From an uncultured Sulfuricurvum sp. (GTDB lineage: Bacteria > Campylobacterota > Campylobacteria > Campylobacterales > Sulfurimonadaceae): DNA of 64,000 nt. Every line of letters starts with the position of its first letter. Positions within the stretch are counted from its first letter, which is position 1. A program made the position numbers and the translations under genes. Below, in pieces: positions 1 to 64,000 of the stretch. The stretch lies in NCBI GenBank assembly GCA_903844635.1, contig CAIMUF010000038.1, forward strand, positions 1 to 64,000, given 5' to 3'. Below the pieces are notes generated by a model that was not told the origin of the DNA, did not search any database, and saw only the letters and a list, made by a program, of their open reading frames with translations.

Positions 1-97
1 ATGCACGAACACTTGCTTTTGCAGTAATGTCCGAGTTATCAACGTTTGTCATAAAACGTCGGCTAGGAGTGGTTGGTTTATAGGTTTTGATTGCCAT
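1..97 (-). CDS. rplB: 50S ribosomal protein L2, N-terminal fragment (continues beyond window edge)
   Basis: Reverse complement reads [32 protein letters not shown], typical L2 N-terminus; directly follows rplW. Confidence 0.9.
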
Positions 98-99
98 AA

Positions 100-381
100 T
101 TACACCGCCAAACTATCGATTTGTGCGCCTTCTGGAAGCTTCACATAAAACTTTTTAAAGTCATTTTGCTTACCAGTAAGACCACGGAAACGTTTAACTT
201 TTCCGCTTTGGTTTAGTGAGTTAACTCTCGAAGGAACGATTCCGAAATACTCTCTAAACACCTCTTTAAGGCCGTTCTTAGTCATACGTGTTGACGTTTG
301 AACTACGATTACGCCTTCTTCTTGAAGACCTAAAGTCTTCTCTGTATACAGGATCGATTTGATATCAGTAATATCTGCCAT
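100..381 (-). CDS. rplW: 50S ribosomal protein L23
   Basis: 93 aa L23-like protein in S10 operon order. Confidence 0.95.
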
Positions 382-382
382 C

Positions 383-994
383 TCAGCTCTCTTTAGTCAG
401 ATTTTCCCATACCGCTTTTTCGATTACTACCGAGCGATATGTCGCAGCCAAAAAGGCGTTGAGTTCATTCTCTTCAATTACATACGTAGAAGAGAGATTG
501 CGGAATGCAAGATACGTGTTCTCATCGAGAATCGTTTTAACGAACAATGCATCACGTACGTTCAACGTATTGAACAACGCCAAAGCATCTTTTGTTTTTC
601 CGCTTGGAACGTCAATCGAATCAACGATAAACAATTTTCCAGCAGTAGCACAAGCGTCTAGTGCACATTTAAGCGCTAGTTTCTTTTGCTTTTTGTTGAT
701 TTTTTGATCGTAGTTACGACCTGTGTTTGGCCCGTGAGCTACCGCACCACCAACAAAGATAGGTGAACGACGTGAACCAGCACGAGCGCCCCCTTTACCT
801 TTTTGAGCCCATGGTTTTTTACCACCACCGCGCATCTCAGAACGAGTCTTAGCTGATGCAGTGTTTGAACGGATACTTGCTTGATATGATTTAACGTACA
901 ACCAAAGGTTGTGTGGATTAATCCCGCTAAAACTCTCAGGCAATGCCAATTCAGAGGCTTTTTCAAATTTTTCATTTAAGACAATAGCACTCAT
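383..994 (-). CDS. rplD: 50S ribosomal protein L4
   Basis: 203 aa with L4 motif ([35 protein letters not shown]). Confidence 0.97.
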
Positions 995-1575
995 TGTTTA
1001 ACAACCTTTACTCGACCTAGCGCACCGTTTGCACCTGGGATAGCACCCACGACAACCAATACACCGTTTTGTGCGTCAAAAGACATCACTTTATTTTTTA
1101 CAGTAACTAATTCGTTACCGTATTGACCAGACATTTTACGCCCTTTTTGGACTTTACCTGGCCATTCGCGGTTACCGATAGATCCACCAGTACGGTGAAA
1201 ACGGTGACCGTGTGCGCCTGGTCCGCCGGCAAAATTCCAACGTTTCATAACGCCGGTAAAACCGCGACCTTTGGTGTTGAATGCACTCTTAACGACTTTT
1301 GCGTCCGCTAGAGGAGTCATATCTTGATCACCTGCTTCTGTGTTAGCAACTTCCAATGTAGCGAATTTATTGAATTCAGCAGAAAGGTTATATTTCTTTT
1401 GCTGACCCTCAATTGGCTTATTGTGTGCTTTTCCTTGGCTGTATGCTACAAGAGCTACGCCGTTTGCTACGTTACAAACTTTTACTTCTTTTACTTTTAA
1501 AAGAGTTACAGCTTGGCTATTAGCGCCGATTGTTCGGCTCATGCCGATTTTTTCTACAATGTATTCCATACCCAC
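991..1575 (-). CDS. rplC: 50S ribosomal protein L3
   Basis: 194 aa, L3 motif ([33 protein letters not shown]). Confidence 0.97.
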
Positions 1576-1578
1576 TCC

Positions 1579-1890
1579 TTACTTGTCCATAGAGCGAACT
1601 TCTACGTCCACTTCCGGAGCCAAGTCAAGCTTCATTAAAGAATCAACAGTATCAGGTGTAGCTGATACGATATCAATCAAACGTGCGTGCATACGAATCT
1701 CAAATTGCTCACGTGAACTTTTGTTAACGTGAGGTGACTTAAGAACCGTATATTTACGAATCTTTGTTGGCAAAGGTATTGGGCCACGGATTTCCGCACC
1801 TGTACGCTTTACGGCTTCAACGATAGAAGCTACTGAACGATCGAGTACACGATGATCGTATGCTCTAAGTTTCAAACGAATCTTTTCCAT
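1579..1890 (-). CDS. rpsJ: 30S ribosomal protein S10
   Basis: 103 aa, S10 signature ([41 protein letters not shown]). Confidence 0.97.
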
Positions 1891-2061
1891 AATTTTTCCT
1901 CTATAAAGAACTCGTCAGTCGATGCTGACTATTGTAAGGCAGTTGGAATTATAGCCACATACCCCCTTGCGGTCAATGATTTTAGGAGTAAAATTGTATT
2001 TTTTACTAAATTTATTTCCTTTTAATAAGGAAGCTATAAAATTTAGGCTATTATTTTATGC

Positions 2062-3129
2062 ATGAATACACTTTTGGATGAATATTATCGACACGACTTA
2101 CACAACCCCCTCTTCATCGAGCGTAAAGCATCTCTCCATGAAGATAGTGTATGGATTATGGGAATTGCACAGTCTGGTAAAACCTCTTTAATAAAGAATT
2201 ATTTACTTTCACATAAAAAATCATCCTATCTTTATCTGGATTGCCGTGACATGCGTCTGGATATTCATGAGCTGAATGAGACACTTGAACCTTTTTGTAT
2301 TGAACATAAGATTAAAATACTAGCTCTTGATAATTACTACAGTGCTATTAAGCTGTTTGATTTAGATCAAATAATCCTCTCCAGCGAATATACCAATCAA
2401 AGTGAATTTGAGTCACTGTACCTTCATCTCCTTGATTATGAAGAGTTTCTCGCATTCGAATCAAAATACTATGATTCAACCGCCCTTAATCACTTTTTTC
2501 AACTTGGCGGATTTCCTGCTATGCACCGATTGCCCAGTGAAGAACGTTCCCTGTATCTCCAAAAAACCTTATCTCTCTCTTTATCTGAGATCGAACTGTC
2601 CATAATGATCCAAGCTTCCAAGATGCTCACACAAAAAGTTTCTGCTTTCACACTCTACGAGCGTTTGAAAATCGAACGTAAGATTTCCAAAGACAAACTT
2701 TACAGTCATCTACAGTCGCTGTTCGATAAACGCTATCTTTATGGATGTGAAAAGTTCAACCACCCAAGTGCTATCAAAAAGCTCTATTTGTGTGATATTG
2801 CTATAAAACATGCTCTCGTTTTACAAAAACATTTTGGAAAAGTATTCGAAAATTTGATTTTTTTAGAACTGGTCAAACATAACATTGAGTGTTATTACGA
2901 TGAAGGGATTGATTTTTATCTCCCAGAGAGAAATCAAATTGTATTAGCATCGGCATTTGCAAATGAGCATGCCTTGTTTAAAAAAGTAGAAGCACTGGAG
3001 GGTTTTATCATCACGTATCAAGTCAAAGAGGTTATTGTAGTGACGATGAATTTGGAAAACACCCTCTCCCATCCGATTGCAAAAATCGAGATGGTTCCCT
3101 TTTCACAATGGGCATTGGGAGAAGAGTGA
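2062..3129 (+). CDS. ATP-binding protein, AAA_14/DUF4143-like
   Basis: Walker A GIAQSGKTSL; overall AAA + C-terminal DUF4143-like pattern. Confidence 0.65.
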   Translation: MNTLLDEYYRHDLHNPLFIERKASLHEDSVWIMGIAQSGKTSLIKNYLLSHKKSSYLYLDCRDMRLDIHELNETLEPFCIEHKIKILALDNYYSAIKLFDLDQIILSSEYTNQSEFESLYLHLLDYEEFLAFESKYYDSTALNHFFQLGGFPAMHRLPSEERSLYLQKTLSLSLSEIELSIMIQASKMLTQKVSAFTLYERLKIERKISKDKLYSHLQSLFDKRYLYGCEKFNHPSAIKKLYLCDIAIKHALVLQKHFGKVFENLIFLELVKHNIECYYDEGIDFYLPERNQIVLASAFANEHALFKKVEALEGFIITYQVKEVIVVTMNLENTLSHPIAKIEMVPFSQWALGEE

Positions 3130-3210
3130 TAAACTGACTTTATACTTTGTAATTCTCAAAAAACAAAGTTTTTTGTAGCTTCAGGGGGTTATAGGGACAT
3201 TTGTCCATGC

Positions 3211-3238
3211 CACTAAAACGGATGTATTCGTTTTAGTG
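3211..3238. terminator. Inverted repeat, probable bidirectional terminator
   Basis: CACTAAAACG-N8-CGTTTTAGTG perfect 10-bp stem between convergent genes. Confidence 0.6.
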
Positions 3239-3252
3239 TGCAAGATTAGTGA

Positions 3253-3933
3253 TTAAAATGCATATCCTAGGCCGATAAATGGTCCTTTAAACGTTACATC
3301 CGCATTTATATTCTCTCGATTATCGATTTTCATTGATTCATATCGGAGACCTGCTTGTGCTTGTAAGCCAGCAACAATATCCCAAATCGCTTTTAAGCGG
3401 GCATCGGTCATTGAATCACCATGGTAGCCTACGTATTTTACATCACCGACTACATGAATCGGCAAAGCAGGTATTTTGATTCCTGTACTCAAGTAGACCA
3501 TAGGGATTAGAACATTAAAATCTTGATTTACTGATCCTTCAATCTTTCCATCAAGAGCTTTAAACGTTACCCCTACATCCAAATCTACAACATTATCCAG
3601 AAGTTCATAATAAAGAGTTCCATCGAGTTGCTTAAAGGAAACATTATTTGTTCCAATGCTGCTATCTGCTCCACTAAAAGTAGTTTCAGGGGTATAATCG
3701 ATACGAAGATTAGGCAACATTGGAAGAGGATGCTCCAAATAAGCACTAAGCTGATAACTCGACTGAGTATCATCCGAAAAATGAGTACTCGTTGTGGTCC
3801 CATTACCTGTGTAACTAAAATTTCCACTTACTGTAGGGCTGTAATAATTAACCTCTGCCCCGAATCCTAAAATAGTAGCCGCCGAAGCCACTGAAACACC
3901 AACAAGTGAAACAAACAAAGCTGATTTCAACAT
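3253..3933 (-). CDS. Outer membrane beta-barrel protein (TIGR04219-like)
   Basis: Signal peptide, beta-rich repeats, terminal aromatic residue (GLGYAF). Confidence 0.7.
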   Translation of the reverse strand: MLKSALFVSLVGVSVASAATILGFGAEVNYYSPTVSGNFSYTGNGTTTSTHFSDDTQSSYQLSAYLEHPLPMLPNLRIDYTPETTFSGADSSIGTNNVSFKQLDGTLYYELLDNVVDLDVGVTFKALDGKIEGSVNQDFNVLIPMVYLSTGIKIPALPIHVVGDVKYVGYHGDSMTDARLKAIWDIVAGLQAQAGLRYESMKIDNRENINADVTFKGPFIGLGYAF

Positions 3934-3998
3934 AAATACTCCTTTTTGTGTATCATAGCAAATTAGAAGATAAAATATCGCAAATTAACGGAGAAGCA

Positions 3999-4547
3999 AT
4001 GTATTTATGTGGAATCGATGAAGCAGGCAGAGGACCACTTGCAGGACCACTTACGATAGCCGGGGTAATTCTTCATCGACCTATAGATGGATTAAATGAC
4101 TCTAAAAAACTCAGTGAAAAAAAAAGAGAATCTCTATTCGACGAGATCATCGCCAACTCAACCTATCATATTGTCCGCTTTGATGCATCCGCCATCGATG
4201 AGTTTGGACTTTCTCATTGTTTATCATCAGGTCTTCGTGAGATCATGAGCGCTATCGGCGAAGCGGATTATTTATACGATGGGAATTGCTCTTTTGGAAT
4301 AGCGAATCTCAAGACATTGGTCAAAGCAGATGCAACAGTCCCTGAAGTAAGTGCAGCTTCGATACTGGCTAAAGTAACGCGAGATAGAGAGATGGTTGAA
4401 CTCGCTCCTCTTTATCCCCAGTATGGATTTGAAGGTCATAAAGGGTACGGTTCAAGTATGCACATTGAAGCAATACGGGAATACGGATATTGCGAAATTC
4501 ATCGGAAAAGCTTTAAATCAAAGTCGTTACAGCCTGCACTTTTTTAG
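3999..4547 (+). CDS. rnhB: Ribonuclease HII (start revised from track 3948 to 3999)
   Basis: MYLCGIDEAGRGPLAGPLTIAGVIL motif; upstream 17 residues of the track ORF look non-conserved. Confidence 0.9.
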   Translation: MYLCGIDEAGRGPLAGPLTIAGVILHRPIDGLNDSKKLSEKKRESLFDEIIANSTYHIVRFDASAIDEFGLSHCLSSGLREIMSAIGEADYLYDGNCSFGIANLKTLVKADATVPEVSAASILAKVTRDREMVELAPLYPQYGFEGHKGYGSSMHIEAIREYGYCEIHRKSFKSKSLQPALF

Positions 4548-4637
4548 CATACTCATCCATGTATAGTATAGAAACGTCAAAGGACCTTATCCCGAAAGCT
4601 GTTAGCGGAGCAAGCTCTTCGCTTTGGTTCCGAATCT

Positions 4638-4663
4638 AAGGATGTGAGGTTTCTCACATCCTT
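4638..4663. terminator. Perfect 11-bp inverted repeat between convergent genes
   Basis: AAGGATGTGAG-GTTT-CTCACATCCTT. Confidence 0.55.
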
Positions 4664-4682
4664 GGCGATTCTCATGTTAACA

Positions 4683-5579
4683 CTAGGTCCTCTTCGGCAG
4701 AGTGCCCAAAATCACTTGTAATTTTAATGCATACTCATCCATACGGATAAAACTTTGTTTAAATTCCTCTAACAATGACGAGAGTTTTTCTTCACATCCA
4801 CCAATCCCTTGATAGTGAAAATACCCATCCATTACCCCAAGCTTTAATCTCGGTTGATAGATGTCAATTTCTCGTGGGTGGAGATAGATAAAAATGGGTT
4901 TGCCCTCTTTATTATTTTTTCGTATCTGTTGTTTTATGAGCCATATCGGAAAAAATCGTAAATATCCGCCACCTGCATAACCAACTTTATTTCCGAAAAG
5001 ATTCATAACACTTTGGGGTATTTCTAAGACAAAGTTAGACGTAGGATAGTGAGGAGTAACAGGAAAGTTCGGAATACCAAAAATCGTATTTTTTGCAGGA
5101 TAAATGGAAGAGGAATACAAAAAACCTTCCTGTGCCAAAATTTCATAAAACCATGGCAGCGTTTCTCGTTTTACAGACCATGAAGGGGCACGGAAGCCAA
5201 CAACTTTTTGACCTGTAATCTGCTCCAATATAGCACTTGAAGTTCTTAAATCTGTAGAAAATTCTTCAGGAGTCATCGGATAAATAAGCTTATGAGACAT
5301 TCCGTGCGATGCAATCTCGTGTCCTGCTTCAAAAAGCTTTTTAACCACATACGGCTTATTTTTTGCCACATCACCGAGTATAAAACATGTCGACTTAACT
5401 CCATTCTCAGCACATAAATCAATTAGGCGATCAACGTTGGATTCTAAATTCGTTGATGTTGCATCATACTGTGATACCTCAAGACCACGCTCCGCAGTAG
5501 TCTCTTTAGCATTCTCCTCTTCATAATTTGCATGAAACCACTCTTCGATATCGAAAGTTATAAAATTATTAATATTCAT
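4683..5579 (-). CDS. Polysaccharide deacetylase family protein (XrtA/DUF3473-type)
   Basis: ITFDIEEWFHANY, EIASHGMSHKLIY, GFRAPSWSV, YLHPREID motifs. Confidence 0.85.
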   Translation of the reverse strand: MNINNFITFDIEEWFHANYEEENAKETTAERGLEVSQYDATSTNLESNVDRLIDLCAENGVKSTCFILGDVAKNKPYVVKKLFEAGHEIASHGMSHKLIYPMTPEEFSTDLRTSSAILEQITGQKVVGFRAPSWSVKRETLPWFYEILAQEGFLYSSSIYPAKNTIFGIPNFPVTPHYPTSNFVLEIPQSVMNLFGNKVGYAGGGYLRFFPIWLIKQQIRKNNKEGKPIFIYLHPREIDIYQPRLKLGVMDGYFHYQGIGGCEEKLSSLLEEFKQSFIRMDEYALKLQVILGTLPKRT

Positions 5580-5625
5580 AGATCAAATTATAGCTATAAT
5601 CACTCAAAAATACAGGAAAATCCCG

Positions 5626-5853
5626 ATGGTTTCACTAACTCACCTCGAAGCAGCCCTCGCAGCAGTAGATACAGAAGTCAAAGCACTGTTGTACAATCAA
5701 TCACTCTCGTTAACTGATAAAGATGAAAAAATGTTGCCGTTATTAAGAGAAAGCAAGGTACTTAAACAAGCGTATGAAGATTTGTGTTATTTGCGGGACA
5801 ATCCGCCTAGCAGTCCATCAGGGTGCAAGGCGGGGAATTATAGAGAAGATTAA
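5626..5853 (+). CDS. Small hypothetical protein
   Basis: 75 aa ORF, divergent from the deacetylase and abutting the convergent HDOD gene. Confidence 0.5.
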   Translation: MVSLTHLEAALAAVDTEVKALLYNQSLSLTDKDEKMLPLLRESKVLKQAYEDLCYLRDNPPSSPSGCKAGNYRED

Positions 5854-6674
5854 GCGGCAGAGAGAATTTTTTCTACCGTCTCATCAAAAAGGTTTTGATT
5901 CATTCCGTACTCTTCGATCAGCTCACGAGCATTTTTCAATGTTGCAGCTGTCATTGTTCCCTCGAGGCTAATGGCTTCTTTCGCTACTTTTAAAAACTTT
6001 GCCATCTCTTGTGTCTCGGGATCAGAAGCATCTTCAGGCTCATTAGCATAGCGGATTAGATGTACTAAATCGGGATTGAAATTCCATCGATAAAAGAGAG
6101 TTGCTGTCACATCTTCGGATTTACTTCCGCATGCACCAATCTCAGCTTTTTTGGTACTATCGCCTTTTGCTAATGAATCGCTAAGCAATGCACCTTGACT
6201 TGATTCAATCAAATAGCGACTGATGACGATTTTTCCCAATTCAAGTAAAAACGAGGCAAGAGACAAATGTCCAAGCAAGGATCGGTCTACTTTGGTAACC
6301 CATCGGCTGATCAAAGCATTTTGCATCTGTGCACGTGCCAAATAATTGTTTTGTGTCATCCCATACGGAGAGAGGTCAATTTCCATACACGTATTTGCAG
6401 CTGAAGCAATCGTAAATGTACGAACGGTATCTTTTCCCAACAAAGAAATTGCCTGAGCAACATCCGTAACCGTGCGGCTAAGTCCGTACAGGGGAGAGTT
6501 GGCTGTTTTGAGGATATAAGCAGTAATAATCGGATCTTCTTTAACTGCATTTGCCATCTCTACAACACCGCTGTTGGGATTATTGTATACCGCTTCTACT
6601 TTTTGAACGGTTTCTGGGAGCATCGGAACATGCTCGATTTGTTCCATTAATTCGGGTCTCATTGATTTCTCCAA
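5850..6674 (-). CDS. HDOD domain protein
   Basis: HDOD pattern (EHVPMLPETVQKVEAVYNNP..., ILKTANSPLYGLSRTVTDVAQAISLLG). Confidence 0.85.
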   Translation of the reverse strand: MEKSMRPELMEQIEHVPMLPETVQKVEAVYNNPNSGVVEMANAVKEDPIITAYILKTANSPLYGLSRTVTDVAQAISLLGKDTVRTFTIASAANTCMEIDLSPYGMTQNNYLARAQMQNALISRWVTKVDRSLLGHLSLASFLLELGKIVISRYLIESSQGALLSDSLAKGDSTKKAEIGACGSKSEDVTATLFYRWNFNPDLVHLIRYANEPEDASDPETQEMAKFLKVAKEAISLEGTMTAATLKNARELIEEYGMNQNLFDETVEKILSAA

Positions 6675-6783
6675 AATATTTAAACTATCTGAAAAGATTA
6701 TAGAACATTGTAGATTAAATTTATTCTTTATTTTTACGATTTGAAAAGATTGTGATAGAAGTGTGTGAAAAGTGAGAAAAAAG

Positions 6784-6888
6784 ACTCCCCATCAGATACC
6801 TGCGGCACAAAGCGCGACTAGGTGTGCTGCTACATTCCTGTCCTGACACGATGCCTAAGCGCACCCTTGCACAGGTCTAATGAAGAGA
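6784..6888 (-). ncRNA. ffs: Small bacterial SRP RNA (4.5S-type)
   Basis: Reverse complement contains domain IV core TGTCAGGACAGGAATGTAGCAGCACA; ends pair (CTCTTCATTAGA with TCTGATGGGGAG, allowing G-U); T6 tract follows the 3' end; TATAAT -10 box (6895-6900) precedes the 5' end. Confidence 0.9.
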
Positions 6889-6959
6889 AATCGCATTATA
6901 GCTAATACTTAGATTGAAAGCAAGAAAAGTACAGCGGAACTATTTTTGCTTTATAGAAT

Positions 6960-6986
6960 TAAAACTTTAGGCTATTTGGTCGATAT
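6960..6986 (+). promoter_or_regulatory. Sigma28 (FliA)-type promoter of fliD
   Basis: TAAAACTT-N11-GTCGATAT vs consensus TAAAGTTT-N11-GCCGATAA, 36 bp upstream of the ATG. Confidence 0.7.
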
Positions 6987-7021
6987 TAGTTCTATTCAAT
7001 GATTAAGTAAAAGGATTAACC

Positions 7022-8692
7022 ATGTCAATTAGCTCACTTGGGGCAGGGTCTGGAGTACTAACATCTACTGTTATTGACCAGCTAAAAGCAGGAGATACGG
7101 CAGCCATAATTACTCCAATTGATAATAAAATAACTTTGCAAAAACAAAAAACTAGTGCATTAAGTCTCTTAGATAGCTTACTATCGACATTTAAAAGTAG
7201 TGCTAGTGCTATAGGAGAAAGTGGACTTTATCAGAAGCGAAGTGTTACTGGAAATACCGCTTCCGTAAATGTTACCGCAGATGCAGGGGTTAATGTACAA
7301 TCATTTTCTATCTCAGATACGCAGATGGCCCTAAAAAACGTCATTGAATCAGGAAGTTTTACTACAGCAACAAATTCTATTGCAACTGGGTCAGGGACAA
7401 TGACACTTAAAGTGGGTGGATTGTCATATGATGTAAGCTACACATCAGCAATGACATTAGACTCTTTAAAAGATTCTATAAACAGTGCTGCAGGAAGCAG
7501 TATTAAGGCATCTACGTTACAAGTTGGAACAAACGACTATCGTCTTATTTTGACCTCAATAGGAACAGGGGTAGATCAAAATATCACTCTATTAGATTCT
7601 ACTGATGGGTCTTTAAATAATACTCTTACATCATATAAAAAGATTCAATCTCAAGCTTTTACTTCTTCAACAGATCTTGTGGCCTCAGATATTGGTAGTT
7701 TAACACTTAAAATGGATTCTACTTCGTATAATATTAATTATACTACCACTACTACATTACAAGATCTTACTGATGCAATTAATACTAAAGTAGGCAGTAA
7801 CATAGCTAGTATCGACAGTAGCAATCGCTTAATTTTAAAATCTAATATTGCTGGTTTTACAAGTGACCTCACATTAACAGATACCAATGGAAATTTGGAT
7901 ACAAAACTGTCTGCCTATACCACGTTAAATCCTATCGAAAATATTCAGTCAGCTAAAGATGCATCATTTAAATACAATGGTATTACCCTGACAAGAAGTT
8001 CAAATACCATTGATGATATCGTTGTAGGGATGAAAATAAACCTGCTCCAAAATAGTGGGAGTGCCGATATTACTATTGCTCAAGATTCTCAAGCTATTAG
8101 TGACGAGGTAAGTGTTTTCGTCCAAAACTACAATTCATTGACATCACAGTTAACTAGCATGACTACTACAGATATTGCAGGAGGAACGATTGGTATTTTC
8201 AACGGAGACAACTCTATTAATGCAATTTCACGTGAAATTAATCAAATTGTCACTTCTCTCAGTAGTAGTGGTTATTCGTTACCTCAGTTTGGAATTGATC
8301 TAAGCCAAACAGGAACAATGAGTTTTAACTCTACTGCATTCCTTGATAAATTTAATAAAAATCCAGCTGCTTCTGAAGCTTTTTTTAGTGGTAGTACTAC
8401 AACTGACAGCAATGGGTATAGTGTAACAATAGGTGGTATGTTTACATCAATGAACACACTTCTCGGTCGATATACTGACTCGAAGGGGATTATAGAAACA
8501 TTAACTACTGGATCGGCCAATGATCTTAAAGCACTAACTGCAAATAAAACAAAAGCACAATCATTATTAGATTCAAGGTACACAGCTATGACTGCACGAT
8601 TCGTTCAATACGATGCGATTATGACCAAACTGACTAACCAATTTGCTTCACTTAAACAACAAATTACTGCTGCCAGCACATCTAGTGGTTGA
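7022..8692 (+). CDS. fliD: Flagellar hook-associated protein 2 (filament cap)
   Basis: MSISSLGAGSGVLTSTVIDQLKAGD N-terminus, flagellin_IN-type repeats, FliD C-terminus. Confidence 0.93.
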   Translation: MSISSLGAGSGVLTSTVIDQLKAGDTAAIITPIDNKITLQKQKTSALSLLDSLLSTFKSSASAIGESGLYQKRSVTGNTASVNVTADAGVNVQSFSISDTQMALKNVIESGSFTTATNSIATGSGTMTLKVGGLSYDVSYTSAMTLDSLKDSINSAAGSSIKASTLQVGTNDYRLILTSIGTGVDQNITLLDSTDGSLNNTLTSYKKIQSQAFTSSTDLVASDIGSLTLKMDSTSYNINYTTTTTLQDLTDAINTKVGSNIASIDSSNRLILKSNIAGFTSDLTLTDTNGNLDTKLSAYTTLNPIENIQSAKDASFKYNGITLTRSSNTIDDIVVGMKINLLQNSGSADITIAQDSQAISDEVSVFVQNYNSLTSQLTSMTTTDIAGGTIGIFNGDNSINAISREINQIVTSLSSSGYSLPQFGIDLSQTGTMSFNSTAFLDKFNKNPAASEAFFSGSTTTDSNGYSVTIGGMFTSMNTLLGRYTDSKGIIETLTTGSANDLKALTANKTKAQSLLDSRYTAMTARFVQYDAIMTKLTNQFASLKQQITAASTSSG

Positions 8693-8793
8693 TAGTAATA
8701 ATTGGATTAAATCGTTTGAAAAGCGATAGAGTTTCGTGATGTAAATTTAGCTTGTATTCTTTTATAAACTCTTCCAATATCCCAAGATATTAA

Positions 8794-9963
<1,170 letters not shown>

Positions 9964-9965
9964 TC

Positions 9966-11090
9966 GTGCTCCCCTACTCCACGCAAGCAATCGAAGAAGA
10001 TGATATAGCTGCTGTTGTAGCCGTATTACGAAGCTCTCATCTCACCCAAGGAGCAAAAGTCGAAGAGTTCGAGAATGCTCTTGCTGACTATGTCGGGGCA
10101 AAATATTGTGTCACCTTTAACTCTGCCACTTCTGCTTTACATGCAGCCTACAGTGTTTGTGGGATTACTGTAGGGGATGAAATCATCACAACCCCAATCA
10201 GTTTTGTAGCAACATCAAATATGGCGATTGCACTGGGAGCTAAACCCATCTTTTGTGATATAAAAATGGACGGAAATATAGATGAAAACCTCATCGAAGC
10301 ACTCATCACTCCTCACACAAAGGCTATAGTTCCTGTTGATTTCGCAGGAAAACCAGTAGTGATAGATGTCATCAAAGCAATTGCCAAAAAACACAATCTC
10401 TTAGTTATTGAGGATGCCTCTCATGCACTTGGAAGTGATATCAACCACCAAAAAATTGGTTCATTCGCTGATATGACAATATTTAGCTTTCACGCTATTA
10501 AGCCCATCACAACTGGAGAAGGCGGAGCTGTAGTTACCAATAATGAAGAGTTTGCCATTCAACTAAAACTCTTTCGTTCTCATGGTATCGTGAAAAAAAA
10601 TCTTTGGAATTCAGACATGGTGTGCTTGGGACACAATTACCGTCTTACAGAGTTTGCTGCAGCATTAGGGCTCTCACAGCTTCATAAGCTGGATCGTTTT
10701 ATCAACATACGAGAAACCATTGTCCGCTATTACGATGAACGCTTTGAGCATCATAAACTCTTTACCATCATTCACATCGATGCAAGTGAACAAAGTGCCC
10801 GCCATCTCTATGTCTTATTGCTTAATCCTGAGCTTCATTGCGTTAAAGAAGAAATTTTTACTGAACTCCAAACAAGAGGTCTGGGTGTGCAAGTACACTA
10901 TAAACCCATCTATCAAAACAGCTTTTATAAAGAACGTTTTGGCGAAATACGACTTCCCAATACCGAGCAGTTTTACCGTTCAGAACTTTCCATCCCCTGC
11001 CATCAAAAAATGACCATGGAAGATGCTGTATATGCAGCGGATATCATTCTGGAAGTGATTGAGAATGCCTACCGAGGATGTAGTTTCTAA
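9966..11090 (+). CDS. pseC: UDP-4-amino-4,6-dideoxy-N-acetyl-beta-L-altrosamine transaminase
   Basis: DegT family, MLPYSTQAIEEDDIAAVVAVLRSSHLTQGAKVEEFE; GTG start. Confidence 0.95.
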   Translation: MLPYSTQAIEEDDIAAVVAVLRSSHLTQGAKVEEFENALADYVGAKYCVTFNSATSALHAAYSVCGITVGDEIITTPISFVATSNMAIALGAKPIFCDIKMDGNIDENLIEALITPHTKAIVPVDFAGKPVVIDVIKAIAKKHNLLVIEDASHALGSDINHQKIGSFADMTIFSFHAIKPITTGEGGAVVTNNEEFAIQLKLFRSHGIVKKNLWNSDMVCLGHNYRLTEFAAALGLSQLHKLDRFINIRETIVRYYDERFEHHKLFTIIHIDASEQSARHLYVLLLNPELHCVKEEIFTELQTRGLGVQVHYKPIYQNSFYKERFGEIRLPNTEQFYRSELSIPCHQKMTMEDAVYAADIILEVIENAYRGCSF

Positions 11091-11779
11091 TGCGTGTTGC
11101 AATCATCCCAGCTCGTGGCGGAAGCAAACGAATACCTCGAAAAAACATCAAAATCTTTGCAGGTCTGCCGATAATCGCTCATAGTATCAAAGCTGCACAA
11201 GACTCCGAACTTTTTGATAGGATTATCGTTACTACCGATGATGATGAAATCGCAGACGTTGCACGCAGCTTTGGAGCCGAAATTCCTTTTATGCGCCCCA
11301 AAGAGCTTAGCGATGATCATACCGCTACTATCCCCGTCATTGCTCATGCCATCCAAGTACTCCAAGCAAACGGGGATGACATTGAGACGGCATGTTGCAT
11401 CTATGCCACCGCACCCTTTATCCGATCCGAAGATATTATACGTGCCTATCATGCTCTGATAACACACCACAAACAGTATGCATTTCCTGTTACTACGTTT
11501 CCTTTTCCAATATGGCGTGGAGTGAAACGGGATATCGAGGGAAATATTCAAATGTTTTGGCCCGAGCACTTCGCGACGCGTAGCCAAGACTTAGAGGAAG
11601 CCTACCACGATGTTGGGCAGTTTTATTGGGGAACACCAGATGCATGGTTAAGCGGACAGCCAATCTTTTCGGATGCGGCAACATCAATCGTGCTACCTCG
11701 TCATCTCGTGCAAGATATCGACACACCGGAAGATTGGTTCAGAGCTGAACTGATGCACAAAGCACTCTTTTCCTCATGA
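11090..11779 (+). CDS. pseF: Pseudaminic acid cytidylyltransferase
   Basis: IIPARGGSKRIPRKNIK motif; TAATG overlap with pseC. Confidence 0.95.
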   Translation: MRVAIIPARGGSKRIPRKNIKIFAGLPIIAHSIKAAQDSELFDRIIVTTDDDEIADVARSFGAEIPFMRPKELSDDHTATIPVIAHAIQVLQANGDDIETACCIYATAPFIRSEDIIRAYHALITHHKQYAFPVTTFPFPIWRGVKRDIEGNIQMFWPEHFATRSQDLEEAYHDVGQFYWGTPDAWLSGQPIFSDAATSIVLPRHLVQDIDTPEDWFRAELMHKALFSS

Positions 11780-12645
11780 ATCTCCTCATCCGTGCCGATT
11801 CCTCCAGTCAAATCGGATTGGGACATATTATGCGTGATCTCGTACTCGCACAACAATATCCCCATGCCAATATCATCTTTGCTTGCCAAAATTTAGCCGG
11901 AAACATCATGAATAAGATCCCCTATGCTGCTCACGTACTAAAGTCCAATACACCCGAAGAATTGATTGAAGTGATTAAAGATAAAAACATTAGCCGCGTT
12001 ATTTTTGATCATTATGAAATCGATCATCTTTTTGAAAAAATGGTGAAAGAATCTACTGGAATCACGATTGTCTCTCTTGATGACACGTATCAAAAACATT
12101 GCTGCGACATCCTCATCAATCCCAATATCTATGCGGATGAAAAACGCTATCACCGTCTCGTTGATACCCGAACTATCCTGCGTTGCGGAAAAGAGTTTCT
12201 TCTTATCCGTGAAGAGTTCCAGATTGCTGCACAGAAGTCTAAACTCCCTACGAATGCTATTTTCGTCGCTATGGGAGGAAGTGACCCTCGCAATCTCTCG
12301 ATGGATATTATTACCGCACTTCCCGCAACGCATACTATTCACTTGATAACAACAACGGCAAATCCAAACCTTGATCAACTCCAGTCATATAGCTACAAGT
12401 ATCCTCACCTAAGATTACACATCAATACTCAAGATATGGCTAATCTAATGCACCAATGCGCGTTTGCCATTATCACGCCAAGCTCCATCGCCCACGAAGT
12501 GATGTTCATGAATCTCCCCTTTATCGCCATTCAAAGTGCGGATAATCAGAGTGAATTTGTCGCTTACATGGAGCGTGAACACCTCAATGTATTGCACCAT
12601 TTTGAAAAAAAATCCTTTTTAGCACTCTTGGAAAAACTTTTATGA
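11776..12645 (+). CDS. pseG: UDP-2,4-diacetamido-2,4,6-trideoxy-beta-L-altropyranose hydrolase
   Basis: RADSSSQIGLGHIMRDL motif; ATGA overlap with pseF. Confidence 0.93.
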   Translation: MNLLIRADSSSQIGLGHIMRDLVLAQQYPHANIIFACQNLAGNIMNKIPYAAHVLKSNTPEELIEVIKDKNISRVIFDHYEIDHLFEKMVKESTGITIVSLDDTYQKHCCDILINPNIYADEKRYHRLVDTRTILRCGKEFLLIREEFQIAAQKSKLPTNAIFVAMGGSDPRNLSMDIITALPATHTIHLITTTANPNLDQLQSYSYKYPHLRLHINTQDMANLMHQCAFAIITPSSIAHEVMFMNLPFIAIQSADNQSEFVAYMEREHLNVLHHFEKKSFLALLEKLL

Positions 12646-13127
12646 TCGAGCTCAAAAACTTCACAGAGCTCACAGCCGATGAGCGAACTATGGTGCTGGA
12701 GTGGCGCAATCATGAAAGCGTACGAAACCATATGTACACCACTGAGTTCATCACTCTAGAAAAACATAATACCTTTATCGATTCATTGAACCACTGCAAT
12801 GATAAAATCTATTTTGTGGTGATTAAAAATAGCGCTCCTATCGGTGTCGTCGATTTGGTCGACATTACAGACACCTCAGCATTTTTAGGACTCTACGCTA
12901 ACCCATTTAGCGATCGTAAGGGAATTGGACGGATCATACTGCGAGCACTGATACGATACGCCTATGAGACACTCCATCTTACAGCCCTTCATTTAGAGTG
13001 CTTTGAGGAGAACGATAAAGCTAAAGCTTTGTACCAAAAGTTCGATTTTATAGAAACCAAACGAACGTCAAAAAATAATAAACCAATCCTCTGTATGGAG
13101 CTTCATCGTGAACATCGGAACGCATAA
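12642..13127 (+). CDS. pseH: UDP-4-amino-4,6-dideoxy-N-acetyl-beta-L-altrosamine N-acetyltransferase
   Basis: GNAT fold, correct operon position, ATGA overlap with pseG. Confidence 0.93.
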   Translation: MIELKNFTELTADERTMVLEWRNHESVRNHMYTTEFITLEKHNTFIDSLNHCNDKIYFVVIKNSAPIGVVDLVDITDTSAFLGLYANPFSDRKGIGRIILRALIRYAYETLHLTALHLECFEENDKAKALYQKFDFIETKRTSKNNKPILCMELHREHRNA

Positions 13128-14142
13128 TCTGAATCAAAATGTTTTCATCATTGCCGAACTCTCCGCCAACCACAACGGCTCACTCGAAACGGCACTAAAA
13201 ACGATTACCGCTATGAAAGAATCAGGTGCCGATGCCATCAAGCTGCAGACCTACACTCCCGATACCATCACACTCGATTGCGACTCTGAATTGTTTACCA
13301 TCTCGCAAGGAACACTTTGGGATAAACGAAAGTTTTATGATTTATATGCAGAAGCGATGACTCCATGGGCATGGCATGAAGCTCTTTTTAATCATGCTAA
13401 AAGTCTAGGAATGCAGGCGTTTTCTTCTCCTTTTGATCCAAGTGCCGTAAATTATCTGGAAAGTCTTGACGTCCCTGCTTATAAAATCGCCAGTTTTGAG
13501 ATTACAGATATCCCTCTTATTGAATACACTGCCTCTAAGGGAAAACCCATCATCATCTCAACAGGGATCGCAACGTTAGAAGATATTAAAGAAGCACTGG
13601 ATGCTTGCCGCCGTGTCAATAATAATCAAATAACCTTACTCAAATGCACCTCTGCTTATCCTGCCGCATTAGAGGAAATGAATCTTCTCACTATCCCTGA
13701 TATGATAAAACTCTTTGGTGTTACAGTCGGATTAAGCGATCATACAATGAGTTTAAGTGCTCCTATCGCAGCGGTTGCACTTGGTGCTCGTGTCATTGAA
13801 AAACATTTTATTTTGAACCGGGACATGGGTGGAGCAGACAGCGCTTTTAGTCTCGCACCAACCGAATTTAGAACCATGGTGGATGCAGTGCGCGATACCG
13901 AAAAACTCATGGGAAAAGTGACCTACGACCTCTCCCCCAAAAGTCTCAAATCCAGAGAGTTTTCTCGCAGTCTTTTCATCGCAGAGGATGTCAAGGCGGG
14001 AGATGTTTTAACCTCAAAAAATGTCCGATCCGTTCGCCCAGGATTTGGGATGGCACCGAAATACCTTCCTGAAATTTTAGGAAAACATTTTATATCAGAC
14101 AGTTTCAAAGGAACACCACTAACATGGGACTTACTGATATGA
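13108..14142 (+). CDS. pseI: Pseudaminic acid synthase
   Basis: NeuB family (FIIAELSANHNGSLETALKTI) with C-terminal SAF-like domain; GTG start overlapping pseH by 20 nt. Confidence 0.95.
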   Translation: MNIGTHNLNQNVFIIAELSANHNGSLETALKTITAMKESGADAIKLQTYTPDTITLDCDSELFTISQGTLWDKRKFYDLYAEAMTPWAWHEALFNHAKSLGMQAFSSPFDPSAVNYLESLDVPAYKIASFEITDIPLIEYTASKGKPIIISTGIATLEDIKEALDACRRVNNNQITLLKCTSAYPAALEEMNLLTIPDMIKLFGVTVGLSDHTMSLSAPIAAVALGARVIEKHFILNRDMGGADSAFSLAPTEFRTMVDAVRDTEKLMGKVTYDLSPKSLKSREFSRSLFIAEDVKAGDVLTSKNVRSVRPGFGMAPKYLPEILGKHFISDSFKGTPLTWDLLI

Positions 14143-14217
14143 CATTCCAATAAAATTCAAACAGGAATATTTTTTGCTTAGTACCTATTATAACACTATT
14201 TCAGAAAGTGGGTAGCA

Positions 14218-16227
14218 ATGTCTATATATTTATCTCGCGATATTTTTTTAGTTCCTAATAAAAGTAACCTACAACAATTGGAAGAGAGTATTGAACGTAT
14301 TCAAACGTCATCAGAATTGCATCAAATGGTTGATTTTTTTCAAAACAATCTTACATGTGAAAACATTCTTTCTTTAAGTGAATACAGTAATATTTTAACA
14401 AATATTGGAAATTTGATACAACGAAAAGTGAACCAAATTTTATTATCTTGTGGAGCAATTCCAGAGCCAAATTACATATATCTATATCCACTTTTTTCAA
14501 AAATATCGATTAATGAATATCAAAACATATCTTCTACCATATTATTTTTAACTCAACACTACACAACTCTTATAAATAAATCTGATTACGAAGCGATTGT
14601 AATCAAAAATACTATTTTTGCCCTTCAAATTATAAATGGCAATGCCAACAATGGACTTAAATATTTTGTTGAACAAACAATACGTGAGCATATACATCAA
14701 AGCTTTGTGAATGAAAATGAGTGGCAAATTGCATTAACATTTTTTGAAAATACAAAAATTAATTTTGATACCTTTTACCCTATATTAAATTCAATTTTTG
14801 ACCTTCCAAAAATGTTATCATTTAGTATGGAAGAACGAAGATCAATCTTGAACTGGACACTTCACGTATTATGGAATATTCCATCTTTTTACAATAATCC
14901 AAGTTGGTCGCTTTTTTATGAGAAATGGAAAATTCTGTTATATGCACTTATCGAACTTGAAGCAATCGATGAAGTAATGTATGTTCAATTTTTCATTTAT
15001 CATATTATGGGAAATTCATTTCAGACTCATGGCGAGTGGGAAAACTTTATGGATGAAATTAGTCAACCATGCAGTAAAATGTACAAAAATTGGGCTACAA
15101 AAAACCATCTTAAAACTCCACAACCAAAAATTATTCAAGATAAAATAAAAATTGCTTTTATATTTGACCGTATTGTTAAAAACGCCCCCTTTATAGTTAA
15201 TTATTCTCTCCTAAAAATTCTTCAAAAAAACCAATATTTTACAAATAATTACGAAATATGTATCTATAATATGGATTATTTTGAAAAAAGTGAAAGTGAT
15301 AAAAATGCTATTCAAATGCTTCTTGATATCGGTTTAGATATTATCGCTATCCCCTCCATACTTAAAGAAGAATATTATTATCATTCACATCTAAAAAAAG
15401 CTCTTTTTATTCGAGAGCAAATAATTAATGCAGGAACAGACATTCTTCTTATGCCTGTTGCTGGGTATGATATCAGTGATTTTTTAATATCTACTCGAGT
15501 TGCACCTAAGCAAATTTTTTGGAGTCATGGCAATGGTACATGGACCAATGAAGAGATTGATATGAGAATCACCCACTGTACTCTTCCTCAAAAGTTTCAT
15601 GTCTTTAGCGTTCCTTTTGATTCTGTTTTTTTAAATCCCGAGATCCCTCAAGAACTTATCATTAATGAACGTTCAAAATATCCAAAAGATGCATTTATAC
15701 TCGGAACGATAGGAAGGCTTGTTAAGCTAGATAGTGACGAATATCTCGAAAGTATTGCTAAAATAATGCATGCAAACCCTCACACTATTTACATAGCAGG
15801 AGGAGCGGGGAATACAGATGCTATCTTGAAAAAACTCGAAGCTCTCGGAATCCAAGAAAGATGGTATTTTCCTGGACTTATCGACGCACACATTTATGGG
15901 CATATTATTGAACTTTTTTGTGATTCTTGGCCGCATACGGCAGGAAACTCCAGAGTGGAGTACATGAGCAAAGGATATGGCGTAGTAATTTTTCCAGAAT
16001 TTTCACGTCAAACAGCCAAAAGTTGGGATATGAAATTTATGCTAGAAAATTATGAATCAATTGAGAATGCTTACTTCGTAGCCCCATTGTCTCAACAAAA
16101 CTACATCGAGAACGCATCTGCACTTATCAACAATCCTGATCTTTTACGCTCATTTTCTTATCTGCAAAAGCGTGCAACTGACAACATACCACTTGATTTT
16201 GATTTTGAAACACTTTTTTCATTATAA
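14218..16227 (+). CDS. Putative glycosyltransferase (GT41/GT4-like C-terminal half)
   Basis: C-terminal PKQIFWSHGNGTW...LGTIGRLVKLDSDEY...IYIAGGAGNTD...YFPGLIDAHIYGHIIELFCDSWPHTAGNSRVEYMSKGYGVV; helical N-terminal half. Confidence 0.55.
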   Translation: MSIYLSRDIFLVPNKSNLQQLEESIERIQTSSELHQMVDFFQNNLTCENILSLSEYSNILTNIGNLIQRKVNQILLSCGAIPEPNYIYLYPLFSKISINEYQNISSTILFLTQHYTTLINKSDYEAIVIKNTIFALQIINGNANNGLKYFVEQTIREHIHQSFVNENEWQIALTFFENTKINFDTFYPILNSIFDLPKMLSFSMEERRSILNWTLHVLWNIPSFYNNPSWSLFYEKWKILLYALIELEAIDEVMYVQFFIYHIMGNSFQTHGEWENFMDEISQPCSKMYKNWATKNHLKTPQPKIIQDKIKIAFIFDRIVKNAPFIVNYSLLKILQKNQYFTNNYEICIYNMDYFEKSESDKNAIQMLLDIGLDIIAIPSILKEEYYYHSHLKKALFIREQIINAGTDILLMPVAGYDISDFLISTRVAPKQIFWSHGNGTWTNEEIDMRITHCTLPQKFHVFSVPFDSVFLNPEIPQELIINERSKYPKDAFILGTIGRLVKLDSDEYLESIAKIMHANPHTIYIAGGAGNTDAILKKLEALGIQERWYFPGLIDAHIYGHIIELFCDSWPHTAGNSRVEYMSKGYGVVIFPEFSRQTAKSWDMKFMLENYESIENAYFVAPLSQQNYIENASALINNPDLLRSFSYLQKRATDNIPLDFDFETLFSL

Positions 16228-16242
16228 GAACCAATCTATATC

Positions 16243-16275
16243 TTCACTCTTTGTCTATTAAAAATAAAGAGTGAA
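16243..16275. terminator. Hairpin after the putative glycosyltransferase gene
   Basis: TTCACTCTTT-N13-AAAGAGTGAA. Confidence 0.5.
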
Positions 16276-16469
16276 ATCCTATACTCAAGTTTTTCTTAAT
16301 TATGTCGATAGTAATGTATATTTTGTGATGATTCGTTAATTAGTTTTAAAAAAATGAGATTATAAAGATGTTATCAATAAGTATTATAAAATAATAATTG
16401 GATTTATTGACTTTCTTCTTACAGCTTAGGATCTAAAGTGCCTATAAAAAATTGCCGAGGTTCAAGAGT

Positions 16470-17504
16470 ATGGAAAAAAATAAAATTCTTCATGTAATGA
16501 CCTTAGATAAATTTCTACCCCCTTTCATTGACTTTATTGACGAGCATTTTGGACGAGAGAATCATCATTATGTTTTTATAAATAACAAAGAATTTCAGTA
16601 TGGATTGACAACCGAGTATAATGTAGAGTTTTTAAATACAGATGATGAAATTTTTATAACTCTTTTAGAATATATGAAAAGAGCTGAAAAAATCATACTT
16701 CATGGGTTGTGGAGAGACAGAGTAAATAGCTTGCTTTATTTTAATCAAAAACTCTTGAAAAAATGTTACTGGGTCATGTGGGGTGGAGATTTTTATTTCC
16801 CTAAAACGCAAAGCTGGGCTAAGAAACAAATTATCAAAAAAATGGGATATTTAGTAACTGGAAATAGAGGAGATTATAAACTAGCAAAAAAATGGTATAA
16901 AGCAAAAGGAAAGCAAATTGATAGCTTCATCTACCCGAGTAACCTCTACAAAAAATACGATCAACAATCAAAAAAGCATGAGACCATCAATATTCAAGTT
17001 GGTAATTCAGCAGACCCTACAAATAATCATTTAGAAGCTTTTACAAAACTAATCAGATACAAAGATGAAGATATCAAGATATACACTCCATTATCATATG
17101 GAAATAAAGAATATGCAAATGAAATAATATTTAAAGGCAACGAGCTTTTTGGTGAAAAATTTATACCACTTACCGAGTTTATCTCTTTTGAAAAGTATAT
17201 AGAACTTTTAAGTGAGATTGATATCGCTATTTTTTTGCACAACAGGCAGCAAGCTATGGGTAATACTATTACACTACTTGGGCTAGGTAAAAAAGTATAT
17301 ATGAGAAATGATGTTACTACTTGGAAGCTTTTTAATGATATTGGTGTAAAAATTTTTGACCAAAATGATATCAACTTGTCCCAACTTGCTGAAGAAGAGG
17401 CAAAATCAAATATAGAAAAAATAAAAAAACATTATTCCAAAAATATTTTGATAAAAAGTTTAGAACAATTACTCCTAAAAACACGAAAAGGTAAAATCAA
17501 ATGA
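16470..17504 (+). CDS. WecF-like (4-alpha-L-fucosyltransferase / Fuc4NAc transferase family) glycosyltransferase; start revised from 16452
   Basis: KILHVMTLDKFLPPFIDFIDEHF...ILHGLWRD...WVMWGGDFY...QVGNSADPTNNHLEA...IFLHNRQQAMGNTITLLGLGKKVYMR. Confidence 0.75.
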   Translation: MEKNKILHVMTLDKFLPPFIDFIDEHFGRENHHYVFINNKEFQYGLTTEYNVEFLNTDDEIFITLLEYMKRAEKIILHGLWRDRVNSLLYFNQKLLKKCYWVMWGGDFYFPKTQSWAKKQIIKKMGYLVTGNRGDYKLAKKWYKAKGKQIDSFIYPSNLYKKYDQQSKKHETINIQVGNSADPTNNHLEAFTKLIRYKDEDIKIYTPLSYGNKEYANEIIFKGNELFGEKFIPLTEFISFEKYIELLSEIDIAIFLHNRQQAMGNTITLLGLGKKVYMRNDVTTWKLFNDIGVKIFDQNDINLSQLAEEEAKSNIEKIKKHYSKNILIKSLEQLLLKTRKGKIK

Positions 17505-18628
17505 TTAAAAAAATGAATATTGTTACAAAACTACATCAGGACTTTGTAATCAATAAAATATCTTCAACAAATTGGAAAGAAGGGACAGATGGTCCTTTAA
17601 TTGTTGAACTAGATACCACAGAGGCTTGCGATATGGCTTGCCCTGGCTGTGTTAGTGAAGAGATCATGGAAGCTGGCCGTAAGTTTTCGTCTGAGAGATT
17701 AATGGAAATTGCACAAGAGTTCAAAGATATAGGGGTAAAGGGTGTCGTTTTAATTGGGGGAGGAGAGCCTTTGGCACACCCAATAATTGGAGACTTCATG
17801 GAGTTTCTCGGTAAAAATGACATATCAATTGGCATCACAACAAATGGAAGTTTTTTACATAAATATATGGACATAATTGCGAAGTATTCGACTTGGACAA
17901 GAATATCTATGGATGCTGCTACTGATGGTATGTTTGAGAAGCTTAGGCCAACAAAAGGTGGTGGGTCAAAGTTTAATTTAATTATCGAAAATATGAAAAA
18001 ATTGGCAAAAATCAAAAAAGGAAAATTAGGATTTTCTTTTTTGATAAGAACTGAAGTTGAAGGTTCAAACATACCATCAAATATACATGAAATTTATGAT
18101 GCAGCATTCTTAGCAAGAGAAATAGGATGTGATTATTTTGAAATAAAACCAAGTTATCAATACAAAAACAATGCCGTTCATAGTCTAGTAAAACATACAC
18201 CAGAAAAAATGAAGGAAGCAAAAGAAGAGATTTCTAGATTAAGTGAGTTGGTAACAAATAACTTCTCTATTATAAAAGCAATAACGCTAGATGCATCTCT
18301 AGAGGGGGCACAAGAGGCGCAACCCAAGTCTTATACTTCATGTCCAGCGACAGAACTTAGAACATTAATCACACCTTCTGGTGTCTATGTATGTCCATAC
18401 TGGAGAGGTAAAGAGCAATTTCGTGTAGGAAATCTTATGGATACATCTTTAAAAAACATGTGGCAATCTACAACCCGTAAAAAAATTCAGGATTGGTTAG
18501 ACCCAAGTAAGCACTGCACTTTCCATTGTCTAAGACATGAAACTAATTTAGAAATACTCAAAATGGTAGAGGATATCAACAATGGTAATGAAATTGAAGT
18601 CTTTCCCGAGTTTGATCGATTTATATAA
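17501..18628 (+). CDS. Radical SAM protein with SPASM-like C-terminus
   Basis: TTEACDMACPGC (CX3CX2C), GGGEPLAHP, C-terminal Cys cluster CP...CPYWRG...CTFHC. Confidence 0.85.
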   Translation: MIKKMNIVTKLHQDFVINKISSTNWKEGTDGPLIVELDTTEACDMACPGCVSEEIMEAGRKFSSERLMEIAQEFKDIGVKGVVLIGGGEPLAHPIIGDFMEFLGKNDISIGITTNGSFLHKYMDIIAKYSTWTRISMDAATDGMFEKLRPTKGGGSKFNLIIENMKKLAKIKKGKLGFSFLIRTEVEGSNIPSNIHEIYDAAFLAREIGCDYFEIKPSYQYKNNAVHSLVKHTPEKMKEAKEEISRLSELVTNNFSIIKAITLDASLEGAQEAQPKSYTSCPATELRTLITPSGVYVCPYWRGKEQFRVGNLMDTSLKNMWQSTTRKKIQDWLDPSKHCTFHCLRHETNLEILKMVEDINNGNEIEVFPEFDRFI

Positions 18629-18663
18629 ATAGCCAAAAAAAGATTATACACCAAAGGATAGTA

Positions 18664-20166
18664 ATGAATAAAACCATAGAATCCAAATTACAAAATTTAA
18701 ATATTGAAAAAAGAGCATTTATAGACGGTATATATGTCGATTCAATAGAAGGTAAAACGATCACTAAACTCAGTTCTGTTGATGGAAGAGATATCTCTGG
18801 ATTATCTGCATGTACTGAGCTAGATATCAATAAGGCTGTTGATGCTGCAATGCGGAGTTATCAAGATGGCCAATGGCGAAAAATGAGCCTGAAAGATAAA
18901 AAAAATATTTTTTACAAATTTGCCAATTTAATTCAACAAAATCTCGAAGAACTAGCACTTCTTGACACAATTGAGACTGGACGGAGCTATAAAAATTATT
19001 TTTTTGATTCTATTCCAAAAGCAATCGAAGCGATTCGATGGTTTGCCGAAAGTGTAGACAAAATCTACGATCATGCTATTTCGACTAGTTACACTTCATC
19101 AGCAACCATCATTAGAGAACCATTGGGAGTTGTGGGAATAATCACTCCTTGGAATGATCCTTTGGTAGTCGCATTGTGGAAACTTAGCCCAGCATTGCTA
19201 ATGGGTAATTCGGTTGTCTTAAAACCTGCCGAACAATCGTCATTTTCTATTTTGAAAGTTGCACAATTAGCGCTTGAGGCCGGTATCCCGAAGGGGGTAT
19301 TCAATGTTGTGCCCGGATATGGAACTGAAGCTGGAAAAGCCTTGGCGTTACATAATGATGTAAGGGGGATTTTTTTTACAGGATCATCATTAGTCGGAAA
19401 ACAAATCCTTCAATATTCAGGTCTATCCAATATGAAGAAAGTGGGGCTTGAGTGTGGAGGCAAAAGTCCATTTATCGTCACTAAAAACTACTCTAATTTT
19501 CAAAAAACCTCAGAGGTTTTAGCAAAAAATATTTTTTACAATCAAGGACAAATTTGTTCTGCACCCTCAAGACTACTTATCGACAATACAATCAAAGCTA
19601 AGTTTTTAGAATTATTGCTTTTAGAAAGTGGTAAATATACTCCAAAAAACCCACTTGACCTAGAAAGCGAAGTTGGTGCTGTAGTTAGTTTTAAGCAAAA
19701 GGAGCGCATTGAAGCTTATATACAAAGTGGTATTGAATCTGGCGCAAAAATTATAACTAATACCACAAAAAAAACACCAGTAGATGGCGGTGCTTATATT
19801 CAACCTATTATATTTGATGATGTACATCTAGACTCATTAATAGCCCAAGATGAGATATTTGGCCCGGTTCTGGTTGTGCTTGGATTTGATACCATCGAGC
19901 AAGCAATAGAAATTGCAAATCACTCAAAATATGGCTTAGCAGCCTCAATCTGGACAAATGACTTTAATGAAGCGCATTATGTATCACGCGCTTTAGAGTC
20001 AGGAATTGTACATATCAATAGTTATGGTGATGATGATTATACGGTCCCTTTTGGTGGGGTTAAAGAGTCTGGACTAGGAAAAGACAAATCAATTTATGCC
20101 TTTGATGAATACAGCAATCTCAAGACTATTTGGATGAACTTTGAGATAGTTAGGAACGATACATGA
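18664..20166 (+). CDS. Aldehyde dehydrogenase family protein
   Basis: GIITPWNDPLVVALWKLSPALLMGNSVVLKPAEQ, FTGSSLVGKQI, LECGGKSPFIV, NQGQICSAPSR. Confidence 0.92.
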   Translation: MNKTIESKLQNLNIEKRAFIDGIYVDSIEGKTITKLSSVDGRDISGLSACTELDINKAVDAAMRSYQDGQWRKMSLKDKKNIFYKFANLIQQNLEELALLDTIETGRSYKNYFFDSIPKAIEAIRWFAESVDKIYDHAISTSYTSSATIIREPLGVVGIITPWNDPLVVALWKLSPALLMGNSVVLKPAEQSSFSILKVAQLALEAGIPKGVFNVVPGYGTEAGKALALHNDVRGIFFTGSSLVGKQILQYSGLSNMKKVGLECGGKSPFIVTKNYSNFQKTSEVLAKNIFYNQGQICSAPSRLLIDNTIKAKFLELLLLESGKYTPKNPLDLESEVGAVVSFKQKERIEAYIQSGIESGAKIITNTTKKTPVDGGAYIQPIIFDDVHLDSLIAQDEIFGPVLVVLGFDTIEQAIEIANHSKYGLAASIWTNDFNEAHYVSRALESGIVHINSYGDDDYTVPFGGVKESGLGKDKSIYAFDEYSNLKTIWMNFEIVRNDT

Positions 20167-21338
20167 AGCAAAAAATACTAATTGTTGGTGGAAGTCACAG
20201 TGATATTCCTTTGATAGAAGTTGCAAAACGTTGGGGATTATATGTAATTACGACAGGAAACAAATCGACTGATTTGGGGCATTCGTTGGCGGATGAGACT
20301 CATATGGTTGATTTTTCTGATAAGGATGCTGTTTTAGAATTAGCACAAAAGCTAGATATAACCTTTATTTGCTCCAGCAGTAATGATTTTTCTTTAATTT
20401 CTACTGCTTATGTAGCTGAAAAATTAAATTTGCCTGGCTATGATGATTATGCGACTACCCTCACCTTGCATCACAAAGATTTATTTAGGCAATTTACCCG
20501 AGAAAACAATTTCGATGTTCCATTCGCCGAAGGGTTTTCTTCTATCGAAGATGCAAAACATTACATACTGAAATGTCAATATCCAGTGGTAATTAAACCG
20601 GTTGATTTAACTGGCGGAAAAGGGATAACCATTGCTTACACGTATCTGGAAGCGCTTGATGCACTTCAAAAAGCTTTTGAACGTTCAAAAGCAAAGAGAA
20701 TTGTAGTAGAAGAGTTTATAGAGGGAACCCTACATAGTTTTTCCATGCTACTTCGTGATCAAAAGGTTGCTTTTTCCTTTGGAGACAACGAATTTTCGTA
20801 TAAAAATCCTTTTTTGGTCTCTACTTCAACAAGTCCTTCTTTCAACTTAGCAAACGTACGAAAAACACTTATCTCACAATCTGAAATACTAGCAACCTTA
20901 CTTAAACTCAAAGATGGTTTATTACATATGCAGTATTTAATGAATGGCAATAATATTAAAATCATTGAATTTACGAGGAGAATGCCAGGTGATTTTTATG
21001 CAAAACCTGTTTGGCTATCTACCGGAGTCGATTATGCAGAATGGGCCCTCAAAGCTTCATGCGGATTTAATCTTAGTGCACTAGCCCACGAGGATCAAAT
21101 AGGATACTACTCAAGACATTGTGTGATGACAGATCAAAATGGACAGATTCAAGACCTAGTGATAGACCCTTTGATAAAAGAGAATATCATTGAAACATTT
21201 ATGTGGTGGCAAAAAGGGGACGAAATTGTTGATTTTATGACTTATAAAGCTGGTATTATACTTTTAAAGTACGATACTTGTGAAGAAATGGATGAAAAAA
21301 ATGCGAAACTGCATGAACTGATAAGAATCAAGCTATAA
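20163..21338 (+). CDS. ATP-grasp domain protein
   Basis: PVVIKPVDLTGGKGITIA, IVVEEFIEGTLHSFSMLL; ATGA overlap with ALDH gene. Confidence 0.82.
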   Translation: MKQKILIVGGSHSDIPLIEVAKRWGLYVITTGNKSTDLGHSLADETHMVDFSDKDAVLELAQKLDITFICSSSNDFSLISTAYVAEKLNLPGYDDYATTLTLHHKDLFRQFTRENNFDVPFAEGFSSIEDAKHYILKCQYPVVIKPVDLTGGKGITIAYTYLEALDALQKAFERSKAKRIVVEEFIEGTLHSFSMLLRDQKVAFSFGDNEFSYKNPFLVSTSTSPSFNLANVRKTLISQSEILATLLKLKDGLLHMQYLMNGNNIKIIEFTRRMPGDFYAKPVWLSTGVDYAEWALKASCGFNLSALAHEDQIGYYSRHCVMTDQNGQIQDLVIDPLIKENIIETFMWWQKGDEIVDFMTYKAGIILLKYDTCEEMDEKNAKLHELIRIKL

Positions 21339-21412
21339 AAGTTAGACTTAAAAAAGGAAAATAATATGCAATATAAGAACTTACTAATTATCATTAAAAA
21401 AGGTTACCCTAG

Positions 21413-22372
21413 ATGAACGATATGAGGTTTAATACCTACAGTATGCTTTCAACAGAAGAACGATTGAAATTATTTTATATTACTAAGAACGTAAAACTAT
21501 TATCCTCTGACTGTATTCTGGAATATGGTGTATTCTTTGGAGGTAGTCTAGAGCCTTTATCAAAAGGGCTATTTTGTAATATTAAATATAATCAACATGA
21601 AATTATAGGAATTGATTCATTTTCTGCATCCAAAGATGGCTCCTTTTATACTACAGTATTGGAAAGAGCCAATATTATAAATATCAAAGAAAAATCACAT
21701 ATTTCTGAAATACATGTCGATTGGTTTGAGTTTGTCAAAGAAGAGTTAATCCAATTTGATAATATTAAATTGGTGAAAGGCTTGCCAAGTACATATGTTT
21801 TAGAAAATACTAAAACCATTGCCATTTTACATTTAGACATGCCAAAATTTTATACGGAATTGAGTGAAATTTTACATAATATTATCAATAATCTCAGGCA
21901 CGATAGTTTTATTATATTTCAAGATTATTTTTATCATTGGTCTGCTGAGATCATTGCATTTGGATATTATCTTATTAAAAATGAGATTATTATATTGATA
22001 GATACATGTCGTACTAGTTTATATGCTAATAATATATCAATGAGTTCTGATATATTAACTTATTTTGATGATAAAATTAATGATTCAAATTTCATCATCA
22101 ACTTGTTAATTGAAGCATCTAAGTATTTTGAAAACAAAGTAAATCATGAGCAAATAGCTTCATTATATATGGCTATTACTCAATATTCTTTTCTTAAAAA
22201 TGATATGAACACATTTAATAAATTCTCACTTTTAATTGATAAGGTATCTCAAGGAAATCAATACTTGAGTGATCGAATTTCATGGATGAATATAGAATTA
22301 AAAGAATATAATTACGATATATATTCTAATTATATTAAAAATTTTGATGATATAAATAATAAAACATGCTGA
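21413..22372 (+). CDS. TylF-like (SAM-dependent) methyltransferase-like protein with helical C-terminal extension
   Basis: ILEYGVFFGGSL, IIGIDSF, LHLDMP, FIIFQDYF pattern. Confidence 0.5.
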   Translation: MNDMRFNTYSMLSTEERLKLFYITKNVKLLSSDCILEYGVFFGGSLEPLSKGLFCNIKYNQHEIIGIDSFSASKDGSFYTTVLERANIINIKEKSHISEIHVDWFEFVKEELIQFDNIKLVKGLPSTYVLENTKTIAILHLDMPKFYTELSEILHNIINNLRHDSFIIFQDYFYHWSAEIIAFGYYLIKNEIIILIDTCRTSLYANNISMSSDILTYFDDKINDSNFIINLLIEASKYFENKVNHEQIASLYMAITQYSFLKNDMNTFNKFSLLIDKVSQGNQYLSDRISWMNIELKEYNYDIYSNYIKNFDDINNKTC

Positions 22373-23508
22373 TACCATTTAATACTCCATCTTACACTGG
22401 CAATGAAGATAAATATATATTAGAATCCGTAAGAAATAATCACATTTCAGGAAATGGCCCTTTTACAAAAAAATGCGAGCAGTGGTTTGAAAATCATCTC
22501 GGTTGCAAGAAAGTACTGCTCGCTCCTTCATGTACACATGCACTTGAAATGGCCGCTATATTACTCAACATCAAAGAGGGCGACGAAGTAATCATGCCAA
22601 GCTATACATTTGTTAGTACAGCTAATGCCTTTGTTTTAAGGGGTGCCAAAATAGTATTTGTAGATATTCGTCCAGATACCATGAATATAGATGAAGCAAA
22701 AATTGAACAAGCAATCACAACTAAAACAAAAGTTATTATACCAGTTCATTATGCTGGAATTAGTTGTGAGATGGATATCATTATGGATATTGCAAACAGA
22801 TATAAATTATATGTAGTAGAAGATGCTGCGCAAGGTATTATGAGCACATATAAAGGAAAAGCACTTGGAACGATAGGGCATCTTGGAACGTATAGTTTTC
22901 ATGAAACAAAAAATATCACAAGTGCTGGAGAAGGTGGGCTTTTAATAATAAATGATGAAAAGTTTGTTACAAGAGCGGAAATCATCAGAGAAAAGGGAAC
23001 AAATAGAAGTCAGTTTTTTAGAGGTATGGTGGATAAATACAGCTGGGTAGATATTGGCAGTAGTTACCTTATTAACGATGTGAGCGCAGCTTATTTATGG
23101 GGACAAATAGAAAAAGTTTATGAAATCAATTCAAATAGACTTACGACATGGCATCATTACTATGATGGGATGTTAGACCTAGAACAAAAAGGGTTCATAG
23201 TACTACCCATAATTCCTGATGAGTGTACTCAAAATGCTCATATGTTTTACCTTAAAGTTAATAGCTTAAAGGTAAGAACCGCCTTGTTAGAGTATTTGAA
23301 ACTACATGAAATCAATGCTGTTTTTCACTACGTACCACTGCATTCTGCACCTGCTGGAATACGCTTCGGAAGATTTAGTGCAAAAGACATATTTACAACA
23401 AATGAAAGTGAAAAATTAATCAGGCTGCCTATGTATTTTGGAATGGACTATGATTTAACTTTCAAAGTAATTGAAAATATAAAAGGATTTTTCGATGAAA
23501 CCAAGTAA
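22366..23508 (+). CDS. DegT/DnrJ/EryC1/StrS aminotransferase, WecE/RffA-like
   Basis: IPFNTPSYTGNEDKYILESVRNNHISGNGPFTKKCEQWFE; SYTFVSTANAFVLRGAKIVFVDIRPDTMNID; VEDAAQG; TYSFHETKNITSAGEGG. Confidence 0.88.
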   Translation: MLIPFNTPSYTGNEDKYILESVRNNHISGNGPFTKKCEQWFENHLGCKKVLLAPSCTHALEMAAILLNIKEGDEVIMPSYTFVSTANAFVLRGAKIVFVDIRPDTMNIDEAKIEQAITTKTKVIIPVHYAGISCEMDIIMDIANRYKLYVVEDAAQGIMSTYKGKALGTIGHLGTYSFHETKNITSAGEGGLLIINDEKFVTRAEIIREKGTNRSQFFRGMVDKYSWVDIGSSYLINDVSAAYLWGQIEKVYEINSNRLTTWHHYYDGMLDLEQKGFIVLPIIPDECTQNAHMFYLKVNSLKVRTALLEYLKLHEINAVFHYVPLHSAPAGIRFGRFSAKDIFTTNESEKLIRLPMYFGMDYDLTFKVIENIKGFFDETK

Positions 23509-24187
23509 ATTTCATAGCAACAGAGGTTGGGACAACTGGTTATTGTATGATATAGGTGATAAATTTTTAGAGAAATATTCGTCGTATTATAAAGGTAAAT
23601 TAGTTGATCTAGGTTGCGGAGAAGCACCATATAAAGAGTATTTTTTACAATATGCTCAAAGCTATACTGGTGTCGATTGGACAAAAACTTTGCATAACTC
23701 AAAAGCAGATATTGTCTCAAATCTTAATGAAAAAATCGAGCTTCCTGATGGAATAGCCGATACAATCGTTTCCGTTTCGGTTATGGAACATTTATGTGAA
23801 CCTCAAATATTTCTCAACGAATCTTTTCGGATACTCAAAGATGGTGGTGTTATGATACTTCAAGTGCCTTGGCAATGGTGGATTCATGAAGCCCCTCATG
23901 ACTATTTTCGCTACACACCATATGGACTAAAATATATGTTTGAAAAAGCTGGATTTTACAATGTTCAAGTTGAGCCACAAACAGGCTTTTTTACCACATG
24001 GATAGTAAAGATGAACTACTTTAGCGGTCGGTTTATCCGTGGGCCAAAACCAATCAGACAAATTGTTAAAACAATGTTGTTTCCATTTTGGCTGATTGGA
24101 CAAATTGTAGCCCCTTATCTCGACAAACTTGATACCAATTGGGCTGCTGAAAGCCAAGGATACTTTGTCTTAGCTCATAAAAAATAA
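23495..24187 (+). CDS. Class I SAM-dependent methyltransferase
   Basis: LVDLGCGEAPYKEYF, GVDWTKTL, VSVSVMEHLCEPQIFLNESFRILKDGG. Confidence 0.88.
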   Translation: MKPSKFHSNRGWDNWLLYDIGDKFLEKYSSYYKGKLVDLGCGEAPYKEYFLQYAQSYTGVDWTKTLHNSKADIVSNLNEKIELPDGIADTIVSVSVMEHLCEPQIFLNESFRILKDGGVMILQVPWQWWIHEAPHDYFRYTPYGLKYMFEKAGFYNVQVEPQTGFFTTWIVKMNYFSGRFIRGPKPIRQIVKTMLFPFWLIGQIVAPYLDKLDTNWAAESQGYFVLAHKK

Positions 24188-24201
24188 TAAAAGGAAATTT
24201 A

Positions 24202-25290
24202 ATGATATGGATTGATATTGCCACTCCGAAATACGCTCTTTTTTTTTCGTACCTCTTTAACGAATTTAAAAAAATTGATGACAACATCCTCGTAACAACC
24301 CGAAAGTCTGAAGGTTATACTGAAGCACAAGCCCTCTTAGAGCTAAATCATATCGATCATCGTATCGTGGGAAACTATGGCGGGGAAACGATTAAGGATA
24401 AATTTGTGGCTCGCATAAAGAGACAGCAAGATTTCGTTACCCTCTTTGAACAAATAGGAACGCCTGATCTTTTTATCTGTGGAAGTAGTGCCGAAGGGAT
24501 TCAGACTGCTTTTGGATTAGGTATCCCGACTGTTCATTTTGCAGATGGCCCCATCAAAGCTGACAAATTTTCCTATGATGACATAAGCATTTTAGCAAAA
24601 CTCACCATTCCGCTTTCTTCTCTTATTATCAAACCTTTTTTTGTCCCTGATGAATGTTATACTACTTTAGGTGTAAAACCGGAAAATATTATTGATCATG
24701 ATTTTTTCGAAGTATCCTTGTGGACAAAAGATATGGCAACCGACCCACAAAAAGATTTTCGTAAACGCTATGGGCTTGATATCTCAAGACCAACTATTCT
24801 GATTCGAGAAGAAGAATTCAAAGCGCACTATGTACATGAGCGTCTTGATGTTATTTACGACTCAATTACTATTCTCTCAGAAGCAATCGATGCTAATATT
24901 GTTCTTATGCCACGATATGAGTCACAAGCCCTAAAAAGCCGTTTTTCCAGTGTTGCTTTAGTACTTGAAGAAAAACTATTGCCTGAAGAGTTTTATCCTT
25001 TTATCGATCTTCTTATCGGTGGTGGTGGAACAATGAATGTCGAAGCAGCAACACTTGGAATCCCCGTTATCTCCACTCGATCATTAAAGTTTTTTCAAGA
25101 TACATATCTCATTGATAACCAGTTTATGTCATGGGCTAAAAATCCGCAAGAGGTCTTAGCATTAACTCAAAAGCTCTTAGGGACACGAAATATCGGACTA
25201 AATTCACAGCTTCCGACATCAGACCTTGTAGCAACGCTTGTAGATCCTATAAAAAAATTCTACCAACTTCTTAAAGTTCACCCATCTTAA
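24202..25290 (+). CDS. DUF354-like protein (GT-B-like)
   Basis: MIWIDIATPKYALFFSYLFNEFKK...FICGSSAEGIQTAFGLGIPTVHFADG...LIGGGGTMNVEAATLGIPVIST. Confidence 0.8.
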   Translation: MIWIDIATPKYALFFSYLFNEFKKIDDNILVTTRKSEGYTEAQALLELNHIDHRIVGNYGGETIKDKFVARIKRQQDFVTLFEQIGTPDLFICGSSAEGIQTAFGLGIPTVHFADGPIKADKFSYDDISILAKLTIPLSSLIIKPFFVPDECYTTLGVKPENIIDHDFFEVSLWTKDMATDPQKDFRKRYGLDISRPTILIREEEFKAHYVHERLDVIYDSITILSEAIDANIVLMPRYESQALKSRFSSVALVLEEKLLPEEFYPFIDLLIGGGGTMNVEAATLGIPVISTRSLKFFQDTYLIDNQFMSWAKNPQEVLALTQKLLGTRNIGLNSQLPTSDLVATLVDPIKKFYQLLKVHPS

Positions 25291-25392
25291 TAAAAAAAAA
25301 TTATTGACGATTATAGTGTTCAAGAAAAAGCGATAATAAACGAGTTGCAAAATAGCTAAATTATTAAAGTTGTTTAAAAGAAGGAATGTATA

Positions 25393-26331
25393 ATGCAAAT
25401 CGTAAAATATAATACAAGCGACAAAAAGAGATGGGATAAATTTGTTGAAAATTGTAAAAATGGTCATTTCTGCTTCTTTCGTGATTTCATGGAATACCAT
25501 GCACAAAGATTTGAAGATTTTTCATTACTCATACTAGATGACAACAATTCACTACTATCCATCTTACCTGCGAATATAAAAAGCACCACCCTTTATTCAC
25601 ATCAAGGCCTCACATTTGGAGGCCTTTTAATTGATGATAAAATGACAACTAAAACGATGCTAGATCTATTCACAGTTTTAAAAGATTTTTTAAAAACAAA
25701 TGGGATTAAAAAGCTTGTATACAAATGCATCCCTTACATTTATCATACAAAGCCTTCCGAAGAAGATAGATATGCTTTTTTCAGAAATGATGCAAAAATA
25801 ATTCGACGAGATGTGACATCTGCTCTTGATTTTACAGAAGAAATAAAATATTCCAAAGGAAGAAAATGGACAGTAAATAAAGCGTCTAAAAATCATTTAA
25901 CGTTTGAACAATCTTATGATTTAGTAAGCTATTGGACGCTGCTTGAAGAGGTACTAAAAACACACCATAAGACTAAACCAACACATAGTTTAAATGAAAT
26001 ACAAAAATTATCTCTTTTATTTCCAGATAATATCAAATTATTCATAGCAACTCAAAAGAATACCCTTCTTGCTGGGGCATTAATTTATGAATATAAGAAT
26101 ATAATATATACTCAATATCTTGCCAACTCACCAGAGGGGCGAGAGTGTGGTGCACTAGACTTTATACTAGATACATTAATAAAAAAAGTCTACTTCAATA
26201 AGAGATATTTCAACTTTGGAATTTCAAATGAAAATGATGGTCAATTTTTAAATATTGGATTAATTGCACAAAAAGAAGGATTCGGTGCCAGAGCGGTGGT
26301 AAATGATGTTTATGAAATGGAGATATTATGA
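25393..26331 (+). CDS. GNAT/FemAB-like N-acyltransferase
   Basis: FCFFRDFMEYHAQRFEDFSLLI; later IKLFIATQKNTLLAGALIYEYKNIIYTQYLA. Confidence 0.65.
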   Translation: MQIVKYNTSDKKRWDKFVENCKNGHFCFFRDFMEYHAQRFEDFSLLILDDNNSLLSILPANIKSTTLYSHQGLTFGGLLIDDKMTTKTMLDLFTVLKDFLKTNGIKKLVYKCIPYIYHTKPSEEDRYAFFRNDAKIIRRDVTSALDFTEEIKYSKGRKWTVNKASKNHLTFEQSYDLVSYWTLLEEVLKTHHKTKPTHSLNEIQKLSLLFPDNIKLFIATQKNTLLAGALIYEYKNIIYTQYLANSPEGRECGALDFILDTLIKKVYFNKRYFNFGISNENDGQFLNIGLIAQKEGFGARAVVNDVYEMEIL

Positions 26332-27299
26332 ATGTCGCATTAATCGGTTATGGATACTGGGGTATAAATCTCGCACGAACGATTCAGGAAACAGAAGGTG
26401 TAGAACTTTACACTATATTTGATCTTGATGCTGAACGAATTCAAGAAGCACATAAGCTCTATGATTTTCATCTATTTTCATCTCTCGATGCTCTTTTTGC
26501 ATCAAATAACATAGAGGCTATATTTATAGCTACTCCACCCGCATCTCACTATAATGTTGCCAAAAAAGCACTAAATGCCGGAAAACATATATTTGTCGAA
26601 AAACCTTTTACTCTTAGATTAGAAGATACCTATGATCTTATAAATATTGCTGAAAAAAAAGATCTTATTTATATGGTGGATCATGTTTTTATTTATAGTG
26701 AACCAGTAAAATTTCTCAAAAAAAATATTCATGATTTTGGAGAGATTGTTTACATTAACAGCCGTCGTATCAATTTGGGCCTATTTCAGTATACAACTGA
26801 TGTTATTTGGGATTTAGCAGTCCATGATCTATCCATTATTAATCATCTTGTCGGTCTCGATATCATTCAGACATCGGTCTTTAAGAAGAAATATAAAAAC
26901 TTTCCAAATGAAGCCATTGCAAACATTAATTTAGAGCTAGCATGCGACACAGTTATTAATCTCAATGTCTCATGGCTAAGTCCTGTGAAAGTGCGCGAAA
27001 TGATTATTGGTGGAACGAAAATGAGTGCTGTTTATGATGATACCCTTGTCAATCCAATTACGCTTTATGATGCTGGAATAGTTTTAGAACAGGACCTAAG
27101 CAAAAGTGAACTTTATCAACATATGGTAAAGTACAACTATGGAGAGACCCAAACACCAATACTTCCAAAAAACTCCTCTCTCACTAATGCCGTAAAACAT
27201 TTTGCAGAGTGTGTATCAATGCGTGAAGAGCCACTCACAGGGAAAGAATCTATCTTAAAAGTGATGCAAGCACTCGAAATAATATCAAAGGTAGGATAA
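26328..27299 (+). CDS. Gfo/Idh/MocA family oxidoreductase (WbpB/WlbA-like)
   Basis: MNVALIGYGYWGINLARTI; AIFIATPPASHYNVAKKALNAGKHIFVEKPF. Confidence 0.88.
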   Translation: MNVALIGYGYWGINLARTIQETEGVELYTIFDLDAERIQEAHKLYDFHLFSSLDALFASNNIEAIFIATPPASHYNVAKKALNAGKHIFVEKPFTLRLEDTYDLINIAEKKDLIYMVDHVFIYSEPVKFLKKNIHDFGEIVYINSRRINLGLFQYTTDVIWDLAVHDLSIINHLVGLDIIQTSVFKKKYKNFPNEAIANINLELACDTVINLNVSWLSPVKVREMIIGGTKMSAVYDDTLVNPITLYDAGIVLEQDLSKSELYQHMVKYNYGETQTPILPKNSSLTNAVKHFAECVSMREEPLTGKESILKVMQALEIISKVG

Positions 27300-28424
27300 A
27301 TGATTAAATTTCTTGACCTCAAAAAACAGTATCACTCCATACAAGCAGACGTTACTCTCGCAATGCAGTCTGTATGTGAAAGTTCGGCTTTTGTTGGTGG
27401 ACCATATGTTGAAAAATTTGAAAATGAATTTGCTGATTTTATCGGTTCATCTCACTGTATAGGTGTTGGAAACGGTACAGATGCGCTTGAAATAGCTTTA
27501 TGGGCGCTACAATTTCCGAAGAACAGTGATGTTCTGGTCCCGGCAAATAGTTTTATAGCTACTAGTGAAGCAGTTTCTCGATGCGGTCACAATGTTGTTT
27601 TTGCTGATGTAGAAACCGATTATCTCGTCTCTGTAAGCACCCTTAAAAAAGCAATAACTCCAACTACTCGTGCTATTATTATTGTTCATCTGTATGGACA
27701 AGCGTGCGACATGGAAGCTATTTGTAAATTTGCCGAAGAAAACAATCTTCAAATTATTGAAGATTGCGCCCAAGCACATGGAGCGATGTTCAAAGAAAAA
27801 AAAGTAGGGAATTGGGGAGCTATTGGAACCTTTAGTTTTTATCCAGGTAAAAACTTAGGAGCCTATGGAGATGGTGGTGCATTAACAACGAATAATTTTA
27901 CCCTTGCAACACTTATTCGCCAATATGCGAATCATGGTAGAACCTCAAAATATGACCATGCTTTTGAAGGGAGGAACTCACGGCTAGATGGCATGCAAGC
28001 AGCTATTTTATCAGTCAAACTTGGTCACCTTCCTATGTGGATTAAACGCCGCCAGGAGATTGCTTCTCTCTATCTCGATGCCCTTTGTAAAACACCACTT
28101 ATTCTACCTACTCTTTCAGAAGGAACTCACGTGTGGCATCTATTTGTAATTCAAACACCGCATCGTGATGCGCTTAAAGATTATTTAGCATCGTGCGATG
28201 TTGAAACAGGGATTCACTACCCTATTGCTTTGCCCAAACTCGGAGCATACGCCCCTTTGAAAAAAAATTATGAAAACTTTAAAGCATGCCAAGCTGATAC
28301 TCAGTTACTGAGCCTTCCTATGGGCGAGCACCTAGAGGATGAGGAAGTTCTAACAGTATGTCAGCATATTATCACATTCTTTAAGCATATATCTATCAAG
28401 GGACATCATGCAGTCACTATTTGA
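27300..28424 (+). CDS. DegT/DnrJ/EryC1/StrS aminotransferase, FdtB/QdtB/WbpE-like
   Basis: IKFLDLKKQYHSIQADV; GVGNGTDALEIALWAL; IEDCAQAHGA; TFSFYPGKNLGAYGDGGA. Confidence 0.9.
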   Translation: MIKFLDLKKQYHSIQADVTLAMQSVCESSAFVGGPYVEKFENEFADFIGSSHCIGVGNGTDALEIALWALQFPKNSDVLVPANSFIATSEAVSRCGHNVVFADVETDYLVSVSTLKKAITPTTRAIIIVHLYGQACDMEAICKFAEENNLQIIEDCAQAHGAMFKEKKVGNWGAIGTFSFYPGKNLGAYGDGGALTTNNFTLATLIRQYANHGRTSKYDHAFEGRNSRLDGMQAAILSVKLGHLPMWIKRRQEIASLYLDALCKTPLILPTLSEGTHVWHLFVIQTPHRDALKDYLASCDVETGIHYPIALPKLGAYAPLKKNYENFKACQADTQLLSLPMGEHLEDEEVLTVCQHIITFFKHISIKGHHAVTI

Positions 28425-30297
28425 AAAGAATCTCTCCACACTTATTGAGTTGAATCCTCTTTTGACTGCAAAGTTAATGCAAGTTTATGAGAATAGTGAG
28501 TTTGAAGTTTTTCAAGGTAAAGATCTCACTGAAATCAATATCATTAATAAAAAAACGTTCAAATCTCTTTATGATAAACCCTCAAAAGAAATTATGGAGA
28601 AAATCACAGCCCTTCAGCCAAAAGCAACCTATCCATTTTTGTATTTTTTTGGATTAGGTAATGGATTACTCTATAAACTTCTTCTTTCTAATCAAACATT
28701 TGAGCGTCTTATTGTTATCGAACCAGAATTAGAAATTATCTATATTGTATTAAATCTTATCGATTTTACTGAAGAATTTAGACAGAAAAGGCTTGTAATA
28801 CTGCTATCTGAGGATATGGACTTTACCGAAGCAGTATTTATTGTGGATGAAAAAAATGCCAAACTTTATTCTCGATTATTTGAGATTGACGTATCATTAC
28901 CTTATTATTTTTCATATAAAAATGAACTTTTACGCGTTAGCGAGCTCTTGACCAGAGCCATTACTTATACCGTAATTTCCCATGGTAACGATGCAGTAGA
29001 CACCCTAATAGGAGTTCAACATTTCATCGCCAATCTTCCTGAAATGATCGAAAATTATCCTCTCTCTTCTATAAGAAATCAAAAAAATAGTGATTTAGTT
29101 ATTATTGTTTCTACTGGTCCTAGCTTAGCAAAACAACTCCCATTACTAAAAAAGTATCAGCACAAAGCCACCATCATCAGCGTTGATGCGAGTTTACCGA
29201 TTTTGGAACAATGGGGGATTCAACCGGATATTGTCACCAGTATCGAACGTGTTGAATTAACTGCAAAATTTTATGAAGAAACATCAACAGAGTTTCAAAA
29301 AAATAGTATTTTTGTCATTGCGTCACTTGCCCATAGTAGACTACTTAATGCACTCAAAGAGGGCAAAAAAATCATTGCTATGCGCCCATTTCAGTATGCT
29401 AAATTTTTTGATCTCAAAGATTATGGCTATCTAGGAATCGGTATGAGTGCTGCGCATACGGCATTTGAACTTGCCTATTTAATGAAATATAAAAGAGTAG
29501 TGCTAATTGGGCAAGATCTCGCTTTTTCCGAAAATGGGCAAAGTCACAGTGATGGTCATGTTTATGGAAAAACAGAGATTGCTTATAAAGAGACCGATGG
29601 AAGCGTAGAAAGATATGGAGGCAATGGTAAAATTCGAACGACATTGGTATGGAATATGTTTAGGGATTTTTTTGAAACTTCAATTGGTGATACATACGGA
29701 GAGTGGGAAGTAATTAATGCCACAGAGGGCGGGGCCCGCATTCATGGAGCTATCGAGTCTTCTTTTAAGAGTGTCTGCGACGTGTACTTATCTGATTTCC
29801 CGAACAAGATTCCTATGCAAATCAACAAGCTCTCAACAGAGCAACAATCTATCTATCGAGAACAAGCACGCATAAAAACGAATGAATTTTTAAAATCTTC
29901 CTATCGTTACCAGAAAAAAATAGAAAAACTATTTCTTGAAGTCGCCTTTTTTTCAGATACCTTAATCCAGCTGAATAATGAGAATCGACTAGAAAATGTA
30001 AATTTCGTACAGGCACAAAAAATTATTGATAAAATTGAGACGATAAAGGCTCTTTTTGAAGATCCTAAGTTTAAGAAACTGTTTATGGAAATAACACTGC
30101 CTTATTTAATTCATCAAGAAATGGATCTTGCAGATATTATAGTGAAGCCAGTAACTGATGAAAAATCTAAACAGGCCAAGCAAATTGAATGGATTATGCG
30201 ACATAGAGAGTGGCTTTTTTCTCTTGCTGGTTCAATCGATTCATTAAGAGTAGCAATTAAAAGAGGAAAAAAAGAGTGGAAATCGAGGGGCTTCTAA
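28408..30297 (+). CDS. maf: Motility accessory factor (DUF115/MptE-like) flagellin glycosyltransferase
   Basis: LVIIVSTGPSLAKQLPLLKKY; GIGMSAAHTAFELAYLMKYKRVVLIGQDLAFSENGQSHSDGHVYG. Confidence 0.88.
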   Translation: MQSLFEKNLSTLIELNPLLTAKLMQVYENSEFEVFQGKDLTEINIINKKTFKSLYDKPSKEIMEKITALQPKATYPFLYFFGLGNGLLYKLLLSNQTFERLIVIEPELEIIYIVLNLIDFTEEFRQKRLVILLSEDMDFTEAVFIVDEKNAKLYSRLFEIDVSLPYYFSYKNELLRVSELLTRAITYTVISHGNDAVDTLIGVQHFIANLPEMIENYPLSSIRNQKNSDLVIIVSTGPSLAKQLPLLKKYQHKATIISVDASLPILEQWGIQPDIVTSIERVELTAKFYEETSTEFQKNSIFVIASLAHSRLLNALKEGKKIIAMRPFQYAKFFDLKDYGYLGIGMSAAHTAFELAYLMKYKRVVLIGQDLAFSENGQSHSDGHVYGKTEIAYKETDGSVERYGGNGKIRTTLVWNMFRDFFETSIGDTYGEWEVINATEGGARIHGAIESSFKSVCDVYLSDFPNKIPMQINKLSTEQQSIYREQARIKTNEFLKSSYRYQKKIEKLFLEVAFFSDTLIQLNNENRLENVNFVQAQKIIDKIETIKALFEDPKFKKLFMEITLPYLIHQEMDLADIIVKPVTDEKSKQAKQIEWIMRHREWLFSLAGSIDSLRVAIKRGKKEWKSRGF

Positions 30298-30320
30298 AAT
30301 AAAGGCAAATGCCTTTATTT
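30297..30320. terminator. Bidirectional terminator between maf and flagellin
   Basis: AAATAAAGGC-AAAT-GCCTTTATTT hairpin in T/A-rich context. Confidence 0.75.
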
Positions 30321-30324
30321 TATA

Positions 30325-31776
30325 TTATTGTAACAGTTTAAGAACGTTTTGCTGAGTTGCATTAGCTTGACTCATAGCATAACTTCCTGCTTGTGCAAGA
30401 ATATTAAACTTAGAGAAGTTTGCACTCTCTGCTGCAAAGTCGACATCACGAATATTTGACTCTGCCGCTTTTACGTTTACTTGTGTTACAGAAATATTAT
30501 TGATAGTACTTACCAATTGGTTTTGGACAGATCCAAGATCCCCGCGAATATTATCCAGCATTTTTTGTGCTGATTCGGCGATATTCATAACCATCATCGC
30601 ACCCTTAAGACTTGTAACACCAACCCCAATGTCAGTTACACCTGAACCACTAAAAGTTTCTGCTCCAATGATTTTTGCATTTGCATCTGAAATATCTTTT
30701 ACAGCATCATTAAGATTAAACGATCCTCCAATATTTGTTGAAAACAACATTTTTCCAGCTGAGTCTCCTGTCTTGATATCACGCCCATCAAGACTCACAA
30801 GTGTCAAGCGACCATATGTTTGAGCATCTTTCAAAGCAAGACCTGAAGATGAGGAAACTATCATTCCTCGTCCATCAACAGTTGTCAAACGAAGTTTTCC
30901 TTCACTATCAATCGATCCAGTAACACCTGTTTGGTCAGTAATTTTATTAATTGCTGACAGCAATCGACCATCGCTATCGTTGGCTTTGACACCAGAAATA
31001 GTGCCTAATTTGATACCATTGATCTTAAGACTGATAATATCTCCGGCACCAACGGCTGCTGCAGTACCTGTTTCAACACTGTATGATGCTCTAACCCCTG
31101 TAAGGTTTGAATTTTTATTGATAACATTTGCAAGTGCTCCCATTCCGCTACCGGCACCACTAGAAAGATTAACCGATTCCAGCGTAATAGTTCTACCACC
31201 AACACTAAACTTAATTGTCACAGCACCCGCAGATATAGCTGTCGTACTTGTTTCGTATCGAACATTCCCAATATGACTAGAGTCAGTTGCTCCAATGCTT
31301 GTTTTTATGGTTTGGTTTGAGTATGCACCTACTTGGAACTCTTTATTGGAAAATGCACCTGTTAGTAATGATTGACCATTATAGGTCGTTTGATTTGCAA
31401 CGTTATTTAACCCCTGGACAAGACGAGTAATATCTTTTTGGAGGGCTTGTCGTGATTCAAGTGTTTGTCCGTCTTGTGCTGCTTGTGTTGCTTTTGTTCG
31501 GATTGACTCAAGAATCTTAACCTGCTCATCCATCGCCTTATCCGCTGTTTGAACAATACCTACTGCATCATTAGCATTTGATATAGCTTGACCAAGTCCA
31601 CTTGATTGTGCACGAAGTGAATCTGCAATTGCCATTCCTGAAGCATCATCTGCTGCACTGTTAATGCGAAGACCTGAACTCAATTTTGAAAGTGCGCTGT
31701 CAATATTACGGTTATTAGCCATAGCATTAGTGTGTGCGTTCATTGCCGCAATGTTTGTGTTAATTGTAAAACTCAT
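30325..31776 (-). CDS. flaA: Flagellin; start revised from 31968 to 31776
   Basis: MSFTINTNIAAMNAHTNAMANNRNIDSALSKLSSGLRINSAADDASGMAIADSL; C-terminus ILAQAGSYAMSQANATQQNVLKLLQ. Confidence 0.95.
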   Translation of the reverse strand: MSFTINTNIAAMNAHTNAMANNRNIDSALSKLSSGLRINSAADDASGMAIADSLRAQSSGLGQAISNANDAVGIVQTADKAMDEQVKILESIRTKATQAAQDGQTLESRQALQKDITRLVQGLNNVANQTTYNGQSLLTGAFSNKEFQVGAYSNQTIKTSIGATDSSHIGNVRYETSTTAISAGAVTIKFSVGGRTITLESVNLSSGAGSGMGALANVINKNSNLTGVRASYSVETGTAAAVGAGDIISLKINGIKLGTISGVKANDSDGRLLSAINKITDQTGVTGSIDSEGKLRLTTVDGRGMIVSSSSGLALKDAQTYGRLTLVSLDGRDIKTGDSAGKMLFSTNIGGSFNLNDAVKDISDANAKIIGAETFSGSGVTDIGVGVTSLKGAMMVMNIAESAQKMLDNIRGDLGSVQNQLVSTINNISVTQVNVKAAESNIRDVDFAAESANFSKFNILAQAGSYAMSQANATQQNVLKLLQ

Positions 31777-31840
31777 GATAAATCCTTTTATGGTCGAGCT
31801 TTCGCTCTGAAGTTTTTCAGCATCCTTGCTGTTACAGACT

Positions 31841-31867
31841 ATATCGGAAGGTTTAAAAAAAAGTTTA
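31841..31867 (-). promoter_or_regulatory. Sigma28 (FliA)-type promoter of flagellin
   Basis: On minus strand TAAACTTT-N11-TCCGATAT vs consensus TAAAGTTT-N11-GCCGATAA. Confidence 0.85.
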
Positions 31868-31930
31868 ATGGAAAATAGAATTTTTTTTGTTACACTTTCG
31901 TTATTCATCCATATAATAGGATTCACAGTT

Positions 31931-34189
31931 TTGAAACTAATCATCGTAGAGTCACCGGCAAAAGCCAAGACTATAAAAAACTTCCTCTCAAACGACTATG
32001 AAGTCATTGCTTCCAAAGGGCACATTCGCGATTTGCCAAAAGCCCGTTTCGGGATAAAGATCGATAATGAGACCATCATTCCTGACTATAAGATCAGTGA
32101 AGACAGCACCGCTATTGTTAAACAGATTCAGGAATTGGCAAAAAAAGCGGAAACTATCTACCTCGCGACCGATGAAGACCGCGAAGGAGAAGCGATCGGC
32201 TGGCACATTGCCCACGCTATCAGCAAAGACCCTGAGTCGTTGCCGCGTATTGTGTTTCATGAGATTACTAAAAACGCAATCATCCATGCACTTGAAACCC
32301 CGCGCAAGCTGGACATGGACAGAGTCAACGCGCAACAGGCACGACGGCTTTTAGATCGTATCGTAGGCTATAAGCTCTCACCTCTATTGGCGAGTAAAAT
32401 CCAAAAAGGGTTATCAGCAGGGCGGGTTCAATCCTCGACGCTCAAGATTGTCATCGACCGCGAAAGAGAAATTCGTGCCTTTATCCCCCAAGAATATTGG
32501 ACGATTGATACAATGTTTCAAACGGATATTGATGCAACTCTCGTACAGTTTGAAAACGAAAAAATCGATAAACTCACCATTAAAATAGGCGATGAAGCTT
32601 CACGTATTGTTACTGTCATAAAAAATGAAGCGTTCAAAGTCGGAGAGATCGAGACAAAAGAGCGTAAATCTTCTACTCCTCCTCCGTTTATGACCTCTAC
32701 GATTCAACAAACAGCTTCTTCACAGCTTGGATTTTCTCCTAAAAAAACCATGATGGTCGCACAAGCGCTGTATGAAGGGGTCAAAACACCTGAGGGAACA
32801 TCCGGTGTTATCACCTATATGCGTACTGACTCACTGAACCTTGCAGCCGAAGCGGTCGAATCCGCGCGTGAGCTGATCCTTAGCCGTTATGGAAAAGCGT
32901 ATTTGCCTGAAAATCCAAAAGTGTATACAAAAAAATCCAAAGGGGCTCAAGAAGCGCACGAAGCAATTCGCCCAACCATGCTTGCATTTACTCCCGAAAT
33001 CGCAGCAACGTATCTCAAGCCCGATGAGATCAAACTCTACAAACTCATCTATAATCGTTTTATTGCTTGTCAGATGAACGATGCCCGTTTTGAACAACAA
33101 AGCATCACGTTCGAGAGTCCAAAAGCAGAATTTAGAGCCACAGGTCGTAAACTCCTTTTTGATGGCTTCTATCGTGTTGTAGGAACCGATGATAAAGACA
33201 AACTATTACCGGCACTGACCACGGGCGACGTGATAGATATTCAAAGTATTTCTACCGAGCAACATTTCACTGAGCCACCTTCACGGTATTCGGAAGCCAG
33301 CCTCATCAAAAAACTAGAGTCTGAGGGGATTGGTCGACCATCAACGTATGCGCCTACCGTCTCAACACTCCAAGCGCGCAACTACATCGAAATCGAAAAG
33401 CGTGCTATTACTCCGACTGAAATCGCCTTTACCGTGACAGAACTGTTGGAAAAACATTTCGAAGAGATTGTAGATTCTTCTTTTACTGCAAGTATGGAAG
33501 AAACATTGGATGAGATCGGCGAAGAGGGAAAATCGTGGCATAAAATCATTCTTGATTTCTACCATCCTTTTATGGCAAAAATAGAAGCCGGAAAAGCAGA
33601 CATCGTAAGTCTTAAAATCGCTACTCCTCTAGGACGAAACTGTCCACAGTGCGGAAGCGAGCTCCTTCTTCGTTCAGGGCGTTTTGGCGAGTTTATCGCG
33701 TGCAGCGGTTTCCCAAAATGCAAATACACCGAACAAACCGAAGAGAATCAAAAAAACAATCCTACCGTCCCTGATGAAGTCAGTGATGAGATGTGTGATA
33801 AATGTGGAAGCGCCATGGTCATCAAAAGTGGTCGAAATGGACAATTCTTGGCATGCAGCGGTTACCCTAAATGCAAAAATACCAAAACACTTAATGCAGA
33901 ACTCAAATTTTCTGAAGTTCCGTGTCCTGATTGCGGCGGAAAACTCACATGGAGACAATCCAAGCGCGGTGCGTTTTGGGGATGTGAACATTATCCAAAA
34001 TGTAAATTTATCAGTAAATTTGAACCAACAGAACATAAATGCGAAGTTGAAGGGTGCGGCGGGGCACTGGCTCCTAGAACCTACCGTAACAAAGAAGTTT
34101 TTGAGTGTACCAAATGCAAAAATAGAACGCCAAACGAAACAGCAAGTGAAACAGCAAGTGAAGCAGTAAGTGAAGAAAAAAGTGAATAA
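31931..34189 (+). CDS. topA: DNA topoisomerase I; probable TTG start at 31931 rather than 31826
   Basis: (TTG)KLIIVESPAKAKTIKNFLSNDYEV; TDEDREGEAIGWH; C-terminal four-Cys zinc motifs. Confidence 0.95.
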   Translation: MKLIIVESPAKAKTIKNFLSNDYEVIASKGHIRDLPKARFGIKIDNETIIPDYKISEDSTAIVKQIQELAKKAETIYLATDEDREGEAIGWHIAHAISKDPESLPRIVFHEITKNAIIHALETPRKLDMDRVNAQQARRLLDRIVGYKLSPLLASKIQKGLSAGRVQSSTLKIVIDREREIRAFIPQEYWTIDTMFQTDIDATLVQFENEKIDKLTIKIGDEASRIVTVIKNEAFKVGEIETKERKSSTPPPFMTSTIQQTASSQLGFSPKKTMMVAQALYEGVKTPEGTSGVITYMRTDSLNLAAEAVESARELILSRYGKAYLPENPKVYTKKSKGAQEAHEAIRPTMLAFTPEIAATYLKPDEIKLYKLIYNRFIACQMNDARFEQQSITFESPKAEFRATGRKLLFDGFYRVVGTDDKDKLLPALTTGDVIDIQSISTEQHFTEPPSRYSEASLIKKLESEGIGRPSTYAPTVSTLQARNYIEIEKRAITPTEIAFTVTELLEKHFEEIVDSSFTASMEETLDEIGEEGKSWHKIILDFYHPFMAKIEAGKADIVSLKIATPLGRNCPQCGSELLLRSGRFGEFIACSGFPKCKYTEQTEENQKNNPTVPDEVSDEMCDKCGSAMVIKSGRNGQFLACSGYPKCKNTKTLNAELKFSEVPCPDCGGKLTWRQSKRGAFWGCEHYPKCKFISKFEPTEHKCEVEGCGGALAPRTYRNKEVFECTKCKNRTPNETASETASEAVSEEKSE
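34136..34183 (+). repeat. In-frame 12-bp tandem repeat (approximately 4 units) at topA 3' end
   Basis: GAAACAGCAAGT x2, GAAGCAGTAAGT, GAAGAAAAAAGT, encoding ETAS/ETAS/EAVS/EEKS. Confidence 0.8.
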
Positions 34190-34245
34190 TTTACTCTGCT
34201 CCGTCATACCGTGCTTGACACAGTATGACGGAAATTGAGGTACAG

Positions 34246-34767
34246 ATGAAAATTGGTCTCTTATCCGATACACACTCTAAAGTCGGACGTTCTCAAAAAG
34301 TAATCAACCACCTCAAAGCCAATGGAGCAGAATTTTTGATCCATGGCGGTGATATTGTCAAGCCTGAAATCTTAGCTCAGCTCAAAGCCAGCGGATTGCG
34401 TTACATGGCAGTGTATGGCAACAATGATGCCCACTTGCACGAATATCACGATAAATACAACCTTGTTCAAGAGCCTCACTATTTTACCCTTGGCGGCGCA
34501 AAATGCAAACTCATGCACTTACCATTTTATATGAATGCTGATGCGGAAGTGGTCATTTTTGGTCATACTCATGTTTTTGAATGCGATTTTAAAAATAAAA
34601 CACTTTTTTTAAATCCAGGGGAAGCATGTGCCCGTGATGAACCATTTTCATCGTGCGTTATGCTCGAAATCACAGACTCTTCTTTTGCTGTCACGCAATA
34701 TGTTCGTCCTATCGGGAGTGAACTGTTTGAAGAAACCCACTATACTTTTGAAAGATCTAAAAAATGA
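34246..34767 (+). CDS. YfcE/MJ0936 family metallophosphoesterase; start revised from 34225
   Basis: MKIGLLSDTHSK, IHGGDIV, VYGNNDAH, IFGHTHV. Confidence 0.9.
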   Translation: MKIGLLSDTHSKVGRSQKVINHLKANGAEFLIHGGDIVKPEILAQLKASGLRYMAVYGNNDAHLHEYHDKYNLVQEPHYFTLGGAKCKLMHLPFYMNADAEVVIFGHTHVFECDFKNKTLFLNPGEACARDEPFSSCVMLEITDSSFAVTQYVRPIGSELFEETHYTFERSKK

Positions 34768-35609
34768 CCCAAAAAATATTCCTTTGCTCGATTTGCAACA
34801 TCAACAGCGGTACATGCAATGAAGATTGTAAATTTTGTTCTCAAAGCGTCAAATACAAAGCCGACATCGAGCGCTACAAGCAAAAACCGATGGGACAAAT
34901 CCTAGAAGAAGCTCGCCGTCTGGAATCCCTGGGCGCTCTTGGCTTTTGTCTGGTCACTGCACAAAAAGGACTGGACGACAAAACACTCGACTTTGTCTGT
35001 ACCATTGCCACAACGTTGCGTCGTGAAGTACCGCGCCTTCGCCTCATCGCTTGCAATGGAACCGCGAGCATCGAGCAACTGCAAGAGCTCCAAAAATCAG
35101 GGATTCATGCCTATAATCACAACCTCGAGACCAGCCGCGAGTTTTATCCGCAAGTTTGCACTACCCATCCATGGGATGAGCGGTATGAGACGTGTGAAAA
35201 TGTCAATTCAGTAGGATTGAAACTCATTAGCGGAGGAATTTTCGGAATGGGAGAGACACAAGACGACCGTCTAAGTATGCTTCATTCACTTAAAGGTCTT
35301 AATCCTGTCTCTGTTCCCTTGAATTTTTACCATCACAATCCCGCATTGCCGCTCAGTCCAAGCCCGCTTACTATTGATGAATCGTTGGATCTTATTCGTC
35401 TCTCTCGCACGATTTTAGATAAAGCGGATAGGATTATGATTGCGGGCGGGCGTGAGATCACATTCCGTGAACGACAAAATGAGATTTTCCAAGCAGGTGC
35501 CAATAGCATCGTTTTGGGCAACTATCTCACCACTGCAGGGCGTGAAGCCCATACTGATTTAGAGATGCTGCAAAAAATGGGTTTTGAGATTGCCCTCACA
35601 CCCGATTAG
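34764..35609 (+). CDS. bioB: Biotin synthase
   Basis: NEDCKFCSQS radical SAM motif, YNHNLETSREFYP, BioB-like layout. Confidence 0.93.
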   Translation: MTQKIFLCSICNINSGTCNEDCKFCSQSVKYKADIERYKQKPMGQILEEARRLESLGALGFCLVTAQKGLDDKTLDFVCTIATTLRREVPRLRLIACNGTASIEQLQELQKSGIHAYNHNLETSREFYPQVCTTHPWDERYETCENVNSVGLKLISGGIFGMGETQDDRLSMLHSLKGLNPVSVPLNFYHHNPALPLSPSPLTIDESLDLIRLSRTILDKADRIMIAGGREITFRERQNEIFQAGANSIVLGNYLTTAGREAHTDLEMLQKMGFEIALTPD

Positions 35610-36549
35610 AAATAATATAATTTGCAATAGCGAATCCGTGATTTAATCCTAGCGCAATCGAACCGCCTGATTCTTGGGTGATGTCTCCTGCGACAAAAAG
35701 TCCCTCAATGTTCGTTTCATAATTTTCATCGTGAACCGGCTTTCCGTCCGCTTCACGAATGCCGCTGCTTCGTAAAAATCCACTGGGAGTCGTCCCCCCT
35801 ATTGCGTACACAAGACGGTCAAACAATGCTGATGAGCCATCTTTAAAAACAACTTTAACACATCCGCCTTCACTCTCTAGTTCCATAATTTCAGTATTTA
35901 AAAGTGCATTGACACACCCGTTTTCAATTGCTTTTGCAATGTCATTTTGGTTGGTTGGATTGGCACGCTCAAAGCTGTTACGTCGATAACAAATACTCAC
36001 TTCATTCTTACCACACAATTCCACTGCGTATTCAATCGCCGAATCACCTCCACCAATTACCATGATTTTCTCTCCAAAACTACACGCATCAAGAGTAAAA
36101 TGAACTTGGCTTTTAATGCTGGGCGGAATTTTATACTCCGGCTTATTGGGTTTACCCATTCGCCCTATTGTCACGACTACATGACGTGCTTTTATTGTCC
36201 CGCCTGCAACGGAAATTTCAAATCCATCTTTATCTTTTTGTATTTTTTGTACTTCGCAATGCGTACGAAGCGTCATCGCTTCATTGTCTAAAAGCTGATC
36301 AAAAAAATCAAGCGTACTCTCCTTAGTTCCATCCACAAAATAGATGGAACCATCAAGCTCTACTTTTTGCCCTTTCCAATCTACATCTACCCGCTTATTA
36401 TCTTTATAAAATTTCCGAATGGTTGCATTGTGGTTTTCATCTTTTTCGAGTAAAACTATCCCTCGCATTCCCAATGCATAACTCTCGATTGCAGTTGCAA
36501 TCCCCGCTGGACCTGCGCCTATAATGGCTAACTCGTATATGTTCTCCAT
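35596..36549 (-). CDS. NAD(P)/FAD-dependent oxidoreductase (thioredoxin reductase/YpdA-like); start revised from 36582
   Basis: MENIYELAIIGAGPAGIATAIE; IMVIGGGDSAIEYAVEL; LFVAGDIT. Confidence 0.88.
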   Translation of the reverse strand: MENIYELAIIGAGPAGIATAIESYALGMRGIVLLEKDENHNATIRKFYKDNKRVDVDWKGQKVELDGSIYFVDGTKESTLDFFDQLLDNEAMTLRTHCEVQKIQKDKDGFEISVAGGTIKARHVVVTIGRMGKPNKPEYKIPPSIKSQVHFTLDACSFGEKIMVIGGGDSAIEYAVELCGKNEVSICYRRNSFERANPTNQNDIAKAIENGCVNALLNTEIMELESEGGCVKVVFKDGSSALFDRLVYAIGGTTPSGFLRSSGIREADGKPVHDENYETNIEGLFVAGDITQESGGSIALGLNHGFAIANYIISNRV

Positions 36550-36688
36550 CCCAGTTCCTCGATTTTTTTTATACTTTATCACAAAGAGAGATAAAACTTG
36601 ATTTAATTAAAATTTTTGTTCACAATTTAATCACATTTATACGATAATATCATTAATATAAATCTTATTTGTCTTAAGGAGACATTCT

Positions 36689-37831
36689 ATGAACAAAATT
36701 ACTCTTTCTGCATTACTCGCAGCTACTTTGGTTAGTGCTAGCGATTTTAACTACGAAGTAACACCAGTTGCTGGATATGTGTGGAACTCTACTGCAAACG
36801 AAACAAATCTTGTAAATGGCGGGGCTATGGGTGGCGTAGAAAATCACGCTGTTTATGGTGTTGAATTGCAAGCAAATGACCTTTCACTTTTTGATATCAA
36901 ACCAGAGCTTTCATTACTTTATGGTCGTGATACCGTCAATCAATCAGCTGTTAACACAAATGGAGAATATACCGGCGTCTTAACAAGTATGATCAATGGT
37001 GTATACGAAGTAAACACAGGTACTGCATTTACTCCTTTTGCAAAAGCTGGAGCTGGTTATGAATGGTATACTAATACTCATCGTCAAAGCTACGATGGTC
37101 CTGTTCTTGATGCTGGAATGGGTCTTAAAACTGAACTAACTAAACACATTGCCCTCAAACTCGAAGGGTTGTACATGTACAAAATGAACAACAATGGCGT
37201 TAATGGCAGTAATGGTGAAGTTCATAACGTTACAGCATTAGCTGGTTTGACGTTTAACTTTGATGAAAAAGCGGCTCCTATTGTAGCTGCAGCTGTGGCA
37301 GCTCCTGTAATTGCTGCGGTAGTTGCAGAAGCACCAAAACCAAAAGCTCCTGTCGTTGCTGCTCCTGTTGTAGCGCCAAAACCTGCTCCTGTAGCTGTAG
37401 CTCCAATCGACAGTGATAAAGACGGTGTTTTTGATCCAAGTGACAAATGTCCTGCTACTCCAAGTGGTTTCAAAGTAGATGCTGATGGTTGCCCGGTTAA
37501 AGCAACACTTCACTTGAACTTTGCTACTAACTCAAATAAAGTGGATGCTGAAGGTACTGCAAAAGTTGCAGCTTTCTCCGCGTTCATGAAAGAAAGTCCT
37601 GCTTATAAAGCAAGTATCGTAGGACACACAGACAGTACTGCATCAGATAAATACAATCAAACACTTTCTGAAAAACGTGCTGCTATGGTAAAAGACATGC
37701 TTGTTAAAGATGGTGTTACCGCTGATCGCTTGACCTCTGCAGGAAAAGGCGAAAGTGCTCCTGTAGCATCTAACAAAACAAAAGCAGGCCGTGCTGAAAA
37801 CCGCCGTATCGAAGTAGAACTTTCTCACTAA
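36689..37831 (+). CDS. OmpA family protein with thrombospondin type-3-like linker
   Basis: Signal peptide, beta-barrel, Ala/Pro linker, DSDKDGVFDPSDKCP, C-terminal VGHTDSTASDKYNQTLSEKRA. Confidence 0.93.
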   Translation: MNKITLSALLAATLVSASDFNYEVTPVAGYVWNSTANETNLVNGGAMGGVENHAVYGVELQANDLSLFDIKPELSLLYGRDTVNQSAVNTNGEYTGVLTSMINGVYEVNTGTAFTPFAKAGAGYEWYTNTHRQSYDGPVLDAGMGLKTELTKHIALKLEGLYMYKMNNNGVNGSNGEVHNVTALAGLTFNFDEKAAPIVAAAVAAPVIAAVVAEAPKPKAPVVAAPVVAPKPAPVAVAPIDSDKDGVFDPSDKCPATPSGFKVDADGCPVKATLHLNFATNSNKVDAEGTAKVAAFSAFMKESPAYKASIVGHTDSTASDKYNQTLSEKRAAMVKDMLVKDGVTADRLTSAGKGESAPVASNKTKAGRAENRRIEVELSH

Positions 37832-37846
37832 GTTTTACCTTCCATT

Positions 37847-37864
37847 TTCCTGCTTCGGCGGGAA
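37847..37864. terminator. Hairpin terminator after the first ompA-like gene
   Basis: TTCCTGC-TTCG-GCGGGAA (one T-G wobble). Confidence 0.55.
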
Positions 37865-37955
37865 TTTACTTCTCTTCTCAATTTTTACTCATTTACCCCA
37901 CAAAAAACTTATTTTTCTCCTGTAAAATTTATGTTATTCCAAATGGAGGTATATT

Positions 37956-38999
37956 ATGAAAAAAATTCTACTTTCTGCATTTTTAGCTGCTGCACTGGGT
38001 GCCAGTGAATACAATTATGAAGTTAGTGCGATGGGTGGAGAAGCCTCTTCAAACAACACTCAAGAGCTTAAAGACCATGATGTTTATGGAGCAGAAATCC
38101 AATTTAATGACTTTGATACAGCATTAAAGCCCGAATTGTCCATTTACTATAGTAATGGTGATTACAATGGGAGAAATGGGGATACTAATATTTTCAGAAC
38201 TGCTCTTAATGGTGTTTATGAATTTGAAAAAAGCAATACAATTACCCCTTTTATAAAAGTGGGGGCCGGTTATGAGACGATGAGCTACCATCAGTACGAT
38301 AACCATAACAGTGCGTTTGCTGATGCAGGAGCAGGAGTAAAAATCGCTCTTATAGATCAACTCGCTCTCAAACTTGAAGTAATTGATATGCTCAAGTTTA
38401 ACAATTTTAACTGGGATAATAATCTACTTCTCATGGCTGGTCTCAATTTCGCTTTTGGTGAAAAAGTACAGCCTGCGGTACCTGTAGTAACTCCAGTTGC
38501 AGCACCTGTCGTGCAAGAAGAGCCAAAACCAAAACTTACGCCAGTGATTGCAGCTCCTGCCGTTACGTGTCCGATTGATAGTGATAAAGATGGCGTATTT
38601 GATCCTCAAGACAAATGCCAAAATACACCTTCCGGTTTCAAAGTAGATGGAGATGGCTGTCCGTTAACTGCAACACTTAATATAAACTTCGCAACGGATT
38701 CAAATTCAGTAGATGAGGCAGGAGCAGACAAAATCTCTGAATTTGCTGCATTTATGAAAGAAAGTCCTGCTTACCAAGCAAATATCATAGGGCATACAGA
38801 TGCTACCGGTTCAACGGCTTACAATCAAAAACTTTCAGAAAAACGTGCTGCGATCATTAAAGATATTCTTATTAAAGAGGGTGTTGAAGCAAATCGTTTA
38901 ACGACATCAGGCAAAGGTGAAATGTGTCCTGTATCTTCCAATACAACCCCGCAAGGTCGTACAGAAAACCGTCGTATCGAAGTAGAACTTAGTCACTAA
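37956..38999 (+). CDS. OmpA family protein (paralog of preceding gene)
   Basis: Same architecture; IGHTDATGSTAYNQKLSEKRA. Confidence 0.93.
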   Translation: MKKILLSAFLAAALGASEYNYEVSAMGGEASSNNTQELKDHDVYGAEIQFNDFDTALKPELSIYYSNGDYNGRNGDTNIFRTALNGVYEFEKSNTITPFIKVGAGYETMSYHQYDNHNSAFADAGAGVKIALIDQLALKLEVIDMLKFNNFNWDNNLLLMAGLNFAFGEKVQPAVPVVTPVAAPVVQEEPKPKLTPVIAAPAVTCPIDSDKDGVFDPQDKCQNTPSGFKVDGDGCPLTATLNINFATDSNSVDEAGADKISEFAAFMKESPAYQANIIGHTDATGSTAYNQKLSEKRAAIIKDILIKEGVEANRLTTSGKGEMCPVSSNTTPQGRTENRRIEVELSH

Positions 39000-39017
39000 G
39001 CTTTACTTTTTCTTTCC

Positions 39018-39057
39018 AATATTCCCACTTTAATGGGAATATTAAAGTGGGAATATT
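39018..39057. terminator. Bidirectional terminator, perfect 17-bp stem
   Basis: AATATTCCCACTTTAAT-GGGAAT-ATTAAAGTGGGAATATT between convergent ompA-like gene and msrA. Confidence 0.8.
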
Positions 39058-39064
39058 AAACTTT

Positions 39065-39598
39065 TTATTTTTTAACTTTATTAGCAAATTTCATCACAAA
39101 TTTTTCAATCTTCGGGGCAATAACTGCGTAACAATATCCTTGTGTCGGGTGCTCACTATAGTAATTTTGATGATACGCTTCTGCTTCGAAAAATTCGGGA
39201 ACAGCAGAAAGTTCCGTAATGATTTTCCCCTCAAAGTTTTTTTGCGCTTCAGTTATAGAGTCTATCGCTTTGGCTTTTTGCTCTTCATTATAATAATAGA
39301 TCACAGAACGATATTGCGTCCCACGATCTGCCCCTTGAGCATTGAGTGTGGTTGGATCATGAATAGCCCAAAAAATATCTAAAATTGCTTCATAACTTAG
39401 TATTTCTGCATCAAAAGTTACCTCAATGACCTCAGCATGCCCGCTAACTCCTGTACACACCTGCTCATAGCTAGGGTTAGCTCGTAATCCGCCTGCATAA
39501 CCACTAATAGCTCGTTCAACACCCTCAACGCGATTGTAAACCGCTTCTATGCACCAAAAACATCCACCGCCCAACAAGGCTTTTTCTAAGGTTGCCAC
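39065..39598 (-). CDS. msrA: Peptide-methionine (S)-S-oxide reductase
   Basis: GGCFWCIEAVYNRVEGVERAISGYAGG. Confidence 0.96.
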   Translation of the reverse strand: MATLEKALLGGGCFWCIEAVYNRVEGVERAISGYAGGLRANPSYEQVCTGVSGHAEVIEVTFDAEILSYEAILDIFWAIHDPTTLNAQGADRGTQYRSVIYYYNEEQKAKAIDSITEAQKNFEGKIITELSAVPEFFEAEAYHQNYYSEHPTQGYCYAVIAPKIEKFVMKFANKVKK

Positions 39599-39686
39599 AC
39601 TATTTCCTTCGGTTACTAAATTTCACGTAACTCTACAGTAATGATTCCATAATATACTTTTAAAAATAAAAGAAGGAGAAACTAGT

Positions 39687-39767
39687 ATGGAAAAAATAAG
39701 CTCATTAGAAAAAGCTCTGCTCAAAAAACTGCGTCATTCTAAACGTGCGAACTGGATGGTTGGCTAA
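39687..39767 (+). CDS. Putative small protein (26 aa), absent from ORF track
   Basis: MEKISSLEKALLKKLRHSKRANWMVG*, SD-like AGAAGGAGAA upstream, hairpin TTGCTC-ATAAA-GAGCAA at 39775-39791 downstream. Confidence 0.5.
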   Translation: MEKISSLEKALLKKLRHSKRANWMVG

Positions 39768-39873
39768 CTTTTCTTTGCTCATAAAGAGCAAGCTTCATTT
39801 TTCATCCCTCAATTCATTTCTCCTTTATTAACATCCCTATGGCATACTATGGTAAAAAGAAAAAAGGTTTTTG

Positions 39874-40539
39874 ATGCTCTATGCTTTGATGATCGAGGAT
39901 GATCCTGACATTACTACCCTTCTGGTCAACTATCTCAAAAAGTACGATATTATCGTAACGGCTGCATCGACACCGTCTACCGGACTTACCTTGCTCGATA
40001 GCAATGATTTTAATCTCGTTATATTGGATTTGACACTTCCTCAAATGGATGGGTTAGAAGTGTGTAAACTTATCCGTGCCAAAACTGACATTCCTATCAT
40101 CATTTCAAGCGCGCGAAGTGACATCAATGATAAAGTAATCGGACTGCAATTTGGTGCAGATGATTATCTGCCAAAGCCCTATGAACCTAAAGAACTTATT
40201 GCGCGGATAAAAAGTGTTCTACGACGGTACCATCCAGCAGTAGCGAAAAAAAACACCCTCTTCGTCTTACATCAAGCAGAACAAATCATTTTACATAATA
40301 ACGTTTCTCTCTCTTTAACACGAGCCGAATATGATATTCTTTCACTCTTTTTACTCCATGCTAATCAGACTCTCAGTCGCGATTTTCTTTCCGATAATTC
40401 TGAAGCCATATCGGATGAGAGCTCTACCCGAAGCATCGATGTCATTATCAGACGTCTTCGTCAAAAAATCGAATCAGATCCAAAAAATCCTCGCTATATT
40501 CACTCTATACGCGGCAGCGGATACCGGTTTTCAGGATAA
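39874..40539 (+). CDS. OmpR-type response regulator
   Basis: REC domain (MIEDDPDI, LVILDLTLPQMDG, PKPYEPKELIARI) and winged helix (RSIDVIIRRLRQKIE...IRGSGYRF). Confidence 0.93.
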   Translation: MLYALMIEDDPDITTLLVNYLKKYDIIVTAASTPSTGLTLLDSNDFNLVILDLTLPQMDGLEVCKLIRAKTDIPIIISSARSDINDKVIGLQFGADDYLPKPYEPKELIARIKSVLRRYHPAVAKKNTLFVLHQAEQIILHNNVSLSLTRAEYDILSLFLLHANQTLSRDFLSDNSEAISDESSTRSIDVIIRRLRQKIESDPKNPRYIHSIRGSGYRFSG

Positions 40540-40542
40540 TAT

Positions 40543-41783
40543 ATGGGGCATAGTATTTTTCTAAAAATAACTCTATTTTTCCTTATTACCTTTATCGCAA
40601 TGGGAATCGGATTTAATGCTCTCTCTAATCAGCTGAATCGTGACTATGACCAACGATTGCAAAGTGAAGCGAAAGCGCTACTTTTGTTACTTCGAGAAAG
40701 TATTTTTTTACCTGCACCGATGCGAAAAACATTTTTAGTCGAACACGGCTATGAAGTTACAACACCATCTCCTAAACTCATCAATACATTACAAAACGCT
40801 TTTACCCTGATCCCTAAAAACTATCCTGAAGAGATACAAGATTCGCTGAAAGAGGGACGTATACGGATACTCAAAGATGAGTATAATCTTTATGTATATC
40901 TTACTAAAGCCACGCCACCTCTCCTTGCAATCAAATCAGGTGTTGCAGAAAAAACATTTTGGTCGGAAGCTATCTTCGTCATTCTTCTCTTTTCTCTTTT
41001 ACTTTTTTATCTGCTGATTATCAAAACCCTATTTCCTCTAAAAAAGCTTATTTACACCATCGAACAATACGGAAAAGAGGGAGAATATAGACCGATCAAA
41101 ACTCTAAAAAAGACGAAATTGCACAAGTTTCGAATGCTCTGGATGCAGCAATGCATAAAAATAAATCTCTCATGGAAGCAAGGCGCCTCTTTTTACGTAA
41201 CATCATGCATGAACTCAAAACACCGATCACGGTGGGGAAGCTCTCCTTGCCATTTTTGAAAAAAGGAGAAGAAAAATCCATTCTTGAGCGGGCATTTTTT
41301 CGGATGGAGCATCTGATTCAAGAACTCGTACGCGTCGAGCAAATTACATCAGGTATGATCGCACCTGAACCTAAAGAGTGCGATCCTATCTCGCTAATTC
41401 ATAAAGCTGCCAGTCTGCTCTTTATTGAGATCGATACATTGGAAATTACCAGCGATGGAGGCTTAATTGAAGTTGATTGTGATGTTTTTGTCACTGTTTT
41501 TAAAAATTTCATCGATAATGCACTTAAATACAGCCCTGATAACAAAATCCGAATAGTCCATGAAAAAGGGACAATCACCTTTATAAATCGTGGTGATCCT
41601 TGGCCTGATGGCCGCACTTTAGAATCTTTGACGGAACCTTTTTCACAAAATCAGTCAACCCAGCAAGGATTTGGATTAGGGCTTTATATTATCAAGTCGA
41701 TTCTGGATGCTCATTCTTTGTATTTGTCGCATCAATTTGTTTCTGGGGAACATTTTTTCTCCGTTCATTTTCAGCGCGATTGA
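40543..41783 (+). CDS. Sensor histidine kinase (ArsS-like) split by apparent -1 frameshift at 41106-41112
   Basis: ORF 40543-41259 has TM and HAMP-like region; ORF 41151-41783 has HisKA (LFLRNIMHELKTPITVGKLS) and HATPase (GFGLGLYIIKSIL); joined in -1 frame at AAAAAAG. Confidence 0.8.
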
Positions 41784-42723
41784 GGCGAATTTCGAAACAC
41801 GCACCCATTACGGTGTTGTGAACACTAAGCTTTCCTAAAAAATGTTTCTCTACAATCATTTTTGCCATATACAGACCAATCCCCGTCCCTTGAGACTCAA
41901 ACTTGGTTGTAAAATAAGGATCAAATATTTTATCGATGATATATAACGGTACACCGCCACCAGTGTCTTCAATCGAAATCGTACAAAAACGACTATTATG
42001 TTCACAGGAAATACGAATCTCTCTTTTTGTATTTTTACTCTGTTCAATCGCTTCACGCGCATTATTGACAAGATTGATTAATACTTGCTTGAGTTCGTTT
42101 GGATAGACTAAAACGGTTATAGAAGGATCAATATCTCGAATAACGGTAATTTTTTTGCGTTCCAACAATGGACCAAGCAGTGTTTCCACTTCACCAACAA
42201 TATGATTAATATTTACCTTGCTTTGAACTCGGTCTTGTTTAAAAAAGTTCCTAAAATCATCAATAGTTTGAGACATGTACTGTATTTGCTGCTCAACAAT
42301 TTCGATTGTCTTTTCCATATCTTCTATACGACCAAAACTGCAACCAAGGCTCAGCTTTGTCATTGAGAGTCCCAAAATATTGAGTGGCTGCCTCCACTGG
42401 TGAGCAATGGATTCGACCATTGAACCAATTTCTGCCATTTTCGCTTGCTGCATTAAAATTTTTTCTTGAGTACGATTTTTTTCTACTGCTTTTTCAATTT
42501 CATCTTGGAGACGCTGATTGAAAGCTTCCAGCTCCTTCGTACGCCGAAGGACCAACTCATCAAGTCGACGATTTTTATACGCGATACTGAGTAAAATTGT
42601 TGCAAAAATCACGGCAGCCATTATAAAAAATGGAGCACTAGAAATATAATCAACACGTGAAGACAATTCTTTTGACCATAAACAACTATCAAAAATAATA
42701 AGTAATAGCAGTAATTTTTTCAT
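41692..42723 (-). CDS. Membrane sensor histidine kinase
   Basis: MAEIGSMVESIAHQWRQPLNILGLS; NELKQVLINLVNNAREAI; GTGIGLYMAKMIVE. Confidence 0.9.
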   Translation of the reverse strand: MKKLLLLLIIFDSCLWSKELSSRVDYISSAPFFIMAAVIFATILLSIAYKNRRLDELVLRRTKELEAFNQRLQDEIEKAVEKNRTQEKILMQQAKMAEIGSMVESIAHQWRQPLNILGLSMTKLSLGCSFGRIEDMEKTIEIVEQQIQYMSQTIDDFRNFFKQDRVQSKVNINHIVGEVETLLGPLLERKKITVIRDIDPSITVLVYPNELKQVLINLVNNAREAIEQSKNTKREIRISCEHNSRFCTISIEDTGGGVPLYIIDKIFDPYFTTKFESQGTGIGLYMAKMIVEKHFLGKLSVHNTVMGACFEIRLNRAENERRKNVPQKQIDATNTKNEHPEST

Positions 42724-42817
42724 AAAAAAGTGTAGCAGAAGAATTATATTATCATCCTTATACCTCTTTGGGGTGTGATACGATAAAATCGCGATAATAT
42801 TACCTTAAGGTCCCATC

Positions 42818-45800
42818 ATGTCAGTCAAACAACAGCTTCTTGAAATACTCCAAAAACGCCCTCTTATCATTGATGGTGCCATGGGAACCCAGCTTCAAGA
42901 GCGTGACGCTATGATCCCTGCAAGTGCTTGGGAGGGTAACGAAGGGTGTAACGAACTTCTTAATGTTACTGCTCCTGAAGTCATGAGCGATATTTTTCAT
43001 GCCTATCTTACTGCAGGGGCGGATCTTCTCACCACGAATACCTTCGGGGCATTCAACTGGGTTTTGGATGAATATCAAATCGGACACCGCGCATATGAGC
43101 TTTCCCGCGCCGGAGCACAGGTATGTAAAAGTGAGTGCGACAAGTTTTCCACTCCTGATCACCGCCGTTTTGTTTTAGCCTCCATAGGACCGGGAACTAA
43201 ACTCCCTTCTTTAGGACACATTCATTATGATGAGATGCTGGCGGGATATACAGAGTGCTGTCTGGGCCTTATCGACGGAGGCGCTGATATTTTTCTTCTC
43301 GAAACCTGTCAAGATCCTCTTCAAATCAAAGCGGCTCTTCATGCGTGTGAAGCGGCTAATAAAGAACGAGAAACCAATTTACCCATCATGGTTTCCGTCA
43401 CCATAGAACTTGCCGGATCGATGCTTATCGGAACCGACGCTCAAACAATTGCCACCATTATGGAGCCTTTTGACATTCTCAGTCTCGGATTCAACTGCGG
43501 AACAGGACCGGAACAATACGGTAAACACGTCAAAACCCTTTCCCAAGTGTGGGGAAAACCGATTTCTGTTCACGCCAATGCGGGACTGCCTCAAAACCGT
43601 GGCGGCTACTCGTACTATCCGATGGGACCTGATGAGTTTGCACAACGTCAATACGATTTTTTGAGTTTTGATGGCGTGAGTTTTCTAGGAGGATGCTGCG
43701 GGACAACACCTCAGCATATACGCGCACTGGTAGACAAAGTTTTTACTACCATTCCAAAAAAACCAAGCGGTTCACAGCCCAATGCCCTTGCCTCTCTCTT
43801 TGGCACAGCAGCCCTCATGCAAGAGCCAGCACCTTTGCTCATAGGGGAGCGCTCTAACTCCACGGGGTCAAAAGCATTTCGTGAGCTCCTCCTCGCCGAG
43901 GATTATGAGGGGACACTCAGTGTCGCCCAGGAGCAAGTTCGCGCAGGGGCACACGTCCTTGATCTCTCTGTAGGTTTTGCAGGTCGGGATGAGACCAAAG
44001 ACATGAATGCTGTGATGGCGCTGTACTCTCAAAAAATCAACTTACCGATGATGCCCGACTCAACTCAAACTGCAGCACTCGAAGCCGCTCTCAAACTCAT
44101 CGGCGGAAAAGCGATTATCAACTCTGTCAACCTCGAAGACGGGATAGAAAAGTTCGATATCGTATGCGCCATGGCAAAAAAATTCGGTGCCGCGTTAGTC
44201 TGTCTCACCATCGATGAAGTGGGAATGGCAAAAACCGTCGAACGAAAACTCGAAATCGCAGAACGCATCTACACTCTTGCGACCGAGAAACACGGTATCA
44301 ACCCTGAAGATTTAGTCTTTGACCTCCTCACTTTTACCGTAGGAAGCGGTGACGAAGAATATCGTGATGCCGCCATCCAAACCATCGATGCTATCCGAGA
44401 ACTCCGAACGCGTCATCCTGAAGTGGGAGCCGTGCTTGGGCTTTCCAATATTTCGTTTGGTTTGGACAAAGATGCACGTCCTTATCTTAATTCCGTATTT
44501 CTGCACCACTGTATTAAAGCAGGACTAACGTCTGTTATTATCAATGTCAAGCACATTATCCCTATGATGAAAATCAGCGAAGAAGATTTAAACATCTGTG
44601 AAGACTTGCTTTTTGACAGGCTCCCCGAGGGACAAGCGGTTTACAATTTTATCAATCACTTCGATAGCCGCGAAGCGCTCGATTCAGCTGTCGAAGATGC
44701 GGCATTTGCCGCCATGAACGATGAAGAAAAAATTGCTAAACTCTTACTCGATGGAGATAAAGAGCGAATGATTCCACTGGTTGAAAATGCCCGTCATACC
44801 ATTGCTCCTGAGCGAATCGTCAATGAAATCCTTATCAATGCGATGAAAGTCGTCGGAGAACTCTTCGGTTCAGGTCAAATGCAGTTACCCTTCGTCCTCC
44901 AAAGTGCCGAGACGATGAAAACGACTGTTGATTATCTCAACCCGTATCTGCCGAAAAAAGAGAAAGAAACAGAGACTATTTTGGTGCTGGGAACCGTCAA
45001 AGGAGACGTGCACGACGTCGGTAAAAATCTCGTGGATATCATTCTCACTAACAATGGTTTCAAAGTGATTAATCTGGGGATCAAAGTTGATTTGGACAAA
45101 TTTGTTCAAGCGCTCAAAGACTCAAACGCTTCAGCCATCGGTATGAGCGGATTGCTCGTCAAATCAACCCAAGTGATGAAAGACAATCTCGAAGCACTAA
45201 AACTTGCCGGTATCCAAGTCCCCATCCTTCTTGGCGGTGCGGCATTAACACGCTCATTCATTGATGATTTTTGCCGACCTTTCTATGACGGACCGATTTT
45301 TTACTGTAAAGATGCCTTTGACGGGGTTACTTCTATGATGCGCATTGAAGCGGGCAATTTTGACACAGACCTTCACGGTAATGCTCGTGATGATGAATAC
45401 GAAGCTCCAAGCCGCGAAGAAATCATCCTCCCTCCGTTTAATGAGCTAAAAATGCCCTCTCGAGATGTACGAATTCCAACCCCTCCATTTTGGGGAAGAC
45501 GAGCAATCCAGGCTAAAGATTTCAATATCAATCTTGCCTTTGAATGGGTAAACCATAAAATTCTCTTTAAACAACGCTGGGGATATAACTCAAAAGGGCT
45601 CACGAAAGAGGCGTACAAAAAACAGCTTGACACCCTCGTTTGGCCAGCCTACGAACGACTCAAAAAACAGTTTATCGACGAACAACTTTTTGATCCCACT
45701 ATTCTTTATGGCTACTGGCCATGTCGCAGTGATGATACTTCCTTGCTTATTTTTGATGAGAGTGAAGGATGGAATAATGAGAATGACCGCAACAATGAAC

Positions 45801-46312
45801 CGCTTGAGAGTGTTATAGGTAGAGCTTCTCATCATTTTGATTTCCCACGTCAGCGCAAGCAGCCCCACCGCGCATTGAGCGATTTTTTCCATTCTGACAA
45901 ACACGATATATTAGCGCTAACATGTGTTAGTGCTGGTTCAAAGTTAAGTGCGTATGAAAAAACTCTCTACGATGAAGCAAAATATACCGAATACTATTTG
46001 GTTCACGGGTTAGGTGTTGAGCTTGCCGAAGCGTTAGCAGAGATCGCCCATAAACAAATACGTCTGGATTTGGGGATTAGTGACGGTGAGGGTAGTAAAC
46101 TAGCCGACGTACAAATGAATAAATACCAAGGCTCACGCTATAGCTTCGGCTATCCGGCATGTCCTGATTTGGAACAAAATGTTCCGCTTTTTGATTTGTT
46201 AAAACCAGAAGAGTTTGGGATTGAGCTTTCTGAAACATTTCAGATTCACCCTGAACAGTCCACTTCAGCCATCGTAGTCTATCATCCAAACGCAACGTAC
46301 TACAACATTTAA
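42818..46312 (+). CDS. metH: Cobalamin-dependent methionine synthase
   Basis: DGAMGTQLQ; GGCCGTTPQHI; GERSNSTGSKAFRELL; B12 site VHDVGKNLV; activation domain. Confidence 0.96.
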   Translation: MSVKQQLLEILQKRPLIIDGAMGTQLQERDAMIPASAWEGNEGCNELLNVTAPEVMSDIFHAYLTAGADLLTTNTFGAFNWVLDEYQIGHRAYELSRAGAQVCKSECDKFSTPDHRRFVLASIGPGTKLPSLGHIHYDEMLAGYTECCLGLIDGGADIFLLETCQDPLQIKAALHACEAANKERETNLPIMVSVTIELAGSMLIGTDAQTIATIMEPFDILSLGFNCGTGPEQYGKHVKTLSQVWGKPISVHANAGLPQNRGGYSYYPMGPDEFAQRQYDFLSFDGVSFLGGCCGTTPQHIRALVDKVFTTIPKKPSGSQPNALASLFGTAALMQEPAPLLIGERSNSTGSKAFRELLLAEDYEGTLSVAQEQVRAGAHVLDLSVGFAGRDETKDMNAVMALYSQKINLPMMPDSTQTAALEAALKLIGGKAIINSVNLEDGIEKFDIVCAMAKKFGAALVCLTIDEVGMAKTVERKLEIAERIYTLATEKHGINPEDLVFDLLTFTVGSGDEEYRDAAIQTIDAIRELRTRHPEVGAVLGLSNISFGLDKDARPYLNSVFLHHCIKAGLTSVIINVKHIIPMMKISEEDLNICEDLLFDRLPEGQAVYNFINHFDSREALDSAVEDAAFAAMNDEEKIAKLLLDGDKERMIPLVENARHTIAPERIVNEILINAMKVVGELFGSGQMQLPFVLQSAETMKTTVDYLNPYLPKKEKETETILVLGTVKGDVHDVGKNLVDIILTNNGFKVINLGIKVDLDKFVQALKDSNASAIGMSGLLVKSTQVMKDNLEALKLAGIQVPILLGGAALTRSFIDDFCRPFYDGPIFYCKDAFDGVTSMMRIEAGNFDTDLHGNARDDEYEAPSREEIILPPFNELKMPSRDVRIPTPPFWGRRAIQAKDFNINLAFEWVNHKILFKQRWGYNSKGLTKEAYKKQLDTLVWPAYERLKKQFIDEQLFDPTILYGYWPCRSDDTSLLIFDESEGWNNENDRNNEPLESVIGRASHHFDFPRQRKQPHRALSDFFHSDKHDILALTCVSAGSKLSAYEKTLYDEAKYTEYYLVHGLGVELAEALAEIAHKQIRLDLGISDGEGSKLADVQMNKYQGSRYSFGYPACPDLEQNVPLFDLLKPEEFGIELSETFQIHPEQSTSAIVVYHPNATYYNI

Positions 46313-46448
46313 GTACAAACCTTTCAGATTTATCCGTTCTCATCCTAAAAGGATGTGTGGTTACTTATCATCCATTTAAATATTTTTCCCGCTCATACTT
46401 TACTAATTATCTTATGCAATAATATAGTTATCAAGAAAAGGAGTATAG

Positions 46449-46946
46449 ATGAAAAAACTAACTTTGATGGTTCTTCTGAGCTTACCTATCTTTGCAAGCG
46501 AATATAGTAATGTTAATAGTGTTGAATATGTTCCAGTTACACATTCTGTCCCTATCTACTCGACTGTAACCAGAATGATCCCACATGAAGTGTGTCAAGA
46601 TCAACAAGTGGCTGTTCAGCAGCAAAGCGGTGGCAATAATGTTGCTGCCGGAATCATTGGCGGGGTAATTGGCGGTGTCCTCGGGCATCAGATAGGAGGG
46701 GGAAGCGGTAAAGTAGCTGCAGCAATCGGGGGAGCTGCATTAGGAACGATGGCAGGTCAAAATGCTGCCAGCGATACCCAAACAACCTATCAAACAGTAC
46801 GTCGATGTTTTACCCAATATGAAAGTCAAAAAGAGACAATCATTACTGGGTATACCAACTATGCCAAGTATCGTGGAAAAGATATTGCTAAAACAAGTGA
46901 TCAGCCATTAAAAGAGATCAAAATTATCAACTCATTCAGTTTTTAA
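46449..46946 (+). CDS. Glycine zipper 2TM domain protein
   Basis: AAGIIGGVIGGVLGHQIGGGSGKVAAAIGGAALGTMAGQ. Confidence 0.85.
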   Translation: MKKLTLMVLLSLPIFASEYSNVNSVEYVPVTHSVPIYSTVTRMIPHEVCQDQQVAVQQQSGGNNVAAGIIGGVIGGVLGHQIGGGSGKVAAAIGGAALGTMAGQNAASDTQTTYQTVRRCFTQYESQKETIITGYTNYAKYRGKDIAKTSDQPLKEIKIINSFSF

Positions 46947-46980
46947 AGAACGATAGTATTAAATTATAAGGAGTTATGTT

Positions 46981-47304
46981 ATGAAAAAGATAGTTTTATT
47001 GGCAGCCTCTACGTTGATTCTAGCAGGATCGCTTCATGCGAGGGGTGGTCATGTTCGTTATTATGATGGTTGGAATGGCTGGATAGCTCCATTATTTATT
47101 GGCAGCATACTAGGATACAGTGTTGCAAGACAGCCTGTTGTATACACAACCTCACCAACCGTCATCTATACCAATTCTCCTGTTGGAATGGCAGAAGATA
47201 GATATGTTGTTCAGGATGATGAAGCACCCATATATGAAGAGCACTGGGTCTATTTTGATGATTGTAAATGCGAACGAAAAGTATTAATCAATATTCAGCA
47301 ATAA
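46981..47304 (+). CDS. Hypothetical secreted protein
   Basis: 107 aa with N-terminal signal-like sequence and RBS. Confidence 0.65.
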   Translation: MKKIVLLAASTLILAGSLHARGGHVRYYDGWNGWIAPLFIGSILGYSVARQPVVYTTSPTVIYTNSPVGMAEDRYVVQDDEAPIYEEHWVYFDDCKCERKVLINIQQ

Positions 47305-47323
47305 ATAGAAGAGGAAAAAGTTT

Positions 47324-48493
47324 CTAACGTTTCCAAACTTTTTCCATCCATTCTCCCATTTTAGCCTCATAGCCGCTGTTTTTAAACTCAACAAATTTTA
47401 GCGGTTTTGAAAGATATTTTTGTTCTACCCATCCGCCAAAGTCATGGGGGTAAAGATAGTTTGCTCCGCGTGGGCGTATTGCATCGGGAATCTCCAAAAT
47501 CACCCCGTTTTTCACCGCTTCGAGCGCTGAATTAATTGCATTGTACGCCGTGTTGGATTTAGGAGAAGCACAGAGATAAATCACGGCTTGCGCCAAAATA
47601 ATCCGAGATTCAGGATACCCGATTTGCTTCACGCTCATCATAGCCGAGGTGCATAACGTTAGGGCTTGCGGGTTTGCATTGCCTACGTCTTCACTAGAGA
47701 GTATGACCAGACGTCGAGCGATAAACTCAGGCGGTTCACCTCCCTCGATAAGGCGGGCGAGATAATAGATCGCCGCATCCGCATCACTCCCACGAATACT
47801 CTTAATCAATGCGGAAGCTAAATCATAATGAACCCCTGCTTCCGAACTTCCCTGTGCTTGCGCGGTAGGGCGAAGAGATTTGAGCAAAGAGAGGGTCATA
47901 GGTTTATTAAGAGCTGACGCCACCTCAAGCAGCTTAAGCATTGCACGGGCATCACCTCCCGAACTGGCGATTAAATACTCACGAGCATCGTCTTCCACCG
48001 CGATAGACGTTCGAGCTAACAAATCTTCTAACGCATCAACACCAATCGTTTGTAACTCAAACAAGAGCGAACGAGAGCGCATCGCCGCAGTAAGGCTAAA
48101 ATAGGGATTTTCTGTCGATGCACCGATGACTAACGCACTGTTTTTTTCCATAACCGGCAATAACACTTCTTGCTGATTTTTTGCCAGGCGATGTACCTCA
48201 TCGATAAAAACAAGAGGCTTAGTGAGAGAATTTTCGTATTGATTAAAAATTTTTCGTAAATCTTCAATTTTAAGAGACGTTGCATTAAATTCATAAAAGG
48301 GAAGTTCCATAACAGAGGCAATAATCCGAGCCAATGTGGTTTTACCGCAGCCGGGAGGACCATAAAAAAAGGAGTGGGTGAGAGCAGCGTTTTCACACAA
48401 AGAACGGAGCGGTGAATCGGGTGAGCATAAATGAGATTGTCCTACCACCTCATCAAAGGTTTTAGGACGAAGTAAATAGGTGAAGTCAGCCAT
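47324..48493 (-). CDS. rarA: Replication-associated recombination protein A
   Basis: MADFTYLLRPKTFDEVVGQSHL; GPPGCGKTTLARI; FIDEVHRL. Confidence 0.93.
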   Translation of the reverse strand: MADFTYLLRPKTFDEVVGQSHLCSPDSPLRSLCENAALTHSFFYGPPGCGKTTLARIIASVMELPFYEFNATSLKIEDLRKIFNQYENSLTKPLVFIDEVHRLAKNQQEVLLPVMEKNSALVIGASTENPYFSLTAAMRSRSLLFELQTIGVDALEDLLARTSIAVEDDAREYLIASSGGDARAMLKLLEVASALNKPMTLSLLKSLRPTAQAQGSSEAGVHYDLASALIKSIRGSDADAAIYYLARLIEGGEPPEFIARRLVILSSEDVGNANPQALTLCTSAMMSVKQIGYPESRIILAQAVIYLCASPKSNTAYNAINSALEAVKNGVILEIPDAIRPRGANYLYPHDFGGWVEQKYLSKPLKFVEFKNSGYEAKMGEWMEKVWKR

Positions 48494-48585
48494 GAGCACT
48501 CTTTATTTGAACGCCAAAGGAATACATCCCTTTAGCTACGCTAGCCGCTAAGGCACTAAAGCTTCGCTCGAGCGAGCGAGATATT

Positions 48586-49572
48586 TTATTTCTTAAACTT
48601 ACTATCCGTTTTCGGTCTGTATTTATTGGTACCAAAGACTTCACTTTCAGGCTTCACTTTTTTATCTTTGATAAACTCTCGCTTGGTCGGTTTTTTCTCG
48701 TCTTTTGCTGCAGGCTTTGCGCTGAATTTACCGTCTTTTGAAAACTTCTTATCAAATTTACCAAGAGCACCGGTAAACTTTTTCTCAGACTTTTGTTTCA
48801 TTTTAGCCGCTTTTTCAGCTGTTTCTAAAAAGTCGCGTAACGATGCGTACTCATTGCGCTCCAAAAAGCGAACTTTGCCCGTTGGAAGATTGTTGAGCTC
48901 GATTCCTCCGAAACTAAGGCGTTTTAGATCCACGATTTCAGCACCGAAATGGGCAAAGAAACGGCGTAATTCACGGTTTTGCCCCTCGCCGATGGCGACT
49001 TTGAGGATCGAATAATCTCCTTGATCTTTTTGCACTTGATAGGCGTAAAACGGAGCAAAGCTCATTGGGCCTTCTTCAGCATACTCATGCGCACCGGCAC
49101 TTGCATCGTCAAGCTCCAATCCTTCACCCATGGCGATTTTCATCCCCTCGGTAACAGGCCCTTTGATTTTAATCTTGTAAACACGTTCCATTTTAGAGGT
49201 CATCAGTGCCGTAGCAACACGCGATGCATCCGTAAGAAGCAATAACCCCTCTGACGCATAGTCCAAACGTCCGACGGGGATAAAATGTTTGTAATTTTTA
49301 GAAAGTGAATCATAAATCGTTTTACGGTTTTGAGGGTCTTTTTTTGTTACTAACTCACCTCTTGGCTTGTTATAAACAATCACCGTAAATTGATCTGTTG
49401 CAGTGATTTTATTACCACTCACGCTGACATTGGCACTGCGCTCATCTACCGATACGGCTGGATTTTTTTCGATTTCACCATCGATACGAACATACCCGTC
49501 CAAAATCGCCTGATCTGCTTCACGGCGAGAATAGGTCGAATAGTGGGCTATAAATTTATTAAGTCTCATCAT
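48586..49572 (-). CDS. rluB: Pseudouridine synthase RluB family
   Basis: S4-like N-terminus, VGRLDYASEGLLLLTD, GQNRELRRFFAHFG; Lys-rich C-terminal tail. Confidence 0.9.
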   Translation of the reverse strand: MMRLNKFIAHYSTYSRREADQAILDGYVRIDGEIEKNPAVSVDERSANVSVSGNKITATDQFTVIVYNKPRGELVTKKDPQNRKTIYDSLSKNYKHFIPVGRLDYASEGLLLLTDASRVATALMTSKMERVYKIKIKGPVTEGMKIAMGEGLELDDASAGAHEYAEEGPMSFAPFYAYQVQKDQGDYSILKVAIGEGQNRELRRFFAHFGAEIVDLKRLSFGGIELNNLPTGKVRFLERNEYASLRDFLETAEKAAKMKQKSEKKFTGALGKFDKKFSKDGKFSAKPAAKDEKKPTKREFIKDKKVKPESEVFGTNKYRPKTDSKFKK

Positions 49573-50537
49573 GAGATACCTGCTTCCACGAGTGTATGAA
49601 GATGCAATGCACCTTGAATTTTGCCTTCACCGTCGGTGACGACTAACAATTGAATTTTTTTGTTTTCGATTAGCACCAATGCATCGCTTGCAAGCATAGA
49701 ACCATCATTTATGACCATCGGATTTTTCGTCGCGTACTCAAAAGCACTCGTTTCCAGTGAAAAATCTTTTCCCAGCAAGGCACGACGGATATCTCCGTCA
49801 CTGAGTAATCCTGAGAGTTTTCCATCACTATTTGTGAGCATAACCGTACCTAAACGCCCTTCGCTGAGAACCAAAATCGCCTCTTTAAGCGGAGTGTTTT
49901 CACTGACAATTGGGAGATTTTCGGTACGCATCAAATCGGATACTTTTACAAACAGTTTTTTGCCCAATGCACCACCCGGGTGAAACGAGGCAAAATCCTC
50001 TTTTTTAAATCCGCGTGCTTCCATCAGACATACCGCCAATGCATCACCCATGGCCAAAGTAAGTGTCGTAGAGCTCGTAGGGGCAATGTTCAAAGGACAC
50101 GCTTCAACCGCAACATTGATGTTAATCACCTCATCACTGTAACGACCCAATGTCGATGCACTGTTGCGTGTCATACCGATCAAGGGGATATCAAAACGCT
50201 TGATATGGGGCAAAATGGCACTAAGTTCAGGGCTCTCACCGCTATAACTAATGGCAATGACAACATCATCACCGTCAATCATCCCCAAATCACCGTGCAA
50301 CGCTTCGGTCGGATGGAGAAAAAAGCTCGGAGTCCCCGTAGAGGCAAACGTTGCTGCCATTTTCGCCCCAATGAGCCCCGATTTTCCGACACCCGTAATG
50401 ATGAGTTTTCCACGGCATGCGAGAATGATCTCCACACATTTTGGAATCTCATTCCCGATGGTTTTCATCGCATCACGCAATGTTTGCGCTTCGATTTCAA
50501 GTGTCTTGCAGGCTATTGCGATATAATCGTTGTTCAT
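49569..50537 (-). CDS. kdsD: KpsF/GutQ family arabinose-5-phosphate isomerase
   Basis: ITGVGKSGLIGAKMAATFASTGTPSFFLHPTEALHGDLGM; C-terminal CBS domains. Confidence 0.94.
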   Translation of the reverse strand: MNNDYIAIACKTLEIEAQTLRDAMKTIGNEIPKCVEIILACRGKLIITGVGKSGLIGAKMAATFASTGTPSFFLHPTEALHGDLGMIDGDDVVIAISYSGESPELSAILPHIKRFDIPLIGMTRNSASTLGRYSDEVININVAVEACPLNIAPTSSTTLTLAMGDALAVCLMEARGFKKEDFASFHPGGALGKKLFVKVSDLMRTENLPIVSENTPLKEAILVLSEGRLGTVMLTNSDGKLSGLLSDGDIRRALLGKDFSLETSAFEYATKNPMVINDGSMLASDALVLIENKKIQLLVVTDGEGKIQGALHLHTLVEAGIS

Positions 50538-50568
50538 ATACTAATTATAGCGGAAATGGACTTTATCC

Positions 50569-51960
50569 ATGCAAAACCTTTATGTAGACGTGACCTCACT
50601 TGATAGTCGTACTGTAGATAAATTCGCTCTGAGTGAAGAAATCATGATGGAGCACGCCGCCATCGCTTTAGAGCGTACCATTCGTGAACGTTTCGTCCTT
50701 GGTTCATCCATTCTCATCGTCTGCGGAAGCGGTAACAATGGGGCAGATGGATTGGCTCTCGTACGATTATTGGATGGGGATTTTGATGTCATTGTACATG
50801 TCCCTTTTGGAGGTTCATCTCCTCTTGCCAAACTGCAACTTAAACGTCTGGAAAAAATGGGGATCAAAAGTGAACGGTTGCCAAAAAGTGCCGATGTCAT
50901 TATCGACGCCCTTTTTGGAAGCGGTTTAAACCGTCCTCTTGATTTAGCCTCCATTAAAATCTTAGATGCCCTAAACGCAATGAGTGGCTTCAAAATCGCC
51001 TGTGATATCCCCAGCGGATTACATCTGGACGGATCATGTGAGACGCACTCATTTAAAGCCGCTCTCACTATCACAATGGGGGCACTTAAACGTGGGATGT
51101 TTAGCGATCATGCCAAGGAAATCGTAGGTGAAATCATCGTTGCAGATTTGGGAATTCATCACAATCATTATGAAATACCCTCTCAGTGGCACCTCCTTGA
51201 AGTCAGTGATTTACGCCTGCCGATTCGAACAACAGTATCCGCACACAAGGGATCGTATGGACATTTAGCCCTAATATGCGGCGAAAAAGTAGGCGCATCG
51301 GTGATCGCAGGTTCAGCTGCATTACGATTTGGGACTGGACTAGTAACTCTTCTTAGCAACGAAAACATTCTTCTCCCTTATGAGCTTATGCAAAGTCACT
51401 CCCTTCCCGAAAATACTACCGCCATCGCATTAGGGATGGGAATGGGGTCTGAATTTGATGACAAGGAGCTATCTGCCTTGCTGGACAATTCCCTTCCGCT
51501 TGTTTTAGATGCAGATATTTTTAGTCATCCTCTATTTTTAGAATTACTCAAACGTCCCAATATCGTTCTCACTCCTCACCCCAAAGAGTTCACTCAAATT
51601 CTTCGTGTTTGCGAAATCGCCGATATTGACACGGCAACCCTCCAAAACCATCGTTTTAACTATGCCCAAAAGTTTTGTGAGACCTTTCCTAACACGGTGT
51701 TAGTGCTCAAAGGCTCCAATGTACTCATCGCTCGAAATAAAGACTTTTTCATCAATCCTCACGGAACGGTCACACTTGCCAAAGGAGGAAGTGGAGATGT
51801 CCTCTCTGGACTTATCGCAGCGTTACTTGCACAAGGATATGATCCGCTCAAATCAGCACTCCAAGGCTCACTGGCCCATGCAATCGCATCGCAAAAATTT
51901 ACCAAGAACAACTACGCTATGACCCCTCTTGACCTCATCGAAAGTATCACTACCCTATGA
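50569..51960 (+). CDS. nnr: Bifunctional NAD(P)H-hydrate epimerase/dehydratase
   Basis: CGSGNNGADGLALVRLL; LTPHPKEF; LAKGGSGDVLSGLIAALLAQG. Confidence 0.93.
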   Translation: MQNLYVDVTSLDSRTVDKFALSEEIMMEHAAIALERTIRERFVLGSSILIVCGSGNNGADGLALVRLLDGDFDVIVHVPFGGSSPLAKLQLKRLEKMGIKSERLPKSADVIIDALFGSGLNRPLDLASIKILDALNAMSGFKIACDIPSGLHLDGSCETHSFKAALTITMGALKRGMFSDHAKEIVGEIIVADLGIHHNHYEIPSQWHLLEVSDLRLPIRTTVSAHKGSYGHLALICGEKVGASVIAGSAALRFGTGLVTLLSNENILLPYELMQSHSLPENTTAIALGMGMGSEFDDKELSALLDNSLPLVLDADIFSHPLFLELLKRPNIVLTPHPKEFTQILRVCEIADIDTATLQNHRFNYAQKFCETFPNTVLVLKGSNVLIARNKDFFINPHGTVTLAKGGSGDVLSGLIAALLAQGYDPLKSALQGSLAHAIASQKFTKNNYAMTPLDLIESITTL

Positions 51961-52508
51961 AAAAAATCGTTGCCCTATTTAGCGGCGAGGGAACCAACCT
52001 CGCAAACTTAATCGAAAAAATACATCTTAAACATGCTGTAATAACTTGTGCCATTACTAACAATCCAAACGCAGGAGGGATTGCCAAAGCCAAGCTAGCG
52101 AATATCCCCGTCGAAGTATGCAACCATAGAGAATATACAAGCCGTGAAGATTACGATCAAGCACTGGTCAAGCTGATAGAAGAATACAATCCGGACCTCG
52201 TTGTTCTGTGTGGATTTATGCGGATTCTCACCCCTTTTTTTACCACTAAAATCAAAGCCATCAACCTTCACCCCTCCCTCCTTCCTGCTTTCAAAGGTGC
52301 TCGCGCTATTGAACGAAGTTTCGAAAGTAATGAAACTATTTGTGGCGTAAGTGTCCACTGGGTGAGTGATGAGCTCGATGGGGGAGCGATAATCTTACAA
52401 AAAAAATTTACTAAAAACCCCGCTGATACTTTAGAAGAATTTTCGGCTAAAATTCGCGAAATTGAGCATGAAATTTTACCCTTGAGTGTTATACAAATAT
52501 TAAAATAA
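51957..52508 (+). CDS. purN: Phosphoribosylglycinamide formyltransferase
   Basis: [39 protein letters not shown]. Confidence 0.93.
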
Positions 52509-52521
52509 GGAATCTCATACA

Positions 52522-53298
52522 ATGCACACATTACAAATCGGAAAATACACATTAGGCAGTCGCCTCATTGTTGGAAGCGGTAAGTATGACTCGTTCGAGA
52601 CAACCAAAGCAGCAACACTCGCAAGCGGTTCAGAACTTATCACTGTAGCAGTACGCCGTCTCAATATCACCAATCCTAATGAGCCAAATTTGCGGGATAC
52701 CTTCGCCAACACCAACGTCAGATTTTTACCTAATTCTGCTGGATGTACCACCGCCGAAGAAGCCATCACCCTTTTTCGCCTCACACGAGAAGCGACAGGA
52801 ATTGATCTGATAAAACTCGAAGTGATTGGTGACACCCAAAAAACTCTCTATCCCGACGTACTAGAAACCATCAAAGCGTGTGAAGTATTGGCACAGGATG
52901 GATTTACGATTATGGCATACACCAGCGATGATCCGATCATGGCACGCCGTCTCGAAGATGCCGGCGCACACGCTATCATGCCTCTTGCGGCTCCGATCGG
53001 AAGTGGTCTAGGAGTACAAAACCGTTATAACATCGTGTTTGTACGCGAAGCGGTCAAAGTACCTATTATCGTCGATGCAGGGATAGGTTGTGCCAGTGAT
53101 GCGGCGTTAGCCATGGAACTGGGAGCAGATGGTGTTTTAACGAACACGGCTATTGCTCAAGCAAAAAACCCGATGATGATGGCGGAAGCTATGAAAAATG
53201 CGGTTATTGCAGGACGTCTCAGCTATTTGGCAGGACGTATTCCAAAACGCCCATATGCAACCGCAAGCTCGCCGATTGACGGGATGATACAATTTTAA
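52522..53298 (+). CDS. thiG: Thiazole synthase
   Basis: [57 protein letters not shown]. Confidence 0.96.
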
Positions 53299-53384
53299 TT
53301 TTTAACGCCTACAGAGCAAAGCTGCGTCTACTTCAGCAGTAGGCTCAAAATCAAAAGTGATTTTCTTTAATATTCTAAAATAAT

Positions 53385-53459
53385 GCCTCAACAACATACC
53401 AAGAGCAAGGTCGCTTGCCGTAGGGCAAAAGCGTACCGACAGCGTCTTGTTGTTGGGGC
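53385..53459. other. Structured intergenic element, nested inverted repeats
   Basis: Outer GCCTCAACAACA / TGTTGTTGGGGC plus inner CAAGA / TCTTG and GGTCGCTT...AAGCGTACC. Confidence 0.6.
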
Positions 53460-53498
53460 GATTTTCTTTTGTTTCTTTTCTTATGAAAAAGAAAATTA

Positions 53499-54863
53499 CT
53501 ATACTTCGTCTCTATTAAGTTTTCCACGCATCATAAAATAAATTCCTACTCCAATCCCGCTCCAAACAGCAAATCGCATCCATGTATGCAACTCCAATCC
53601 TGACATTATGAAGATCAATAATGCAAAATTAAGAGGAATTAAAACCCAAAACATTGGAACTCTAAACGTTCCGACAAGCCCTTTTTTACGTAAAACAATG
53701 ATCGCTATTCCTACGACAAAATAGGCAAATAATGTGCCAATATTTACCAATTCTGCCAAAATTTTCAAAGGAATAAATCCAGCCAAGATCGCGAGAAATA
53801 ACCCTCCATAAAGGGTGACTTTAAAAGGGGTATTGTATTTTGGATGTACTTCTCTGAAATACGCAGGCAAAAAGCCATCACGAGAAAGAGCATGAGCTAC
53901 ACGCGTAAATCCTAGTCCCATAACAAGCATAACGGTCGTAATCGTTACAACAGCTCCCAAGGCAATAATACTTGCAACAAAAGGCTCATCAACGCGCAAC
54001 ATAGCAAACGAGAGAGCATGTGGAACATCCAATTCTGTATAGCTAACCATGGATGTTAACGTAAAACTAACCAAGATGAAAAACATGGTCGAAAATGCCA
54101 ATGCAATCATAAGAGCTTTTGGAATCGTTTTAGTAGGATCTTTTGTTTCTTCTGCAACCGTGGAAATAGCATCAAATCCTAAATAAGCAAAAATAATCAA
54201 ACTGGTCGCATGCCACATTCCCTGCCAACCAAAAGGAAAAAAGTTTCGAATATTCTCAATATCAAAATGCTTTAATCCAAAATAGACAAAGATAGACAAC
54301 ACCACAATCTTAATGTAAACAATGATGTTATTGACACGAGCACTCTCTTTGATCCCAACGGCTAAAAGTGTAAAAATAACCGCTATCACCAAAAAAGCGC
54401 TTATGTCTACATAGGTTCCAGCTGCCGGATTGTACGAACCGCTCAAAGCCGTAGGCAAGGCAAGATGAAAGTTAGTCTCGATAAATGTACGAAAGTATCC
54501 AGACCATCCTGTAGCAACTGCACTCGTAGCTACACCATATTCTAACAGTAAATTCCATCCCACAAGCCAAGCAAAAAACTCACCTAACGTCGCGTACGTG
54601 TAGTTATAGGCACTTCCTGATACTGGGTAAATGGAACTCATTTCAGCATAAATCAGTGCCGTGATTCCAATCGCAATCGAACCAATTAAAAAAGATAAAA
54701 CAATCGCAGGACCGGCAGTCGTTGCAGCAGCTTGTCCTGTAATTACAAATATACCCGCCCCTATGATCGCTCCAACTCCAATAAAGGTTATATCCAAAAG
54801 ATTTAAATGTCGAGCCAGACCCGCACCGCCAACTTTTGGAATTTTAGTACTAAATAAACCCAT
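53499..54863 (-). CDS. APC family amino acid permease
   Basis: LLDITFIGVGAIIGAGIFVITGQAAATTAGPAIVLSFLIG; 12-TM-like hydrophobic pattern. Confidence 0.93.
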   Translation of the reverse strand: MGLFSTKIPKVGGAGLARHLNLLDITFIGVGAIIGAGIFVITGQAAATTAGPAIVLSFLIGSIAIGITALIYAEMSSIYPVSGSAYNYTYATLGEFFAWLVGWNLLLEYGVATSAVATGWSGYFRTFIETNFHLALPTALSGSYNPAAGTYVDISAFLVIAVIFTLLAVGIKESARVNNIIVYIKIVVLSIFVYFGLKHFDIENIRNFFPFGWQGMWHATSLIIFAYLGFDAISTVAEETKDPTKTIPKALMIALAFSTMFFILVSFTLTSMVSYTELDVPHALSFAMLRVDEPFVASIIALGAVVTITTVMLVMGLGFTRVAHALSRDGFLPAYFREVHPKYNTPFKVTLYGGLFLAILAGFIPLKILAELVNIGTLFAYFVVGIAIIVLRKKGLVGTFRVPMFWVLIPLNFALLIFIMSGLELHTWMRFAVWSGIGVGIYFMMRGKLNRDEV

Positions 54864-54991
54864 AAATCACTGCCTTTGTATCATTTTCTGTGATAATTAT
54901 AGCAGATTCTATTTTTGTATTGACATTTTATTGTTTATACACTATAATTTCGCCTCACTAAAATTGGTTTTGCCACTTTTAGCTGATAGGT

Positions 54992-55069
54992 CGGGGCGTA
55001 GCTCAGTATGGTTAGAGTACTTGCTTTGGGAGCAAGGGGCCGGAGGTTCGAGTCCTCTCGCCCCGACCA
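54992..55069 (+). tRNA. tRNA-Pro (TGG)
   Basis: Cloverleaf CGGGGCG...CGCCCCG-A-CCA, anticodon loop TTTGGGA, CCA encoded. Confidence 0.93.
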
Positions 55070-55104
55070 CGTTATTTCAAAATTTTAAATCAAAACTTTT
55101 TTAT

Positions 55105-55182
55105 GGTGGAATTAGCTCAGTTGGTTAGAGCACTGGTTTGTGGTGCCGGGGGTCACGGGTTCGAGCCCCGTATTCCACCCCA
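55105..55182 (+). tRNA. tRNA-His (GTG)
   Basis: G-1 plus GTGGAAT...ATTCCAC-C-CCA; anticodon GTG. Confidence 0.93.
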
Positions 55183-55240
55183 TATTTTAGTTTATTTAAT
55201 TTACCTTTGATTTTTTTTCGATGTTTTAGAAGGATCTTGT

Positions 55241-55317
55241 GCGTTCGTAGCTCAATTGGATAGAGTAACGGTCTTCGGAACCGTAGGTTATAGGTTCGAA
55301 CCCTATCGGGCGCACCA
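55241..55317 (+). tRNA. tRNA-Arg (TCG)
   Basis: ACGGT-CTTCGGA-ACCGT anticodon arm; CCA encoded. Confidence 0.9.
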
Positions 55318-55331
55318 TATATACAAGACTC

Positions 55332-55408
55332 GCGTCCTTAGCTCAGTCGGATAGAGCAATGCCCTTCTAAGGCATCGGTCAGAGGTTCGAATCCTCTAGG
55401 GCGTACCA
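55332..55408 (+). tRNA. tRNA-Arg (TCT)
   Basis: TGCC-CTTCTAA-GGCA anticodon arm; CCA encoded. Confidence 0.92.
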
Positions 55409-55423
55409 CCTTAGAATTTATGT

Positions 55424-55507
55424 GCGGATGTGGTGAAATGGTAGACACGCCAGACTTAGGATCTGGTGCCGCAAGGTGTAGGAGTTCAAGTCTCCTCATC
55501 CGCACCA
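55424..55507 (+). tRNA. tRNA-Leu (TAG)
   Basis: GCGGATG...CATCCGC acceptor, CCAGA-CTTAGGA-TCTGG anticodon arm, long variable arm; CCA encoded. Confidence 0.93.
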
Positions 55508-55689
55508 CCCCTTTATAGCTTTATAATAGGCACTTCTTAGACAATTAATCAATTAAATTATTTTTTTAACTTCACTTTGGTTACGGTTTTCCCTAATTCA
55601 TCATCACAAAGCAGCGTAAAACACTTCAATAAAAAAACATCCAAATACTTTATTTTGCAACACTCTCAAAATCTTAACTATAAAAAGTT

Positions 55690-56580
55690 TTATTTTTTGC
55701 TTTCGTACACTTCTACTCGATTTCGTCCTAGCTCTTTTGCCTTATAGAGGGCATCATCCGCACATTTAAATAATTTCTCGCATGTGTTGTTTACTTCATT
55801 CATCTGAACAACTCCAAAACTTGCACTAATTGCAATACCCTCAGGTTCCGACGACTCAATTTTTTTACGCAATTTTTCAGCTTTTATGGCTGCCTCAGGC
55901 AAGCTACAGTTATTCAATATTATAACCATCTCTTCTCCTCCAAAACGAGCGACAACATCTTCTCTTCTGGCTTCATCTTGAAGAATTTGGGCTATCTTTT
56001 GCAAAACTTTATCGCCTTCTAAATGTCCAAAGGAATCGTTAACTTCTTTAAAATGATCAATATCCACCATAATGACGCACAGAGGCTGTTCGTGACGCTT
56101 TGCCTCTGAGACCTTCCCCGCCATCATATCAACAAGATAATGTCGATTATATAGACCCGTTAGCTGGTCACGTACTGCCATTGTTTTGAGTAGATCATGC
56201 TGACGCTTTAGGGTAATGTGGGTTTTCACGCGAGCTTTAACTATGGAGGGGTGGATAGGTTTAGTAATATAATCGACTGCACCCAAGGATAAGCCGTACT
56301 CTTCTTCTTCAATTGAATCTTTTCCTGTTACAAAAATAATCGGAATGTTCACCGTTGAACTATTTTCACGAAGGATTCGGCATACATCATACCCGCTAAC
56401 GTCGGGCATCCCCACATCGAGTAAAATCAAATCAGGGATAGGTTCCTGCACAACAAGCTCCAGCGCTTGCGCTCCGCCTGAAGCTACTTTTACCGTGTAA
56501 TCCTCTTTTAGTATATGCGCCAGCGTTTGGAGGTTAATGCGAACATCATCAACAATAAGAACAACGGCTTTATCTCTCAT
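55690..56580 (-). CDS. Response regulator diguanylate cyclase (REC-GGDEF)
   Basis: LIVDDVRINLQTL, LLDVGMPDVSGYDV; FGGEEMVIIL GGEEF-type motif. Confidence 0.93.
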   Translation of the reverse strand: MRDKAVVLIVDDVRINLQTLAHILKEDYTVKVASGGAQALELVVQEPIPDLILLDVGMPDVSGYDVCRILRENSSTVNIPIIFVTGKDSIEEEEYGLSLGAVDYITKPIHPSIVKARVKTHITLKRQHDLLKTMAVRDQLTGLYNRHYLVDMMAGKVSEAKRHEQPLCVIMVDIDHFKEVNDSFGHLEGDKVLQKIAQILQDEARREDVVARFGGEEMVIILNNCSLPEAAIKAEKLRKKIESSEPEGIAISASFGVVQMNEVNNTCEKLFKCADDALYKAKELGRNRVEVYESKK

Positions 56581-59500
56581 TCCAAAACCTCCATGACACG
56601 TTTTATCGCTTCCAGCGCTTTATCATATTCAAACTTTTCAATATTTTCTTTCAGTTCTTTCATCAAAATAGTTATATTACTATCGGCATATTCACTAAAA
56701 ATTATCGATGTATCGGTATCTATAAAGACCCCTTGCTCAATTGTATGCTGTAACTCTTGCAGTGCAACCGCCATTTCAAGCGGATCAATACTACGTAGTT
56801 TTATAGTCGTAATACGTGGTTCTAAAATATAGGGATTAAGTATCTTGAGCGTTTCTTCCAGAATTTGCGCACAGATAAGAATACTTTCTTGCACTAATGT
56901 ACCGTTTTCCGCTTTGGCAGCCTCTTCAATACTTTTACTGATAGATTGAAGGGTATCGGCTCCTATATTTGCTGATGAGCCCTTAAGCGAGTGTGCATGA
57001 AGCTGAGCATCGCTAAAATTACCGTGCTCAATTGCCTCTTTGAGACTAGCAAGCATCTGCGGAGCGTCACGCATAAAAGATTGGACGATTTTATCTAAAA
57101 GCCCCTCATTTCCTCCCATACGCAACAGTGCTTCTTTATGATTCCAAAGCGTTTGCCGCTTACTTTCAGACTCTAACGCTTGGGGCTCTCTTTCTGTCTG
57201 CATTGGCATCGAAGAATCGTGATTAACTACATTTTCTTCACTGCAATCAGGGATAAGCCAGTGTATTAGTGTTTTTGTCAAAATCGTCAAATCAACCGGC
57301 TTTGTTATAAAATCATTCATCCCTACATTTATACATTTTTCTCGGTCGCCCGCCATCGCATTCGCAGTCATGGCGATAATCGTGACTGTACAATTTTCGT
57401 CCCCTGCTTCTCCTGCTCTGATACGGCGCGTTGCCTCATATCCGTCCATCTCAGGCATTTGACCGTCCATCAAAACCAAGGTATAAGGAAAGGTATTTAA
57501 AGCCAAACGAAGTGCTTCAATCGCTTCAATCCCATTGGTGGCAATGTCCGCACTCAGTCCTATGGCATCCAGCATTCCAACTGCCACTATTTGATTTGTA
57601 GGATTGTCTTCAACCAGAAGTATTCGAGTTCGTACCGGCCACTGAATTTCTACTTCATCGGTGAAAATTTCTACCGGATCAGGCTTCAACGTTATCCCCT
57701 CACCGCCCAATCCCACTACAATCTCAGCATGAAAAATACTCCCCTCACCTAGCGTACTGGTAATGTAAATTTTTCCGCCCATAAGTTCACACAAGCGTTT
57801 TACAATCGAAAGACCAAGCCCTGTCCCTCCGTATTTTCGTGTCGTAGATCCATCTGCTTGAGTGAAAGGGTCTAAAAGTGTCGCTATTTTCTCCGGAGAT
57901 ATTCCTATACCGCTATCAACAACATCGAGATGAAGCTGACCCACTTCACCTTGCATCTCCAATGACGCTTTAACTGTGATCTTGCCATGATGTGTAAATT
58001 TTAATGCATTGCCAATAAGATTTGTAAGAATCTGACGAAGTCGCCCAGAATCAGTAATGATGTTATGTTGTTCAATCAAACTGTCATCAATGATTAGCTC
58101 TAAACCTTTTTCCTGTGCTTTAAATAAGAAGCTCTCTTGAAGATCTTGCAGTAAATCATGGAGATTGATTTCTACAGCTTCCAACTCCATCTTCCCTGCT
58201 TCAATTTTAGAAAAGTCGAGAATATCGTTAATAAGCACTAAAAGAGAAGTCGCACTGTTTTTAGCAATCTGCAATTGATGATGTTGAATTTTATCCAGTT
58301 GGGAGCGCTCTAATAATCCTAACATTCCCAGAACACCATTCATAGGAGTACGTATCTCGTGACTCATGATGGCTAAAAACTCTGATTTTGAATGTTCTGA
58401 CGCTTCTGCTGATTCTTTCGCATGGATCAACTCTGCTTCGATTTTTTTGCGCTGTGTTATATCGGTTCGTATAACGACGCAACTTTGAGGTTTTCCTTTA
58501 TCATTTTTGAATGAAATAACAGTCGTATCAACCCAATAAATAGATCCATTTTTGGCAACATTACATACTTCATTGCGCCATATTCCGCCATGGCTGATCG
58601 TGGAGTACATCTCTTTCCAAAACTCTTTTCCATGGAATCCTGAATTAAGAAGTCGATGATTATTTCCAATCAGTTCACTAGCAGCATATCCGCTTATCTC
58701 CTCAAATTTAGAGTTAACAAACGTAATTTTTCCTTTAACATCCGTAATTGCGACGATGGAGTGTGAATCAAGTGCAAATTTTTGCTCTCTAAGTTCTTCG
58801 AGCGTTTTGTTTGCTTCTGCGGTGATATTTTCCAGTCGTGCTTCATTTTCTTCTTGTACTTTTATGAGTGTGTTAAAGACCTCTCCAAATTTCCCTATTT
58901 CGTTTAAATCTCGTAATCTTACCTGTACCCCTTTGATACCGCGCATGTATTGATTACTCGCATCTGAAAGTTGTTCTATTGGCTTCACTATACGCCTGGT
59001 AATCTTGATTGCGGCCAATACAACCAAACCTATGATCATTAAGGAAAGGGTTAAAAGTGCCGTTCCCATCGTAGTGGGAACACGCATAACTTCAACTTCA
59101 TCAATTTCACTAATATGAGCATAGTGAATACCCAAAAGAGTGACCGAGTGGTGTTCCGTTAAAACTTTTTTGCCATCAGGACCCATATAAAAACTCGCGA
59201 CTTCCGTCATAGTATCTGGATATTTTCCGAATAATCCATGCTCATTTTGCCAGTCCCAGAACACCTTTGTCCCGATTCGTCGATGTAAAACCTCCCTTGA
59301 ATTATGCAAAGGAGTTCGAAGCAATCCATCAACGCCTACAAGATAGTGACGAATATACTGCGAATTTGTCCCGATTGAGCCAAAAAGAGCACTCATATTG
59401 AGCTGCATTGCCATTATTCCGATCATTTTTCCCGATGTATCAAAAAGAGGATAGGTAATAAATCCAGCTAATGCACCGCCTGAGGGTTCATAATATTCAA

Positions 59501-60092
59501 TATCTGAATAATGGGCTTTTTTATCCTCAACAGTCTCTCTAAATGCTTGTGCAAATCCACTATTAGAGTAAGGGCCTCGTTTAAGATTTGTCCCCAACTC
59601 GGACTCTTTTTTAGCGCTATAAAGAATATTACCTCCCATATCAATCATAAAAAGATCATACACGTAATCGTAATCTGCTACAAGATTGACTAAGGTCTTT
59701 GATTGAGTACTAATCAGGGCTGTATACTGTGGAGAATGAACAAAATCACCTAAGGATTTTTGATTGTTTAAAAAAGCGGACTGGATAGCTAAAAAATTCG
59801 CTCTAGGCAATTCAAGATGTGACCAGCTTGCTAAATTTTTTACCGATTCATTAAAGCGATTGGTGAGTGTTGAAACATTTAATTTAGCCGTATTTGAAAG
59901 CTCATTGCTCTGAAATAGCACAACATTTTCTACCGTTTTTGTATATGCGTACAATGCTATCCCTAAAAAAGGGAAGATAGCAAGAAGCAAAAACCAGAAA
60001 AGTATGATATTCCGTAGAGATGTTTCTCTGACCTTTCGCTTTAATCCATAAATATAGGAACGGATTGTTTCAACTTCTTTATGCCGTTTCAT
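56577..60092 (-). CDS. Hybrid sensor histidine kinase (Cache-like sensor, HAMP, PAS, HisKA, HATPase, REC, Hpt)
   Basis: SEFLAIMSHEIRTPMNGVLGML; GGTGLGLSIVKRLCELMGG; LVLMDGQMPEMDGYEATR; AHSLKGSSANIGA. Confidence 0.93.
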   Translation of the reverse strand: MKRHKEVETIRSYIYGLKRKVRETSLRNIILFWFLLLAIFPFLGIALYAYTKTVENVVLFQSNELSNTAKLNVSTLTNRFNESVKNLASWSHLELPRANFLAIQSAFLNNQKSLGDFVHSPQYTALISTQSKTLVNLVADYDYVYDLFMIDMGGNILYSAKKESELGTNLKRGPYSNSGFAQAFRETVEDKKAHYSDIEYYEPSGGALAGFITYPLFDTSGKMIGIMAMQLNMSALFGSIGTNSQYIRHYLVGVDGLLRTPLHNSREVLHRRIGTKVFWDWQNEHGLFGKYPDTMTEVASFYMGPDGKKVLTEHHSVTLLGIHYAHISEIDEVEVMRVPTTMGTALLTLSLMIIGLVVLAAIKITRRIVKPIEQLSDASNQYMRGIKGVQVRLRDLNEIGKFGEVFNTLIKVQEENEARLENITAEANKTLEELREQKFALDSHSIVAITDVKGKITFVNSKFEEISGYAASELIGNNHRLLNSGFHGKEFWKEMYSTISHGGIWRNEVCNVAKNGSIYWVDTTVISFKNDKGKPQSCVVIRTDITQRKKIEAELIHAKESAEASEHSKSEFLAIMSHEIRTPMNGVLGMLGLLERSQLDKIQHHQLQIAKNSATSLLVLINDILDFSKIEAGKMELEAVEINLHDLLQDLQESFLFKAQEKGLELIIDDSLIEQHNIITDSGRLRQILTNLIGNALKFTHHGKITVKASLEMQGEVGQLHLDVVDSGIGISPEKIATLLDPFTQADGSTTRKYGGTGLGLSIVKRLCELMGGKIYITSTLGEGSIFHAEIVVGLGGEGITLKPDPVEIFTDEVEIQWPVRTRILLVEDNPTNQIVAVGMLDAIGLSADIATNGIEAIEALRLALNTFPYTLVLMDGQMPEMDGYEATRRIRAGEAGDENCTVTIIAMTANAMAGDREKCINVGMNDFITKPVDLTILTKTLIHWLIPDCSEENVVNHDSSMPMQTEREPQALESESKRQTLWNHKEALLRMGGNEGLLDKIVQSFMRDAPQMLASLKEAIEHGNFSDAQLHAHSLKGSSANIGADTLQSISKSIEEAAKAENGTLVQESILICAQILEETLKILNPYILEPRITTIKLRSIDPLEMAVALQELQHTIEQGVFIDTDTSIIFSEYADSNITILMKELKENIEKFEYDKALEAIKRVMEVLE

Positions 60093-60140
60093 TTGCTTAT
60101 CTTGCAGTAGTACATAAAACGACGAATGTCATAAATTTAC

Positions 60141-60359
60141 TCAGCCAACAGGTCTAGGTTGTATCGTTATCGTATAATTGCCTGCGACTTGAGTTAAGAC
60201 GAAACGATGCTTTTTACAATAGTTTTTTTCCATCCGAGCCTGGAGGATTTCCGCTTCTTCTTTTACTTCGGCAATGGAACTAAAGCTTTGGATTTCTGCC
60301 CCGCCATCACGCATAAAACAACGGCATGGATTTTTAACTTGTAGCGTGTAGGGCATCAA
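60141..60359 (-). CDS. Small hypothetical protein
   Basis: 72 aa ORF with 4 cysteines between two signalling genes. Confidence 0.6.
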   Translation of the reverse strand: MMPYTLQVKNPCRCFMRDGGAEIQSFSSIAEVKEEAEILQARMEKNYCKKHRFVLTQVAGNYTITIQPRPVG

Positions 60360-60367
60360 TACTCCTT

Positions 60368-61699
60368 TTAAAAATCAAAAATATCATCAAGCCCTTCAGA
60401 GCCATCACCATCATTATCGTCCATCTTCAAAATACCCTCAATGGTCTTTGCATTTGCAATAATCGTATCATCCATATAATTGACGCTCGATGCGCCCTCA
60501 ACAAAGATAAGACGAATCCAACTGTTCAAATCACGCCCGAATGCAGCACACATCGGAGCTAAATCATTTGATTTTGCCATAAATAATTCACTGTGGTTCC
60601 TAATGGCGTATCCCATCGCAGAAAGCGCTTGACCGATGGTATAGCTATCTGTGTATCCCGATGCAATTCGGCTGATTTGCTGAAGATTATCGCTGATCTC
60701 TTCGACTTCATGAGCTTCTATCTCGCCCCCGACAACCATCATAAGAGAATTAAGTTTACCCACGAACTCTCTTAAGTCCTCAAGGTCATCCAAGTCCATA
60801 TAGTCATACACATGTAAAGTTTCTTGTACTGCAACATAAGCGGTTGATGATATTACGGGTGAAGGAAGCGTATCCGTTTGTGGTTCTAAAGAAACTGCCT
60901 TTTGAACACTTACGAGCTCTACTTTTTTAATGGCAAAACTAGGAATTCGTATAGTCAGCTTATTGTCTTGAATTTTATAATCATGGACTTCTGAGTTCTT
61001 TAGGAAAATAAGCTGAATAATTTTGGAATTAATCTGTTCAGCTTCAGTCATCGTCATATAAAGACTCGTGTCCGATTCTTCAACGATAATTTGATTTTTT
61101 ATTCCCAGTTTTAAACTGACCGCGCCCAGTGCATACAAGGTGCGGACACCACTGCTCAATCTTTCACATCCACCTTCATGCCCAAGAAGATAATATTCCC
61201 AAAACTCTGCAAGATCATCTTCATTTTGAATGTAAAACAGTAATTTACGACTAAAAGTATCCGAACTCATCACATTGGCAGCCCCAGGATTGAAGCGCTT
61301 TTTGACAGTTTCTCTTGAATTCACCAATGAAAAATAGTTCCCTAAACGGGCGATAAAAACATCAGCATTTAACGGTTTAGAAATATAATCTTCTGCCCCA
61401 TTGCTCAATATTTGTCGTTGACGCTCACCATCATCAACAGCTGATACTGCTACAATCAACACTTTTGGGTCAAAAGAACGTATCCGGCGTGTTGCCTCCA
61501 CGCCATCCATCTCCGGCATCATAATGTCCATAAAAATCATCTGAAAACGAGTATCTTCTGCTAGCAGTGAAGCTTCTAATCCATTGATCGCTTCATGAAT
61601 AATAACCGTCTCATTGCTACTCTCACAATAATCTTCTATTAATGCTCGAAGCAACATTCGGTTATTTTGATTGTCATCTACAATGAGAATTTTTTTCAT
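60368..61699 (-). CDS. Response regulator with uncharacterised C-terminal region
   Basis: N-terminal REC (KILIVDDNQNNRMLLRAL; MIFMDIMMPEMDGVEATRRIR; ISKPLNADVF). Confidence 0.85.
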   Translation of the reverse strand: MKKILIVDDNQNNRMLLRALIEDYCESSNETVIIHEAINGLEASLLAEDTRFQMIFMDIMMPEMDGVEATRRIRSFDPKVLIVAVSAVDDGERQRQILSNGAEDYISKPLNADVFIARLGNYFSLVNSRETVKKRFNPGAANVMSSDTFSRKLLFYIQNEDDLAEFWEYYLLGHEGGCERLSSGVRTLYALGAVSLKLGIKNQIIVEESDTSLYMTMTEAEQINSKIIQLIFLKNSEVHDYKIQDNKLTIRIPSFAIKKVELVSVQKAVSLEPQTDTLPSPVISSTAYVAVQETLHVYDYMDLDDLEDLREFVGKLNSLMMVVGGEIEAHEVEEISDNLQQISRIASGYTDSYTIGQALSAMGYAIRNHSELFMAKSNDLAPMCAAFGRDLNSWIRLIFVEGASSVNYMDDTIIANAKTIEGILKMDDNDGDGSEGLDDIFDF

Positions 61700-61728
61700 T
61701 ATATGTCCATCCTGTGATATTAAAATAA

Positions 61729-62469
61729 TTATATCCTATTTAACAACTCTTCGACAAAGCGATGGTAATCTTTTATTCCACGAGAGCGCTCTGGATGATC
61801 TATTATCGGATTTCCACCCTCAAACTGATTGGAAAGTTTAACATCAATACCTATGGGAGAAAAAAACTTTTCCTCTCCAAATTGTATTTTTACTTTGGCA
61901 ATAGCGTCACGATGTTCAGGGATATGAGTATTGACCATAACCGGCAAAATGCCTACATTTGGGGTACGTTGTCCATTATATGAGGCATTTTGATAAATAG
62001 CTCGTACCATTTGCCCCACTGCAACCACGCCCAAGTGGTGAGGGACGAAAGGGATCACTACTGCATCAGCAACTTCAAGTGCATTTTTGAGAAGGGAATC
62101 AAACGTAGGAGGTGTGTCGATCACTACATAATCGAAAAACTCATGAATCATTTCATTGAAAAACCGGCTTCGTAACACTCCTCTTAAATCACCATTTTCG
62201 TACACATCAAAAAATTCGGTTGCAGGAGAAAGTGTCAGTTGCTCAAATACGGTCGGAACGAAAGTTTCACTGAGAGTTTTACCAAAAAAAATCGAATGCA
62301 CTCCATTATCAAGCGATCCCATACAGCCCACACCCATAGATGCATGCGCTTGTGTATCTAAATCAATGAGCAATACGGAACCTCGTTTAGCAAGCTCACA
62401 TGCGAGATTAACAGCAGTGGTTGTTTTTGCCGAGCCACCTTTGCGATTACTGACTACAATGGTCTTCAT
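61729..62469 (-). CDS. ParA family ATPase
   Basis: VSNRKGGSAKTTTAVNLACELAKRGSVLLIDLDTQAHAS; VVIDTPPTFDSLLKNAL. Confidence 0.93.
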   Translation of the reverse strand: MKTIVVSNRKGGSAKTTTAVNLACELAKRGSVLLIDLDTQAHASMGVGCMGSLDNGVHSIFFGKTLSETFVPTVFEQLTLSPATEFFDVYENGDLRGVLRSRFFNEMIHEFFDYVVIDTPPTFDSLLKNALEVADAVVIPFVPHHLGVVAVGQMVRAIYQNASYNGQRTPNVGILPVMVNTHIPEHRDAIAKVKIQFGEEKFFSPIGIDVKLSNQFEGGNPIIDHPERSRGIKDYHRFVEELLNRI

Positions 62470-63248
62470 GCCATCTCTTCATCGGGAAGAGTAACTGAAT
62501 CAATAACCACTACGAGTGATTTTTTGTACTCGATAACTCCGCGCGTGCGTAAACATGCGCCTACTTTTACATTATGGGCATAAGGTTTTATATCTCCCTC
62601 ATCCAATGCAATAATATCTCGGATTGCATCCACTTTGATTGCAAAAAAACCATCTCCGCTTCGATAAATGAGAAGTTTTTGTGTTTGAGAAGAAATTTCG
62701 GTACTTTTTCGTACCATTTCACCCAAAAGGCGCATCGTGTCCACGAAAACACCATTAACAATCTCATTACGGTAGCATTCCAAGGTGGCTTCGGTATCAC
62801 CCGTGCATTGCTGCAATAACTTTGCACCTGTTTCATGTAACTGCGCATGGACGGGTATCAGGGCACGAATGATAGCGAGCACCTCAGGATCGTGGGCTTG
62901 ATACGAATAAATCCATTTACCTAGTCTGCACAAATGGGGGTCAAGGGCAAGCTTAAAAGAGACACCATCGCGTAATGACGTTTCCAGTGCTACTACCCAA
63001 TTTTGATGATCTTTTATTACCTGATTAAATAATTCCAACATCTGCTCTTCATGCGTTTGCAAATTGGTCATTTTTCGAAAATTAATCACCTTTGCCGTCA
63101 GGTTTTGATACGTCATCAATCCATCAATATAAGGATGGGCATTGGGCATAGGAGTCAGATGTGGAATTTGATCAATACGATCAATATAACTAACTTCTAG
63201 CGCATAATCTCTTTGCGCAATTGTAAAAATAATATAATCAGACGTCAT
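62466..63248 (-). CDS. CheW-like protein with internal CZB (chemoreceptor zinc-binding) domain
   Basis: CheW-like N-terminus; CZB-like DHQNW...LDPHLCRLGKWIYSYQ...VHAQLHETG; second CheW-like segment at C-terminus. Confidence 0.75.
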   Translation of the reverse strand: MTSDYIIFTIAQRDYALEVSYIDRIDQIPHLTPMPNAHPYIDGLMTYQNLTAKVINFRKMTNLQTHEEQMLELFNQVIKDHQNWVVALETSLRDGVSFKLALDPHLCRLGKWIYSYQAHDPEVLAIIRALIPVHAQLHETGAKLLQQCTGDTEATLECYRNEIVNGVFVDTMRLLGEMVRKSTEISSQTQKLLIYRSGDGFFAIKVDAIRDIIALDEGDIKPYAHNVKVGACLRTRGVIEYKKSLVVVIDSVTLPDEEMA

Positions 63249-63257
63249 TAAAATCCT

Positions 63258-63527
63258 TTACGCACAATGTACTTCGGTCACTTCAAAGCCTTCACATATT
63301 TTTTGATACAACTTCTCATACATTCCAAAGCGATATTGAGCTGCATACAATTTTTTATACGCCAAAACAAGCTGTAAAATTCCCAAGTGGACATCATCAC
63401 ACTCCGTAAAATCAAAAAGAATCGGTTCAGGAGAAGAGAGCTGCAAATAATCACGTAATGCCCCTATCTCATCTTCATACGTTACCCCGCTGAAAGTTAC
63501 GGTGTTATTTTCCATTGAAATAGACAT
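63258..63527 (-). CDS. STAS-like domain protein
   Basis: 89 aa; VTFSGVTYEDEIGALRDYL...ILFDFTECDDVHLGILQLVLAYKKLY. Confidence 0.55.
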   Translation of the reverse strand: MSISMENNTVTFSGVTYEDEIGALRDYLQLSSPEPILFDFTECDDVHLGILQLVLAYKKLYAAQYRFGMYEKLYQKICEGFEVTEVHCA

Positions 63528-64000
63528 TATGCACCCTCTTTTACCGGCATTGAAACCGATTTTATAACATTTACCAGTCGCTCACCCATCTCAATGACCC
63601 CTGACGTTTCTAAAAAATCTCCTAAATTGCTGCTTGAATCAACCGACTTAATCATCGAAGGTTCAATTTGAGCAATATCATCAATCCCATCTACCTTAAT
63701 TGCGAAAAAGCTCTCTCCAGCCTGGTAGATCAACAGTTTTTGCATGTGCCCTGAAATGGATTGAGACATTTCGCCCATTTTATGAATTTCTCCCAGTGTC
63801 GTTGAAAAAATCGACACAATCTCACGGCGCGCTTGATCCAGGGCCGCTGATGGATTAGTTTCACGAAGTGCTAATATTTCACGTCCGCGATCATGAAGTT
63901 TCGCATGGGTAGGACGAAGTACCTTCAAAATTGCCAATACATCCGCATCATGGGTACTGTAATTGTCCAACCATTTTCCAAGACGACAGGCATGAGGATC
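63527..64000 (-). CDS. CZB/CheW-like protein, partial (continues beyond window edge)
   Basis: Frame stays open past the track start at 63970: DPHACRLGKWLDNYSTHDADVLAILKVLRPTHAKLHDRG, parallel to the preceding CZB protein. Confidence 0.75.
   Translation of the reverse strand, partial: DPHACRLGKWLDNYSTHDADVLAILKVLRPTHAKLHDRGREILALRETNPSAALDQARREIVSIFSTTLGEIHKMGEMSQSISGHMQKLLIYQAGESFFAIKVDGIDDIAQIEPSMIKSVDSSSNLGDFLETSGVIEMGERLVNVIKSVSMPVKEGA

Follow-up and report, generated by a model that had tools for sequence, protein, structure and literature searches.

An ArsS-family histidine kinase gene split at A_AAA_AAG in an uncultured Sulfuricurvum: very probably the loss of one A rather than programmed frameshifting

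Within the window—the whole stretch of 64,000 nucleotides of DNA from an uncultured Sulfuricurvum that was analysed here—a histidine kinase gene is divided between two reading frames at A_AAA_AAG, the slippery heptamer of Escherichia coli dnaX. This raises the question of whether programmed -1 ribosomal frameshifting at the motif yields a sensor-only protein together with a full kinase, which was the leading reading of the initial annotation, or whether the gene has lost one base from a homopolymer run, through true deletion or assembly error, which that annotation offered as an alternative.

The sequence AACTCTAAAAAAGACGAAAT, read directly, occupies positions 41100-41119 and holds a run of six A residues (41106-41111) followed by G at 41112. 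Counting codons from the ATG at 40543 makes 41106 a third base, so that the 0-frame reads CTA AAA AAG ACG, with the heptamer (41106..41112, forward strand) in the correct frame for -1 slippage. The ORF that starts there (40543..41259, forward strand, 238 aa) encodes the 5' half of the kinase, a membrane sensor, and past the A run is out of frame, ending in an unrelated tail of ~48-49 residues that matched no Pfam family; without a slip, the product would be a truncated sensor with a non-kinase tail, as first described. The 3' half (41091..41783, forward strand) lies in the -1 frame, which is open from 41091 and has its first internal ATG at 41151, giving a 210-aa ORF (41151-41783). This half encodes the end of the linker and the HisKA and HATPase domains (Pfam HisKA and HATPase_c), and the catalytic motifs are present in it: MHELKTP, the HisKA motif that carries the phospho-acceptor histidine, NFIDNALKY and GFGLGLYI. 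Sequence and ORF coordinates confirm the place of the split and the two ORFs given in the initial annotation.

These ORFs certainly belong together as the halves of a single ArsS-family histidine kinase, a sensor kinase of acid-response type. A -1 slip joins the sensor to HisKA and HATPase, again as originally proposed, in a product of 413 aa that scores 302.4 bits against NCBIfam NF038389 (ArsS_fam_HK; cut-off 250 bits) over model positions 1-402 of 403. Scored separately, both halves fall below the cut-off: the 5' half, at 45.5 bits, matches just the first part of the model and the 3' half, at 243.9 bits, matches the remainder. The gene thus resembles the family in the score of its read-through product and in lying downstream of an OmpR-type response regulator gene; it differs in being split by one base, so that no single ORF passes the cut-off and the full-length score belongs to the read-through product only, which no single uninterrupted frame in this genome encodes. 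The regulator gene, directly upstream of the kinase (39871..40539, forward strand, 222 aa), is intact, with Pfam Response_reg and Trans_reg_C domains, and its product is the putative partner of the kinase. At the other end, the kinase ORF converges with an opposite-strand histidine kinase ORF (41692-42723), their 3' ends overlapping by ~92 nt (41692-41783).

Seventeen orthologs were fetched from other Sulfuricurvum genomes (54-89% identity), and every one is a single uninterrupted frame of 400-420 aa (0/17 split). The nearest by kinase-gene sequence, L009 from genome G019 (89%), reads CTA AAA AAA GAT, with seven A residues, where the window reads CTA AAA AAG AC, with six; the second-nearest, L010 from genome G036 (87%), reads CTA AAA AGA GAT. 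Both are 413 aa long, which matches the -1 read-through product exactly. At this site the remaining orthologs show a free mixture of codons (e.g. CGA AAA, CAA AAA, AAT AAA, AGC CGG), followed by a conserved Asp-Glu. Because all 17 relatives have the gene intact, the split points either to an ordinary mutation of recent date or to a sequence error, not to programmed frameshifting, which is left unsupported by close relatives with intact single frames in which the combination of heptamer and split is not conserved. The initial annotation had proposed just such an alignment, and had named this pattern as one that would tell against programming; its alternative of a one-nucleotide homopolymer lesion is borne out by the 17 intact orthologs and by the seven As of the nearest.

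There remains the heptamer, which, given a stimulator, ranks with the most slippery in E. coli (PMC4066793) and at which a -1 slip gives a complete ArsS-family kinase. Taking one A from CTA AAA AAA GAC leaves CTA AAA AAG AC, so a single event creates both the split and the dnaX-type heptamer, and the motif carries no independent weight. The heptamer had been called ideal, and its sequence and phase are indeed correct, but it is an automatic by-product of the change from A7 to A6. The motif is also ordinary in this genome: a sample of 340 genes holds 31 in-frame copies of A_AAA_AAG, spread over 28 genes, and AAAAAAG was counted 65 times on both strands of the window, against 38 expected from shuffles. 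A second in-frame copy in the same gene (41040..41046, forward strand), 66 nt upstream of the lesion heptamer, serves as a control and is unsplit, and ortholog L022 has the same heptamer in the same codons (CGA AAA AAG GAT) with its frame intact.

Neither a downstream structure nor an upstream SD-like stimulator was found at a working distance from the heptamer. The AGGGAG at 41078-41083 and the stem at 41114-41132 are present, and are as far from ideal as the initial annotation judged them. A gap of 22 nt separates the SD-like AGGGAG from the heptamer, too great a distance for it to serve, and the stem is a weak 7-bp hairpin (CGAAATT/AGTTTCG, forward strand; -5.5 kcal/mol, z = -0.73) within a protein-coding stretch; folding of longer segments gave z-scores of -0.08 and -0.40, no structure beyond that of shuffled sequence. 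In E. coli dnaX, the intact frame gives the long product and slippage shortens it (see also PMC1088944). The window gene shares with dnaX the same heptamer in the same phase; it differs in that slippage would be required for the long product, and in that its site has neither stimulators at a working distance nor conservation. On ortholog conservation, control heptamers and folding, we reject programmed frameshifting, to which we attach next to no probability.

Accidental recoding is a separate matter. Low-level -1 slippage at the new A_AAA_AAG might yield this strain a little full-length kinase alongside an abundance of truncated sensor, an outcome we consider improbable. Frameshift-prone heptamers without stimulators reach 2.1 to 10 times a background of 0.055% in E. 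coli (PMC4066793), a ceiling that also counts against programming, and at no more than about ten times that background useful synthesis of full-length kinase is unlikely. If it did occur, this would be an accidental, unconserved recoding site softening a fresh frameshift. Transcriptional slippage at the A6 run, restoring some full-length mRNA, has a slimmer chance still: poly-A runs can rescue disrupted bacterial frames, but in many genomes signs of selection against slippage emerge only once a run reaches about nine A or T (PMC1088944), and programmed transcriptional slippage is quoted for An with n > 7 (PMC3711429), against n = 6 here.

A tract toggling between A6 and A7 within the population, and so turning the kinase alternately on and off, would likewise produce a lesion of a single unit in a homopolymer run. 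Slipped-strand mispairing is a known cause of phase variation in related Campylobacterota, as for Helicobacter pylori sabA (PMC2715451), although a search of that paper for a homopolymer tract in the arsS gene of H. pylori, which would have been a closer precedent, found none. Six or seven As are, however, short for a contingency tract. Nor is the tract long, conserved or length-variable: there are six As here, seven in the nearest ortholog and no conserved tract in most of the others, as their site codons attest. The suggestion that the lesion is phase-variation-like is thus not supported, and we rate such switching very unlikely.

We conclude that, with high probability, an ordinary ArsS-family kinase gene has lost one A from an A7 run in this lineage alone, either recently or in the assembly only. 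Slipped-strand loss of one A within the run would shift the frame, so that normal translation would yield a shortened membrane sensor lacking the kinase core, and the HisKA/HATPase half would be left untranslated or be internally started. With the two halves aligned separately, the 5' half gave dN/dS values (Nei-Gojobori) of 0.13 and 0.18 against the two nearest orthologs, and the 3' half values of 0.13 and 0.09; no second frame lesion was found in the gene and no old decay in either half. As both halves are under purifying selection, any real lesion must be recent, and low dN/dS, a single lesion and the presence of the catalytic motifs together indicate that the kinase gene was functional until recently, or still is. 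Singleton frameshifted genes have been classed as recent indels or sequencing errors (PMC3711429), and the window gene is like them in bearing a frameshift that no ortholog shares, in having both halves validated by homologs and in carrying an A run at the site, with no notable difference.

If the fault lies in assembly or sequencing, the kinase is intact in the organism, with A7 at the site, and one A has been lost from the assembled consensus. Purifying selection on both halves of a gene free of other lesions favours this, and singleton frameshifts backed by database matches are commonly errors (PMC3711429); set against it is the soundness of the other genes compared. Over 33 kb syntenic with contig C13 of G036, 39 ORFs (10,578 aa) are intact and the kinase is the sole split gene. 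In a larger comparison, made in both directions, the window's genome, represented by most of contig C74, most of contig C38 (the window is its start) and parts of C21 and C18, was set against the stretches fetched from this close relative: 253-259 genes (85,000-87,000 codons) proved intact across 90% or more of their length, and the kinase was the only clear two-frame split among ~255-260 genes, the few other partial matches including none with halves in different frames. Scans at identity floors of 60 and 70% recovered the kinase as a positive control; a floor of 80% misses it (its 5' half is 77% identical). With a single clear frame split in ~260 genes, the assembly is not generally rich in homopolymer errors, and we reject general homopolymer damage, which slightly favours a real recent deletion over an isolated assembly error. 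That the base is truly missing from the organism we accordingly put at somewhat better than even, with an error of assembly or sequencing a substantial but lesser prospect.

Loss of one A from an ordinary gene has one observation counted against it, namely that the lesion falls inside a locally divergent stretch and so in a possible recombinant import or chimera. Identity to G036 is ~95% on both flanks and drops to 75-88% over ~40500-41400, where, in most bins, G036 and G019 are closer to each other than either is to the window. This pattern suggests that the sensor segment may be imported, recombinant or fast-changing in the window's lineage, or that the assembly may hold a strain chimera.

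Other differences from the relatives were observed away from the kinase. At 39022-39060, in the interval between one ORF ending at 38999 and another ending at 39065, the window carries a 14-base insertion that both relatives lack; it resembles a tandem duplication (GGGAATATTAAAGT) and sits beside an inverted copy, and the feature is probably a terminator hairpin. The product of L078 (G000:C74:203653-205089) corresponds, at 95%, to just residues 1-479 of a G036 protein of 629 aa and stops there, a possible truncation or insertion junction. The ORF at C74:198006-198866 is intact in the window's genome and lies in two frames in G036 (C16 near 212786-213389).

For annotation, the two ORFs are best merged into a single ArsS-family kinase gene marked as frameshifted, rather than listed as a candidate for recoding, and the split has little import beyond that. 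It does carry a caution: where a Lys-Lys pair AAA AAA stands before G, the deletion of a single A automatically makes a perfect A_AAA_AAG, so the presence of this motif at a fresh frameshift does not count as evidence of programming.
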